Below are positions 1 through 64,000 of a DNA stretch of 64,000 nucleotides, piece by piece (within the stretch, counting starts at the first letter, position 1; the number at the start of each line of letters is the position of its first letter). The notes under the pieces are model-generated. The model had not been told where the DNA came from. It did no database searches and saw nothing but the letters and a program-made list of their open reading frames with translations. The position numbers were made by a program, and so were the translations under genes. This stretch comes from Phytophthora colocasiae (lineage: Eukaryota > Oomycota > Peronosporomycetes > Peronosporales > Peronosporaceae): positions 620,001 to 684,000 of the forward strand of contig JAGKQI010000020.1 in assembly GCA_018806915.1 (NCBI GenBank). Direction: 5' to 3'.

Positions 1-971
1 GATGTGTACCTGGTTCAGAGTCTGGCGAGCCCCGTGAACGACAACATCATCGAGTTGCTGCTCATGGTCAGTACCATGCGTCGTGCCAGTGCCAAGAAGG
101 TGACCGTCGTGCTGCCGTAAGTGACATGCATTTTCTTAAGATCTAGATAGCTCTAGAGTGAGTGCTTACGGTTCTTCTTTGGAACTAATTGACCAGATAC
201 TACGCGTACAAGCACCACCGACGCGCCAACCCGGCGGCGACTAGTCTGAACTCCAAGTTCATTCAAAGCCCTGCTGCTGATATTGCTAAGATGCTGGAGG
301 TCATGGGCGTTGATCGTGTTATTGCTGTCGACCTGCAGTTTCGCGTGGAGGGCCACGAAGCCTGCTTCTTCAGCTCGGACATCCCCGTGGAGACCATTGA
401 GACCATCATGGCTGGAGTTGAGTACTTTGCTACCCAGGTATACCTCCGCCGCCCACTTGTAGTGATGGCTCCCAACCCAGAGTGTTTGCGTCGCGCTCGT
501 ATCTTCCAGACGGGATTGAACAAGTGGCTTCCAGACTCGCCTGCGCAGTTCGCTGTCTTCTTCCACGGTACCGGAAAGAAGGGATCCGGCGAACAGACCC
601 CTGCTGATATTGTGGGCGACGTCAAGGGAGCTGATGTGATTGTTGTGGACGATCTGATCGACACGAGCGAGACGCTATCGAAGCTCACGAACCTTGCTCT
701 GAGCAAGGGCGCTCGTAAGGTATATTGCTTCGCCTCGCACCCTCTGCTGAACGGTGACGCCGAGCGCTTGATCGAGGACTCGAACGTATCCCAGGTGGTC
801 GTCATGGACACGATTCCGGCGGACCCGAAGGCTTTCCACACCGACAAGCTTAAGCGTCTGTCCGTTGCGCCGATGTTAGCAGAGCTGATTCAGGCCGAGC
901 ACTTCAAGGCGCACTCGTACATCGACAAGGTGAACTCACGCGAGGACTTCAAGTACGTGCACCACTATTAA
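1..971 (+). CDS. Ribose-phosphate pyrophosphokinase (PRPP synthetase), 5' end outside window
   Basis: Makes 5-phosphoribosyl-1-pyrophosphate from ribose 5-phosphate and ATP, for purine, pyrimidine and NAD synthesis in the cytosol. The window opens inside an exon reading DVYLVQSL..., a family hallmark. That exon ends at 116. A GTAAGT...AG intron spans 117-196, and exon 2 (197-971) continues in phase with PYYAYKHHRR, the expected continuation. The PRPP-binding loop VIVVDDLIDTSETL lies near nt 640-675, and the N-terminal half carries the second Rossmann-like fold. The stop is at 969-971. About 40-50 N-terminal residues are missing to the left. The family assignment is firm; the paralogue class is not resolved. 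Confidence 0.93.
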
Positions 972-1167
972 GCTGTACGCAAGTCAATTAGCGCCACGTA
1001 AGTGGAGCAAACGAGGAGGATAGGTAGACGCGGAAGAAAAGGTGGCAGCAAGTGATGTCGATCTGGTCCGGTGGTGCATGACACTCTGTTGACGAGTGTT
1101 TGAAGCCCATCAATGCATAATAGCATACTCATGCAAAACTCATTATGTATTATTTCATTGATTCAAT

Positions 1168-1767
1168 TCACTCTTCACTCGCCGCCTGCTTCGTTTTGCC
1201 ACTGATGCTTCTCTTCCTCCTCTTCCTCGGCGTGTCAGGTGACGCCAGCGCCTTGATCGCCAAACAGATCTGCTTGAACTCGTCACTCTTCTGGATGGCT
1301 ACGACCTGATCAGCAATAGTCTGTCCCCAAGCCCTGATAAAGGAGGAGAATGCGCTCTCGGCTGCCTCCTGCGCTTCCTGCAGTTTGCGATCCACAAATG
1401 GCTCCTTCTCCTTCAGGAAGGGACACAGCAACTTGTCATACACGATCGTTGCTCCCTGTCAATTCAGTACTACGTTGTGAATATGCTACTATGAACCTCC
1501 ATAACAAATTTCCACACATACCTGCGTCTGTGGAGCCATCATCCAGATGAGGAACAGAGTCTTCGTGAAGTTATATCCAGGTACAAGGCACATAATTGGC
1601 GACGCCACTGTTTCCACGGACGTCGAGGCGCCATAGACGACCCAGTACGTGAGCCACTGCTTCTCGTCGTGACCACTTTCCGGGCGTTCCAGTGCCTTAA
1701 AGCTCGCGTACGCAGGGTACGCCACGCCCACGCCCAGACACAAGCATCGCGAGAACGAGGCACCCAT
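1168..1767 (-). CDS. HVA22/REEP (TB2/DP1) family ER membrane-shaping protein
   Basis: Two exons, 1522-1767 and 1168-1455, with an intron 1456-1521 (donor CAG|GTATG, acceptor CAG). They join in phase 0 and give a 177-residue protein. Family signatures are YPAYASFKALE near the N-terminus, then KQWLTYWVVYGA and YDKLLCPFLKEKEPFVDRKL across the splice. Family members are hairpin membrane proteins that curve ER tubules. The C-terminal tail is basic (RKRRKRS) and the extreme C-terminus acidic. The start ATG at 1767 is the only in-frame choice before the membrane region. It lies only 29 bp from the end of the transposon at 1797, so the native promoter is either very short or has been replaced. Confidence 0.88.
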
Positions 1768-1958
1768 GCTGCTTGGTTGCTGTACACTGTGCTGTATACA
1801 CTCCGCGACAAATTAATCCGGCCACCCCTACTTTTAGCCGCTACTCAGTCAATTTTTATGGTATCGGGTTGCTGTTTGAGTATGATCTGTCTGATGTACG
1901 ACAGAGCCCAGGACTTGTGTTAACAACCGCAGTTTTGCGGTTTGAAGCATACCTCACA

Positions 1959-4900
1959 TCTCAACACAGTAGGCTAGTCTCTACCCTCTAGGCTAGTGCC
2001 GTGTCTGTGTGTCTGTGTGTCTGTGTGTCTGTTCAACGTCTTAGCGCATAAACCTGCGTAGCTACCTGTCTCTCCATTTTGTACATGTACGTATTCTATA
2101 CTGTATTTTCCCATAGTGTAGCCTATCCCTACCGAGCGAAGCAAAGGTAGCAACTCGGCCAACCGGCGCGCGCCGAAGGTGTGGCGCCGGTGGTGAGTAG
2201 TGGGGCGAACTGGAACAGTGAGCCCCACGGGTTTCAACCAAACACATATAAACCGCCCGCAAAAGCGGGCGGCACTCGACTAAAATACATCCTACCGAGC
2301 GAAGCGAAGGTTCCTCGGCCAACTGGCGCGCGCCGAAGGTGTGGCGCCGATGGTGAGTAGTGGGGCGAACTGGAACAGTGAGCCCCACGGGTTTCAACCA
2401 AACACATACAAACCGCCCGCAAAAGCGGGCGGCACTCGGCTAAAATACATCCTACCGAGCGAAGCGAAGGTAGCACCTCGGTCAACTAGCGCGCGCCGAA
2501 GGTGTGGCGCCGATGGTGAGTAGTGGGGCGAACTGGAACAGTGAGCCCCACGGGTTTCAACCAAACACATACAAACCGCCCGCAAAAGCGGGCGGCACTC
2601 GGCTAGTCTCTACTCTCTAGGCTAGTGCCGTGTCTGTGTGTCTGTGTGTGTGTTCAACGTCTTAGCGCATAAACCTGCGCAGCTACCTGTCTCTCCATTT
2701 TGTACATGTACGTATTCTATACTGTATTTTCCCATAGTGTAGCCTAACCCTATGTTCTAGACTGCTCTCAGGAATGACAAAATTACAAATATAGCCCACT
2801 AATGATAACCCTCTCTATGGCCTCTGATTGGTCCGCACACCCGGCCACAAAATATTTAATTGGACAAAATGAAGCTAAGTACGATTAAAATGCTGAGGTG
2901 CCCCGCTTTACAGACCGGTGATTGGCTAAAATGCATCCTACCGAGCGAAGCGAAGGTAGCACCTCGGCCAACTGGCGCGCGCCGAAGGTGTGGCGCCGAT
3001 GGTGAGTAGTGGGGCGAACTGGAACAGTGAGCCCCACGGGTTTCAACCAAACACATACAAACCGCCCGCAAAAGCGGGCGGCACTCGGCTAAAATACATC
3101 CTACCGAGCGAAGCGAAGGTAGCACCTCGGTCAACTAGCGCGCGCCGAAGGTGTGGCGCCGATGGTGAGTAGTGGGGCGAACTGGAACAGTGAGCCCCAC
3201 GGGTTTCAACCAAACACATACAAACCGCCCGCAAAAGCGGGCGGCACTCGGCTAGTCTCAACACAGTAGGCTTATCCCGTGTCTGTGTGTCCGTTGTGTG
3301 TGTGTTCAACGTCTTAGCGCATAAACCTGCGTAGCTACCTGTCTCTCCATTTTGTACATGTACGTATTCTATACTGTATTTTCCCATGGTGTAGCCTATC
3401 CCTATGTTCTAGACTGCTCTCAGGAATGCCAAAATTACAAATATAGCCCACTAATGATAACCCTCTCCATGGCCTCTGATTGGTCCGCACACCCGGCCAC
3501 AAAATATTTAATTGGACAAAAGTAAGCTAAGTACGATTAAAATGCTCGCTTTACAGACCGGAGATTGGCTAAAATGCATCCTACCGAGCGAAGCGAAGGT
3601 AGCACCTCGGCCAACTGGCGCGCGCCGAAGGTGTGGCGCCGATGGAGAGTAGTGGGGCGAACTGGAACAGTGAGCCCCACGGGTTTCAACCAAACACATA
3701 CAAACCGCCCGCAAAAGCGGGCGGCACTCGGTCTAAAATTGCTTCGATAAGTACGAAATAGTAGCTGCGAGCTCGCGAGCTCGCAGCCCCCACTGGTGAT
3801 TGGCTAAAATACATCCTACCGAGCGAAGCGAAGGTAGCAACTCGGCCAACTGGCGCGCGCCGAAGGTGTGGCGCCGATGGTGAGTAGTGGGGCGAACTGG
3901 AACAGTGAGCACAACGGGCTTCAACCAAACACATACAAACCGCCCGCAAAAGCGGGCGGCACTCAGCTAAAATTGCTTCGATTAGTACGAAATAGTAGCT
4001 GCTAGCTTGCGAGCTCGTAGCCCCCACTGGTGATTGGCTAAAATACATCCTACCGAGCGAAGCGAAGGTAGCACCTCGGCTAACTGGCGCGCGCCGAAGG
4101 TGTGGCGCCGATGGTGAGTAGTGGGGCGAACTGGAACAGTGAGCACCACGGGATTCAACCAAACACATACAAACCGCCCGCAAAAGCGGGCGGCACTCGG
4201 CTAGTCTCAACACAGTAGGCTTATCCCGTGTCTGTGTGTCCGTTGTGTGTGTGTTCAACGTCTTAGCGCATAAACCTGCGTAGCTACCTGTCTCTCCATT
4301 TCGTACATGTACGTATTCTATACTGTATTGTCCCATGGTGTAGCCTATCCCTATGTTCTAGACTGCTCTCAGGAATGCCAAAATTACAAATATAGCCCAC
4401 TAATGATAACCCTCTCCATGGCCTCTGATTGGTCCGCACACCCGGCCACAAAATATTTAATTGGACAAAAGTAAGCTAAGTACGATTAAAATGCTCGCTT
4501 TACAGACCGGAGATTGGCTAAAATGCATCCTACCGAGCGAAGCGAAGGTAGCACCTCGGCCAACTGGCGCGCGCCGAAGGTGTGGCGCCGATGGTGAGTA
4601 GTGTGGCGAACTGGAACAGTGAGCCCCACGGGTTTCAACCAAACACATACAAACCGCCCGCAAAAGGGCGCGGGCGAAAATACATCCTACCGAGCGAAGC
4701 GAAGGTAGCACCTCGATCAACTGGCGCGCGCCGAAGGTGTGGCGCCGAGTAGTGGGCGAAGAACAGTGAGCCCCACGGGTTTCAACCAAACACATACAAA
4801 CCGCCCGCAAAAGCGGGCGGCACTCGGCTTGGACAAAAATAAGCTAAGTACGATTAAAATGCTTTGATAAGTACGATCTCGCAGCTTTTACAGACCGGTG

Positions 4901-5069
4901 ATTGGCTAAAATGCATCCTACCGAGCGAAGCGAAGGTACCTCGGTCAACTGGCGAGCGCCGAAGGTGTGGCGCTGATGGTGAGTAGTGGGGCGAACTGGA
5001 ACAGTGAGCCCCACGGGTTTCAACCAAACACATACAAACTGCCCGCAAAAGCGGGCGGCACTCAGCTAG
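1959..5069. mobile_element. Tandem array of four non-autonomous Helitron-like units
   Basis: The array lies inside the left inverted repeat of the Tc1-like element. The intact right repeat shows the empty site, CACA|TACA, so the array sits exactly between A (1958) and T (5070) with no target duplication. It starts TCTCAACACAG and ends CACTCAGCTAG. The last 11 nt follow a near-perfect GC-rich hairpin (arms 5039-5046 and 5051-5058, AAAA loop). Internal CTAG|TC junctions at 2606/2607, 3255/3256 and 4204/4205 define four head-to-tail units of 648, 649, 949 and 865 bp. These are the textbook Helitron marks (TC start, CTRR end, hairpin 10-12 nt upstream, A|T insertion). No Rep/helicase is encoded, so it is non-autonomous. 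Confidence 0.82.
2120..5069. repeat. Eleven copies of a ~160-bp subrepeat ending in a GC hairpin
   Basis: A block beginning TACCGAGCGAAGC recurs at about 2130, 2293, 2453, 2939, 3102, 3588, 3817, 4050, 4531, 4688 and 4918. It runs through GGTGTGGCGCC and GTTTCAACCAAACACATA. Each copy ends with the hairpin CCGCCCGCAAAAGCGGGCGG followed by CACTCGGCTA. One copy (about 4661) has a damaged hairpin. Copies inside a unit continue with CTAAAATAC or CTAAAATTG; copies at unit ends finish CTAG. The internal copies therefore look like duplicated Helitron 3' ends. Open frames through them on the minus strand follow the repeat and are not credible genes. Confidence 0.85.
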
Positions 5070-6039
5070 TACAACAAACTGAAAAGCACATCCGTCCCAA
5101 CTTCTGGCCACCTATCACCATACAAATTGTCATATAGTTGTATCACAATGATAGCTCTATTTGTGTATTAGTAGTGAGTTTTCGCTCCTTTATTCTCGAT
5201 CACCTCGATGCAGCGTCGCGTCATGGACTCAATGAGCTTCTCAAGTGTCGACACTTCAATAGTTCTAAGCATCTAAAACCGCTGCGGCACAGATCCATAC
5301 TGGCGTCCATTGGGATAAACTTTCCGAGCCATCAGTGCCCACAAGTTTTCTATCGGGCTTAGATCGGGGGATCGTGCAGGCCAATCGAGCCCTGCTCGTC
5401 GAAGAAGTCTCTAAATCATTACCGAACCCCCTCCATTCTGTCGTATGACCGTCGTTCGTGCGGGACGACGCACGTCATGCCAGTAGTGTTGCTTTCCATC
5501 AAGCCTGAGCGTACGCTCGATAGCGTCACGAGAACGCTTAGCTTTTTTCGCAATTGTCCGAATAGTAGGCCGCCTTCTCTCAACCCGCAAATGCTCCCAC
5601 GCTCTTCATCTCTCAGCCACAGTGCCATACCACGGCCTAATTGCAAACTGTCCTCAGCACCAAGCTGCCACGCGCTCCCCACCGGCGGTGGCACCGCCGC
5701 TGTGGACGGTTGGACGAACAAAATCACAAATGCAACTATCATTGTGATACAGCTATATGACAATTTGTATGGTGATAGGTGGCCGGAAGTTGGGACGGAT
5801 GTGCTTTTCAGTTTGTTGTATGTGAGGTATGCTTCAAACCGCAAAACTGCGGTTGTTAACACAAGTCCTGGGCTCTGTCGTACATCAGACGGATCATACT
5901 CAAACAGCAACCCGATACCATAAAAATTGACTGAGTAGCGGCCAAAAGTAGGGGTGGCCGGATTAATTTGTCGCGGAGTGTAGGATCAGACGCGAAATAG
6001 AGGTAGCCACTGAATTGATAGATAAGATAAAGAGTTGCG

Positions 6040-7656
6040 CTAAGACGTTAAGTTGCGTGAAGCCACTTCAACGTCAGCCTGGCGCAACAATCGTGTCTGC
6101 GACGCGGTGCTGACGTTAATGAATGACTGGCCTGGATGAATGTGGATGCCCTTGACGGAAAAGGGAATAGTGAAGTTTCCACTGCCAGCACCCATGGAAA
6201 TCCGACCATGCTGGATGTCGAACGCCAGCTGGTCGTGTAGATAAAACCCCACCACTTCCATGCAAGTGTCGAAGTTGTGTACAGCTGTGACCAATTTGAT
6301 GCTGTTCTCCTCATGCGACAACCACGACACGTGCTTGGAGTCGTTAACGTGGAGGAGAAACTTCGGCTTGGAAATGTCTTTTGACGAGTCGTTCTCGTAC
6401 AGGAGGTCGAGCTCGATGCCGTAGAGGTCGAAGAAAATGGGAAGCGGGTTGTTGATCTTAATGGATACTTTCAACTCGAGTAAACACTTGTGCGTCTTGG
6501 AATCGAGCTCCTTGAGTGTGGGGTTGATGGAATACTTACGAAGCAATACTGGTTTGTTGTCGATCTTTGCGGGAACATCCACTTTGACATCCACAAGATC
6601 GAGAACTTGCAAGGAGTAGCAATCAGTGTCTCGATTACTACCACCTACATGTAGCACGAGATCATCTCCAGTCAAATACGACTTCAGCATCGACTGTAGT
6701 GGCCTCGATTGGTTCTTGAAGACCTCAGTGTACGCAGAGATAAAAGTCTGGCCACTCCCCAACAGGAATCGCTTGAACCCTGCCATTAATATCGTTTCTC
6801 TCTCTGCAGATTGAACCTTGACAGAAAGAGACGGGATGTTCCACAGCAGTCGCGAAGCGTATTCGAAAGACACATCCGTGAAAGCAAAGATCTCGCGGTC
6901 GTCGGTGTCAGTATGAAAATGAGACAGCGCAATGGTCTTCAGTACTTGTGTTACGACGTGCTGCAGCTCGATTTTTATCCCGTTAACGACACCTGATCCC
7001 CACGCATCCGCCTCATTCAGCGGTGGGTCCAGTGCATATCTCCATCTTGGCGGGAGAAACGAAGCTACATGTGGTTGTGGGTTCTCTTTTAACAAGTTTG
7101 ACACGTCCAGATGAATCGTGAATGGGATCAACATACACGAAATCAAAACTGGAATCTCTCCATGGACGTCGATATCATCTCCGTCTGCGAACACCAGGCT
7201 ATAAAGCACATCCGGTGCTGTCAACAGCTCAAAGCTAACTGGCAACATCGTCGTTGTCACTCCTGATTCAAGCTCAAAGGCCGGCATTTGGAGATGAAGG
7301 AACGCCGTATTTTTCCTTGCGAAGGTGATATTCAGAGGCCCCACCACAGGGGAGCAGTACGACGGATTCTGGAACTCCAAAACCACCTCCCCTGCTGTTT
7401 GCATATGACACAAGTCCGGTATTGTCAGTTTATCTAGCGTCACCGTCGTCTTCCGCAGCAGCGCCACAAACAAAATGTGCACAATTAAAAGCATGGCGAT
7501 GCCTGCGCCTAGCACCACGATCCAGCTTGGGTTCTTCCTCTTCTGCCTTGTACGCAGAATACAGTCATCTCCAGGCGGTTCTACAGCATCTGAATGGTTT
7601 AGAAGTGGCTGTAAATCTACAGATTCGTAGTCATGCAGCGTTGCATCCTGTGCCAT
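6040..7656 (-). CDS. Single-pass membrane protein with LEA2/WHy-like extracellular region
   Basis: One uninterrupted 538-residue frame. A hydrophilic, acidic N-terminus of about 44 residues is followed by a basic stretch (RTRQKRKN) and one hydrophobic segment at about residues 46-67 (VVLGAGIAMLLIVHILFVALL), typical of a type II signal anchor. The remainder is rich in beta-strand patterns such as GPLNITFARKNTAFLHLQMP and LELKVSIKINNPLPIFFDLYGIELDLLY. The latter is the characteristic 'N-N-P-P/L' pattern of LEA_2/WHy domains, which appears at least twice. LEA2-type membrane proteins are often stress- or surface-related; the substrate or partner here is unknown. The ATG at 7656 is shared with a compact divergent promoter. 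Confidence 0.72.
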   Translation of the reverse strand: MAQDATLHDYESVDLQPLLNHSDAVEPPGDDCILRTRQKRKNPSWIVVLGAGIAMLLIVHILFVALLRKTTVTLDKLTIPDLCHMQTAGEVVLEFQNPSYCSPVVGPLNITFARKNTAFLHLQMPAFELESGVTTTMLPVSFELLTAPDVLYSLVFADGDDIDVHGEIPVLISCMLIPFTIHLDVSNLLKENPQPHVASFLPPRWRYALDPPLNEADAWGSGVVNGIKIELQHVVTQVLKTIALSHFHTDTDDREIFAFTDVSFEYASRLLWNIPSLSVKVQSAERETILMAGFKRFLLGSGQTFISAYTEVFKNQSRPLQSMLKSYLTGDDLVLHVGGSNRDTDCYSLQVLDLVDVKVDVPAKIDNKPVLLRKYSINPTLKELDSKTHKCLLELKVSIKINNPLPIFFDLYGIELDLLYENDSSKDISKPKFLLHVNDSKHVSWLSHEENSIKLVTAVHNFDTCMEVVGFYLHDQLAFDIQHGRISMGAGSGNFTIPFSVKGIHIHPGQSFINVSTASQTRLLRQADVEVASRNLTS

Positions 7657-7791
7657 GCTCGTGCTACGTTACTTGTCTTCAAGAGACCTTTGGATATGTT
7701 TCAACCAATCAGGATCCAATTTGAAGTCCGTAACGACCCCTCATTCTAACCAATCAGTATCCTCCATTTTAGATCAAAGAGCACTTCAACT
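7657..7791. promoter_or_regulatory. Short bidirectional promoter with two CCAAT boxes
   Basis: Only 135 bp separate the divergent starts of the LEA2-like gene (7656, minus) and the carboxypeptidase gene (7792, plus). Two near-identical boxes, AACCAATCAG, occur with CCAAT at 7705-7709 and 7750-7754, 45 bp apart. CCAAT boxes bind NF-Y in eukaryotes; a functional role here is inferred. Confidence 0.5.
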
Positions 7792-10700
7792 ATGTCGATG
7801 GTGCATGGGCTTCTCTCAATGCTGCACGAAAGCGGCCAGCACTCTCCCACGTCTGCGCGTCATCTGCTATTAGAACTGGCATCGTGTTGTCGTTGTGAAG
7901 ACGCCAAAGCTGCGATCGTCGCTGACGGCCTGGAGCCGCTACTAGCGTTGGCAGCGGACGATCACGAGCTTCCTCGTGGAGAGACTCTTGAAGTGCTGTT
8001 GGAGCTACTTGTGCTGCTTCTATTAGACAATCCCCGGGCTAAAGCAAATGCAGCGAAAGGAGGAGCTTTGGAGCTTGCGGTTCGGTGTTTACATGAACTG
8101 TCAGCTACAGGAGGTGGCCGACGACGCGCTAAAAACTTGAAACGAGCGCTGGAACTCGTGGACCTGCTGAGCCACACGTCGGAGTCGCAGCAACAAGAGA
8201 AACAAGTTATTATACTGAAGCAAGTTCTAGAGATAATGGAGCGTACAGATGAAGATGTGAGTGTGCTGATTCGAGCTACAGATACTCTAGGACGCTTCGT
8301 TGACGGAAGTTTGGAGAGAATTCAAATTGCGGCAAAAGAACGGTCGATTCTCGTTTTGATTGAGCTACTGAAAGTGGTAAGAACTGTTTTGTTTTTTTAA
8401 ATATTAGTTTTGGAGATTCTGAATTCTTGTTATTCAACAAGAACGACGATAAAGTTGATTTAAAGAGGACGGCGTTTGAAGTTTTGATGCTGGTGGGAGA
8501 AGCTCCTGGAATGCTCCAAATGATGGCGACGTATAACATTGTCAGTGCGTTGTATATTTGTTTGAGTATGGAGCCACCGGCTCGCGAGGTGGAGGTTAGT
8601 GTCGTACGTTTATTGTTTCGGTTGGCGCGTGAAACTCGGATATATGGAGAGATTGTTCACGAAGAGATGGTACCACTACTTTTCCGAGTTGTTGAGCGCA
8701 ACAGTAATAGTAGAGAGGTAACTGCGACGACATGCACAATCATCGCTGACTTATCCGATTTTGCACGAGAGTGCAAATTGGACATGTCGCCTTTCGTGGA
8801 CGATTGCAGAGGGAAAGTCCTCGTTCTTGCTGCTACCTGCCATGCTCAAGAAGCTAACGTGGTCGACTGTACTTTTCGCTTTTTTGTCAATGTTTCGAAC
8901 AATCCAGTTGATTTGCCGCAGCTGATCAACTCTGAGACTATTGAAGGTTTGTTATCTTTGTATGTACTCGCTGGCGGATCCGGCTATCTGGCTGAGTTAG
9001 CGGGCCATTTAGTTCACGTGATTTCGAGACTTAGTAGGGCGACTCTGGAGCAATTTACGATTCAGGACGAAGATATTACACTACCAGCGTTATTCCTCTG
9101 CTTGAGAAACTACCCCGAAGATATTCGGTTTAGCTCCCAAGTTTTTGCGATCATGGCGAAGCATTGGAAGATGCAGGTGAGCCTAAGACGCTACTTTGAG
9201 TTCATGAAACAAAATGCTGACATAGGTATCGTACATGGGCAGTGTCAGAACAAAAGTGTACACGGCATTACTGGGTACGTTGGCATTGCGATTGAGGTGC
9301 TTTGCAGAACTATTCCTTCTTCAAAATCGTGGGGTGATAAGGTACGTGTTGATTTGTCAGGATTGAAGTCAAGAGTAACTCAAGCATTTGTCGCTCCCAC
9401 AGACGGTCGATATAATTAATTTTATTCGAGAAATGCTGCTATCAAGAGAGGGAGCTGATGTCGTACTAAGCTGTGGTGGAAAAGATTTGTTGGAGGTGCT
9501 TCATGCCTGCCTCCCTATTCGAGATGATTCTTCATCCTCAAATACTGGGATCACTTCTGATGCCGGTACTGAGGTCACAAATTTATCTTCACGTCTCAGC
9601 GTTGGCGAGAGAATTGCTTTCGTGTTGGTGAATATGCTCGAGAAAGCAGTTTTAGGTTTAACTGATCTTGGAGTGATAACCGGTATCTCATCATCTGAGC
9701 CGAGTACAAATTGCCAACAACCACCCAGCTTACGTTTTGGAGACGCCGAGTATAATACCTACGTATCCGAACTATTTCACTTGGAGAACTCCTGTCACTT
9801 TAAACCGATAGAAGGTGGGACGGCAAGTGAGGATACTAGCAATAGTACGCATGAGAATACTCCAGTAAATTTAGTGGAAGAGGCTAGCGCTAAAATGTGC
9901 CATCCTGAAAATGAAGTATACAATGACCAAACGATAGAATACGAAAGTGACAGCGAGCACGCCAATTTGACAGTACCAGCAGATTCAAACGAAGAAGACG
10001 ACGAACGGTTTAACACAAACGGAGAAGTGAACGCAGAAAACGCAGAAGACGAAAATAATGATGACAGTGACGATGATGATGACGATGAAGTTATTGGGAC
10101 TGCTGGGGGCTTCAGCGAAATGAATGGCGTCAATGATGCGTGCTCATTTTCTTCTAGTGAGACTCAATCGCCAGTCGAACGCGAGAATCCATTATCGAGC
10201 ACTTTCGAGTACCTTGAAGACATGCAGTGGTATTATGTCGATAGCTCAGATGTGAAGCATCCGAAACATCCTGCAAGAAGAAATCAAGAACATCAAAACA
10301 ATTCCGAAGAAGTGTTTGTCCTAAACGAACCTAATTTACTAGAGCCGTGCAATCTGCCTGGCCCTGAAACGAGTGCGCGGTTTGTTAACGAGGCAGTTAC
10401 AAGGAGAGCCGAGTTTATGGCAAATGATGTAGATACGAGAGCACGAACCGTGTATGAGAACTTGTCCATGGTGGAAGACTGTGGGGAGAAAGCTACGGGC
10501 GTTCCTTTATTTTTGTTGAATTGCAGCGCAACCCAGCATGACACACCTTATTTTGTGCCCGAGAAGACGATGGCTTTCTCTGATACCACCAGTCTGACGT
10601 TTGATAGTAACTTTGAAAGTGGAAACCTGGAACGCGCTATTCGAATTGGGCCTTACGAGTATGATTTAGTGTTGAAGCACGATTTCAATAGCTCCGGGCA

Positions 10701-13128
10701 CATGCAGTGGTTCTACTTTGCTGTCAGCAACATTCAAATTGCAGGAAAAAGTCCGTGTGGTGGACAGAAATACCGCTTTAATATCGTGAATCTGTGTAAA
10801 CCAAACTCGTTGTTCAATCAAGGGTTACAACCTGTAGTGTATTCCGTTCGAGATGCCCGTCAGGAAGGAAAAGGGTGGGTGCGTTCGGGTAGTGACATCT
10901 ATTACTTCGCAAATTCGTACATGCGACCACCAAGGAATGCACCCAACGTGTCTGGTGCTGCACCTACGGAGGTAATGCCTCCAGCAGCTCCTACGATGAC
11001 GTACTATACGCTGACTTTCACTTTGGAGTTCTGGAATGCAGAAGACACTTATTTAATTGCACACAGCTACCCGTATACATTGACAATGCACCAGCTACAC
11101 ATTGATAGCATTCTCAATTCTGGCCACGACACTCGCCAAGTCCTTCGGCGCAGCTCCCTCTGTACAACTTTGAGCGGAAGGGACTGCGACTTGTTAACAA
11201 TCTCGGATTTCTCTGTCTCCCAGAAAGAATTGAATATTCGAAAAGCAGTTTTCATCTCTTCTCGTGTCCACCCTGGGGAAGTACAAGCCTCTTGGATGAT
11301 GCGTGGAGTGATCGATTTCCTGCTGGGGAACTCGGATATCGCTCGCGTTTTACGACGGATGTTCGTTTTCCAGATCATCCCGATGCTAAACCCTGATGGT
11401 GTCTTTTATGGCAATAGTCGGTGTGGACTCGCGGCTTGTGACTTGAATCGACAATGGCAAACACCGAGTAAGGCGTTGCATCCAACCATCTTCTACGCAA
11501 AAGAATTGCTTGTCAAAGAGCGGTCCACGCGCGGTGTTGTTTTCTTTTGTGATATGCACGGCCACTCCAGAAAAAAAAACATTTTCATGTACGGGTGCGA
11601 TACCAAGCGAAAACCAAATCCGGCAGCTCGAGCTTTTGCCAAGCTGTTCTCGACCCAGCAAACAGCAAAGAAATACATTTCGCTGCCAGATTGTAGCTTC
11701 AAAGTAAGTCGAGACAAGGAGACGACAGCACGTGTGGTCGTGGCGAGCGAACTTAAGATCAATTGGAGTTTTACGCTGGAAGCTTCGTTCTGCGGCGCCA
11801 ACTATGGAGAGCTGCAGAATATGCACTTCAACACCAGACATCTACGTGAAGCAGGAGCAGCACTGTGTGAAACGTTGTTCCAGGCGTGTATAAGTGACGG
11901 TGACGTCCGTGATAGGCTCATAGATCTCGTCCATGATGCAACAGTGTGCTTTCCACAACGAATAGAGCCCCATTTACGCGAGGCAGGGGCTATCACAGAC
12001 AATCTTGGGGACGAAGACTCCAATGCAATTCCGCGTTCTTCCCTTGTGAAAGGGAAATATGGGTCAGGACTGCCTCCCAAAAGTGTCCGAAGAAAACTCT
12101 CAAAGGCACGAGCACTCGGAGTATCAGAGTCGAAACTTCTCGAGACGACCGAAAGTTCAGGAAGGCGTCGAAGACTTAGCCAACAATCGAAAAAATCTTC
12201 GTCAGTGGGATCGGGTTTGCTTGATGGAGTGTCACGAGACGTTCCAGTATTCGTCTCCACTGATGACTCAACCACTTGTCTTGATCTTGCGTACATTCCA
12301 ACGCCCAAACTTACTGGAAGAAAATTACGCAGCAAATACCCCAAAGTACGAAAGACAAAAAGTAGTCCCGAGGGACACGTGAAATCTCGCCGCCGAGCCA
12401 TTCCAAGCCTTTCATCAAGTGATACTACAGACAAAATCGAAGAACCGCACAACCAGGTCGCTACAGCGGTTGGCGGAATAGGAGGCAATTACCTCTCAAA
12501 CGATTCAATCATGCCGCTGGTTTCACCTTCAAAACTACCAGCCACAGTTCCAGGCCCATCCACTTTGTCCGTTCGTGGCTCTCTTAGCGGCTCCCAAGTC
12601 CCAGAGTCTGCATATGTCCGATCACCCAAGTCAATCTCGTTCCTGTACCCAGGAAATGTTCTTGGGATTCAGCTTCGAGACTCTTCTGCGCTTCTCCCGT
12701 CTCCCGTAGGCGAATTGGTAACACGGTCACCAAAGGCGCCAGCTAATCGTATCCGCTTCAGGTAACGTCATTTTTCCGAAGATGAGCATTTAGTAGCAGA
12801 ACTGACTGACTTTCTGGGTGTACAGGGGTGCCGGCAGACAATTTTCAGCAGTTAATGTCATTCCACGAACTAGTATCCATGATATTCTGGTAAGTTTGTC
12901 TTGCTTTGTCTTCATGTGCTAGATTTGATGATTTTGTTTCCGCTTTGCCAGAGGTCCGACTCCGTAACTGCTTTTCAGTTATATGAAGCGGATTTGATCA
13001 ATGCTTCAACCACGGTCATCCGACAGCGTGGGAACGTCTCGAGCAGCAACAACGCAACTGCTGCGGCAGACGAAAAGAGCCTTCCACCCCCGTCGTCAAC
13101 TTATTTAAGTTTCCCGAGTGTCATATAA
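7792..13128 (+). CDS. Cytosolic carboxypeptidase (M14 family, CCP/AGTPBP1-like) with helical-repeat N-terminus
   Basis: Five exons: 7792-8376, 8442-9341, 9403-12761, 12826-12889 and 12952-13128. All joins are in phase, giving about 1,694 residues. CCPs remove glutamates from tubulin C-terminal tails and side chains. The N-terminal ~450 residues are leucine-rich helical repeats (ARM/HEAT-like). An acidic low-complexity stretch follows (DDSDDDDDDE, about nt 10060-10090). Next come the CCP N-domain (GPYEYDLVLKHDFN) and the M14 catalytic domain with zinc ligands HPGE (about residue 1118) and DMHGH (about 1213), plus the general-base region LEASFCGANYG (about 1287). The C-terminal ~350 residues are basic and serine-rich. 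The architecture matches AGTPBP1 (CCP1). It ends 20 bp from the convergent channel gene. Confidence 0.92.
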
Positions 13129-13148
13129 CTTAGTTTTGAACCCCTTCA

Positions 13149-14905
13149 TTAGTGTAGCTTGCTCATGGATATTGTAGCAGCTTCCACGAGAGAATCCAAG
13201 CGAGTTTCAATTCTCTGGAGTCGGTCCAGCGTGGTGGTCTGTTCATAGCGAAGAGCTGATAACCATTTCTGTTGGCACTGATTCATTTCCGTCCTCACAC
13301 TCACGTAGTCCCCAACAACCTTCTTTCGAAGCTCCCGTTGAATTGCGGTGTATCTAAACAGGCGATCACAAACTACATGTAAAACGTCACGGTTAGCATG
13401 CGTATGAGAAATAATACAAGTACATGCTAAGTAGAAATACTTACGTCTTTGATGAGAACGCGATCCAGGCTTCATATCACTAAATCGCCGCCAAGCTGTC
13501 TGAATCGAACGAGCGCAGGCTTGCTTCAGCTCAAATTCATGCTGATGGAACCGCAGCGAGTGAATGAATCGTTTATCTCGGTCATCAAGACGAAGGAGAG
13601 CAAAAAGCGCAGCACTCTACGAGTAAAAACGAAGCATAAAGAATGAGTAATTGTTGAATGTAACTTCACAGCCGAACTTTTAACGTACCAATGCTGCCAC
13701 ATGCAAGATTCCGGCAACCATTCCACCAAAGACCAAAACTACTTGACCGGCAGTCGTCACAGGCACAATATCACCATAACCAACTGTAGCCATCGTCAGA
13801 GCTACGAGCCAAACAGCATTAGGAATAGGTGCTAGATTTGGGTTCACAGGTGCCTCGACGATTGCAAGCGCATACGAAGTAACAATGAGCGTGCCAAAGG
13901 AAGAAGCCAATAGCAATCGGAACGGGTGAGACTGAAGAAAACACTTGATCGCGAAAAGCGGAGTCATGGTGTCCACACGGTGGAGAATCCCCAAATACGA
14001 CGTGCGATAACTGGATCATAGCACTTCAGACAGAATGATCTACCAAAAGTGATACACAAAGCAGCGGTTACCTGGCAAAACTTGACAGGTTCCGAACAAC
14101 ACGCGGGATCATATACAGTCGGCACAGCGAGAACAGACCCAAAACTTCAAACCTGTAAGCAGAAACATGATGTCAGTTCATAGCAATAGAAAAGCATTTG
14201 AAAAATAACGTCCGTACGGGTACGAGTAAACCAAATAGCAACTACCACCCTGAAGAATGAACGGTGGCCGGCAAAGTTCGTCGTCTGCATGGTACTTCCA
14301 CTGCTGCACTTCGAAGCTGCCTGTTGTTCCAGGTGGTATGATGATGAAGCACACAGCCAGCTCAAGCGCCAACTGTACCAGTTGCTTTGGCATTCTGAAG
14401 ATACTGACGTTGGGTGGTAACACGTTGCGTCGAATCAAGATCCGTCGCTCCAAGAAGTAACGCCCAAGAATGCAACTCACCAGGATTTTCGTCAGGACGG
14501 AGTTCACGATCCGTAGTCCTAGTTTGGTGTCCTTGTCGACGATGTATTTGTTGTCCAGAATAACCAGAATCACTCCAACCTGTAAAAATTCGTTCCAAAT
14601 CAGTATACCAAAGCACCCCAAGTCTATACACTGTCACTTGCCATTGCAATTGCACACGCAACGTTCTCAATGAGGTGCTGGCGTTCATACAGTTCCTGAA
14701 TCGAGTAAACATCCTGTATCACATGTTTGGCAATGCGAAGATTGTCGCCGGTAGGTGGAAGATTTGGCGGTAGGTAAGCACTACTATTACGTCGCAAAAG
14801 GACAGTATCTGGTGCTTCATCCTGTAGCTTAAAAGCTTCCTCCACGTGCTGTTCAACAGCCTGGCGCTCCTCGTCGAGCCGAGAGCTTCGCCTTCGTGCC
14901 AACAT
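13149..14905 (-). CDS. Small-conductance (SK/KCNN-like) potassium channel
   Basis: Six exons: 14642-14905, 14218-14579, 14072-14152, 13689-14010, 13445-13616 and 13149-13372, giving 474 residues. The protein has six predicted membrane spans. The pore reads WLVALTMATVGYGDIVP, with the K+ filter GYG. The S4-region charges (RLYMIPRVVRNLS) are followed by a helix HQHEFELKQACARSIQTAWRR in the position of the calmodulin-binding domain of SK channels, then a coiled-coil-like tail. Intron 1 (14580-14641) has a GC donor, ATG|GCAAGT. Only that donor keeps the frame and completes S1 (CAIAM|VGVILVILDN). The exon 2 donor (GTACGG at 14217) was preferred over a nearby GTACCC. The gene is divergent from the PhyH gene, 75 bp away. 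Confidence 0.87.
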
Positions 14906-14980
14906 GACTTTTGTCTGATTTTATTAAAATGTAGCCATCAATCACTCATCCAATCATCAGTCAGAATGTTATTGTGAATC

Positions 14981-16219
14981 ATGGCTGAAGCACTGGAGAC
15001 TGGAGCTGTGGTGCAGGTGACGCATGTGGCGAGTGGCTACTCGTTCCCAGCGTTGGTGGAGCGCGGTGCCTCCTCTAATGCATTAACACTAAGTTTGTGC
15101 AGTATGTTGAGACCCTATGAGAAGCTGAAGGTGGCGCTGAACGGCCAAGTGAGTTGGGCTTTGGCTGCTGCCAAGTTCGCTGCTTTCCTGGTGGAGTTCG
15201 AAGACTCTGAAGATAAGCACATTGTGGTGCATTTTAAAGCTGTGGCGCATCAGAAGAAAGTCAACCGTTCGCAAGCTTCTGGATGGTACTTGGGTGTGGC
15301 TTCAGATCCGTCTCCGGCACTTATTGGAGATGCTGGCAAAGGGGATGACAGTCGTTTCCGTTTGGCGATCATGTCAACGCGTGCAGCCTTTTCAATGGAC
15401 CCCACACGATCTTTAATGACGCATGCAAAGTACAAGTCGATTTTGAGTGAGTCCCAGCGACGATCGTTCATACAGAACGGATATTTGCAGATCCGTGGAG
15501 CTGTGCCGCTTCCGTTAGCCAATGCAGCGCTGCGGCGCATCAACCACGACCTCGGGATCCCTGGAAATATGATCGACGGTGGAGTGGAAGGTGCGATCAA
15601 GCTTGCGGGAAACACGTCCAACAGCGATGCAATATTGGACCTGTACTCTCTATCCGATGTCTGCAAGTACGTCGAAGCACTCGTCGGTGTTGATCAAGTC
15701 ATTCCGCCGCAAGGGGCGCAGATCGCATTGAGATTTCCAGAGCTGGGTGAACCACGAGAACCACTTGGTACTGAATGGCACACTGACGGCATGCGACAGG
15801 GTCGTTTTCACCCGTTTACTTTGCTGGCAGGAATTTCTCTCTCCAATGTGCCAGAGCCGTTGTGTGGCAACTTGACAGTTTTTCCTGGATCTCACGTGTC
15901 ACTTCAAAGCCGCTTGACTGCGGACGGTAAACTTCGCGGACACGACGACGAATGCTACAAAGCTGACAGTGTGTGGGGAGATGGCACTTTGCCTGATCTT
16001 GGCGCTCCTGTACAGCTCCTTGCAACGCGTGGTGACTTGGTGCTGGCTCATCCCAATCTCGCACATCGTGGTGGCCTCAACTTCTCGCCTGATATCCGCT
16101 ACCAAGTGTACTTTCGAATCAAGCACAAGCAGCTCGAAGACCTGCAGGAACAATGTATCACAGACCTTTGGGCGGATCTACAAGGACTCGATGTAAGCTC
16201 TATCAGCCAAGATGCTTAG
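14981..16219 (+). CDS. Phytanoyl-CoA dioxygenase (PhyH)-like Fe(II)/2-oxoglutarate oxygenase
   Basis: Single exon, 412 residues. The C-terminal two thirds follow the PhyH fold. An N-terminal YLQIRGAVPLPLANAALRRI opening is followed by the iron-binding WHTDGM (H267 and D269), CGNLTVFPGSH, then RGDLVLAHPNLAHRGGLN supplying the distal histidine (about residue 361), and RYQVYFRI at the end of the double-stranded beta helix. The first ~110 residues form a separate beta-rich region without a family I recognise. PhyH enzymes hydroxylate lipids or small molecules; the substrate is not deducible. No targeting signal is apparent. The start ATG at 14981 lies just 75 bp from the divergent channel start. 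Confidence 0.83.
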   Translation: MAEALETGAVVQVTHVASGYSFPALVERGASSNALTLSLCSMLRPYEKLKVALNGQVSWALAAAKFAAFLVEFEDSEDKHIVVHFKAVAHQKKVNRSQASGWYLGVASDPSPALIGDAGKGDDSRFRLAIMSTRAAFSMDPTRSLMTHAKYKSILSESQRRSFIQNGYLQIRGAVPLPLANAALRRINHDLGIPGNMIDGGVEGAIKLAGNTSNSDAILDLYSLSDVCKYVEALVGVDQVIPPQGAQIALRFPELGEPREPLGTEWHTDGMRQGRFHPFTLLAGISLSNVPEPLCGNLTVFPGSHVSLQSRLTADGKLRGHDDECYKADSVWGDGTLPDLGAPVQLLATRGDLVLAHPNLAHRGGLNFSPDIRYQVYFRIKHKQLEDLQEQCITDLWADLQGLDVSSISQDA

Positions 16220-16306
16220 CGTTTATTTAATACTAGTAGAAAGACAAACACTAAAGGTAAGGATTGAAACGGAGCTCCCACAAGCTCTACTCACAAATTA
16301 GATGCA

Positions 16307-18158
16307 TCATACTACTCGGCCGGACTGCTGCTCAGAGGACACAGGCGGGTGTTTCAGTTCAAACCCATTCGGTGCGGTGGTCGGGAACGCCGTGGCTGAT
16401 GGCACGGTGCTATTCGGGTAAACATTCTCCATGTTGCTGCTAGTGACTGGATGACTCGAACCTTGCAATAGCGCACCAGATGTAGGTGCTGCCGGTGCAA
16501 CGCTGACGGTGGTGGGTCCACCTGTAGACGCCAGAATGTCCTGGAAGTTCATCTTTCGCCGCCTTGCATCAGCAAACTGCCCCATGTCAAGCGTACGCGA
16601 CCGACTGTCACGAGGCTGGCCCATGGTGGGGCCACTGGATGTAACAATCGGTGGTGGCCGACTCATCAAGCTGCGGCTAGACAGCGACGGCAAAGCGCCA
16701 GCGGCTGTTTGCTGGACTTGAGCGTCACTTCCAGTACTCGACGACGAAGGTGGGTGTAGATAGGGAGTCGCACTGATGGTCATGGAACGCATTCGGTTCA
16801 CCTCGTGACCTGGAAACTGAGGTGCCGCCGATGGGAAAGCTGAGAATCGGCTATCATTGGCGTCTCGACGAGCAGGTGGCGGTGGGAACTGCGAATTTCC
16901 CGCAGACGGAATCGATGGTCGCATTGAGCTTGTAGCCGCCGGTCGAGGGGGGAACATTGGATTCCCATTGGTCGGAATGGATCGACGCTCACCGTACGCG
17001 GGGGGTGGCGGAAAAGCTGGGTTTCCAGCAGTAGGAATGGATGACGTACGGACAGGGGTGGCGCCCATTTGTTCACGAAGGCTAGTAACCCAACCGTCCA
17101 CTTGTGACACATCAAGTCCGGTGTCCCTGGCAAGCTGCATTCGCTCGGTATCGTTCGGGTACGGATATTCGCGTCGCACGTTCGTATTCACCCATTCCTG
17201 CAGTATCTTGTGTCCACGGGGTGAAAGACTGTTACGCGGGGCATGTCCTTCATGGCCACGCTCCAGCACGCGCTCTCGAATCCGTTCGGCATCCAAATAA
17301 TCATCCACATCGGTCCTTGCAGGTGCCTCTGACATGGAACGCACCGCACGCGTCGGGTACATTGGCGCGTTCACCGGGAATGCCTGCGGTCGAGCGTATC
17401 TGTCGAAAGCTGCTGCTGCCGCGTGAGGTGGCGCGCCTAGACTTCCAGCATCGAACGAGTGACGTACTGCCTGGCGAGGGGCGTAGCTACTGTCAGCATA
17501 CTGTTGACTTAGTCCAGCGCCCGGGAACTCGCGCACAGCTGCATGATCGAATTCCATAGCAGACTGCATCTGGCGTGAATGTTCGCGCCGCATCATGGGC
17601 TTCCAGATACGCTTACGCGCATTTGTGAACCAGTTCGTGAGCTGCTTCATGCTGATACCCGTCTTCTGGAGCAGCATTTGCTTATCCTGGTAGACAGTCA
17701 CACAACGTCACGAAAAATTGAGCGTTAGACTACATCCTTTAACGAATGCACCCACTCGACATCTTCTTGATCTCTTTGCTTACCTCGTCGGTCGGATATG
17801 GGTGTTTTACGTGTTCGCGGGAGAGCATCCATCCCTTCAGAATAGCGACGGTGTGCGGCGGCAGTTCTCGGCGCGATTTCTTCGACGGCTGTGGCTGTGT
17901 CTCCTTATTCTTGTCAGAAGCTTCGGCTGCGTTGGCGCTTCCTTTGGCACCGGCATCATCCGTGGGGCTTGGTGGCTGCTTACGCTTCCTGTCTGCAGTG
18001 GGGGGTGACGCAGTAGCGCTGTTAGCGACGGCGGTGCCTCCGGACATGGCGGACTCGTTGGCAGGGGAGGAAGAGGCGTCGACTGCAGCTGCAGGTGTCC
18101 CGTGGGGATATGCGAAGGGCTTGACTTGGTCCGCGCTCTGCTGCTGAGTCGTCATCAT
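16307..18158 (-). CDS. TALE-class homeodomain protein with a second, degenerate homeodomain
   Basis: Two exons, 17784-18158 and 16307-17686, joined in phase (intron 17687-17783, donor GTAAGC), giving 584 residues. The intron splits the first homeodomain. Helix 1-2 (ILKGWMLSREHVKHPYPTDE) is in exon 1, and the recognition helix TNWFTNARKRIWKP with diagnostic WFxNxR is in exon 2. The HPYP tripeptide is the TALE signature. A second copy at about residues 280-330 reads ILQEWVNTNVRREYPYPNDTE ending GWVTSLREQM. It keeps TALE spacing but has lost the N51-type asparagine. Three imperfect repeats of SIPTAGNPxFPPPP follow. The N-terminus is low-complexity with a KRKQPP basic patch. This is likely a nuclear transcription factor with unknown targets. 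Confidence 0.87.
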
Positions 18159-18998
18159 ATTGGGGAGGGGGAAAAGGAACTAACTGGACTCGGGGACGCG
18201 TGCACGCACTGCTCTCTGGCGCCAGCGGATCTTTGAGTGCGGAAGCCTCGTGTGGGCGCAGTCGTACGAAGGCGCGTGTGAATGTTGCTGTCGGCGCTCG
18301 CTTCCTGCTGGGGGCGGACGTTTCGGCGCGGGGCGGAGCTACGACTGGGCTGACCGCTCGTGCCACCCTCGAGGCAAAATGACTTGACTGTCGCCGATAG
18401 TGACCGAAGAATTCTCCTGGGGCAACCCAGCTGACTGGACAGATTTTTCAGAGCCCTATCCGCGATTGGAAACCTGTGTGGTTATATACTTTGTAATCTT
18501 ATAACAATGATTAATTAATACAGGTTTAAAAGGAATGGTCTTAATCATTTTGATCGATTGCGCTTTGGAACGAAATGAAATTATTTGCTGTTGATGTCGG
18601 CTGTTTAAATTTTATCGAGTATCACGATAAGAAGTCACTGACCTTGTCACAGTCGTCGAATCAGACCCACAGAGCCGAGCCAATCGGAGCGACGCGCGAG
18701 TCAAGTTGTCAGCGCCTCTTCCCGACGAATGACTTTGCCCCAGTATTGAGGGCGCCATCATGGTCACAGCTGCCCAAAAAAACCCGATGGACAACGGCAG
18801 AGATTTTCAAGTCATCAAGGCTCCTGGCATCACTTGCCATCACTAACAATGCCTTCATTTCAGAAGGCGGCTGGCCATCTCGTGGATGCTGTTGCTTTGG
18901 GTGATGCACTTGCGTACGGTCGCAATGGCTACAGTCGTACATAGTAGGATGAATGCACCACACCACGTTGCGTAACGTCGTCCAATGCGACGGGTCAT
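18159..18998. other. 840-bp divergent intergenic region
   Basis: This lies between the homeodomain gene (minus, start 18158) and the DNA polymerase X gene (plus, start 18999) and should hold both promoters. The first ~200 bp beside the homeodomain gene are GC-rich, and 18480-18620 is AT-rich. I see no convincing coding sequence or RNA gene in it. Confidence 0.5.
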
Positions 18999-20903
18999 AT
19001 GCCACCTACCTTGGCTTCCTTCACGCCACCTTCCTCTCGGACGGCGATGCACCCTCAGAGCAAGCGCAAGTTCTTCGCTGACCTGGCACTGCTGCTGGAT
19101 GAGGACCCACCAGAGATCCGCCCACTGAAGGGCGCCTTCTTCGGCCCTGAGCTGCCTGAAGATGCCACTGCTTCGCTCCCCCCAAGTAGCGAATCCCAAA
19201 CGCAGCCAATGCCGACCTTGAGTGAGACGCAAACACAGCCAATGCCGTTGCCCTTAAGCAACACCTTCAGCGAGACGCAGCCAATGCCCTCGGGTGACTT
19301 CTACAGCGAGACACAGCCGATGCCCTCAAGCGACTCCTACAGTGAGACGCAGATGATGCCGATGCCCTCAGGCGACTCCTTCGATTCAGTTGACTTTGGA
19401 ATACCCCGGACTAGATCTAGTGGAGGAAGCAGTTTTGGTGCAAGCCAGCAGCACAATGATTCCATGGCCGATAGCCTTTTCTTCTTGCCACAAAATCTGG
19501 TGAGCAATAGCACTAGCCAGAAGCGGCAGGACCCATGCGTGCGTTTCGAGTTCGAAGTGGGGACAGAAGTTAGTGCAAGTAATACCAGTGCTGTCAAGTG
19601 CACACCGTTACCAGTGACGACGCTGGTCAATTGTGGCATAGTGTCGGAGAAACCTCCGGTCACTGTGCGCTTGGAGCTTGCGGATTACTTTGATACTGAC
19701 CGCATGTGTGAATTGACACCGTGCTGGCTGCGGAGTGATAGTGCTTCGTGCGAGATACATCAAGCTCCCATCCAGCGGCCGATGATGTTGTTCTGTATCC
19801 AGGCACTGGACGAGTATATTTCGCGTATTGAATGGCTAGGTCAACAACGGTGGCGTATGGAGGCGTGCAAAGTCGCCAGGAGAGTGTTTACAGCCATGTG
19901 GGAGGCTCATGTGCTGGATGCGGCATCATCGGGTCGGGATGTTGTGCTTACTGAGTACTTGTCGAAGAAATTAGTTCTACCTGGCGTGGGGATCGATGCA
20001 TGGCGTATAATTGCTCGATACTGGGACAAATACAAGCAGAACTATCTTCACCAGCAAGAACTCTACTTCAGCGACACACTAGGATGTGATGCTACCCAGA
20101 CATCGTCAAGATGGGATTCAGTTCGAGCACTACTCCACATCTACGGGATGAAACCAAGCCAAGCGCTGCGCCTGGTTGAACAGCAAGGAGTTGACCAAAT
20201 TGACTCGTGCGAGCTCACGGAGAAGCAGCTCCGTTCAGTGGCTCATGGACTTCCATCAATCGAGCACCTGCAAGTCGGGATAGAATATCTTGCTAGCTCG
20301 AAGAAGAACTCGGCAGCGATTGCTCGAAGACCGATGATCAGTCAGCAAGACGGGAAAACTGCATTCCACGCCATCCTGATTCACCTCACGAAATGGAAAC
20401 AAGACGTCCAGATGTTTCCGTGTGGATCCTTCTCTCGTGGTGCCGCATTCATCTCCGTACTCGACGTTTTAGTTGCAGTTCCTTCTCCACGAAATAATTC
20501 CAGAAGTTTAAAACCAGACGGGAAAATGTTTGACGAGGTGGTCGCCGCGTTGACAAGTGCGAATGTGATTCAGAATGGAATGATACGACGGGTTTCATGT
20601 ACTCGTGGGGTTTGCATCTTAAGTTTCAAGAACAGTTCGATCTTGCTGGACCTTAAAGTTTGCAGCCTGCCTAGAAGTTGGTTCGCGTTGCTTTACTTTA
20701 CGGGTCCTGAAAACTTCGCGATTAATTTCTTCACTGATCTCTTGCAAAAATCAGTGCGAGAACTTCCTGACACCTCCTTCGAGTGTATTTATGCCAGCGT
20801 GGCTGAAGCTCTCGGTCAGGAGGCCCTTCTGGAAATCGCATCAGAAAAAGATTTGTTCGACCTCGTCGATCGAGAGTATGTGCGGCCAACAGATAGGATT
20901 TAG
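18999..20903 (+). CDS. Family X DNA polymerase-like protein with altered active site
   Basis: Single exon, 634 residues. The C-terminal ~370 residues follow the Pol X layout. They include an 8-kDa-like helical domain (FCIQALDEYISRIEWLG), helix-hairpin-helix LLHIYGMKPSQALRLVEQQG, palm start CGSFSRGAAF, FALLYFTGPENFAIN and the terminal DLFDLVDREYVRPTDR. The usual catalytic D-x-D after GSFRRG reads V487-L-D489, so the first metal ligand is valine. D489 and the third aspartate D551 (LLDLKV) remain. The N-terminus (residues about 64-128) carries five imperfect SETQPMP repeats. ATG 18999 is used; ATG 19047 is also possible. The fold call is firm. Polymerase activity is doubtful; a structural end-joining role is conceivable but unproven. 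Confidence 0.8.
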   Translation: MPPTLASFTPPSSRTAMHPQSKRKFFADLALLLDEDPPEIRPLKGAFFGPELPEDATASLPPSSESQTQPMPTLSETQTQPMPLPLSNTFSETQPMPSGDFYSETQPMPSSDSYSETQMMPMPSGDSFDSVDFGIPRTRSSGGSSFGASQQHNDSMADSLFFLPQNLVSNSTSQKRQDPCVRFEFEVGTEVSASNTSAVKCTPLPVTTLVNCGIVSEKPPVTVRLELADYFDTDRMCELTPCWLRSDSASCEIHQAPIQRPMMLFCIQALDEYISRIEWLGQQRWRMEACKVARRVFTAMWEAHVLDAASSGRDVVLTEYLSKKLVLPGVGIDAWRIIARYWDKYKQNYLHQQELYFSDTLGCDATQTSSRWDSVRALLHIYGMKPSQALRLVEQQGVDQIDSCELTEKQLRSVAHGLPSIEHLQVGIEYLASSKKNSAAIARRPMISQQDGKTAFHAILIHLTKWKQDVQMFPCGSFSRGAAFISVLDVLVAVPSPRNNSRSLKPDGKMFDEVVAALTSANVIQNGMIRRVSCTRGVCILSFKNSSILLDLKVCSLPRSWFALLYFTGPENFAINFFTDLLQKSVRELPDTSFECIYASVAEALGQEALLEIASEKDLFDLVDREYVRPTDRI

Positions 20904-20962
20904 CCTCATTATTTATTCGATCGTAAAAGTATCGCTCGTTAACTGTGCATACCTTCAATGCA

Positions 20963-21867
20963 CTACTTTGGCGGCATACGAAGTGCGCCATCAAGGCGAA
21001 TGGTTTCGCCGTTTAGCATCTTGTTGTCGATGATTGAATGCACCAGTTGTGCATACTCTTCGGGGTTACCCAAGCGACTTGGGAACGGGACAGTCTCACC
21101 CAGTTGCTGCTGCACCTTCTCCGGAAGTCCTGCCAGCAACGGAGTCATGAACAGACCTAATGTGAAAGCACAACAACGTCATTTCTGCGGAGCCAAGGAC
21201 ATTTTTGCATCAAACTCTACGTACCTGGTGCAATGGTGTTCACGCGGATACCGTACGAAGCCAGGTCTCGAGCAAGAGGTAGCGTCATCCCCACGATGGC
21301 ACCTTTGCTTGCAGCATACGCTGCCTGGCCAATCTGTCCGTCGTAAGCAGCAATGCTGGCGGTATTAATGATAACACCACGTTCACCTCCAGCCCCCGGT
21401 CTCGTTTTCGACATGCTTAACACAACAAGCTCAACAGTTAGCTTGCGACCCCCTACTATAGTATTTCTTATAGAAACTCACCGTTCAGCTGCAAGACGCG
21501 CAACATTAAAGGATCCAACCGTGTTAACGTTAAGTGTCTGCTGGAACTGGAAGAGCTGGTGCACACTCTTCTTGCTCAGCGTCTTGATGGCCAGCGCGAT
21601 TCCTGCGCAGTTTACGACGGTGTTCACAGACTCACCGAACGAACTTTCAGCCAGATCGAGCGCTCCAGTCACATCGTCCTCATTCGTCACATCAGTGGGG
21701 CTGAAGTGGCAAGACACTCCCAACTCCCTAGCCACGTTGACACCGTCGCTAGTCGGGAGGTCGCACAAGATCACGCGCGCGCCGTTCTGCACGAAGCGAG
21801 TGGCCGTCGCCCGACCCAGGCCAGACGCAGCGCCCGTTACGATAGCAACACGATTAGCTAGAGCCAT
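20963..21867 (-). CDS. Short-chain dehydrogenase, 3-hydroxyacyl-CoA dehydrogenase type 2 (HSD10)-like
   Basis: Three exons, 21482-21867, 21225-21415 and 20963-21156, joined in phase to 256 residues, close to the ~261 of HSD17B10. The NAD-binding TGAASGLG lies at residues 12-19, and D/T after the second strand (CDLPTSD) fits NAD preference. NCAG and [21 protein letters not shown] supply the catalytic Ser-Tyr-Lys set. The end ([32 protein letters not shown]) is typical of HSD10, which acts in mitochondrial isoleucine/fatty-acid breakdown and in RNase P. An N-terminal targeting peptide is not obvious. It is convergent with the polymerase gene, with 59 bp between stops. Confidence 0.9.
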
Positions 21868-22056
21868 TTAGACACTGGAGTTCTTGGGCACGGAGCGTTT
21901 GGATATGGCACTATTAATGATGCCTTCTGCTATTTATAGATCACGGCCGGTTGAAGTTTGAGTGCTGCATGCATCACAGCGGTTGATATGATGCATTTGA
22001 CTTTAGTGACATGTCACTATTCCTGCGAGCCGCGTCATCACGACAATAGCAGCAAC

Positions 22057-24013
22057 ATGAGCGAGGCTTCGATGCTACAGCGAGGCCTGCAGTTCGTAGA
22101 GAACAATGACGAGAAGAGAGCAGGCGTTTGGTTAGCGTGGCTATTGGTATTGCTGGTGCGGTGGCTGGTAGGTCTTCACTCGTACTCTGGTGAGCGCACG
22201 CCGCCAATGTTCGGCGACTACGAGGCGCAACGCCACTGGATGGAGATCACGACGAACCTGCCCATTTCGGACTGGTACTTCAATACCACATCCAACGACT
22301 TGCTGTATTGGGGTCTGGACTACCCTCCGTTGACAGCCTACGTGTCGTATTTCTTCGGAATTGCGGCTAATATCACAGAGCCTCCTATGGTGGAACTGAC
22401 GAGCTCCAGGGGATACGAATCCGCTACCAGCAAGGTGTTCATGCGCACATCTGTGCTGCTGTGCGACGTAGCTCTCTTTATCCCGTCAATCTACTATGTT
22501 GCACGTGCAATTTACGGCAGCGAGCAGTGGACCCGGAGAACGGCGTTCCTGATGCTGATTTTGCTGCAGCCGGCCGTTTTACTCATTGACCATGGTCACT
22601 TTCAGGTATGGTTTTACTATTTTTCTAGTCAATAGATTTTCTTACGTTACGTTTTTGTTGTGATTTTGTAGTACAACAATGTTTTACGGCGTTAGGAGTG
22701 GCATTGATCCTGCAAGGGCACGAGTTCCTTGGCAGCGTTTGCTATTGTCTTGCGCTGAACTTCAAGCAAATGGCTCTCTACTACGCCCCTGCATTTGGAG
22801 TGTTCCTTCTTGCGCGCTGCTTTTATCGGAGAATGTGCATTCTTCACCTGGTCAAGCTTTCAGTTGCAGTTATTGCCACGTTTGCGTTGATGTGGTTCCC
22901 ATTTTGCGCGTACCCATCCACAGATGAGACTTGCCTATCTACGGTGGCACAGGGTACGTTTTGCTATTTGACTCGCGATTGACCCCCTCTAACTTTTATC
23001 GTTAGTTGCTTATCGTATCTTTCCTTTTGGCCGTGGACTATTTGAGGACAAGGTTGCAAACTTTTGGTGCATTGCCGACTTCGCTCTGAAGATTCGACAG
23101 CATGTGACTCCTACACTACAAATGCGCCTATGGTGAGTCAAGGTTGTGTGTGCGTGGACATCTAAAACTAACCGTTCTTCGATGTTTGCTCAGCACTGCG
23201 ATGACTTTTATCGGATTTCTACCGTCGGTCTTTGATCTTCTACGACGAAAACCCACAAAGTTGCGTTTTGTGTTGTCACTTGCTATCTGCTCGCTTTCGT
23301 TTTTCTTGTTTTCTTTCCAAGGTACGTGGTTTGAGATCTCAAAGTAGTGGTTGTTCATGAACTAACGTTATCATGTGTTGGTTCCACTTCCGTAGTCCAC
23401 GAGAAAACGATACTTTTGCCACTGCTGCCGATCTCGTTCCTGTTTGCACACAACGCACTTTTGTCGGGATGGTTTAGTGTCCTGGCAACTTTCAGGTGGG
23501 GTATTTGATCAAGTGTGCGTTATCATTCCAATGTGCTCAATATTTTTGTTTTTACCTTCTGTGCAGCATGTACTTCCTTCTCAAGAAAGATGGTCTAGCT
23601 CTTCCTTACACCGTGTTACAACTAACGTATGCGAGTGTGGCCCTGATTCCGTTCCTAACGTCAGGAGTTGCGAGAAATTTGCACGTACAGCAAGCTGAAC
23701 TTGCACCAGGTTACAAGCAGGATGGCAGCGCTCACTGGATCGGTCGCGTCTACGTTATGGTACCCAAACTGTTGCCTTATTTTGCTCTTGTGTTGCCAAG
23801 TATCTGAACGCATGTCTGCTTTAGTTATCGCTGTTAGGAATCGTAGTCATCCACGCCGCCCAATTGTGGATTACTCCACCGCAGAGATACCCACACATCC
23901 ACGACTACGTGTTTGCTGCGTATTCTTGTGGCCATTTCCTGCTGGTGCTTGCATATCTGACGTACTGGCAGTGGACTGCCGAGCCACAACAGAAGAAGGC
24001 CAAAAGAGAGTAG
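22057..24013 (+). CDS. ALG6: Dolichyl-P-Glc:Man9GlcNAc2-PP-dolichol glucosyltransferase (ALG6), with an apparent one-base frameshift
   Basis: ALG6 adds the first glucose to the lipid-linked oligosaccharide in the ER lumen. Seven exons: 22057-22605, 22672-22953, 23006-23132, 23194-23321, 23396-23495, 23567-23759 and 23825-24013. Hallmarks are DYEAQRHWMEIT, WGLDYPPLTAY, LLIDHGHFQ|YN across intron 1, LFPF-type IFPFGRGLFEDKVANFW and VHEKTILLPLLP. Multiple membrane spans and a basic KKAKRE tail fit an ER protein. Exon 2 is 282 nt where phase demands 283. After YNNV the frame hits TAG unless one T is added to the T-run at 22682-22685, after which LGVALILQGHEF follows. This is either a sequence error or a real lesion. 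Upstream ATGs at 21988 and 21991 are possible. Confidence 0.87.
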
Positions 24014-24106
24014 TTGTGCGTATAACCATAGATATATGTCATCTGAAGAACTTCATTTGTCCATGGCTTGTTACGATGAAGTAGTCCGGAACCACTTCAC
24101 AATTGA

Positions 24107-24961
24107 TCACCAGAAGAACCAGCCTTTCCCGCCCTTGATGAACTTGAGCTCCTTGTTTAACCTGGCCTTCTCATCCTTAAACGCTTGCAACTGCGTAGAA
24201 CAAAGCTATTAGTAACCGCAGTACGGTATCACCACAGATGAAGAACGCACCATCTGGCGATCATCTTCAGACATTGGGGTTTTGCTTTTCTTGATGTCAG
24301 CGAGGAACGCAGCCTCGTTCTCGCAAGCTTCGGCCAAAAGTTTCTCCAGTGATGCCTTCATTTCTTCCGGAGACACTTCTCCATGCGGGATCGGAATGTC
24401 ATCTGTATCATCAACGTAGTATTAGAATCCACTTTCAAGCTGATGACGCTGCCAACACAAAAACTTACCACTGGGAGGCTCCACGTCTTCCTCATCCTTC
24501 GAGTGCTCGGGCTTGCTTTCTTCCTTCTTCTTCTGCGCATCGACCGCTGGGTATCCAGCCTGCTTCGCGCGCCACTCTTCGTACTCTTCCAGGCTCATGC
24601 CGCGGCCCTCCGGCTCCTGGATCGGCAGCCACTTCTTCACACTGTCCGGGAGCACATCTGGGTCGTAATACACGTACGCCACGCCACTACAACAATACAT
24701 ACATTAGTTGTACCATCATACAAAAGGTTAACTCGATGGACGCACCCGATGACGCCCGCCAGCTTCAACAGCGTGAAGAAGCTCGAGTTATCTTCACCAC
24801 CAGAGTGCGGGGCCGATCCTCCGTAACTAAATCGACGCAGCGCCGTGTTACGAGCACTAAGATGGCGGATTTGGCGAGCAAACTACAGTAATACAAATAT
24901 TAGTATAGTATAGATACCTATCGCCCTTACTCGTTGAATGTCGTACCCGCAGAGGAAGCAT
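24107..24961 (-). CDS. Predicted single-span mitochondrial protein of unknown function
   Basis: Proposed exons are 24918-24961, 24746-24856, 24469-24686, 24251-24402 and 24107-24190, all in phase, giving 202 residues. The first exon is the least certain: it uses donor AG|GTATCT and acceptor CTTAG, with a good branch-like TACTAAT. The N-terminus is basic and Ser/Arg-rich (ARNTALRRFSYGG), as in mitochondrial presequences. One hydrophobic segment (FFTLLKLAGVIGGVAYVYY) follows, then DPDVLPDSVKKWLPIQEPEGRGMSLEEYEEW, a lysine/glutamate-rich stretch and a C-terminal coiled coil ending GKGWFFW. I do not recognise the family. The topology resembles small inner-membrane assembly or respiratory subunits. 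Confidence 0.6.
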
Positions 24962-25111
24962 ATCGATCTCTTCCTATGGTGTGCAAATGTTGGGCGTGGG
25001 GGTGACACGCGATTCAAGTTGACTGTGGCGCACGCTAAATTAGAAATAATTGTCCTATTTTAACCGTTTAATATCCTATAATTCCGAAAATAATTCGATG
25101 ACTACCATGAC

Positions 25112-26086
25112 ATGGGGATCGGGGAAAGCTGTACTAGGATGCTGAGCCGCACCATCAGATCTCAAGCTCGTCGCCTCCGCTCGCCTCTCGTACTCGCACC
25201 GCGTCATTCAAGCCCCATGAGCACCACCGCCCCCAAGTTTAAGCTTGCGCTGTGCCAGATCGCCGTGGGCGACGACAAGCAGAAAAACATTGCCACAGCT
25301 ACTGCCGCTGTGACTGAGGCTGCCAAGAATGCTGCCCAGGTGGTGTCTCTGCCCGAGTGCTGGAACTCGCCGTACGCCACCACTTCCTTCCCGCAATACG
25401 CGGAGGAAATTCCCGAGAAGAAGGCGCAGCTTAACGAGAAGGACCACCCGTCCACTTTTGCGCTGTCGCAGCTCGCTGCCAAGCTTCAGATCTTCCTGGT
25501 GGGAGGATCCATCCCCGAGAAGGATGCGACCGGCAAGGTCTACAACACGAGTGTCATCTTCTCACCGGAGGGTGAGATCCTCGGCAAGCACCGTAAGGTT
25601 CACCTGTTCGACATTGATGTGCCCGGCAAGATCACTTTCAAGGAGTCGGACACGCTGTCCCCTGGCAACGGCTTGACGCTCTTTGACACGCCCTACGGCA
25701 AAATGGGTGTGGGCATTTGCTACGACATCCGCTTCCCCGAGCTGTCCATGCTCATGAAGAAGCAGGGCGCCAAGGTGCTTCTCTTCCCGGGTGCTTTCAA
25801 TCTCACTACGGGTCCGGCCCACTGGGAACTCCTGCAGCGAGCTCGTGCCGTGGATAACCAGCTCTACGTGGCGGCGACTTCGCCTGCCCGTGGCCCGGAA
25901 GGCGGCTACCAGGCTTGGGGACACTCCACGGTTATCTCTCCTTGGGGTGAAGTTGTGGCCACTTGCGACCATGGTGAATCCATTGTGTACGCCGACATCG
26001 ACATCGAGAATGTCGAGGAAATGCGTCGCAACATCCCCACGACGAACCAGACGCGCTCGGATCTTTATGAGCTGGTGCAGAAGTAG
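25112..26086 (+). CDS. Omega-amidase / nitrilase-like amidohydrolase (NIT2)
   Basis: Single exon, 324 residues from ATG 25112. Starts at 25139 (MLSRTIRSQARR..., a plausible mitochondrial presequence) and 25217 (MSTTAPKF) are alternatives, and both may be used. The nitrilase triad is visible: E in SLPECWNSPY, K in KHRKVHLFDIDVPG and C in GVGICYDIRFPE. FDIDVPGKITFKES and the C-terminal NIPTTNQTRSDLYEL are typical of NIT2. NIT2 hydrolyses alpha-ketoglutaramate and alpha-ketosuccinamate, by-products of glutamine and asparagine transamination. G/C-rich third positions compared with the flanking DNA suggest high expression. Confidence 0.93.
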   Translation: MGIGESCTRMLSRTIRSQARRLRSPLVLAPRHSSPMSTTAPKFKLALCQIAVGDDKQKNIATATAAVTEAAKNAAQVVSLPECWNSPYATTSFPQYAEEIPEKKAQLNEKDHPSTFALSQLAAKLQIFLVGGSIPEKDATGKVYNTSVIFSPEGEILGKHRKVHLFDIDVPGKITFKESDTLSPGNGLTLFDTPYGKMGVGICYDIRFPELSMLMKKQGAKVLLFPGAFNLTTGPAHWELLQRARAVDNQLYVAATSPARGPEGGYQAWGHSTVISPWGEVVATCDHGESIVYADIDIENVEEMRRNIPTTNQTRSDLYELVQK

Positions 26087-26271
26087 ACTGCATAAAACAA
26101 CAGGTGCTGTCACAAAGCTTCCCCATTCGTGCAGATTCGTGCTATCCTACGGAAGGCCCCATGACGTGTAGCTTCCGATATGAGTGCCATGACGTAACTC
26201 AGCATTGACATGAGTGAATAAATCGACAAAAGTGTCTCCTCCTATTGTGCTGTTGCTTGATGTGGACGAGT

Positions 26272-27604
26272 CTACACTCTGTCCAACCACTTCATTTCGT
26301 CATCGAACAGCGTCCGTGCCTCTTCAGCCTTGGCCTCCTTCTGCTGCTTGAACTGGATGACAGGGGAGTACTGCTCGTAACAGACAAAACCTTAAGTAAT
26401 TCTGTTTCGTCACGTACATAACTCATGTTTCTCGTACCTTTAAGTTCAGGTGCTGAGTGACATTACGACGAACCCAACGCTCCTGTCGTTGAAGTCGTTT
26501 CTTCACAGCTTCCACCTTTTTCTTGCTGATCGTCTGGTTCTCTGAGTTCAAGCGCAGGGGCTCCCAGAACAGCACGACTCGGCGAAGATCAGATGATACG
26601 TTCGCCTGTAAGGAACCAATAACAGACCGTCAGAACGGGGGGGTGATACAACATACTTAGAAGTAGCTCAGCTTCCTTCTCCAATATCTCACCTCGATAA
26701 TAGTAGGCACGATGTCAACGCCAGACATATCCGCGTCCTCAACCAGGAGGTTCTGCACGAACTCCAGTACTGCGATTCCTACACTTTCTTGGCGATGACT
26801 CACGCGCTCAGCCTTCGGTTGCTTGGGCTTTTTCTCTAGCGGGGCCATGTTCTTGTTTTCTATGGTGAAGAAATAGAACGCATTTAGAAAAGCAAAGCAA
26901 GACTTGGACAGTGATGCTTCATCGATAACGTACTCAGGTTCGTATTCAGCATCCGCTCGGCGTTCTTGCCCGCCGACGCAGTGTTCGGGTTCAACTCTCC
27001 TAGAACTTTCAACAGTTTCTTCTTCGGAATGCGCTCCGTCGCGCGCTCGATTCCGTCCTCACCGTCCTCGTCCTCTTCCTCATCGTCATCCTGAGCATGA
27101 CGCTGGTCGAATGTGTCCATCCGCTTCTGGAATTCGGAAGGGCTTAGGTGGAAAAGCTCTTCAGCTTCATCCAGAAACTGCTCAGTCTCCTCATCAGGGT
27201 CCTCGCCGTCGTCGTGCTCGTCGGCCTCGTCGTCAATCAGTTCCATGCTATCCGGCAGCTCTTCTTCCTGCGACTGCGTCTTGCTCGGATACTGTTTCTG
27301 CATCTCCTCAAACCACTTAGTAAACTCCTCGTCATCATCCTGTAATGAACGAGAGCAGTGGCGATACGTTAGTTGTCAGGCATATACTTTTTTCTTGAAT
27401 ACATGTAGTTAAGCCAATTGCAAAATACCGTACCTCTCCACCAGGGAAGACTCCAGGATTCGAAGACGAACGGCTGGGCGAACCTCTGCTTTTTCGCCGA
27501 GCTGGTGCCACAACAGACACATGGAAGCCTCGAAATTGCAGCGTTGCGCTGGCGGGACCCGCTTGCCTCAGCGACAACCGAAGCAGCCGCGCACTCGGGA
27601 GCAT
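26272..27604 (-). CDS. Mitochondrial ribosome-binding factor A (RbfA)-like protein with acidic insertion
   Basis: Five exons: 27434-27604, 26934-27339, 26693-26859, 26438-26605 and 26272-26370. They join in phase to 336 residues. The N-terminus (MLPSARLLRLSLRQAG...) is an arginine/serine-rich mitochondrial presequence. A long acidic middle (DEADEHDDGEDPDEETEQ; DDDEEEDEDGEDG) precedes a KH-type RbfA core. That core contains RVSHRQESVGIAVLEFVQNLL, DLRRVVLFWEPL and VKKRLQRQERWVRRNVTQHLNLKYSPVIQF, matching the RbfA helix and terminal R-Y-x-P-x-x-x-F. RbfA matures the small ribosomal subunit. The RbfA match is by pattern only, as the family is divergent. Confidence 0.75.
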
Positions 27605-28252
27605 GGTGGCGTGTACCAACCGCTCAAAAATGTGTGGGTGTTATTAAAAAACGGGTTTTATGGCATGGGTTTTCTAAATCTGCGACGTGGTACAAGGAAT
27701 GGATAGCAGTCACAGATCTTGTCCAGTGCTGAAATCAGCACTGCTGATCAACAAGCGGCTACATGTATATGGAATATGCATCCCTGGAAAGGAGTCCTAT
27801 ACAAGGAGTCCTTTACATGGACAGCATGTTGTAGTGATGCATGTAAACTACATGATGTAGTACATGATGACATTGACATGTACTACACCAGGAAGGTTCT
27901 TGGAAGGCTGAAACAGCGGAATCTAGAACGAACCGAAGTGGTACTGTATCATTGCACATGCATTGCAATGATGCTGGCAAGAGGCCGGCGGTCGACAGAT
28001 AAAAAAACACATACAACAAAGACAACAAGAAGAAGAACGCGGCTCACTTGATCAAGTTCGCTGCAGTCCAGGACATCTTTGGTGTGGCAAGTGTACGCAA
28101 TCGATTATGAATCCCGACTATTTTTTCATTGGTGCAAAATATTTTTGACAATATATTAACCAATCACAAAAAGTACGCTTCAACCTTCTGGATCCGGGTC
28201 TGGGTTAAAAGCTGCGTCCTTCCGTCTCATTTCTAATTTAGCGACCAGCAAG
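27605..28252. other. 650-bp divergent intergenic region
   Basis: This separates the RbfA-like gene (minus) from the copper ATPase gene (plus). It contains direct repeats of CATGTA and ACATGATG around 27840-27890, CCAAT in TAACCAATCAC (about 28157-28167), and an initiator-like match near 28226. No coding frame in it looks real. Confidence 0.5.
28226..28242 (+). promoter_or_regulatory. Oomycete-type initiator (Inr) match before the copper ATPase
   Basis: GTCTCATTTCTAATTT ends about 11 bp before ATG 28253. The described oomycete core promoter is GCTCATTYYNCAWTTT, which this matches at most positions. It predicts a very short 5' leader. Confidence 0.5.
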
Positions 28253-31200
28253 ATGGTGGTGACCGAGGATCACGAGTTGCTGCCGCTCGTACGCGGCGTG
28301 CAGGACGGCGCCTGCGTGCCTGCAGCCGAGGACGTCCCAAGCGTTACTTCATCCCATCGCCGTGACGACGAGGGCCGCGTGGTGTTCCTCGTCGTGCCGG
28401 GCTTAGCGGACGACGACCAAGAAACTGCAGACAAAATCGAAGCTGCACTCAAGGGCAGCGCTATGGGCGTGTACAGTGTACAGCTGGACCTGGTGGAGAA
28501 ACTGGCGAGGATCGAGCTTTCGAGCCGCGCAGATGAGGCGACCGAGGCGGCGCTGGCTGACGAACTACGGCGTGCCACGCCCGCTAAACTGGTAGCTTAC
28601 CCGGTGTGGCAGCATCGCGAGCGCATCGTGCGTCTGCGCGTGGATGGTATGCGTTGCATGACGAACTGTGGACGTCAGGTGATCCGCGCGCTGGAACAAA
28701 TCCCTGGTGTGCTGCACATTCACGTGGACTCGAAGTCCAAGACGGCGGAAGTAGCACTGGCCAAGGGCTGCACGGCAACAGAAGTGGATCTTATCAAGTA
28801 CATCCGTGCGGCCAATCCGCGCTTTGATGCGTCGATCGCCAAGGAGAAGAAGCAGCGTACCAACTCTGTGCCTGGAGCGATCTTACTGAACATTACGGGC
28901 ATGAGTTGTGCCAAGAACTGCGCTGCTAAAGTCCAGACAGCGTTGCAAAGAGCCGAAGACGTCATTGATGCAACTGTTGATTTTGGCAACAAGCGCGCAA
29001 CAATCATATTGGAGTCAGAGAGCAAGGTGACAGAGGAAGATTTGATTCAGGTGGTCCGCAGCGCTGGCACGAAATTTGATGCATCGCGGTACGAACTCTT
29101 CAGCCATGACGGCGACTCGCGTGTGGTGTACCTAACGATCAATGGCATGAGCTGTGCTAAGAATTGCGCGAGAAAGGTGCAAGATGCTCTCAATGGCGCA
29201 AGTGGGGTCATCAATGCCAAGGTGGACTTCGACACCAAGCGCGCGACAATTTTCTTGGAGACCGATAGTCACTTGACAGAAACCGAACTGATTGACGTTG
29301 TGCATACCGCTGGGCAAAAGTTTACGGCTTCTGTAGTCACGCCGACGAGCAGACCTCGTACGATTCTACTTGCTGTCGAGGGAATGAGCTGCGCGAAGAA
29401 CTGCGCGAGCAAGGTTGAAAAAGCTTTGAATGCAGTTCCGAGCGTGGAGAGCGCAACCGTGGATTTTTCACTCAAGCGTGCAAGTGTTCAGCTCGAAGCT
29501 GGAAGTTCACTTACTGAGAACGACCTGATTGAAATTGTTCGCAACACAGGCACAAAGTTTGATGCAGCTGTCTACGTTCCATCGCTCAGCCCACGCACGG
29601 TACTGCTCGAGATTAAAGGAATGAGCTGCGCTAAAAATTGCGCACGCAAGATCCAACAAACTCTCAGCGAGACGGAGGGCGTCGTGTCGGCATCTGTAGA
29701 TTTTGCAGCCAAGAGGGCAATCGTGGAAGTGGACCCCGATGGACATTTTAACGACGAATGTCTACTACAAGCTGTTCAAAATGCAGGATCCAAGTTTCAC
29801 GCGCGCATCATTACACCCAAGGAACAGAGGGTGCCCCGTGTTCCGGAAAAGGCTACCGAAGAGAGTACCGTTGAGCTCCAAACGAAGTCAGAGATTGCTT
29901 CTACTGCGGGATCGGATGTCGCGATTTCTATCAGCTCTGATAAAACGGAGATCGGAGAGGCGACGCTTCTGGTTGGTGGTATGACGTGTACCTCATGCTC
30001 TAACTCGGTTGAAAATGCGCTGAAACAAACGGAAGGCGTCATCGCTGCAGTTGTTAGCTTTGCGACGGAGAAGGCGACAGTTCAATTTGACAAGGACATT
30101 GTTGGAATCCGAACACTGGTTGAAACAGTTGAGGACATTGGGTACGATGCTTCGTACGTATCCAAGTCAGAAGCGCAGAAAGCTCTTGGAGACCAACGTG
30201 CCAAAGAGATCATGCGATATCGTATTGACTTCTTTGTTTCGGTGCTTTTCACGTTCCCAATTCTCCTTATAATGATGGTGTTCGACAACATCGCACCAAT
30301 TGAGCATGGCTTGGCTTCGAGGATTCTCCCTGGCATTTCGTGGCAAACATTGATTGTTGCCGTTCTAGCCACGCCCGTGCAATTCTACCCTGCTCGACGA
30401 TTTCATGTTGATGCTTGGAAGGGAATGAAGAACCGAGTGTTAGGCATGTCGTTCCTGGTTTCCATGGGCTCCAATGCTTCGTACTTCTACGGCCTCTTTA
30501 CCGTCATCCGAGCGTTCTTGTTGAATGATTCAAGTGTCGCCAACCCAGACATGTTCATGACGTCCGCGATGTTGCTTTCATTTGTGATCCTGGGCAAGTT
30601 CTTAGAATCGATTGCGAAGGGGAAAACGTCGGCCGCGTTGAGCAAGTTGATGGAGCTGCAAGTCAAATCTGCAACGCTTTTGGTATTTAGCGCTGATGGA
30701 ACGAGAATCCGGGAGGAACGGGTTGTACCAATTGAACTGGTGCAGCGTGGAGACATTCTGAAGGTCGTTCGAGGGTCGTCAATTCCAGCTGATGGCACCA
30801 TCGTGTACGGCGAAGGTCGGATTGACGAGTCGATGCTGACGGGTGAGTCTAAGACAATCAAGAAAGTCACCGGCGATCGTGTTCTGGGGGCAACTGTGAA
30901 TGTGGACGGGCTGTTTCACATGAAGGTTACAGGTGTAGACAATGATACGGCTTTGAGTCAGATCATTCGTCTCGTGGAAGATGCACAGACCTCCAAAGCG
31001 CCAATTCAGGCTTACGCAGACTACGTTGCCTCCATCTTTGTCCCGACCGTGCTGGGGCTTTCTTTCCTGACGTTCTCGGCCTGGTATATTCTCTGCAGCT
31101 TTGCACTAGTTCCGGAAAGCTGGATCCCTCACACGGATAGCACGTTCGTGTTCGCCTTCAACTTCGGTATTGCAACCCTCGTAGTTGCTTGCCCCTGTGC

Positions 31201-32374
31201 GTTGGGATTGGCGACACCTACTGCAGTTATGGTTGGAACGGGTGTCGGTGCGGAGCATGGCGTACTGATCAAGGGTGGTGAGCCGCTGCAGGCAGCACAC
31301 AATGTCAACACGATTCTGTTTGACAAAACAGGTACCCTGACTGTCGGGAAACCTGTGGTGACTGATGTAGTCGTGCTCACAAAGAAGCTTAGCACTGAAG
31401 AGCTGATTATTCTTGCTGGATCGGCTGAGCTGGGCAGTGAACATCCTCTGAGTAAAGCGATCATCGAGTACGCGAAGTTTATCTCGTCATCTCTTGAGCA
31501 GCCGACAGGTTTCCGTGGAGTTTCTGGACGCGGCATTGCGTGCACGGTTGGTGATCACAAGGTCGTCATCGGAAACAGGGAGTGGATGACAGATAACGGC
31601 CTGAAGCGCTTGACTAGCATTGTGTTGCAGCAGGCCACCATGACTTTCCAAAATGCTGGCAAGACTACGATCTACATGGGTGTCGATGATGAATTGGCTG
31701 CCGTCTTTGGTGTAGCTGACGCTCCTCGTAAGGAGTCAATCCGTACACTGAAGAAGCTGAAGCAAATGGGCCTGGACGTCTGGATGGTCACGGGTGACAA
31801 CGCACGTACAGCTTTCACCATTGCTGATCAGCTTGGAATCAGCCGCCGGAATGTCATGGCCGAGGTTGTTCCATCCCAAAAGTCCTCCAAGGTCAAGCAG
31901 CTTCAGAGCACAGGTCGCATTGTCGCAATGGTAGGCGATGGCATCAACGACTCTCCTGCATTAGCTCAAGCCGATCTGGGGATTGCAATTGGTGGTGGCA
32001 CCGAGATCGCCGTCGAGACGGCCGGTATGGTCCTTATGAAGGCTAACCTGTTCGACGTCATCACGGCGCTAGACTTGTCCCGGACGATCTTTAACCGCAT
32101 CCGTCTGAACTACGTGTGGGCGCTTGGCTACAACTGTCTGTTGATCCCGCTGGCTGCCGGTGTGCTGTACCCGTTCGGCTTTAGCATCCCGCCAATGTTC
32201 GCTGGCGGTGCCATGGCCATCTCGTCCGTTTCGGTGGTCACCTCGTCACTGTTGCTCCGGAAGTACACTCCTCCAGCTCTACCCGAAGACTTCAGTGTGG
32301 ATGAAACCAAGTCGCTGCTGTTCAAGAAGCCGACGGTCACCACGCCGCTGCTCGCCTCCAGCACACTGGAATAG
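28253..32374 (+). CDS. Copper-transporting P1B-type ATPase with six Cys-containing HMA modules, five of CxxxC type
   Basis: Single exon, 1,373 residues. Copper ATPases move Cu+ out of the cytosol into the secretory pathway. The N-terminal half carries seven HMA-like modules. The first (about residues 40-110) lacks cysteines. Five follow with C-x3-C loops (GMRCMTNC near 134, then four GMSCAKNC near 218, 297, 377 and 458). The sixth cysteine module is canonical GMTCTSC near 579. The ATPase core has TGES, CPCALGLATP (about 980), DKTGTLT (about 1023), SEHPLSKA, MVTGDN and GDGINDSPAL, with eight predicted spans. All conserved catalytic motifs are intact. The family assignment is certain; the metal specificity of the CxxxC modules is not. 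Confidence 0.94.
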   Translation: MVVTEDHELLPLVRGVQDGACVPAAEDVPSVTSSHRRDDEGRVVFLVVPGLADDDQETADKIEAALKGSAMGVYSVQLDLVEKLARIELSSRADEATEAALADELRRATPAKLVAYPVWQHRERIVRLRVDGMRCMTNCGRQVIRALEQIPGVLHIHVDSKSKTAEVALAKGCTATEVDLIKYIRAANPRFDASIAKEKKQRTNSVPGAILLNITGMSCAKNCAAKVQTALQRAEDVIDATVDFGNKRATIILESESKVTEEDLIQVVRSAGTKFDASRYELFSHDGDSRVVYLTINGMSCAKNCARKVQDALNGASGVINAKVDFDTKRATIFLETDSHLTETELIDVVHTAGQKFTASVVTPTSRPRTILLAVEGMSCAKNCASKVEKALNAVPSVESATVDFSLKRASVQLEAGSSLTENDLIEIVRNTGTKFDAAVYVPSLSPRTVLLEIKGMSCAKNCARKIQQTLSETEGVVSASVDFAAKRAIVEVDPDGHFNDECLLQAVQNAGSKFHARIITPKEQRVPRVPEKATEESTVELQTKSEIASTAGSDVAISISSDKTEIGEATLLVGGMTCTSCSNSVENALKQTEGVIAAVVSFATEKATVQFDKDIVGIRTLVETVEDIGYDASYVSKSEAQKALGDQRAKEIMRYRIDFFVSVLFTFPILLIMMVFDNIAPIEHGLASRILPGISWQTLIVAVLATPVQFYPARRFHVDAWKGMKNRVLGMSFLVSMGSNASYFYGLFTVIRAFLLNDSSVANPDMFMTSAMLLSFVILGKFLESIAKGKTSAALSKLMELQVKSATLLVFSADGTRIREERVVPIELVQRGDILKVVRGSSIPADGTIVYGEGRIDESMLTGESKTIKKVTGDRVLGATVNVDGLFHMKVTGVDNDTALSQIIRLVEDAQTSKAPIQAYADYVASIFVPTVLGLSFLTFSAWYILCSFALVPESWIPHTDSTFVFAFNFGIATLVVACPCALGLATPTAVMVGTGVGAEHGVLIKGGEPLQAAHNVNTILFDKTGTLTVGKPVVTDVVVLTKKLSTEELIILAGSAELGSEHPLSKAIIEYAKFISSSLEQPTGFRGVSGRGIACTVGDHKVVIGNREWMTDNGLKRLTSIVLQQATMTFQNAGKTTIYMGVDDELAAVFGVADAPRKESIRTLKKLKQMGLDVWMVTGDNARTAFTIADQLGISRRNVMAEVVPSQKSSKVKQLQSTGRIVAMVGDGINDSPALAQADLGIAIGGGTEIAVETAGMVLMKANLFDVITALDLSRTIFNRIRLNYVWALGYNCLLIPLAAGVLYPFGFSIPPMFAGGAMAISSVSVVTSSLLLRKYTPPALPEDFSVDETKSLLFKKPTVTTPLLASSTLE

Positions 32375-32446
32375 ACTTGCTTTTTGGGAATATTTCAATA
32401 CAAAATCACATTATAACCGAATATTCAGTTCCAAGATTGTTTTTCA

Positions 32447-34170
32447 ATGGTAGCAGTTGACCAGACGAATGCCGCTCCAGAGACGGAAGCTGCCGTGCAA
32501 GAGGGCAAAGAAATGTCCAAGAGGCAGCTAAAGAAGCTCCGGCGTGCAGAGCGAGATCCGGTAGAGCGACAGACCAAGAAACACAAGGCAAAACGCGAAG
32601 CCAAGAGCGCCAAGCGTTTCCAGGCTGAGGCACCCAAATATTCATTCGCCAATGGCTATAGGATGGTAGAGCCGTACGTTTACGAGTTCCGCACTTATGC
32701 TAAAGCGAGGTGGTTCGGTCGTGAGCTGCTGGAGATCTTTACCAAGGAGTTCGGTGCCAATTCACCGGACTATTACGTGAGTTTTGGTAAAATGTGTATG
32801 ATTTAGTTTGAAATGCTGACGAAAAGAGAGTGTAGAAATTCGCCATTGCTTCGGGACGCATCTCAGTAAACCAAAAGGTTGTGCCACCCGACACTGTTAT
32901 CAAGAACGGAGATCTGATCATCCATTCGGTAAGGGCGCAATTGTTTGGAGTTTACTTTATATATGTCTAATAACTTTTGTGGTTTCAACAGGCTCATCGT
33001 CACGAGCCCCCTGTATCGGGAGAAGAGGTGCCGGTGGTGTACGAGGACGACGATCTGGTATGAAGTCTGCATTTTTCGGGGTTATTTGTATTTTCTAAAC
33101 GTTTGTGGCTTTAGATTGTTGTATCAAAGCCTCCATCTATGCCTACTCACCCGTGTGGTGCGTATCGACACAACTCTCTGCACACGATTTTGCAAGCTAC
33201 CCGACCAGACCTGCCGCAGCTAAACATTGTTCATCGACTGGATCGACTTACCTCTGGTAAACACAACCAGCTACTTTTTCGGCGATAAACAGAGTACTTA
33301 CATGCATTCGGTCTGGTCTGTCTTAGGTGTTGTGATCCTTGCGAAGAATTCGGCCAAGGCAAAGGCGTTATCATCCATTATCGGTAAGTATGCTCTAAAT
33401 TTTAGAGAATAATCGCTCTTCTTTTGCCACTAATTCAATCGAATCAGCTGAGCGGCAGGCCTCCAAGATATACCTTGCACGTGTGCGTGGGGAATTTCCG
33501 GATGTCCTCGCTCCAGAAATTCAAGAGAAGTTGGCAATCCGAGCAAAAGAAAAGTGTCCATCTGCGGTGATCACTTTTTCAGAGGACGGTGCAATCCTTA
33601 TCAGCTGCCCACTTCGCTGTCTGTCGGCTCGTGATGGTGTATGGGAGTGCCACGAAGAAGGAAAAACGTCTGAGACTTTGGTGCGACTTATTCGCTCGGA
33701 CAAGTCTACGAGCCTTATGCAATGCAAACCCGTGACCGGTAGAACGCATCAAATCCGCCTGCATTTGCAGCTCATTGGGTTTCCCATTGCCAATGACCCA
33801 TGTTACGGAGGAGAACTCCATTATGGAGAGAGTGCTGAGCGTACTGAAGAGATTGCGGCTGCAATGCGTAGCAAATCGGATCTCCCACGTAAGGATACTG
33901 TCGATTTTTCGACCCCACGTAAGGAGAACGAGACTGAAGAAGAGTTCATGAAGCGGACGTGCACATGGTGTGACATTGGAGAAACTGAGGCTTTCAATGA
34001 AACACAGCTGCACTGCTCGAAGATCTGGTTGCATGCACTAGAGTACAAGGTAATGGGCACACTTTCTCAAAAATGGTAAACATCTGCTAACCATGTATTG
34101 CTCCTAGCTTGATGGTCAAGTGTTTAAGGTTCCTGAACCTAGTTGGGCTGCTCCATCGACAGCGTACTAG
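32447..34170 (+). CDS. RluA/RsuA-family RNA pseudouridine synthase (PUS9/RPUSD2-like)
   Basis: Seven exons: 32447-32776, 32836-32928, 32992-33057, 33115-33256, 33327-33383, 33448-34049 and 34108-34170, all in phase, giving about 450 residues. A lysine-rich N-terminus precedes an S4-like segment (GRISVNQKVVPPDTVIKNGDLI). The catalytic domain contains VVSKPPSMPTHPCGAYRHNSL, HRLDRLTSG with the catalytic aspartate, and PVTGRTHQIRLHLQ. PHPCG-type spacing is typical of the eukaryotic tRNA/mRNA enzymes of the PUS9/RPUSD2 group. The TAG stop at 34168-34170 shares CTAG with the stop of the opposite-strand gene. Single-copy housekeeping function is likely. Confidence 0.92.
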
Positions 34171-36962
34171 GCTCGAGCTCGAAAGGCGTTATCGAGAAGT
34201 AACGAATAGTCTACGTGGCAGTTGTTTGTCGGGAAGAAGACATCGGCAAGAAGGTAGGAGTCATCGTCAGACAGTTGCGGAGCTACTGATAGAAGGGCAT
34301 CCATGAACTCATCTTCGCCCAGTTGTCCACTTTTCTCAACATCTCGTTCACGTAAAGCCTTGCGTAGCTGATACTTCCGGGTGCCAAAGACCCGTTGCAA
34401 CAAATTTACAACACGAGGATCGGCGAGTGGTTGCAATGCTTGGTTGCTGGCAACAGTTTTGCGAGCAGACTGAGGAGGTGCGTATGCTGTGTCTGGTCTG
34501 CTTGTCAATCGTTCTGTTGAGCATGTGCTGTTCGGGGGCAACGCCTCATCACCTCCAGTGTTGTTGAAACCCACGGAAAAATCAATGTCCGTCGAGTCCA
34601 CTGCGTCTTGTTGGTCAGACGGAAGTTGAAAGACGTAGTCACACAAACGGTGAATGTCAATACTCCCGTTGCCCACTGCAAATCTGGATGTGAGGAAATC
34701 AATTTCTGACTCCGACAAGCTTACTGCTCGATCCGCCATCACTCGCAGAAGAGCAGAAACTGATGTAAATTCGGGAGTTGATCCAGCGTAAGACAGCAAA
34801 CGTCGAACTCTTGGGATTTTCATCAGCTTCCAGCTAATACTTTGCGCTGTATCCCCAGATTCTTCACGAGACGATGGTTTAGCGACAAGAGCAGCAAGGA
34901 TATCGCAGAAATCATCGTATCCAAACATTTGACTCTGACTCTGGTTATTATCCGTGTCGTTCGTGAATCGTCGGAACAGTGTTATTAGCTGCTGCTCATT
35001 CAAGTTCGAGGAGAGACCTGCTTGACTCAATACACTTCTCATACCATTTATGCTCACAAAATGTGAGCTGCTACTGTCAAGTTGCCGCCATTCACGACGT
35101 AGATCCACGCGAGCAGATTTGTTCATCCAGACTTTGGCTACAAGTGCCAGTACTGCTGAGCTATCCGAGAAACGGAAGACTTCAGGGTGACTTTCACAGA
35201 AGCTTAAAGTCTGTGCATCAGCCTCCACAAGCTCAAGTCGCTGATAAGGCGAGAATTCAAACACAAGTACAGCTCCCACGTACATATCTGAGGCCAGGTA
35301 ATGCATCGGGATTGTTTCATCCTGCGCAGAAAATTGCGCTAACTTCGGGTCTTTGCGGAATCGAGCGCGGTCTAAAAAGCGGCCTCCTAATACCCCCGAG
35401 TTCCTCACTCGTGGTTCAAAAACTGCCAGCGTCTCGTCCTCCAGAAAATAAGTGACTACAAATTCACGTTCGGTGTTCATGTCACCCCGAGGAAGTCCCT
35501 GGAATCGAGCTCGAAAGCGCAATTGCTTTCCATCAAGATCATCATCTCGACATAAAGGCGTCACTGCAGGACGACAACCACTCTGACCTCCAGGAATGGG
35601 AGCTACCAGTCCACTTTGCATGCAGCTGTTCTTGTTGTTTGCGGAATAACCACTGGTGCCTCGGCCATTCGAGAACGATGGAGACTGAGCTTCTTGTGTC
35701 GCTCGAAATGGTTTCCATTTATCAACTACTTCTGGTGTTTGAGGTAGAGGAGGTTGTTCAAATCTCTCTTGAGTCACGCCGTGGGTCTCCAAATAATAGT
35801 CACGTGTGAATGGATCGCAGTCTTCAAGTAGCAGCCGTCTCGAGAAAACAGTTATCCACTCCCCACAGCGAAGATCTCTATCGGTAAGGTAAAAGTTCTC
35901 TTCATCATTGTCATTTGGCTGCTTGTCTGACTCTCTAGCCAATTTCCTTCGCGATAGTAAAACGCTGAAATGACCTCGACCACGGTCACGATTGCGATCT
36001 CGAGCTTCGATGATCTCCATTGTGTCGTCGGTCAGGTAGTAATGCAGAATGAAGTGTCGGGTTTCAGGGTACAACGGATGATCGTCATGCCAGGACGCGT
36101 AGAATCTCAAGACTTTCTGACTCAAGTCATGGAATTTACGCGTAGCTTCCGCCTTACTGGCCCCAATTGCTCGAGTACGATCGCGTAGCTGGCTTTTAAG
36201 CTCGTCAACTTCATCCATTTTGGAATGCGATTCATCTGGATACATGCGAGGGGTTTCCAAGGTCTCTCCGAGTGCCTCAGCGTAGAAGCTTCGTGTAGCT
36301 GCGTCACAATCCACAATGTGAAAAACTCGCCCGTACAAACGTAATTCACCACCAATTCGGAAATCCTCCGGTGAATAAAAGTCTTCCGAGATATTTTCGC
36401 GAGGAACGGGGAAGCTCTTGTTTCCAGACTTACGAACGACAGCACGGCGCATGAACTCGCCTTGTGGAATTCCACTGTTCACGACTCGAGGTTCAGAGAT
36501 GGAAATGGATCGATCACTCAGGTAGAAGCAAACGATAACGCGTCTCACTCGACTCTCATTTTGACCATCGGCAAGTTCAACAGGTTCAATAAAGTAAGCG
36601 AAGAAACGGAGGACAAGGCGGTCATGCGTGATCCAAGATGGTTTCGAGTAGTCTACTCGGTATTTACTGCTGGGGAGTGGAAGACGAGTCACTTCAGGTT
36701 CTTGGGATGAAGGATACGAGCTCATAGCTTGAGTTGTAGTGGCTGGTCGTGATAATTCTTGAGATTTCGCAGCTGTAGCAGCAGATACAACCGACTGGAA
36801 CGCAGACGGAGGTGGTGGAGGCATTTTTTCAACACTGGTAAGTTTTCCAACTCCCATCCGTTCCAGTATTTGTCCCCGTCGAAAATGAGGCTTGGCCCTT
36901 TGCTCGTAGTGGGTAGACCTCATGCCAGGGACCAACGGCATAAAAGTAGAGCTATCCCTCAT
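34167..36962 (-). CDS. EFHC/Rib72-like axonemal protein with three DM10 domains
   Basis: Single exon, 931 residues. Three DM10 domains are visible. The first, at about residues 105-235, has RLVLRFFAYFIEP, VCFYLSDRSISISEPRVVNSG and VFHIVDCD. The second, about 285-400, has VLRFYASW and LHYYLTDDTMEIIEARDRN. The third, about 485-600, has VVTYFLEDETLAVFEPRVRNSG. The C-terminal ~330 residues are helical with EF-hand-like segments (RERDVEKSGQLGEDEFMDALL), longer than in animal EFHC1/2. EFHC/Rib72 proteins are microtubule inner proteins of axonemal doublets, which fits a zoospore-forming organism. It overlaps the convergent pseudouridine synthase gene by 4 bp at the stops. Confidence 0.9.
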   Translation of the reverse strand: MRDSSTFMPLVPGMRSTHYEQRAKPHFRRGQILERMGVGKLTSVEKMPPPPPSAFQSVVSAATAAKSQELSRPATTTQAMSSYPSSQEPEVTRLPLPSSKYRVDYSKPSWITHDRLVLRFFAYFIEPVELADGQNESRVRRVIVCFYLSDRSISISEPRVVNSGIPQGEFMRRAVVRKSGNKSFPVPRENISEDFYSPEDFRIGGELRLYGRVFHIVDCDAATRSFYAEALGETLETPRMYPDESHSKMDEVDELKSQLRDRTRAIGASKAEATRKFHDLSQKVLRFYASWHDDHPLYPETRHFILHYYLTDDTMEIIEARDRNRDRGRGHFSVLLSRRKLARESDKQPNDNDEENFYLTDRDLRCGEWITVFSRRLLLEDCDPFTRDYYLETHGVTQERFEQPPLPQTPEVVDKWKPFRATQEAQSPSFSNGRGTSGYSANNKNSCMQSGLVAPIPGGQSGCRPAVTPLCRDDDLDGKQLRFRARFQGLPRGDMNTEREFVVTYFLEDETLAVFEPRVRNSGVLGGRFLDRARFRKDPKLAQFSAQDETIPMHYLASDMYVGAVLVFEFSPYQRLELVEADAQTLSFCESHPEVFRFSDSSAVLALVAKVWMNKSARVDLRREWRQLDSSSSHFVSINGMRSVLSQAGLSSNLNEQQLITLFRRFTNDTDNNQSQSQMFGYDDFCDILAALVAKPSSREESGDTAQSISWKLMKIPRVRRLLSYAGSTPEFTSVSALLRVMADRAVSLSESEIDFLTSRFAVGNGSIDIHRLCDYVFQLPSDQQDAVDSTDIDFSVGFNNTGGDEALPPNSTCSTERLTSRPDTAYAPPQSARKTVASNQALQPLADPRVVNLLQRVFGTRKYQLRKALRERDVEKSGQLGEDEFMDALLSVAPQLSDDDSYLLADVFFPTNNCHVDYSLLLDNAFRARA

Positions 36963-37287
36963 GGTCGACAGCTCAAAGACTTGTTGAATACTTCTTGAAT
37001 GAAACTAAGGCCACCTCCTGCTCGCTGCGAGTGAAACGTACAGCAACCGTCAGAAATCCACAACGGTAACGGCGTATTTTCAAGAACTTTTTTGATCTAG
37101 GTTTTGATTCTTGAACCAATGAGTGAAGAAGTGAATTGGATTGCAAATATATTGAGTCTCGACGCGCACGGCCAGCGAAATCGAAATGTACAACACGCTT
37201 GGCGGCAGCAACAAGACCATCAAAGGAAAGAAACACCGCAACGAGAATAAGTGTACTACTACCGCTAGCGTCGGTGGGTGCGGCACT
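36963..37287. other. 325-bp region between EFHC start and NOP56 stop
   Basis: Both neighbours are on the minus strand. TTTCATTCAAGAAG just upstream of the EFHC ATG resembles a weak initiator. The rest is NOP56 3' flank. I see no gene. Confidence 0.45.
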
Positions 37288-38969
37288 CTACTCCGCAGTC
37301 TTGGATTTCTTCTTGCTTTTCTTCTTCTTCTTCTTGTCAGCGTCAGCAACAGGAGCCGCAACCTCCTCCTCAACCTTCTTCTGCTTTTTGTTCTTCTTCT
37401 CCTTTTTGGACTTCTTGGCGGGAGTCTCCTCCTTGACCTCCTCCATGTCAGCATCCTCGTCCTCAGCCGGGCGCTTCTTGGACTTCTTGTCCTTCTTCGA
37501 CTTCTTGTCAGCCTTGGTAGCGTCCTTCTTCAGCTCCTCAGACACCTCCTGCATTACGTCAGCGTTCTTACGGGGGGCAGCACCGCTCTCGTAGAAAGCA
37601 AGACGCTCCTCAACCTGCTCGCGCATCTTGTCGCCGTACTTGGTCGTAGGCTCATCAATGAAAGAGTCGATACGCGAGGCAATGGCACACTTGTTGGCAA
37701 GGTAACGGGAGATACGACCCTTGTTCTTGGCAGCAGCACGACCAATGAAGGTCGAGTGGAACAACAGACCGTACTTAGGAGTGTTGCCACGGGTCTTCAG
37801 AGCACGGAACAGAGCCTTCTCAGCTCCGAGAATCTGCACAGTCGAGGCGGGGCACTTAGCCAGGTTGGTAAGCGAACCAGCGTGCGAGATAAGACGAGCT
37901 CCCACAGACTCGCCAATAAGAGAGGCAAGGTTGGGCGCCACCGTCGACATCTTAGACACAAGGTACTCGTGCAGCTGACGACGGTACTCGGCCAGCTTAA
38001 CGAGACGCGTAGTGAAGTTGTCCACGTTGATCATGTCGATCTCCGACATGTCCATGCCCATGGAAGAGCGAGCAGCGTGCAGGATCTGCTGAGCCTTGTC
38101 CTCATCCAGCACAATCTTGGACAGCTCCTCAAGCGAGTCCTCGCTGAGGGTGCTACGGTTCTTAATGAACGAAGCACAACGAGCGTACACGTAGTTGTCG
38201 TTTACGATCTTCACCAGCTCCGGGAAGTGCCACGAGTACCACTCACGCACACGCATAGCGAACGTGTTAATGTCCTTGTCCATCTGGTCCAGCAGAGCGA
38301 TAGCCTGGATAATCATGTTGTCGGCACGGTTTACGTTGAATTTCACCTTAGCACGCGAGTACGAGTGACCAAGACCAAGCTGGGCCTTAGCCAGGTTGCC
38401 CTGAGCCAGTTCCTTGACGAACGTAGCAAAGTGCATGCGCACACCACGCACAATCTCGAGCGTCGTCTCGCTTGTATTGCATGGGGCGTTAAGCTCGTCC
38501 GAGATGGCTTGAGCCAGTCCCTTGTCCTGTACACCAAGAGCGAACTTGCCCTTCTTGCCGGCCTTAACCTTAGGCAGGTTCATCTCGAGGAAGTTCTTCA
38601 GGTCGTCACCCAGCAGACCTTCCGACACGTTGTTGATGTTCTCCAGAGCGTTCTCGGCGGAGGTGAAGGGCTGGAAAGCTTTAAGCTTCACGATACGTCC
38701 GAATGAGGACACGTCCGCCACAGCAGCCTGAACCTCAGCCAGGAGGCCTCCGATCTCCTCGTTTTCCACTACCTCAAAGATTGCATAGCCTGAGGCTGAC
38801 TCGAACAGCACGAAGTTGTTGGCACCCTAATTGTAGGTAATTACAGAGATAAAATTAGTGCATTGTGTTCATCGAGATCTCAGCTATTTGACCGTGCAAG
38901 TTGCACATTTAAAGGACGGGTATAGGCCAAGATACAGCTAGACAAAAGTCACGTCTCCTCACTCACCAT
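37288..38969 (-). CDS. NOP56: NOP56, box C/D snoRNP core protein
   Basis: Two exons: a start-codon exon contributing only ATG (38967-38969), then 37288-38826. The intron (38827-38966) begins directly after the ATG with GTGAGT. The mature N-terminus [20 protein letters not shown] is exactly the NOP56 start, supporting the model. The protein has 513 residues with the NOP5NT region, the NOP coiled coil and the Nop domain ([50 protein letters not shown]), and a long KKKKSKK/acidic tail typical of NOP56/NOP58. It scaffolds fibrillarin-dependent 2'-O-methylation of rRNA in the nucleolus. Codon use is strongly C/G-ending, as in highly expressed genes. Confidence 0.95.
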
Positions 38970-39360
38970 GTTCGCCTTGACTGTTGCGTTTTCCAAAGTG
39001 GAGCGTGGGCGCTGTCGGCCAGTGGTTGCTGGCCAGCCAGGTTTATCTTGTCTCTCATTGGTTGGTATAAATATCTCTAATCACTATGGATTGGATGAAA
39101 ATAGTAGAATTTCAACCAATGAATGAACTAGGATCTTTAAAGGACGCATTGTGTAAAAGATGCAATAGTGATGGAGAAGACACCTTGAGTCATTGCAACG
39201 CCATGCGCTGCGGCTTCAGATCGACAGCAATTGATGAAAGTCTGGTATGATCCTTCATGTTGCTCGCACAGCGTTTTTACTGCCAAATGGAATGAGAACG
39301 AGTTCTGGAGCTCATATTTCGATTGTCTACGACAACAACACAACGCTTCACCAGGACACT
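38970..39360. other. 390-bp divergent intergenic region
   Basis: This lies between NOP56 (minus) and the tyrosinase gene (plus). It contains CATTGGTTGG (about 39056, an inverted CCAAT) and CAACCAATGAATG (about 39111). A frame upstream of 39361 stays open into the tyrosinase, but the signal peptide begins at 39361. Confidence 0.45.
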
Positions 39361-41010
39361 ATGAAGAATTCTCTACTGTGGTTATGTGTAACTATGTTAC
39401 TATCAATTGCAATAAGCGTTTCGAGTGCTCAGAATGCCAACACTGTCTTAAGAGTTACCGAAGCTTCCGAGCAGCTAGCGGTGGCAGCTTGTGGGCCACG
39501 TATCCGGAAGCCATGGGAGCTGCTACTCCCTGCTGAGAAGGAAATTTACTTACGAGCAATTGCAAGATCCATGGACGATGGTTTCTACATTAAGTTCGTG
39601 GAGATCCACACTGAGCAGATGACGACAATTGAAGCGCACAACACGTGCATGTTTGTCTACTGGCACCGTTTGCTGCTCTTGGGTTTCGAGAACATGTTAC
39701 GAAGCTATGGCGGCGAGTTCTCCTGTATTACGGTTCCTTACTGGAACTACGTTGACGATAACCAACGCTATTTGATGGGAGGATGTCGCAGCATGGAGGA
39801 GTGTTCGCTGCTTTTGCAAGAGTTCGGTGGGTCCTTGAACGGCTATCGTCGATCTGTCACGATCAACGGAACTCCTATCGGCGGGACGTGTGTGGTTACG
39901 TCACCTCTGGATCACTTTTGTGAAGCCACCCACCTCCGCGGGGGTAACTGCGCACGTTGTGTCCCTCGTGGCAACTGGTTAAGTTCACCATTCCCGCCAA
40001 CGACGACTGTAAGTTCACTCGCGCGTCAACTTTTCGCCAATCCAACCATCTCTGGAGTTGTGGCCAATTTGGAGCTGGGCATTCACAGTAAGTGCATCAA
40101 AACTGCACTATCGTAGTGTATGCTGACAACTGACTCCTGTTTTGTAGATACTGTTCACAGCGCACTATCAGGTGCAATGGGCGTCTTGGAAGCGCCTGCC
40201 GACCCGATTTTCTTTTCGCACCACGCTACAATCGACTTGCTGCACTCCATCTACTACAAGTGTGTCGTGGGCAACACTGTGCCAATTCCGCTGGCGCAAA
40301 AACTGGGAGACCCTCGCGTCTACACGGAATGTCCACGTCGCCAACCACTTCCAGTGAACGCGATCGACCGCAACATCCTGTATCCTCAGTCAAATGTTCT
40401 CCTGCGCACTGGTGAAGAAGGAATGAACCCCACTTCCGTGTTTTCGCGGTTCAGCATGCTGGACCCGTTTTTCGCAGCTCTCCCGTCGGAATATCTGAGT
40501 TTCTCGGATATCCGGGACCTTGGTATATTCAGCTACAACTACGAGATGACGGGGTTGCTGGCGGATATGTTCACGACGTGTCCTGGAGCTGGTTTCGGTT
40601 CCAATGCTGGTGCTCCTTTCCGCCACCTTGAAAGTTCTAATAGCACCTCGGAAGCGAAGCACAAGTTCGTGGAGGCAGTAATCGTGCCCAGCAACAAGAC
40701 GGATGTCAGTTGGTACAGCGAGGCATTGGCAGCAGCTTTGAACAGCTCTTCGATTGAATCTGCACTGGCAGATGCCACCCAAGACTCGCTCGCTGCTATT
40801 GAAGACGTGGAGAAGATGACCTGTGTGTTCTACGACGAATGCCGCGGCGGGGTGCACGATTTCAGCGACGATTTCCGCCAGAGCTTCCATGCGAATGGCT
40901 CGTCGCCGTGCACTACTATCCTGGCCAATATCAAAAGCGGTCGTGACAACATCCGAACGCCCAACTGGCGCTCCATCTTTCTCCGTCACATGAAGTGCGA
41001 CCGCACGTAA
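39361..41010 (+). CDS. Secreted tyrosinase (type-3 copper oxidase)
   Basis: Two exons, 39361-40087 and 40148-41010, joined in phase (G-I-H-N|TVH), giving 529 residues. The N-terminus MKNSLLWLCVTMLLSIAISVSSA is a clear signal peptide. Copper site A is formed by VEIHTEQMTTIEAHN plus FVYWHRLLLLGFE, and site B by GIHNTVHSALSG and FFSHHATIDLLH. The first half holds several paired cysteines, and the C-terminal ~200 residues are a serine/alanine-rich extension with potential N-glycosylation sites. It oxidises phenols to quinones outside the cell or in vesicles. In oomycetes roles in wall cross-linking or melanin-like pigment are possible, but not shown here. Confidence 0.9.
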
Positions 41011-41118
41011 AAGATCGCAAGCCGTTTGCTTCGTTGTAGTTTGCTGTATGCAAGAAAAATAATGAATGTAATGCAAGAACTGACAAACAATTGATGAATT
41101 CATTCATGCCGACGCTAA

Positions 41119-44005
41119 TTAGAGTTCTTGAAGAACGTCTTCAATGAAACTAACAAAACTCGAGTCAATTTGCTCCTCCTCCTCTTCGTTACGGTTCTGG
41201 AGAGATAACCGCTTCACGGTTCCTTCCAAGGCGCCAGTGTCCACGCCGATCGACATTTCTACACAAAACACACATTGAAGCTCGGTCTGCAAAGGTAGTA
41301 AGGTGTCAGACGTATCCGAAAAACAAGTAAATGTTGCAATAGCATACCATCTCTGCAAAGAAGAAGAATTTGACCAGTTTGTCCACGCTTCCACTTGCCA
41401 AACAGCTTAGACAGTTACTGCGGAACAGGCCAATAACTTCATCCACTTCTGGCATGTCGTTTAGCTCGTAAGATAACGAGGCACTATGATATCACAACAT
41501 GAAGTTAGTATAGGTTGCTTGTGTTGGCCAGAAAAAACTTACATTTCCGTTGCCGTCGCCCAAACATGTTCAAACTTCCCAGCGTCAATTACAGGGGCTT
41601 CGGCCAGGTAGTCACGCGCCGACATCAAGTCGTCTTCACCATCTGCCTCATCGTCAAGGTCATCTTCGTCATCTTGAGAGGTGGCGTGCGAAGCCGTCCG
41701 AGACGCAGAGTGCGATACTGTATAGGAAGTTGACTGTGCCTTATCTGGCTCGGTTTCTCTTCCACTTTGGGTTTGGTGTTGAATGTGATTCGGTGCTGAT
41801 TCATGCTGGTGAATATTGTGGCGCAGCTGCTGAGGTGCTCTTGTAACACGTGTTTGAGCCTGCTCAGCGAACTGGTAAAGCGCAAACTTGAGGATTTCCA
41901 TGAAAATGACGTGACCGTTTCTGTAGAGCAGCGAATTGACAATCCACTTTAACGTTACTGACATGTCGGTCAATCCCGGCATGACGGAGATGTCCACTAA
42001 AAACAGAGTTCCTTCGGACTTCTGAACACGAGAAAGAGAGAATTAGTGATTCACACCCGATACACTATCCAGAACGTAATTATACCTGCTCAGCAATGAA
42101 TAGCCACTGTTGTTGTCCTGCGACCTTTTTGCTAGACGCGCATAGCAATCCATATGACTGCAAGAATGCTTGCAAGTCTCGCGGGTCCAGCTCATGGGCA
42201 TCTAATGAGCCGAGATCCACTGACCATTCCTCTCTGCAGGCATAAAAAAAGAGATAGTTAGCACTTTAACAATGCAGGCAGTGTACCTTCGTAAACAGAA
42301 TATCGTACGATTCGTCATTTGCAGACTCCCACATGTCCTCAAATTCGCTGCCGTCTACTGATGGCTGCTCCAGCAAAAAGTCCTCAGCAGCAATAGCGGG
42401 GGGCTTAGGAATGAATCCAGTACCGGATTGGCCTGAAGGTCTCTCCGTGGAACTTGTGCGAGAAGAAGTATCATCCACCGGGTCTGAGCCACCACCAATA
42501 AATCCAAATGCAGATCCATTGGGTTTCGCTGAAGGTTGTCCAATAAAGTTGAAGCCTGATCCGTTTCCATTGTTCACGGGAGGCTGTTGTTTGTTTCCAT
42601 TGCCAACCGTCAAGCTAATAGGAGGAGCGTAGCCATTATCCGTCGACCTTGAATCAAATTCACCATGGTCATCGTACTCACTGCTTGAAGGATAATGAGA
42701 CGTCTGATATCGAGGGTCATTGTGACCGATTGTCTCTCTGTGATTCATGCCCGATTCGCTAATGGTTCCAACCGACTCTGTTCGTCCAGGAAATTGCATT
42801 CCATGACCAGCCAAGAACAATTTCTTTCCTTCGTCACTGATAGACCGCTCCCGTCCTTCCCTATTGTTCGCGGTAGGAGGGCAAGCAGAGCCAACGTCCT
42901 CTTCAGTTGAGTCCGGATCAGCAAATTGCGGATTATCGGGATCCAGACGGACGGCAGCTATCGCTTGCAGGAGCTTCCTGGCATCGGCTCGATAAATGTT
43001 GTCGTTGCGCTGCTGAGAAATATGAGTAAAAACATCCAGGTTTTCTTCAAACTCCTCCACACACAAGTTTTGCTTCAATAAAGCAATTGTAGCGACAAAC
43101 GCGTTGCGATGAACCTAGAAAAAAAATCGTCAGCATACTTCAACATCGCAATGCGCAAATCATTGCCACGTTCGTACATGCGTAGCGTAAAACTCATATC
43201 TCGCTTGAAGTCTCTCCACTAGCGTGTCTGCAACTCCCTAGAATAAAAGAAAAACTTAAGGCATAACTTCAGATAAAAATCTGATGACTGTCGTACCTGT
43301 CTGTCTTCATCGCCGAGTTCCAACACGCCCATAATAAACGTCGCCACCTTTTCGTCCTTGAGGGTACCGTAGCACACGGCATTCACAAGTTTTGTCGCCG
43401 CAGATGAAGCCTTTGGTTTACTCGGGCTTCTTTTCGGAACCACGGCGCTAATACTGACGTGCGGGACACGCAATTTCCGTCCCCAAGACTTTTTCACAGG
43501 AGCACTGCTACCTTTCTTGCCAGCTCCTTTCAAGATGTACACACGGACACTCTGCCCGAACCTAATGACATCTCCCTCTAATGAACAACATATCATATCA
43601 GCGTCATTGTACTCCATTGATGTAGTCAAAATAATACAATAAGTTACCTACCATGAAGAAGATAAGGATCGTGGGGAGGAATCTTCTTACGGCCCACATA
43701 CGTCCCATGCCGTGACATGAGGTCCACCATCTACAGTACACATTAAATTCATATCATATACACAGTATTAGCCCAGATTAGCTCGCAATTCTGTAACTAG
43801 AGCTACGTACGTAGATGCCGCCTTCATTATCGTGGATGACTGCTGCGTGCTTCCTCGATACTGAGGGATTGCCCAGCACATGGTCACAGCTCTCCTGGTC
43901 TCGACCGAAAAGGTTCACACGCTGTGTAGACACCATATACGTAGCGCAATGACGGTTGTCCCGGAAGGCTTCGAGTCGTGCATGGGAATTGGCTTCAACA
44001 GGCAT
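41119..44005 (-). CDS. FHA-domain protein with duplicated C-terminal appendage-like module
   Basis: Nine exons: 43811-44005, 43652-43730, 43297-43577, 43178-43237, 42309-43114, 42086-42233, 41543-42021, 41348-41483 and 41119-41286. All are in phase, giving 783 residues. Residues about 10-110 form an FHA phosphothreonine-binding domain (NLFGRD, NPSVSRKHAAVIH, DLMSRHGTYVG). A helical segment and a disordered Asn/Gly/Ser-rich region (GNGNKQQPPVNNGNGSG) follow. The C-terminus shows the pattern F-E-D-M-W/F-E-H-V-W...L...L twice, separated by an acidic DDEDDLDDEADGEDD stretch. Both copies are weakly reminiscent of adaptin appendage platforms; that resemblance is tentative. I do not recognise the whole protein. 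Confidence 0.75.
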
Positions 44006-44399
44006 GCAGGCCCTGCACCATATCAGATAAGGTTAGATACGGTCGAAGCGCCGTAATTGCAGCATCTAAACGCACCAGTCGGGCGGGTGGAAGGCGGCAG
44101 TGCTCGTGCACAGGAAGGCGGCGCGCCCGGGGGTGTCCATCGAGCCACGATCGTCGACTGTGGGTCGCTAGGGGACTGGCACACTGACCCGACTATGACT
44201 ATGCCGCGAGTCTGAATACGCTTTATTGGTGGAAATACAGTATAGATGTGTTTTCATTGGTTGAAAAAGGCGGTACGTAACGGCTGTCAAGTACGTGGCA
44301 GACCCTTTACTGCTTGACTTCAAGTGCATGACGTTTTATTGACGTTCCGCTCGTAAATGACCTCGTAGTAACGCAGAAGTAGGTACTACAGCAATCAAT
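44006..44399. other. 394-bp intergenic region with inverted CCAAT boxes
   Basis: Upstream region of the FHA gene and 3' flank of PSMD5. ATTGG occurs in TTATTGGTGG (about 44222) and TCATTGGTTG (about 44256), two inverted CCAAT boxes about 34 bp apart. No gene seen. Confidence 0.45.
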
Positions 44400-46649
44400 T
44401 TACGCAGATTCGAGCTCCATTTCGGCTGGCGCTGCTGCCCCAGCATACGGACCTCGATTCAAACTCGCCTGCAACTTCTCCACCAGCGATGTGTCTGCAA
44501 CATGACAACAACGATACCATGAAAAAGCAATGCATGAGACGACGCGAAACAACCGAAAGTTCCGCCATTGCGACGCACGTACCCAACTGTGACTGGAACG
44601 GCGAGGCCAACACTGTGTCCAGCACTGCGAACTTCCACTCACGAGTCTCCTTGGTAGGCTCGGTAGTGCGGTCCAACAGGAACTCAAAGAAACCGCCGTA
44701 AGACTGCAGCGCCTGTAAACCCCACGGGTTATTTTGTGCAGCCACCGAGCGCAGGACGTGGAATACGGACGTCCGCAGCTCCTCGAACGGCTGCTTTAGT
44801 GCATTCATGAGCAAAATCATCGTAGACTGCTGCGCGCACTCAGTTCCGAGACTGTTGAATAGCCGCTCGCACATGTTCCAGGCGCTCGCGTTTTCCTCTG
44901 GCACTTGGCCAGGACCTTTTGATAGTCGCGTGTGAGCACCGAGTACACGTCCGAGCGAGTGGTAGCAGTTAGCTTTCACAGGCATCTTCGTACTGCTGCC
45001 GAGCTGAAGCCACACTTGACAAATACTTCGGTGTTGAAGAAGAAGCTGGAGCTCTAGTGATGCGTATGATCGGGACATCAGTCGAAGAGATGCAGGCAAG
45101 ATTGCAGGCTACTTACCTTTGTCCGATGAGGAGCCGAAAGCAGCCAGCGCATCTGTGGCTGCAATCTGCTGCAATGAATCTGAGCTTTGCAACTTGCTCT
45201 CAATTGTCCCAAGGAAGGCCTTAGAGAGGGTAGCATCACTCCAACTCCATGACTCGATGTTCAAGCTGGCTGCTGTAGCTGAAACTTCTCCTACGAGTCG
45301 GACAGCATTGTCTCCAACGAACGGATCTGGGATAACGGGGTAAGGCAAAGTATCGAGAAGCAATTGGTTTTCGTTGCCTACCTTCTGTCATTCCCAAAAG
45401 AGTCTTCAATGTTCCTGAAAAAATTACACAGAACACAATGAGGGCAAAGCAGCCCAGTGTCTGAAAGTGATCAAGCTGACGGACCTGACTGGAAAATATA
45501 CTGCACACCAATCTTGGTTTGGCACAGGGCCGGCACTAAGTCGATCACATTCATCAAGAACAGCGGGTCGTCTGACTTCAGGCAATTTAGAACCTATACT
45601 CATCAAACCAGCCAAGTTAGTTGTTACTTGGTACACTGTTGGTCTTCGCAAACCCACCAGATCAATGGCACCCGTTGCAATGCCATACTCCATGTGTTCA
45701 TCCTTTTGCCTGCAGATCTTCACGATTGTCTCCAAATACCGCAGGAACTCAACTGAACTCTCCGAGATATCACTGCATCACAAAAAGCTCATTATTTACT
45801 GTAGTGTTGCACGGGTGTTAAGTTTTTTACAAACCTGCTCTGCGTTTTAGCTTTAAGTGAGTCAAGTGCTACCCGGTAGATATCGCTGTCCGGGATACTT
45901 GAGAACTGTAAACGTAACGTTCGCCATTGGTAAAACCACACCAACAAGAAAGCAGCAACACTGACGTAATACCATTTCCAGGACCGTAGAAGCCTTGGCC
46001 GCAACTTCGAGATCTTCATCTGCAATTACAGCACATAGCTGCTCCAAAACCAACGAATCTGCCTATACCATTAAAACAGCAATGAGTACCAATAGTCTCA
46101 GCTGCAATATGAACACTTGAACACACACCACAACTTTAACCTGATCCAGCGACGGCTTCCTGCCCAGATGGGCAATAAACTGGTTCATTACGAGAGCTCT
46201 CGCTGCTTTCTCAACGTGCGCCAGTCCGGCCAGCACAAATGGAACAATCTATCCACAATGTTAGAACACGTTGATCAGGTACTTGCATGGTAACGACTCA
46301 GTGACGTACGTCTGGATGGAAGAAAAGGCTTGTGCCATCACCTCCGGCGCCCAGCACGCGATTGATGCAGTCACACGCCTGCTTTACCTATTTACCCGTA
46401 AATAAGATTGTTAGACGGCGCTGATTAGCTCTTGCACTCCTGATTTTTGCAGCTCAAAAGGTATACCTGCTTATCGGATCCCCGATCGCTGGCGTCCTGG
46501 AGACACGCGAATAGCGTTGCAATTGGCACTTTGGCCAAGAATTCATGTATCAGTGTCTTCTCCTGCTCCCCAGCGTAGAGGTGGCCCGAAGTGGCTATGC
46601 CTGTCTCCTGGAAGCGCGATAATTCCTGCCACATTGCTGTGAGATCCAT
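44400..46649 (-). CDS. 26S proteasome non-ATPase subunit 5 (PSMD5/S5b)-like assembly chaperone
   Basis: Eleven exons: 46467-46649, 46310-46387, 46141-46248, 45973-46062, 45835-45905, 45628-45772, 45485-45593, 45382-45414, 45117-45326, 44583-45053 and 44400-44494. All phases agree, giving 530 residues (human PSMD5 is 504). The protein is an all-helical ARM/HEAT solenoid. The segment DDPLFLMNVIDLVPALCQTKIGVQYIFQSG and the C-terminal LQASLNRGPYAGAAAPAEMELES match PSMD5, which helps assemble the proteasome base and inhibits the mature 26S form. One exon is only 33 nt. The identification rests on these conserved patches, as solenoids diverge quickly. Confidence 0.82.
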
Positions 46650-46659
46650 CCTTGATTTC

Positions 46660-46970
46660 CACTCAATAATTATTTGGGCTATTTTAATTTTTATTTTTTA
46701 CAATACATTTTAAGCTGGACAATAAAAATAATGTTTGCATTTTAAAATGTATTCCAAATTTTCAACAAAAACAATATACCAAAAATAATAAAATAAAAAA
46801 TTGAGATTATTTTAAATACGAAATACCAAAATAATTTACAACTTACTTACAAAAAGGGATAATTACAAATATATACCAATATTATAAAATTAAAATACCA
46901 ATACTTACAAAATAAAAATAATACGCCAAATACTACTGTAACCATCAAATCGATCGAGGTGTATGTAAAG
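46660..46970. other. Very AT-rich low-complexity stretch
   Basis: About 300 bp of A/T runs such as AAAATAATAAAATAAAAAAT mark the boundary between the PSMD5 promoter and the repeat-rich region. Nothing is encoded. Composition differs sharply from the GC-rich block that begins near 47010. Confidence 0.6.
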
Positions 46971-46999
46971 GCAAAGGACCATATGGAAGGAGAGCCAGA

Positions 47000-47770
47000 A
47001 TTTACTTCAACACGCAATGGCCTTTTTCGTCGGGTTGGCGTGACGTCCTCCCGGTAGACGGCGCCGAGCTGAGCCTCGACGCCGCTCTACGGGCGCTGCC
47101 TTCGGGCAGCCCCTCGTCCTTAGCGGGACATGTGAGGTTATCTCTGAGGGCAAGGTGGTGGCACGCTGTGGCCAAGGACTTGCCGCGCAGAAGGCTTCGC
47201 TGCGCGCTATGACCGGGTTCGCCGTAGCGGGCGGGCTATTAACGGCATGGCCCAGGAAGATGAACTGGACGCGCAACAACCATGGCGTAGGGCGGACTCC
47301 CGACCGGGGCTTTGTACTCAACACGACGGCAGACGAAGGATTCAGCAGGAGGAGCGCAAGGCATAAGAACAGATACTACAGATCAAGGCGCGAGGCTACG
47401 CTGGACATGCTGAAGACTGATGAGCGGGCGTGCAAGAAGCAGAACAGATACTACAGATCAAGGCACAAGATGCGGAGGAACATCGATCGACGGCAGGACC
47501 AACGGCTTCCAGAAGTTGACGAAGAGACCTGCGAAGGAGAGCGACGCGGCGAGCGCCATTTACTACCGAGGACGCGGAGAAAGGGGGACGAGGAGAGCCT
47601 CACATTTCCTGACGTATGCGGAAAAAGGTACACTGGTACTGTACCCACGATTGGGTACAGTACCAGTTTGCCCCACCTTCCAGCTAGCAATTCAGAGTCT
47701 AGCCAGTGTAAAAAGGTTACGCGTAAACGTAAATCCATACCATACGCAATGGCCTAGTGAGATATGGCCG
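47000..47770. mobile_element. GC-rich degenerate block, possibly an LTR-retroelement fragment
   Basis: The sequence turns abruptly GC-rich. A 24-bp direct repeat beginning AGAACAGATACTACAGATCA occurs at about 47367 and 47449, 82 bp apart. Overlapping plus-strand frames are open for about 120-200 codons but carry Arg/Glu-rich, repeat-driven sequence with no domain I recognise. The short motif EQILQIKA appears twice in a third frame, as in gag-type coiled coils. Assignment as a retroelement remnant is weak. Confidence 0.35.
47632..47667. repeat. Perfect 16-bp inverted repeat with 4-nt loop
   Basis: ACTGGTACTGTACCCA, loop CGAT, then TGGGTACAGTACCAGT. All 16 pairs match. No T-run follows, so it is not a simple terminator; it sits at the end of the GC-rich block. 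Confidence 0.8.
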
Positions 47771-48177
47771 GTTTGATGACTGAATGGTCACTGGATCGAT
47801 CCTTGCAAGCGTCATTATTTAATTGTCCCTATGAAACTGTCCTAAGTCCGATATGAAAGACCCCTTACAACACGACATAGAACTGCTAACGCGACCGATT
47901 GTGTGAAGAGTGGAGCTTGATTGGTCGCCAGTACACTTCGTGCGTCGAGCCGGACACGCAACTGATAGGTCTTCGAGTGCAATAAGACTCCATAAGATGA
48001 TATCGCTTCCGTGACCAAGTGTACAGAGATATGAGATGTAGCAGAGAGCTGGGAAAAACGCCTTTTTGTTCACTGAAAATATTGATTTTTGCCATGTGTT
48101 GTTAGGATTCTCCCTGGCGATTTCCATGCCTCCACATAGTCTTCATCTTTCAGCGTAGTAGACACGGTCAAGACAAA

Positions 48178-49480
48178 ATGGAGAGCGACGATGACCAGTT
48201 GCGGGCGAGCTTCTTCGAAAACCACAGCTAAACTAGCAAACAAGACATCGTTCAAGCCGTGATCCGATACAACAAAACCAAGAATAGACCGTTTCGTGTG
48301 ATTTCAAGCGACAAGAGGCGTTACAAGGCAACATGCACACAGGAAGGTTGCGATTTTGTGGTGCAGTTCGCGTTTTCGCAGAAGTTCCGTTAGCCCACGA
48401 AGTTCATCTGGCATCCCTGTGCGCTGTCTGAGACCACCAAGTCGACACGCCGTAAAGCAACTGGGAAACGGATCGCATTGAACCCCATGGTGCGCGAGAT
48501 GCTAGTAGACACGGGTAGGACATTGTGCCCTGTTGCTATTCAGCAATACCTAACTAAAGATGTCTGGAATTACAGCTTCATATATGAACTGTGTGCAAGC
48601 ACTTCGACGTCTACATTTTGAGTTTTTCGGCAGTGACACTGACCAGTATGCGCTTCTTCCCTCTTCATCGACGAACTGCACCGTCACGGCCTCAACACCA
48701 GGATTGAACTCACGGGTGGAGATTTGTGGATTGCGTTTAGAAAGGGAATCGAAGCCAATACACCTTACCATGAACGTGGGACGACTTCGAATAATGTGTA
48801 ATCAGTCAACGGCGCACTGAAGGGTATTCACAATCTTCCGATCCTGAACTGTCTTATGGATATTGAACGTTATGTGGCAAGAAAGTGGGTGGGGAACACG
48901 AATATCTGAGGTGAGTTGACACGTTACGCGTCGTGCAGGGCAGACAAGGTACTTGAAGACACCGTCAGCGGTCCCATCGAGGCAAAATTCTCCACAAATT
49001 ATGTTGTGAAAATCAAGCACGGAGTCGGAAATATCCCTCTCAAGTTTGCACTTCAACTATGTGACGGCGTGGTAAATTTGTGTGGGTATTTGGAAGACGC
49101 TGCTGCTCCTTGTGTTCACGCTCTGATTGCGCTCAAGCACGCCGGTAGACTAAAGGAGATGGCAAGATTCTATCGTGGTTCCTGGTAAACGTCAGTCTTC
49201 CAAGAAGTCTTCGCGAAGCGAGCACGCACTACTATCTTGACTCTAGTGCTTAAGGATGCGCTTACTCGCGGTGAATGCAAGGCCCCCGGAATTCTAAAAA
49301 ACGTGGTCGCCCAAAGAAGAAGCGGATTCCGTCACAGCAGGCAACAGAATCTCTGAGAAAGCAAATTCGGTGGTGCGGAATATGCAAACAAGTTGGCCAC
49401 AACCGGAAGAGCTGCAGCAGTCAGCCGTCCTTTACGTCCTTGCTGACCGGCATTTGCATGATGCGTGTAGAAGTTTTTCT
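48178..49480 (+). pseudogene. Mutator-like (MULE) transposase remnant
   Basis: The plus strand reads as a broken MULE. From ATG 48178 there is an N-terminal zinc DNA-binding region (NRPFRVISSDKRRYKATC, GCDFVVQF, then WHPC, a C-C-H-C WRKY/GCM1-like pattern) with in-frame stops near 48232 and 48390. The DDE core is missing. From about 48910 the C-terminus resumes with VVKIKHGVGNIPL, then a SWIM-like LCGYLEDAAAPCVHALIALKHAGR, and in another frame a basic GRPKKKRIPSQQA and zinc knuckle WCGICKQVGHNRKSC. Deletions, stops and frameshifts make it non-functional. Confidence 0.75.
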
Positions 49481-50490
49481 CCCATATTGGGTGTTTCCTT
49501 GCTAAAAGAAATCTTCAAAACTGCTTGGTATTTTATTTTTATTTTGTAATAAATTTAATTGTTTGATATATCTATATTGTATCATCTCATTAATTTTTTA
49601 AACAGTTCATATTGTATTGGACGATTAGAAATAAAGCAAATAGTACTTGTAAGGGAGAGTATGAATATGAAAACAAAACTACTTGGAATACTATTTTTAA
49701 TCCCTGATATATTTGAATATTATTTATTATATCACTTTTTTTGGGTAATAAACATATTTTAAAAAATAACACAAAATAAACCAAACAGTTTTCTAGCGAG
49801 AGGAAAACTTCTACACGCATCATGCAAATGCCGGTCAGCAAGGACGTAAAGGACGGCTGACTGCTGCAGCTCTTCCGGTTGTGGCCAACTTGTTTGCATA
49901 TTCCGCACCACCGAATTTGCTTTCTCAGAGATTCTGTTGCCTGCTGTGACGGAATCCGCTTCTTCTTTGGGCGACCACGTTTTTTAGAATTCCGGGGGCC
50001 TTGCATTCACCGCGAGTAAGCGCATCCTTAAGCACTAGAGTCAAGATAGTAGTGCGTGCTCGCTTCGCGAAGACTTCTTGGAAGACTGACGTTTACCAGG
50101 AACCACGATAGAATCTTGCCATCTCCTTTAGTCTACCGGCGTGCTTGAGCGCAATTAGAGCGTGAACACAAGGAACAGCAGCGTCTTCCAAATACCCACA
50201 CAAACATTTACCACGCCGTCACATAGTTGAAGTGCAAACTTGAGAGGGATATTTCCGACTCCGTGCTTGATTTCCACAACATAATTTGTGGAGAATTTTG
50301 CCTCGATGGGACCGCTGACGGTGTCTTTAAGTACCTTGTCTGCCCTGCACGACGCGTAACGTGTCAACTCACCTCAGATATTCGTGTTCCCCACCCACTT
50401 TCTTGCCACATAACGTTCAATATCCACAAGACAGTTCAGGATCGGAAGACTGTGAATAACCTTCAGTGTGCTGCTGACTGATTACGTTGT
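48797..50490. repeat. Large inverted duplication of the MULE 3' part
   Basis: The stretch from about 48797 to 49477 recurs as its reverse complement from about 49797 to 50490, with a ~320-bp AT-rich spacer. The zinc-knuckle frame appears identically on the plus strand (from 49275) and minus strand (from 50006). The SWIM-region frame appears at 48916 (plus) and 50367 (minus) with a few substitutions. The outer edges share GTAATCAGTCA. The two arms form a palindrome of almost 1.7 kb. Confidence 0.85.
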
Positions 50491-50643
50491 TAGAAGTGTG
50501 CGTTGGGGGGGGCACGGACTATAAGCGGTAGCATAATTTTCCTTCAGCAAAGTCTAAAAGTGTATCTAAGTCTGCATTTGTTGAGCTTGCGGAAACCCAT
50601 ATTTACCTTTATACTCGTATTCGTATACAGTTACACCTGTACT

Positions 50644-51703
50644 ATTATAGCGGCAGAAAATGAAGGGGTCAGTAAAGAAGGGGCCGTAGTTGGCTCAAAT
50701 TTAAGAAAACCTACTGCGACATTTAGATGTGTGGTAAAACCACCCATTTTGTGCGTGATTTTGGTGTTATAACGGGCTAATTCGCAGTCGTTTTGACGAT
50801 ACAGGCGTTTGAAAAAGCTGTCTCCAAAGGCAATTTTGACGGGGAAACGGGCTTTAGAACCCGGGAATGCTATTGTTTTAGAGCGATGACATGTGGGGAT
50901 ATGTTGCGGGTAAAAATATGGGCTTTGCTCCTAGAAGAGCTGTATAAGATGTTAGAGGTTCTACTCGGCGTCGTTTCCCTCCTATCGGCGTAGACTAGTG
51001 CACAGTATAAAATTACAAGACAGCAGCTGTTATAACAATGACACACCAATTCAGCTGCAGCTTCAATACAGCTGCTGCGCTAGTGGGGTCGTTGATCCAT
51101 ACTCGAAGCAAGTGCAGCTCCATCCTCATGTTTATCCTCCCACCCACACGGAGGTGAAACGTCCCCATTATTTCGTGCAAAACACTTCGTTTCAGTAACG
51201 GATTGTGCAGCATACTTCGTTCAAGACAAGCTTCTTTTAGTTTTCCTTGTGGACAGGGAGTTGTAGCGCCGGGACGATGTGCACCAATAACCCTACATGG
51301 GCAAAAGTCGCAGCCTCACCTCGACGAAATCGGTGCCTAAGTTCTTGTTGCGGGCGCGCAGAACGCGAAAAATAGTGTTCTTTCCGAAGCGTGTGGTGTG
51401 TCCGTTGGCGTGACGTACGCCCTCCACTTCGATCTGCTTTCGCCTCAGCGACAAAATAATCATAGACGTTGCAGACTAGGGTTTTCTCCTCCGGGCAAAG
51501 CTGGTGTCTTGATGGCATGGTGCTGGTTTTCTTGTAAAAGCTGAAGCGCACTCGCATGGGCCACAAGGTACTCTGTTGTCCTATCTTTCGATTCGTGTGC
51601 TTCATGCTCTGATCAGTGCCATATTCGTGTAGTTATGACCCTTGCCGTGGACTGACTATTTTTATCACGAACTACTGACCCCTTCATTTTCTGCCGCTAT
51701 AAT
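50644..51703 (-). mobile_element. Degenerate IS630/Tc1-mariner-like element with 31-bp terminal inverted repeats
   Basis: Perfect inverted repeats lie at 50644-50674 and 51673-51703 (outer end ATTATAGCGGCAGAAAATGA), about 1.06 kb apart. TA at the edges fits the superfamily's target. The minus strand inside (about 51530-51300) encodes MPSRHQLCPEEKTLVCNVY, then, after a frame change, a helix-turn-helix-like TRFGKNTIFRVLRARNKN, as in IS630-type transposases. No DDE domain is recognisable. The right side (51000-51240) shows only scattered short frames. Confidence 0.65.
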
Positions 51704-51899
51704 AAAAGATAAGTCCCGTGGACCAACCTGGTATCATATACAGCAATATTATCGAGTTGTAGAGCAGCACCCTCGTCCTCGAAGCAAATATCCTATTCTC
51801 ATCTTCGATCTTATCGCTACGACTGAGGACTATTATCACCCAGTCTCCACCACAACTACTGAGCACCGCGACGCTGAAAGCGAGGCAACTAGTGTCATT

Positions 51900-52560
51900 T
51901 TCTCATTTTCACCATGGGTCGTAAGCAGATACGGCAACTTAACGTTCGAGCAGAAGAAAAAGATTTGCATTTGGCACGACGATCATCCCGTCCATGACCC
52001 AAACTGAACTTGCTGAGAAAGCCAAAAAGGAGCTTGCGCTAGACAAACAGCCTGGGCAGCCGACAATCTCGGTATACTGAAGAATGCACACAGCTATATG
52101 GACGCCAAGGATGAAGACCTACAGTCCTGTCGTACACGAAAGATCGTTTTTCCCGAGCTCGACGAGGCCCTCGCGAACTGGATTCTGTGCTGTCAAACCC
52201 ACGGTATCATGCTGGATGGAACATCGTGAAGGCTAAAGGCGTCCGAATGATGGATAAGATACCAATCTAGATGATACTGTCGAAGACAAAGAAGTTGTTG
52301 CTACGTCGACGGAACAGTCAGTCTGAAAGTAGCTGGTGATCGTCGTCTGCGTCAAAGCTTCTTCTGTATCAGCGTGGAGATCATTTCTAACACGTATTTG
52401 CAGCATGCGGAGACCGGCGAACAGCTTTTGCTCGATATCAGGATGATTTGGCAACAGGAACAGCACACTGCGAACGGCGTCAACATTCGCTTTTGTTATG
52501 AGCTGGGTTGGGCACAAACCTGTATCGAGTATGAAGTTTGGGAGTTATCATTTTTACCTC
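51900..52560 (+). pseudogene. CENP-B/Tigger (pogo)-like transposase N-terminal remnant
   Basis: The plus strand reads LTFEQKKKICIWHDDHPVHDPN, then after one stop TELAEKAKKELALDKQPGQPTIS, the paired helix-turn-helix of CENP-B/Tigger transposases. It continues FPELDEALANWILCCQTHGI (Tc5-type HTH domain) and, out of frame, HAETGEQLLLDIRMIWQQ. Frameshifts and stops separate the pieces and the DDE domain is absent. Confidence 0.6.
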
Positions 52561-53567
52561 ATACATTTCACTAGCCACCAACTCGGTGGAAATACTTCGT
52601 ATCACCTATAACAGGATATATCGTTGTGCAATAGTACAGTTGACTGCATCTCTATGTATTTATTGTATCAAGTCAAAGAGGTTTTCAGACCGAAGTACCC
52701 TTGCCCGTTATCGCACTTGCTGCAAGCGCGTCTCAGCGGTGGCACAAGGCAGGTACGTTCATGAGCATGCCTATGCCAAGTTTCGCCGCTGATTTCATAC
52801 TATTTGGTCCGTAGCTGGCGAGGAGCCACGGATTCTCGCCTGTTTGATACTATCATCGCCACGGCATCTTGAAGCTGGCGGGAGGTGGACTGAAATCCAG
52901 AGGCAGTGGCAGCTTGTCTGTTGCTGGTGCCGTGTTGATGTTAGTGCTCTAGGCGCAATCTCCAAGCCCCTGTCCGGTGAATGGAAGTGCCAAGGTGACA
53001 TCGCGATTGCCAACAGAAATGCTGGAGTACGTTAACTCAGCGTGAACTGAACGTGAGGATCGCTGGTGAGCCGAGACATCGAGCCGAGCTGATTACTTTG
53101 GTTGCGACTCGCACCTTGTAGAGCCATTAGCACCGTTAACTCGCGGTGTTCGTGATCATCTCATTTGATGACAAAGGGAACTCCGACAAGAACTTCAACT
53201 TGGAGACGACAACTTCTGCTTCGTGTGTCTTTCACATCCTCAAGAGCGAGTTATAGTTGGCCATGCCAACTTGGCATGTAAGTCTCAGTACTACTGAAGC
53301 TTGCACGCTGAGTCAGTAGCACGGGGAATGAATCAAGCGACCAGAACCAGCTGCAGTCGGACGGCATTCCCTGTCTGCCATCCAGCCTTTGTACTACAAA
53401 TGGCAGTACAGAATGTCTGGTAGCCCTGGGCGCAGACTCCCGAGGTGACACGGAACGTCGGGTTTCACTTTACCCAATCCATCACTTTTCAATTTTCCTC
53501 GCCCCAAGAAGATTTTCACCACCAAAGACTACCGGAAAATCTCTGCTACAAGTGATACTGATACGCC
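52561..53567. other. 1-kb degenerate, gene-free stretch upstream of the amylase
   Basis: This contains short decayed frames only (for example around 52640-52790 and 52844-53035, plus). No family is recognised. It is likely old transposon sequence plus, in the last ~200 bp, the amylase promoter. Confidence 0.4.
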
Positions 53568-56195
53568 ATGGCTGCAACTTCGATGAAAAGGATCATCGTC
53601 ACCTTGATCGCACTCCTGGTAACGGGGGTTGCGAATGCCCAGACGTTATCCAAAGCCAGTGACGGCACAGGCTTTCACATTTTCTTCCGAACGGGATGGA
53701 CATCGCCTTACATCCACTACAACTCTGGCTCTGGCTGGACAACCTCTCCGGGCGTTGCCATGACCAAAAGCAATGACTCGTCAAACTTTCCTGCTACTTT
53801 GGGTTGGTTCCGCTACGATTTTCCAGCCTCAATAACATCTCTCGAGTTTGTGTTCAACAACGGCAACGGTGTTTGGGACAACAACGGGAACACCAACTAT
53901 AAGATTTCTGTTGCAGGGGCATGGCAAGTGACAAGCTCCATTACCACACCACCGTCTGCAGCTATTCTAACGGCACCAAACGATGGTACTGGGTTGCACG
54001 TCTTCTTTCAAACTGGTTGGTCAGCTCCCTATATCCACTACAACACCGGGTCGTCGTGGACTACTTCACCTGGAAAACTCATGGCTGCCAGCACCAGTTC
54101 GGTGTATCCGGCATCCGTCGGTTGGTTCCAATACGAGTTCGCTGCCCCTCAGGCTTCTCTTGAGTTTGTCTTAAACAATGGCAACGGCGTTTGGGACAAC
54201 AATGGCAATGTCAACTACAAGGCCAACAGTGCGGGACAATGGGTTGTCATGAGCACTGTGAGTGTGCCAGCAGCAACGAAGACAACCACACCGACACCGA
54301 CAACAGCGTCACCAAGTCCGACGGCTACAGCTAACCCCACTAGTGCTCCAGTACCGACATCACCAACACCCACCCCATCTGGTAGCTGCTCTAACTACAA
54401 TGGTCTTGATTCGTGTTCCAGCTCCACGCAAACTGAGCTTCCTATTGCGGATGACCAGAGAAAGTGGCAAACCCCACCACGTAACGCCAGTGGTTGGTCC
54501 AGTGAACACCAAGACTACCGATCACTCACTGGATATGCCCACGTCATTTATGGATCTGCTCGGGTTTCTGCTACCGTAGCTGTGCGAACATACCTACGTG
54601 TTGCCTCTGCATCATGTTCGTACAGCTTTAATGGCGTCAAGTCGACTTCCCCGTCATACGAAGTCACGAATTCGCTGAAAGACGATCTCATCATCGTTGT
54701 TACGTGCTCTGATGGAAGTGAATCCTGGGAATTGGCGCTGGATCCCGTTAATTTCGTCTGGCAGAATAACGCTGTGGATCAGCCCAGCAGCATGAAGGGA
54801 GGGCAGAAAGGTGCCATTGTCGACTTGTTCGGGTGGCCGTACGATGACATCGCTCAAGAGTGCTCTGATTTCCTGGGAAAAGCTGGATATATGGGTGTAA
54901 AGATTAACCCGCCCCAAGAATCTGTGCTGACCGATGCTTGGCCTCAAAGTGGCCAACGGAACCCTTGGTACTTTGTTTACCAACCCGTGAGCTACCGATT
55001 GCATTCACGACTCGGAACGAGAAAGCAACTGAGAGACATGATTCAAACGTGTCGAGCTAACGGAGTGCGAGTGTATGCTGATGCAGTGGTGAATCACATG
55101 TCTGGTGGAGGAAATGATGTGCTGTCGCATCGCTACAGTAGTGGCGGCTCCTGTGTCACGTGGGGTGCCAAGTCAAGCTCGAAGAAATCCCCCTACTACA
55201 CGCACAGCTTCACGTATGGTGTAAACGCTCACACCAATGCTCGGCCAGCCCTTGAATTCCCCGCTGTTCCATTCGGACCTTCAGACTTCCACTGCGAGCG
55301 TACCATGAGTTCGTGGACTGATCCTCTTCAACTTGAAACGGGTTGGCTCTCAGGTCTAACAGATCTAAACACACAGAAGACCTATGTTCGTGAGCGCATC
55401 GCTCAATATTTTGTGGACCTTCTTGGTGTTGGTTTCAGCGGACTTCGGCTTGATGCATTGAAGCATATAGGACCTGTTGATGCGGGTGCGATTTTTGGAC
55501 TTTTGAGGAAATACATGGGCGGAAGTTTCCCCGACGACTTTATCTCGTGGGGTGAAGTGATTTTGGGGGGTGAAGCGAGCCTTCTTGCGTGTAATTCTGG
55601 ATCTGGCTACAACTTCTATCAAGGTCTGGATGCACAGTACGCTGCAAATGGCATCTCTGCTTCCGATATCGCGAAGCTGAAGATTTGGTCGTCGGATTAT
55701 CCGAAGGAGTTCCCAATTTGCGGATCCTGGATTTTACCAGCTTCTCGCTTCGTGATCCAAAACGACGATCACGACCAGCAGAATGAAGGCTCGTCGTCTC
55801 GCGATATGGGCGACTCTGGATCTGTCCTCATCAAGGATAAGGACGTCGCCAAGCACCGGTCTTTCGAGGTCAAGTTGTTCTCCCGTACTGATGCCGATTG
55901 GCAGATTAAGGTTGTGCTGAGTTCGTACACGTGGTTCTCAAATGGGGCTGCTGGGTTTCCCGATGGCTACTCGGACTGTAGTGGATTTGATTCATCTCAA
56001 GGTCAAATATGTACGGCCAGCGTGCCATACGAGAAGGCATTCCGCGCTGGATCGTGCGGCTACACGGTCGAGAACTTCGCTGGGGGGAAATACACGCGCG
56101 TGCACCGTGACTTGTCGATCGTGAATGCCATGCGTAGCTGGGTTGGTCTTTCGGCTGTGACGCTTTCGGATCTTGGTATCACGGGAAGCTGCTAA
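53568..56195 (+). CDS. Secreted GH13 alpha-amylase with two tandem starch-binding modules
   Basis: Single exon, 875 residues. A signal peptide (MKRIIVTLIALLVTGVANA, from ATG 53568 or 53583) is followed by two ~95-residue repeats. Each has I/V-H-Y-N-S/T-G-S...TSPG and FVxNNGNGVWDNNGN, the pattern of CBM25-type starch-binding modules. A Thr/Pro/Ser linker (about 235-275) and a beta-rich segment with cysteines precede the GH13 barrel. The four GH13 regions read DAVVNH, GLRLDALKH (nucleophile D about 629), WGEVI (acid E about 662) and NDDHD (about 733). It should bind and hydrolyse starch outside the cell. No C-terminal anchor is seen. CBM-first architecture suggests attack on granular plant starch. 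Confidence 0.92.
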   Translation: MAATSMKRIIVTLIALLVTGVANAQTLSKASDGTGFHIFFRTGWTSPYIHYNSGSGWTTSPGVAMTKSNDSSNFPATLGWFRYDFPASITSLEFVFNNGNGVWDNNGNTNYKISVAGAWQVTSSITTPPSAAILTAPNDGTGLHVFFQTGWSAPYIHYNTGSSWTTSPGKLMAASTSSVYPASVGWFQYEFAAPQASLEFVLNNGNGVWDNNGNVNYKANSAGQWVVMSTVSVPAATKTTTPTPTTASPSPTATANPTSAPVPTSPTPTPSGSCSNYNGLDSCSSSTQTELPIADDQRKWQTPPRNASGWSSEHQDYRSLTGYAHVIYGSARVSATVAVRTYLRVASASCSYSFNGVKSTSPSYEVTNSLKDDLIIVVTCSDGSESWELALDPVNFVWQNNAVDQPSSMKGGQKGAIVDLFGWPYDDIAQECSDFLGKAGYMGVKINPPQESVLTDAWPQSGQRNPWYFVYQPVSYRLHSRLGTRKQLRDMIQTCRANGVRVYADAVVNHMSGGGNDVLSHRYSSGGSCVTWGAKSSSKKSPYYTHSFTYGVNAHTNARPALEFPAVPFGPSDFHCERTMSSWTDPLQLETGWLSGLTDLNTQKTYVRERIAQYFVDLLGVGFSGLRLDALKHIGPVDAGAIFGLLRKYMGGSFPDDFISWGEVILGGEASLLACNSGSGYNFYQGLDAQYAANGISASDIAKLKIWSSDYPKEFPICGSWILPASRFVIQNDDHDQQNEGSSSRDMGDSGSVLIKDKDVAKHRSFEVKLFSRTDADWQIKVVLSSYTWFSNGAAGFPDGYSDCSGFDSSQGQICTASVPYEKAFRAGSCGYTVENFAGGKYTRVHRDLSIVNAMRSWVGLSAVTLSDLGITGSC

Positions 56196-56373
56196 AGCTT
56201 CATCCAAGTGAATCTTCGCTTTTAAGGTGCTTGTTTCACGTGAATGTGCCAAACCCCGTTGGAATCAAAACGAAAACTCTTTATGAGCAACAAATATCTC
56301 GTTGACACTGCAGACCGCGGTTCGAGAGTCAATGTATTTCTTCTCAACACTAAAGGTTCTTCACAGCTCTAGT

Positions 56374-58127
56374 TCAGGTTAAAATTGCGGGCTGCTTGCT
56401 TGCAGCACTCGTTATAGCGTCGTTGATGTCCTTGATATCATCTCCATCGATGACCAGACTAGCGATTGTTGGAAGTATCGTCGTGTTGATTGGCGACTGC
56501 GGGTTAGAGAGGATTTCCTTAATGCTGTCCTGGCGGCAAAATGAAAACCCCCGGAACAAGTGGTTGTGCTCCTCGATAACTGCATCACACAGGAGGTCCG
56601 AGGCTGGCATATCCGTGAACTTCTTGTCAAAATTACTTGTGTCGGCTTCACCCGAAACACTGGGAACCTTTGGTGGAGGAACGCGAAGGGTTTCCATCTT
56701 CTTCCAGTCTACCGACTGCATTCACAAGAAGATTAAGAGGTATTCCATCCTATCTGTGTACCGATAAAAGGATTGTACCTTGAAAAATGGGTGGCGTTTC
56801 AAAGCTTGCACCCCTTTCACCACAAACATGGAGGACTTGCCGCTACCAAGTCTTTTACCCACGTTACGCTCTAATAGAGCCTTGATTAGCGAGTGAGCTT
56901 CGCCTGAGAGCCATCCAGGCAGCTGAATCTACATATTTTTGCAAGTCCATCGTCATCTTCCAATTACATTTCATAGCATCACTGAGGCTAGCTAACCTTG
57001 GCGGAAAGAATCTTTTTGTGCAGATCTGCCCGGTTTTTCGATCTAAATGGTGGCTTTCCGGTCAACATTTCGAACGCAAGAGCTCCAAGAGACCACCAGT
57101 CCACAGCCTACTCAAACCGAAACAGAGAAAGGAAAGTGTTATTTCTAACAGCACCAAATTCATGTTCAGTGTTCACAATGCACCGAATCGTAGCCCTTGC
57201 CGAGAAGCATCTCTGGAGCCATATATTCCTTGGTACCGCATACGGTCAACAATTCTTGGCCATCGACGTACTCTTTAGCCAGCCCAAAGTCGGTCAATTT
57301 GATGTGACCTTCAGCTGAGATGAGAACGTTTTCAGGCTTCAGATCGCTGAAGAAATAAACACGCGTTAGAATACTTGTAGAAATGTCATAGCATCCTGAG
57401 AAGGCAAACCGGTGGATGATGCCGTGTTTATGGAGGTGCTCCAAAGCAAGAATCATTTCGGCCAGATAGAAGCGCACCGCATCCTACAAAATGCAGAACA
57501 GGTAAGTAGTAACTACTACTAAACCGTGAAACAATAGTCCTACCTCGGTAAATGTACCCTCCTCTTTCAAGTAAGAGAATAATTCTCCACCAGATTGATA
57601 TTCCATCACAAGGTAAACCTGTCACCAGCGCATGATTAGACGGAGTAAACGAACAGGTATTGAAAGCCACTTTACCTTTGATTCTGTTTGGAAAGCGTAA
57701 TTCAGCCCAATCACGAAGGGGTGACGAATCTATTACAACGATAACAAATCGAATGGTTACTAAGTATTACCAAGCTCAGGTACCTCAACAAACATTTCCA
57801 ACCTTGGTCATAACGTCACGCTCGGTTTTCATGTAGTGAACACTATCCATATCGATGACAAACTGTTTACTGATGATCTAGCATCAATGTTAGCTGAGGT
57901 AATGTAGTGATGAGCTGCCAATTACCTTCATCGCATGAACCTTTCCGGTGGAAGAGTGTCGGACCAATAGCACCTACACACAAATCACCGTCACAACCTG
58001 TAACCACCTCCAATTGTCCACCATGCTAAAGGTCCAGTTCACCTTTCCAAACGCGCCCTGTCCAATGACACTCAATAGCTGGAAGTCCACCAGACTTGCA
58101 ATTTGTTTGTCGCCTGGGGGTCGGATC
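56374..58127 (-). CDS. AGC-family Ser/Thr protein kinase (S6K/RSK-like), 5' end unresolved
   Basis: Ten in-phase exons: 58043-58127, 57926-57973, 57803-57877, 57676-57729, 57544-57618, 57410-57483, 57184-57346, 56997-57107, 56779-56928 and 56374-56715, about 390 codons. The kinase motifs are complete: GQGAFGKV loop, VHAMK lysine, [27 protein letters not shown] activation segment and [13 protein letters not shown]. The C-terminal AGC tail ends with the hydrophobic motif HLFRGFSF, as in RSK/S6K. Activation by a PDK1-like kinase and TOR-type input is expected from the family. The first exon here begins mid-codon (G|ATC), so an upstream exon must exist; see the Cys-rich exons at 58187-58422. Confidence 0.88.
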
Positions 58128-58186
58128 CTGCAAATTAAAAAAATCACCTCCCCGTTATCAATATGTAATTAGAGCGTCAATCCGTA

Positions 58187-58422
58187 TCAAACGTCAACTT
58201 GCAGCAGTGTTTCCGGCTCGCCTCCAAGGTCAACAGGTTTCTTCCCGTTGCGGAAACATTCCTTGCACACTGGACGTGGCAGGTGCCGCTGTCCGCCATG
58301 AAACCTGCAATAATACCGCTGAATTTAGCACTGTACGTCAGACATAATACTGAAGATAGATGAGTGCAATGCCCGCACTTGTTAAAGCCCTTGGTGACGC
58401 AGCAGGCAGCGCAGAGAGGCAT
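58187..58422 (-). CDS. Cys-rich zinc-finger-like exons: kinase N-terminus or a 53-residue gene
   Basis: ATG 58422 opens MPLCAACCVTKGFNK (58379-58422). With donor AA|GTGCGG and acceptor TTGCAG it joins 58187-58304, reading FHGGQRHLPRPVCKECF and then RNGKKPVDLGGEPETLLQ, and stops at TGA 58187-58189. C-x2-C-C and C-x2-C could bind zinc. The sequence looks protein-like, but no phase-2 donor in this frame connects it to the kinase exon 60 bp away. It is either an independent micro-gene or the true kinase N-terminus with a splice I could not find. Confidence 0.45.
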
Positions 58423-58799
58423 CTTCACGAGGTTCAAGTGTTCCGGTTATTATTATTGAGTTCTTGATATGTCGTCTACATATCGCACTTTTAGCCAATA
58501 AAAACGTACCAACGTTGGATTGGCTGAAAATGTTCTACTTCAACAACGGCAACTTTCGGCAATTCCTACCTTCTGTATTTATGGCATTTGTAGGCTACGG
58601 GTGGAGATGAAACGAACTCTGTGGCGCTAAAACGGAAACCTCCGCGTGGGTAGCGAAGCAGCAACGAAGTTGGTCGGGGAAAGCCATTCTTCTGTCAATT
58701 CCTAGGCCAGTAGGTCGCCAGATGCAATTGTGCTAGAACTTGCAAGACCTCGTAAAGCATTTTGGCTGAACGTTAACAACTGGTAGTCATTTTCGCAGT
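58423..58799. promoter_or_regulatory. Divergent promoter region with initiator-like site
   Basis: 377 bp between the Cys-rich/kinase start (minus) and the Ca2+-ATPase start (plus). It holds AGCCAATAAAA (about 58494) and an inverted copy ATTGGCTGA (about 58515), which are opposed CCAAT boxes. AGTCATTTTCGCA at 58785-58797 directly abuts ATG 58800 and resembles the oomycete initiator. Confidence 0.4.
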
Positions 58800-61700
58800 A
58801 TGCCAGATCTCACATCGGTCCAGCCACTTCCGATGTCTCCGGTGAAGCCTCGAAAAAGCAACCAAAGCACAGCAACGTCCAGTATCAGCAAGGTCGCACC
58901 CTCGTCTCCTTATGGCATCACACTAGACGAGCTACGGAAGCTCAATCAAGACCAAATGACGGATACAAACCTTGAGGAGCTCACGCGGATTGGAGGCGTC
59001 ACTGCGTTGGCAACGCTACTGTGTGTAAATCTCGAACACGGTTTACCACGGAGTGAGATCGACACAAACTTCACGGTGCGACGGGAATTATTTGGTCAAA
59101 ACGTCTTCATAGATGCGCCTATGAAGGGGTTATTTCGGCTTTTTGTCGAGAGTTTCCAGGACACGACATTAATCATATTGATTATCGCTGCTATTGCCTC
59201 AATGGTTACAGGGTACTTGGAGCATCCCGAGACACGATGGAGTGAAGGAGTTGCGATTTTATTCGGTGTGACGCTGGTCGCTGTTGTAACGTCCATCAAT
59301 AATTACACCAAGGAAAAGCAATTTCGAGCACTGAGTGCGAAGAACGACGACGTGTTGGTAAAAGTCCTGAGGGATGGGAAACCTGACCAAGTCCCTGTTG
59401 GGGAAATATCGGTGGGCGAAGTGATTATCCTTGAAACTGGAGACAAAGTTCCCGCGGATGCTGTATTGGTAAATGGAAGTGACCTCAAATGCAACGAGTC
59501 CAGCCTGACCGGCGAGCCTGAAGATGTCAGCAAGATCCACAAAAAGGATCCCTTTTTGCTCTCAAGTTGTCTTGTAGCAAGTGGCCGCGGTGAGTGTCTG
59601 GTGATCGCCGTCGGTGCTGAGAGTCGCTGGGGAAAAATTAAGTCCAAACTAGTACGTGAACAAAAGGCTACACCTCTCATGGAAAAACTGGAAGAAATGG
59701 CCAAACATATTGGTTACGTAGGGATGGCCTTCTCCATTGCCACCATTGTAGCAATGATCATCATTTACTCCACGTCGGACGACAAGAAACTGGAATATTC
59801 CTGGCCGTCTTACATTCTGCATACCTTTCTCATTGGTGTGACGATCATCGTCGTCGCAATTCCAGAAGGACTTCCTTTAGCTGTGACGATTTCATTGTCA
59901 TATTCCACGAAGAAGATGCTCCGGGACAATAACCTCATCCGCGTGTTGGCAGCTTGTGAAACTATGGGAAACGTTACCAGTATCTGCTCCGACAAGACCG
60001 GTACGCTCACTGAAAATAAAATGACTGTGGTGCAGGGCTGGGTCCTCGGTAAGTTTTTCAAGGACGAGTTTGCACAAGCCGATCGAGCGCAGTTTTCAGT
60101 AAATACAAAAGCTCTCGATGCGCTTGCAGCCAACATTGCGGTAAATACAAGTGCGTACCTTAAAGATGTCGGTGGTGTCCCACAAGTGCAGGGCAACAAG
60201 ACGGAAGGTGCAGTGTTGTTGTGGATGAACAAGCTAAACTTCTCCATTATGGACATCCGTCGAGACAACTTTCAGGTCGCTCGTGGTGACAGATTGTTCC
60301 CTTTTTCATCAGAAAAGAAATCCATGGCAGCCATTGTCAAACAAAGCGATGGTGGTCACCGTCTGTACTCCAAAGGGGCAGCTGAAGTGATTTTAGCGCG
60401 GGCTACCAAGTATATTGACATCGACGGCTATGTCCAGGACCTGGATTCGAAGAAGCGCGACGAGTTGAACAGAATCATCAGGCAAATGGCTGAATCTGCG
60501 CTACGAACGATCTGTATTGGCCACCGTGTCTTTGCAAACGGAGAATTGCCAGAAGACTTGCAATCTCTTTCTGATGCGCCAGACCAGGAGCTCATTGTTA
60601 ATGCCATTTTTGGTATCCAAGACCCTCTTCGACCTGATGTGACCGATGCCATTAGAGATTGCAAGCGTGCTGGGATCATGGTACGTATGGTCACGGGTGA
60701 TAATGTTCACACGGCTTCAGCAATTGCGAGGCAGTGCGGCATTATGACAGAGGACGGTGTTGCTCTTGAAGGTCCTGCGTTTCGAGTGATGAGCGTGGAA
60801 GAAATTAGTAAACTCATTCCAAGACTTCAAGTCTTAGCGCGGTCGTCTCCAGATGACAAGTTTCGTCTTGTCAATTTACTGAAAGATCGGTCGGAGGTTG
60901 TAGGTGTGACTGGCGATGGTACCAATGACGCACCAGCTTTAAGGACCGCAGACGTTGGGATGGCGATGGGGATTACCGGTACCGACCTTGCCAAAGAAGC
61001 ATCGGATATCATTATCATGGATGACAAATTCTCGTCTATTCGGAAGGCAGTTCTGTGGGGACGTTGTGTCTATGATAACATCCGAAAGTTCCTGCAATTC
61101 CAACTGACAGTGAATATCGTGGCACTCGTGGTCACATTTGTGAGTGCTGTGACTGGAAAAGAACCTCCACTTAATTCGGTAATGATGCTTTGGATTAATC
61201 TCATTATGGACACTATGGGAGCATTGGCACTAGGTACGGAAGCACCTACAGAAGCTCTTCTGGATCGCCGACCTTACAAAAAGACCGCAAAACTCTTGGG
61301 GAAGTGCATGTTAAAGAATATCATTGTCCAGTCTGCTTTTCAGTTGCTCTTGGTATTTCTGCTTCTCATTTACGGTGCGGAAGAATTTGGCTATCACGAT
61401 GGAAATAAATGCATCAAGTACGAATACTCTGCGAAGTCGAGCTTTCCTACTCTCAGCAACGATACGTGCGTCACCGTAACTGGAGATACTTGTTGGAGTT
61501 TATCCTGTGAGGACTACGCGAAGAACTCGTCTTCAGTACTGGATTACCCTTTGGCTTGTCTGGATGATAGCTGTTCAGCCTATGACTATCGACATTACAC
61601 GATCATTTTCAACACTTTCGTGTTTTGCCAACTCTTCAACGAGTTTAACGCGCGCAAGACAAACAACGACTGGCGCGTTTTCAATGGGTTAGTGGCTAAC

Positions 61701-61988
61701 CCACTCTTCATTATGATCATTTTTATTACGCTGTTCGTTCAAGTGCTGCTCGCCGAGTTCGGTGGCGACTTTATCAAAACGAGCAGTATTTCATTTACGC
61801 ATTGGCTTGTCTGTATTGGTTTGGGGGCCCTTTCACTTCCAGTTGGTACGAATCGATTTTTGCACGTTGTTTACATGGATAACTTTCTAACTATTGTCCA
61901 ATTCTTTGCAGGTGTATTAATGCGCTTGATCCCTGTGCAAGAATCGCCGGATGCATTTGCGAATCCAAACAACATTTCGCAGTCTTGA
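58800..61988 (+). CDS. P2B-type Ca2+-ATPase (plasma-membrane type, PMCA/ACA-like)
   Basis: Single exon, 1,062 residues. The order is N-terminal tail, two spans (LIILIIAAIASMVTGY; GVAILFGVTLVAVV), actuator with LTGEPEDV, spans 3-4 with PEGLPLAVTISLSYSTKKM (the PMCA-type calcium site), SDKTGTLT (D about 398), KTEGAVL and KGAAEVIL nucleotide-binding motifs, MVTGDN and GDGTNDAPALRTADVGMAMG, then spans 5-10 including LWINLIMDTMGALALGTE. It exports Ca2+ from the cytosol at the plasma membrane or vacuole. The loop between spans 7 and 8 has about eight cysteines, unusual for the family, suggesting disulphides on the lumenal side. No clear C-terminal calmodulin-binding helix is present, so regulation may lie in the N-terminal tail, as in plants. 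Confidence 0.94.
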   Translation: MPDLTSVQPLPMSPVKPRKSNQSTATSSISKVAPSSPYGITLDELRKLNQDQMTDTNLEELTRIGGVTALATLLCVNLEHGLPRSEIDTNFTVRRELFGQNVFIDAPMKGLFRLFVESFQDTTLIILIIAAIASMVTGYLEHPETRWSEGVAILFGVTLVAVVTSINNYTKEKQFRALSAKNDDVLVKVLRDGKPDQVPVGEISVGEVIILETGDKVPADAVLVNGSDLKCNESSLTGEPEDVSKIHKKDPFLLSSCLVASGRGECLVIAVGAESRWGKIKSKLVREQKATPLMEKLEEMAKHIGYVGMAFSIATIVAMIIIYSTSDDKKLEYSWPSYILHTFLIGVTIIVVAIPEGLPLAVTISLSYSTKKMLRDNNLIRVLAACETMGNVTSICSDKTGTLTENKMTVVQGWVLGKFFKDEFAQADRAQFSVNTKALDALAANIAVNTSAYLKDVGGVPQVQGNKTEGAVLLWMNKLNFSIMDIRRDNFQVARGDRLFPFSSEKKSMAAIVKQSDGGHRLYSKGAAEVILARATKYIDIDGYVQDLDSKKRDELNRIIRQMAESALRTICIGHRVFANGELPEDLQSLSDAPDQELIVNAIFGIQDPLRPDVTDAIRDCKRAGIMVRMVTGDNVHTASAIARQCGIMTEDGVALEGPAFRVMSVEEISKLIPRLQVLARSSPDDKFRLVNLLKDRSEVVGVTGDGTNDAPALRTADVGMAMGITGTDLAKEASDIIIMDDKFSSIRKAVLWGRCVYDNIRKFLQFQLTVNIVALVVTFVSAVTGKEPPLNSVMMLWINLIMDTMGALALGTEAPTEALLDRRPYKKTAKLLGKCMLKNIIVQSAFQLLLVFLLLIYGAEEFGYHDGNKCIKYEYSAKSSFPTLSNDTCVTVTGDTCWSLSCEDYAKNSSSVLDYPLACLDDSCSAYDYRHYTIIFNTFVFCQLFNEFNARKTNNDWRVFNGLVANPLFIMIIFITLFVQVLLAEFGGDFIKTSSISFTHWLVCIGLGALSLPVGTNRFLHVVYMDNFLTIVQFFAGVLMRLIPVQESPDAFANPNNISQS

Positions 61989-62251
61989 GTTACAACGCGT
62001 GCTATTCATCGCACTACACGGCACAATTCCACAATCCAACGTTCATGTGGGCTTGATAGCTCACACACGAAATGCTACGAGGCTACCGGACGGAAGTCTA
62101 TTGGGCAGAAATTTCGCACCAAGATGAAGACGTTATGCGCAGTCCAAGTGAAAGGAAACATTGTTGGTGGAGACAAGACGAGCGATGTAGTTTATTTCAA
62201 AAATATTCTTCAGTAGTATACCCGATTAACACACAAAGCGCTGCTTTATGA

Positions 62252-64000
62252 CTATAGAAACGCCCTCAGCCCATTACCAGCATCTCCTTGCCGTTGCTGA
62301 CTGGTGTTTTCGTCATTCTCGTCTTGAGGTGGACTGTGATTCACTGGTACATTCTCTTTGCCTTCGCTGGACACATCCTTGACGTAGAAGAACATATAGC
62401 ACGATTCCTGGCTTCGGTATGCTTGCAACGCATAATCTTCGGAGATCTATAGGGGAATGTACATGTAGGTGAGACCACAACTACAGTAGTATAAAGTAGA
62501 CGAAGCGAATTCGTACCACTGACTCATGTGTATCATTTCGACGGATCCATTGGCCCTCAGCATTACATATATCGGCAACGTAATGTCCCTCATCGATGCT
62601 CTTACCGATGTGGTGGATAATACTCTGTACCAAGTACAAATACAAATAAGAACACCGCACACGGGCAATAACAGCGCGTCGCGTACCTTCAGGATGTAAC
62701 GAGATCCGTTTCTTGATCGAGAAATGTTGTTGATCGAAAGGGATGGATCAATCACGGGGGGAGGAGCAATCGGGTCGCATCTCTTGAACAAAGCACCAGT
62801 ACAAGGATTTACCTCGAAACGTTTCAGGTGGAAAACGAGAACTGACGGTAGAGATTTAACCTGGTACACCGACTCCGCCTCCTTACCATCTTTGCATTTC
62901 TCACAAGTCAACTCCAGTACCTCCGTTTCAAATTGCTTCTGGATCAGTGATTCCAGCTCAATCGTTGGTGGTCTTGTTGATAAACCAGGAGCAGGAGTTA
63001 ACGGTGACGTCACTGATCTCATCACAGTGTCCACGTTCTTGTTAGGAGACTGCGCGGGCTCCTCGCTCACCACATACTTTTCTCTGTAGCTACAAGAAGC
63101 TTTGGGGCAGCAATAAAAGCGCTCGTCGCCCTCTCCTGTTGATACAGGAGAGAAATTACAAAAGCACTGGCGTACAGGGGACGGGGGTTCTTGCGGCTCC
63201 TGCTCGGCAGTGGGTTCTGGTTCGGGAACGGGATAGTACGGAAGATCCAGGGAGAAATCGTAAAATGTCTCTGTCTGCTTTCGGCTGTACCCACACTTCC
63301 GGCAGGTTAACGTGCGGTTCAATTCTGCTCGAAAGCATTTTGCTGGTGGCAGCCGGCAGATGAGATCCAGATCAGCATCTGATGACTTTTTCTCGTTTTC
63401 TTGCTGGCTTTCGTTCGCCTTGGGACCATTGCGGAAGAAATTTAAGAGGTTACTCTTCTGTATCTGAGGAGATGACTTCGCCTCCGCTTGAACCTTCGCC
63501 GTGACTTCATGAACCATTTGCACAAGCTCTTTCTCAAACTCTGTCACTAAGTTCAGCAAAAACTCGTGAGCATCCTGCTGGAAATGGCTAAAAGAAATTA
63601 AAAAGTAATTAGTATCAGACTTCGCAACAGTTCCAGGTAACAACACGTACGTCGCGAAGATGGGGTTCTTCTTTCCCATTACGTTCTTGAGCGGTTCGGG
63701 GTTGATCGTTGTATCGCTGCCATCGATAACCAATTGAAGCAACTGGCTCAAGGTGTACTGCAGCGGAAGATGTTTCACGTCTCCGCTAGTGCGCCAATTG
63801 TTGAAAATGGTCTTGAGTTGCTCAATTGTTTTAGCCTTCACAATTGGCTGAGGCTGTTTTTGGATAATCTTCAGCAGGTTCTCCTCGTCTTGCACACCAT
63901 TCACAAACTCCGGAAGAGCTGCAAGAGCCTGTACAATAGCGTTCATGTAGCAGTAGTTGCCCAGATTAAGCAATCCATGGGTGCTCCTTTGAGTTCCATC
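62252..64000 (-). CDS. Ubiquitin-specific protease (USP), 5' end outside window
   Basis: Four exons seen: 63651-64000 (continues beyond the edge), 62687-63587, 62517-62624 and 62252-62446, all in phase. The Cys box reads THGLLNLGNYCYMNAIVQAL (usual GNTCYMN, here GNYCYMN). The QQDAHEFL box follows intron 1. Two C-x2-C pairs (CRKCGYSRKQTETFYDFSLDL and LTCEKCKDGKEAES) form the fingers subdomain, and the His box GKSIDEGHYVADICN is in exon 3. A cysteine-rich insertion (QCFCNF...FYCCPKASCSY) between the halves looks like an extra zinc site. It removes ubiquitin from unknown substrates. It converges on the Ca2+-ATPase gene, 263 bp apart. Confidence 0.9.

Follow-up and report, generated by a model that had tools for sequence, protein, structure and literature searches.

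The block at positions 1959 to 5069 of the window, by which we mean the whole 64,000-nucleotide stretch of Phytophthora colocasiae DNA analysed here, consists of four arrayed canonical Helitrons, short and non-coding, and interrupts one arm of a likely Tc1-like element. Copies across the genome suggest that such arrays grow by exact landing of new copies at the front edge combined with local copying. We put at about 60% the probability that canonical Helitrons inserted stepwise at the 5' edge, between the host A and the resident T, with local amplification in addition, and consider this a better reading than insertion of one concatemer. The features are as follows.

1797 to 5982, no strand assigned: decayed, likely Tc1-like element with long terminal inverted repeats (from inverted repeats, arm alignment and a transposase remnant)
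1959 to 5069, plus strand: Helitron array, between A 1958 and T 5070
1959 to 1977, plus strand: 5' stub of 19 nt, ending CTAG
1959 to 2606, plus strand: unit 1, 648 bp, stub included
2607 to 3255, plus strand: unit 2, 649 bp
3256 to 4204, plus strand: unit 3, 949 bp
4205 to 5069, plus strand: unit 4, 865 bp, with the array 3' end CTCAGCTAG
5039 to 5058, plus strand: hairpin that closes the array, with one G-T pair and 11 nt between it and the end
5820 to 5982, no strand assigned: right arm of the likely Tc1-like element, with the uninterrupted site (from inverted repeats, arm alignment and genome matches)

The array begins with TC and finishes with CTAG, the final G of CTAG falling at 2606, 3255, 4204 and 5069, and at the internal junctions CTAG is followed directly by TC, with the units head-to-tail. 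The terminal hairpin reads CCGCCCGCAAAAGCGGGCGG and stands 11 nt ahead of the CTAG end; each of the four units closes in this way with a hairpin, 11 nt and CTAG. An earlier sequence-only reading of this DNA had described these termini, the hairpin and the three junctions separating four spacerless units, and all were found as described. The units hold no RepHel gene. A module of about 160 nt that bears the hairpin is repeated inside them, and the array has 11 hairpins, with CTAG next after 4 and CTAA or other letters after 7. The 7 are the inner hairpins of the module and the 4 the unit-final ones; CTAA also satisfies the CTRR rule.

Unit 1 starts with the 19-nt piece TCTCAACACAGTAGGCTAG, followed by TCTCTACCC, which makes an extra CTAG|TC at 1977|1978. 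This stub has the other 5' subtype (TCTCAACACAG... as against TCTCTACYC...) and is joined through GGCTAGTC. It is perhaps the leftover of a lost or collapsed former first unit, and the GGCTAGTC junction fits loss of that unit by microhomology.

The block, whose coordinates are exact, lies in the left arm of the carrier element. The arms pair as 1797-1959 with 5820-5982 (99% complementary) and 5070-5172 with 5718-5820 (92%). When a script removes the block, the left arm, which begins at 1797, continues into 5070 and beyond and aligns with the mirror arm with 0 differences across the insertion site, for 70 nt on its upstream side and 35 nt downstream. The empty site is CCTCACATACAACAAACTG and the occupied site CCTCACA|TCTC...CTAG|TACAAC, consistent with insertion between A (1958) and T (5070) without target duplication; a common T leaves the insertion point ambiguous by 1 base, so that A|T is fixed only by the internal junctions and by what is conventional for Helitrons. 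Genome-wide, the uninterrupted 25-mer is present at 55 sites (46 perfect, 1 with one mismatch, 8 with two; control 0), mostly as paired opposite arms. One of these is the window's own right arm, the only arm within the window that carries it. With 55 matches the empty site is well controlled, and the proposal that one inverted repeat is interrupted while the other preserves the site, with no difference between them there, is upheld. Decayed transposase pieces lie on the minus strand between the arms; one of three pieces tested, containing DWPARSPDLSPIENLWAL, gave a weak DDE_3 match below the cut-off, and another gave an unrelated weak match. TA-like ends were also seen. On this small body of evidence the carrier is likely Tc1-like.

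We then searched the assembly (92.5 Mb, 105 contigs) with the termini of the window family, here family 1. The 3' end gave 488 matches with at most one mismatch and the reversed pattern 0, which excludes chance. Tandem junctions of two types numbered 156 and 58, in all 214 with at most two mismatches (controls 0); 2 of the 214 read CTAC in place of CTAG. Chance repeats were rejected as an explanation, reversed-pattern controls giving 0. A plain satellite was also rejected, because units bear both Helitron ends and arrays are placed at A|T, as was random-orientation nesting, because, in the subset of 100 of the 488 3' ends that were listed by position, neighbours no more than 10 kb apart share a strand in all 69 pairs.

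Family-1 5' ends not preceded by G (n=76) follow A in 72 cases, C in 4 and T in none. Two of the four C-preceded ends are CTAC junctions, and 14 of the 72 A-preceded ends, all within one stretch on C50, may include inner junctions with altered 3' ends. Among exact family-1 3' ends one has a next base other than T, and the extracted arrays have their fronts after A and their ends before T. Copies elsewhere thus bear out the termini and the A|T placement expected from the sequence-only reading. At one locus (L003, C44:944304) a unit seems to start at A|T within a unit of the same family (ATTCTA|TCTCTACCC), as a nested insertion.

RepHel-encoding relatives, which the sequence-only reading had proposed to look for, are present. 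Helitron Rep domains (150 matches scored) lie amid the arrays, on several shared contigs and strands. The two whole long units that we examined, on C34 (6673 bp) and on C44 (6467 bp), have CTAG|TC on either side and a 3' end of matching type. The C44 unit (L062) has a 1226-aa frame with Rep (Helitron_like_N), PIF1 and PIF1-2B domains; no endonuclease domain of the Helentron/Helitron2 type was among the 8 Pfam families matched in this frame, and the remaining frames of the unit had no Pfam match. The C34 unit, whose coding region is broken across frames, belongs to a row of about 6.67-kb steps. Among the best 120 of 3960 matches, the nearest full-length named relatives come from P. infestans and P. 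ramorum, proteins with 69% identity, which points to a Phytophthora-like host. With TC/CTRR ends, a 3' hairpin, A|T insertion without duplication and RepHel in related long units, the array is, judged by its sequence, part of a canonical Helitron family, and its short units are probably mobilised by RepHel proteins that their long relatives in this genome encode. On C30 (G000:C30:1165037-1200459) lower-scoring Rep matches stand in a one-strand row, possibly a further tandem RepHel family.

Spacerless CTAG|TC junctions together with a single empty site could mean that replication read past the terminator several times and that one multi-unit concatemer inserted in a single event, and bat and plant tandem arrays have been interpreted in this way in published accounts (PMC5876387, PMC4067079). 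A fresh event of this kind leads one to expect closely similar units, and the window units are only 91-97% alike over their full length, about as distant from each other as from units elsewhere. Comparing the core (first 150 plus last 165 nt of a unit), units 1, 3 and 4 have their best match in another array, and unit 2 has its best match in unit 1. Judged by itself, the window array may go back to a concatemer so old that its units have drifted apart.

Homogeneous arrays do exist elsewhere. On C58, seven units that are each 506-507 bp long and differ by 0-11 mismatches are followed by one 717-bp unit at the 3' end, and on C44 units 3 to 8 are 99.2-99.9% alike. Near-identical neighbours of a single family are thus present in some arrays and absent from the window array. 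Full-length median likeness, with units of at least 2000 bp omitted (3 of 64), is 97.3% for adjacent pairs (43), 97.3% for other pairs in the same array (57) and 96.8% between arrays (1730), and pairs at least 99% alike make up 11 of 43 adjacent pairs versus 6 of 1730 between arrays. The nearest relative lies in the same array for 29.3 of 84 units (core) or 35.5 of 84 (full length), versus 5.1 in shuffles; here and in the age comparison below, 5 of 89 units were omitted by the same length limit. The Rep domains have a median likeness of 99.7% within contig clusters (15 pairs) and 98.6% between them (285 pairs), as judged from 25 of 30 fetched loci, five being set aside by choice, where 'within' refers to a contig cluster, which need not be one array. 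This is clear evidence that local amplification occurs alongside, and read-through or another form of it is likely for homogeneous arrays such as C58.

Junctions between families also bear on the concatemer. A second family, which has a 5' end and a 3' hairpin with CTAG of its own, occurs solo at A|T (L073) and in tandem with itself in 3 places. Its 5' ends (n=17) follow A in 10 cases and CTAG in 7; with 0 of 17 after a host G, usual insertion at a 3'-side G|T was rejected. Family 1 directly adjoins a family-2 5' end in 7 exact places and 1 variant on C55, in all 8, where random A|T insertion would give about 0.003 (a rough estimate using window AT content); adding one base to make the family-2 5' pattern stricter left matches on C55 alone. 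One circle cannot make these eight junctions. Given the two-family junctions and the distance between the window units, which are no closer than units elsewhere, we consider a single read-through concatemer unlikely as the source of the window array. The interpretation put forward in the sequence-only reading therefore holds in part: the Helitron identity stands, and homogeneous arrays elsewhere agree with read-through, but the 91-97% likeness of the window units and the cross-family junctions do not.

In the stepwise reading, a first Helitron would land between A and T, and the host A with the T of the resident TC would still make AT. Later Helitron intermediates would insert at this 5' edge and so give spacerless head-to-tail CTAG|TC, even across families, and local re-copying (re-insertion of a neighbour copy, read-through or unequal exchange) would add near-identical runs in some arrays. 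CTAG|TC without spacer is also the product of canonical A|T insertion at a resident 5' edge, and array growth was most likely stepwise at that edge. The edge would also be the site that Rep cuts to launch transposition, which may explain its frequent use. A more specific proposal is that resident 5' ends are preferred docking sites, where the Rep cut at A|TC serves as acceptor and arrays grow at the front across families with the oldest unit at the 3' end; we hold this tentatively, at somewhat less than even odds. Helraiser forms circles with CTAG|TC junctions, but its authors report a lack of local hopping (PMC4778049), so docking is not favoured in that system.

Alternatively, ends from separate circles may have been joined by Rep ahead of integration, or Rep may have ignored the inner terminator and so moved mixed composites that already existed. 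Both families have a final GCTAG and an initial TC in common, and in about 11.7% of Helraiser events the sequence flanking the 3' end is reported to be carried along (PMC4778049). Free joining predicts equal orders, however, and family 1 stands before family 2 in the 8 cases above, with the reverse found 1 time among 45 exact family-2 3' ends (two-sided sign test 0.039). The composites in which both ends were read (C6, C31, C54 and C57) have family-2 units of 2.2-2.4 kb and flanks beyond family 2 that all differ. Over all eight junctions, of which 7 were compared, the family-1 neighbours (475-938 bp) are 95-99% alike and differ by 1.4-4.7%. The composites thus differ in both parts and are not recent copies of one, and we judge this explanation very improbable.

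Other Helitron-like 5' ends also follow family-2 3' ends without spacer (L085-L088, L093-L098, L100, L101, L103 and L106, on C53, C58, C82, C84 and C97). In 5 cases these read TCTACCTCCCAGTAAGATC..., and in 9 cases they read TTTCCC[AG]CCACCTAAAATC..., starting with TT and not TC. These varied starts indicate that 3' ends are common to the units while 5' ends differ.

Growth at the 5' edge would place the oldest unit at the 3' end. Taking likeness to units elsewhere as a proxy for youth, we compared the first and last extracted units, which are not always the true array ends, in 20 of the 23 labelled arrays, the 20 being those with at least 2 units. The first unit was closer than the last to units elsewhere in 17, 16 and 16 of the 20 arrays over the core and in 16, 16 and 13 over the full length. 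Ordered-pair tests gave 0.01, 0.065 and 0.039 (core) and 0.014, 0.012 and 0.35 (full length), 2 of the 6 being above 0.05. From unit 1 to unit 4 of the window, one core measure falls steadily (0.992, 0.984, 0.977, 0.969), and the same measure over the full length does not (0.977, 0.979, 0.977, 0.973). Long arrays such as that on C44 have no steady age trend, and several arrays are incomplete. Unit age thus appears to rise from 5' to 3', as a weak to moderate tendency.

This polarity is not predicted if the arrays go back to a chance or initial dimer that unequal exchange or slippage during replication then expanded and reshuffled. Such expansion accords with the likeness within arrays and with alternating two-unit blocks on C54 (684/905/684/981 bp; G000:C54:1234044-1239259) and C83 (660/1280/660/1282 bp; G000:C83:699491-706448), which suggest that unit pairs were copied together. 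It cannot create the first exact junction or the cross-family junctions, and as a general account we find it distinctly improbable. That the arrays are an assembly artefact is hardly credible: they are repeats, judged here from the assembly itself, but many contigs, some as long as several Mb, carry them internally, and their flanks are distinct and their units diverged.

Whether such tandems arise by read-through or by insertion beside a resident copy has, according to the published accounts, been debated since at least 2008. With more than 200 spacerless junctions, mixed families and an empty-site control, this genome makes the choice testable and supplies a large natural test. If the 5' edge is a preferred target, both array growth and the common strand of neighbours would be explained, and a CTAG|TC tandem would not automatically be proof of concatemer replication.

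Arrays of this kind are already known. Published accounts explain the tandem arrays of plants, bat and silkworm by bypass or by rolling-circle amplification (PMC4067079, PMC5876387, PMC12628747); for those of Myotis and Bombyx the termination signal is said to have been bypassed (cited in PMC4067079 and PMC5876387). The Myotis and Bombyx arrays are head-to-tail like the present ones, but here a second route is suggested by the mixing of families and by their order. In bat and maize, Helitrons that are only distant relatives have also been reported as immediate neighbours (via PMC4067079 and PMC5876387). The plant centromeric arrays of Xiong et al. 2016, as described in PMC12628747, likewise consist of tandem units, but their copies are described as truncated, with one 3' end common to all and many different 5' ends, whereas the units here retain both ends. 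An active wheat Helitron likewise combines TC and CTAG termini with a preference for AT, and its hairpin stands 11 nt ahead of the end (PMC13286980). Three tandem Helitrons in Metarhizium acridum, for which both routes were weighed, are a single fungal case of the non-canonical Helitron2 type, unlike the canonical arrays here (PMC5148889).

The Phytophthora infestans proto-Helentron has a RepHel without endonuclease, Helitron structure and A|T insertion (PMC4067079). It and the present family are both oomycete RepHel elements without endonuclease, alike in type and only possibly of one family, and the available text of its description mentions no tandem array. Our literature search found no paper on tandem Helitron arrays in Phytophthora, and in the literature searched we did not find described, for an oomycete, this scale, mixing of families, long RepHel and short units together, or order bias. 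The closest precedent is a single maize pair of unlike Helitrons with a spacerless CTAG|TC junction, for which Du et al. 2008 (PMC2267711) proposed canonical insertion at the AT of host A and resident 5' T, the published account leaving the order undecided between a 5'-edge AT and a 3'-edge GT. Edge insertion was thus already proposed in 2008 for that one pair; the junction here is the same, but it recurs hundreds of times, joins two families and has an order bias.
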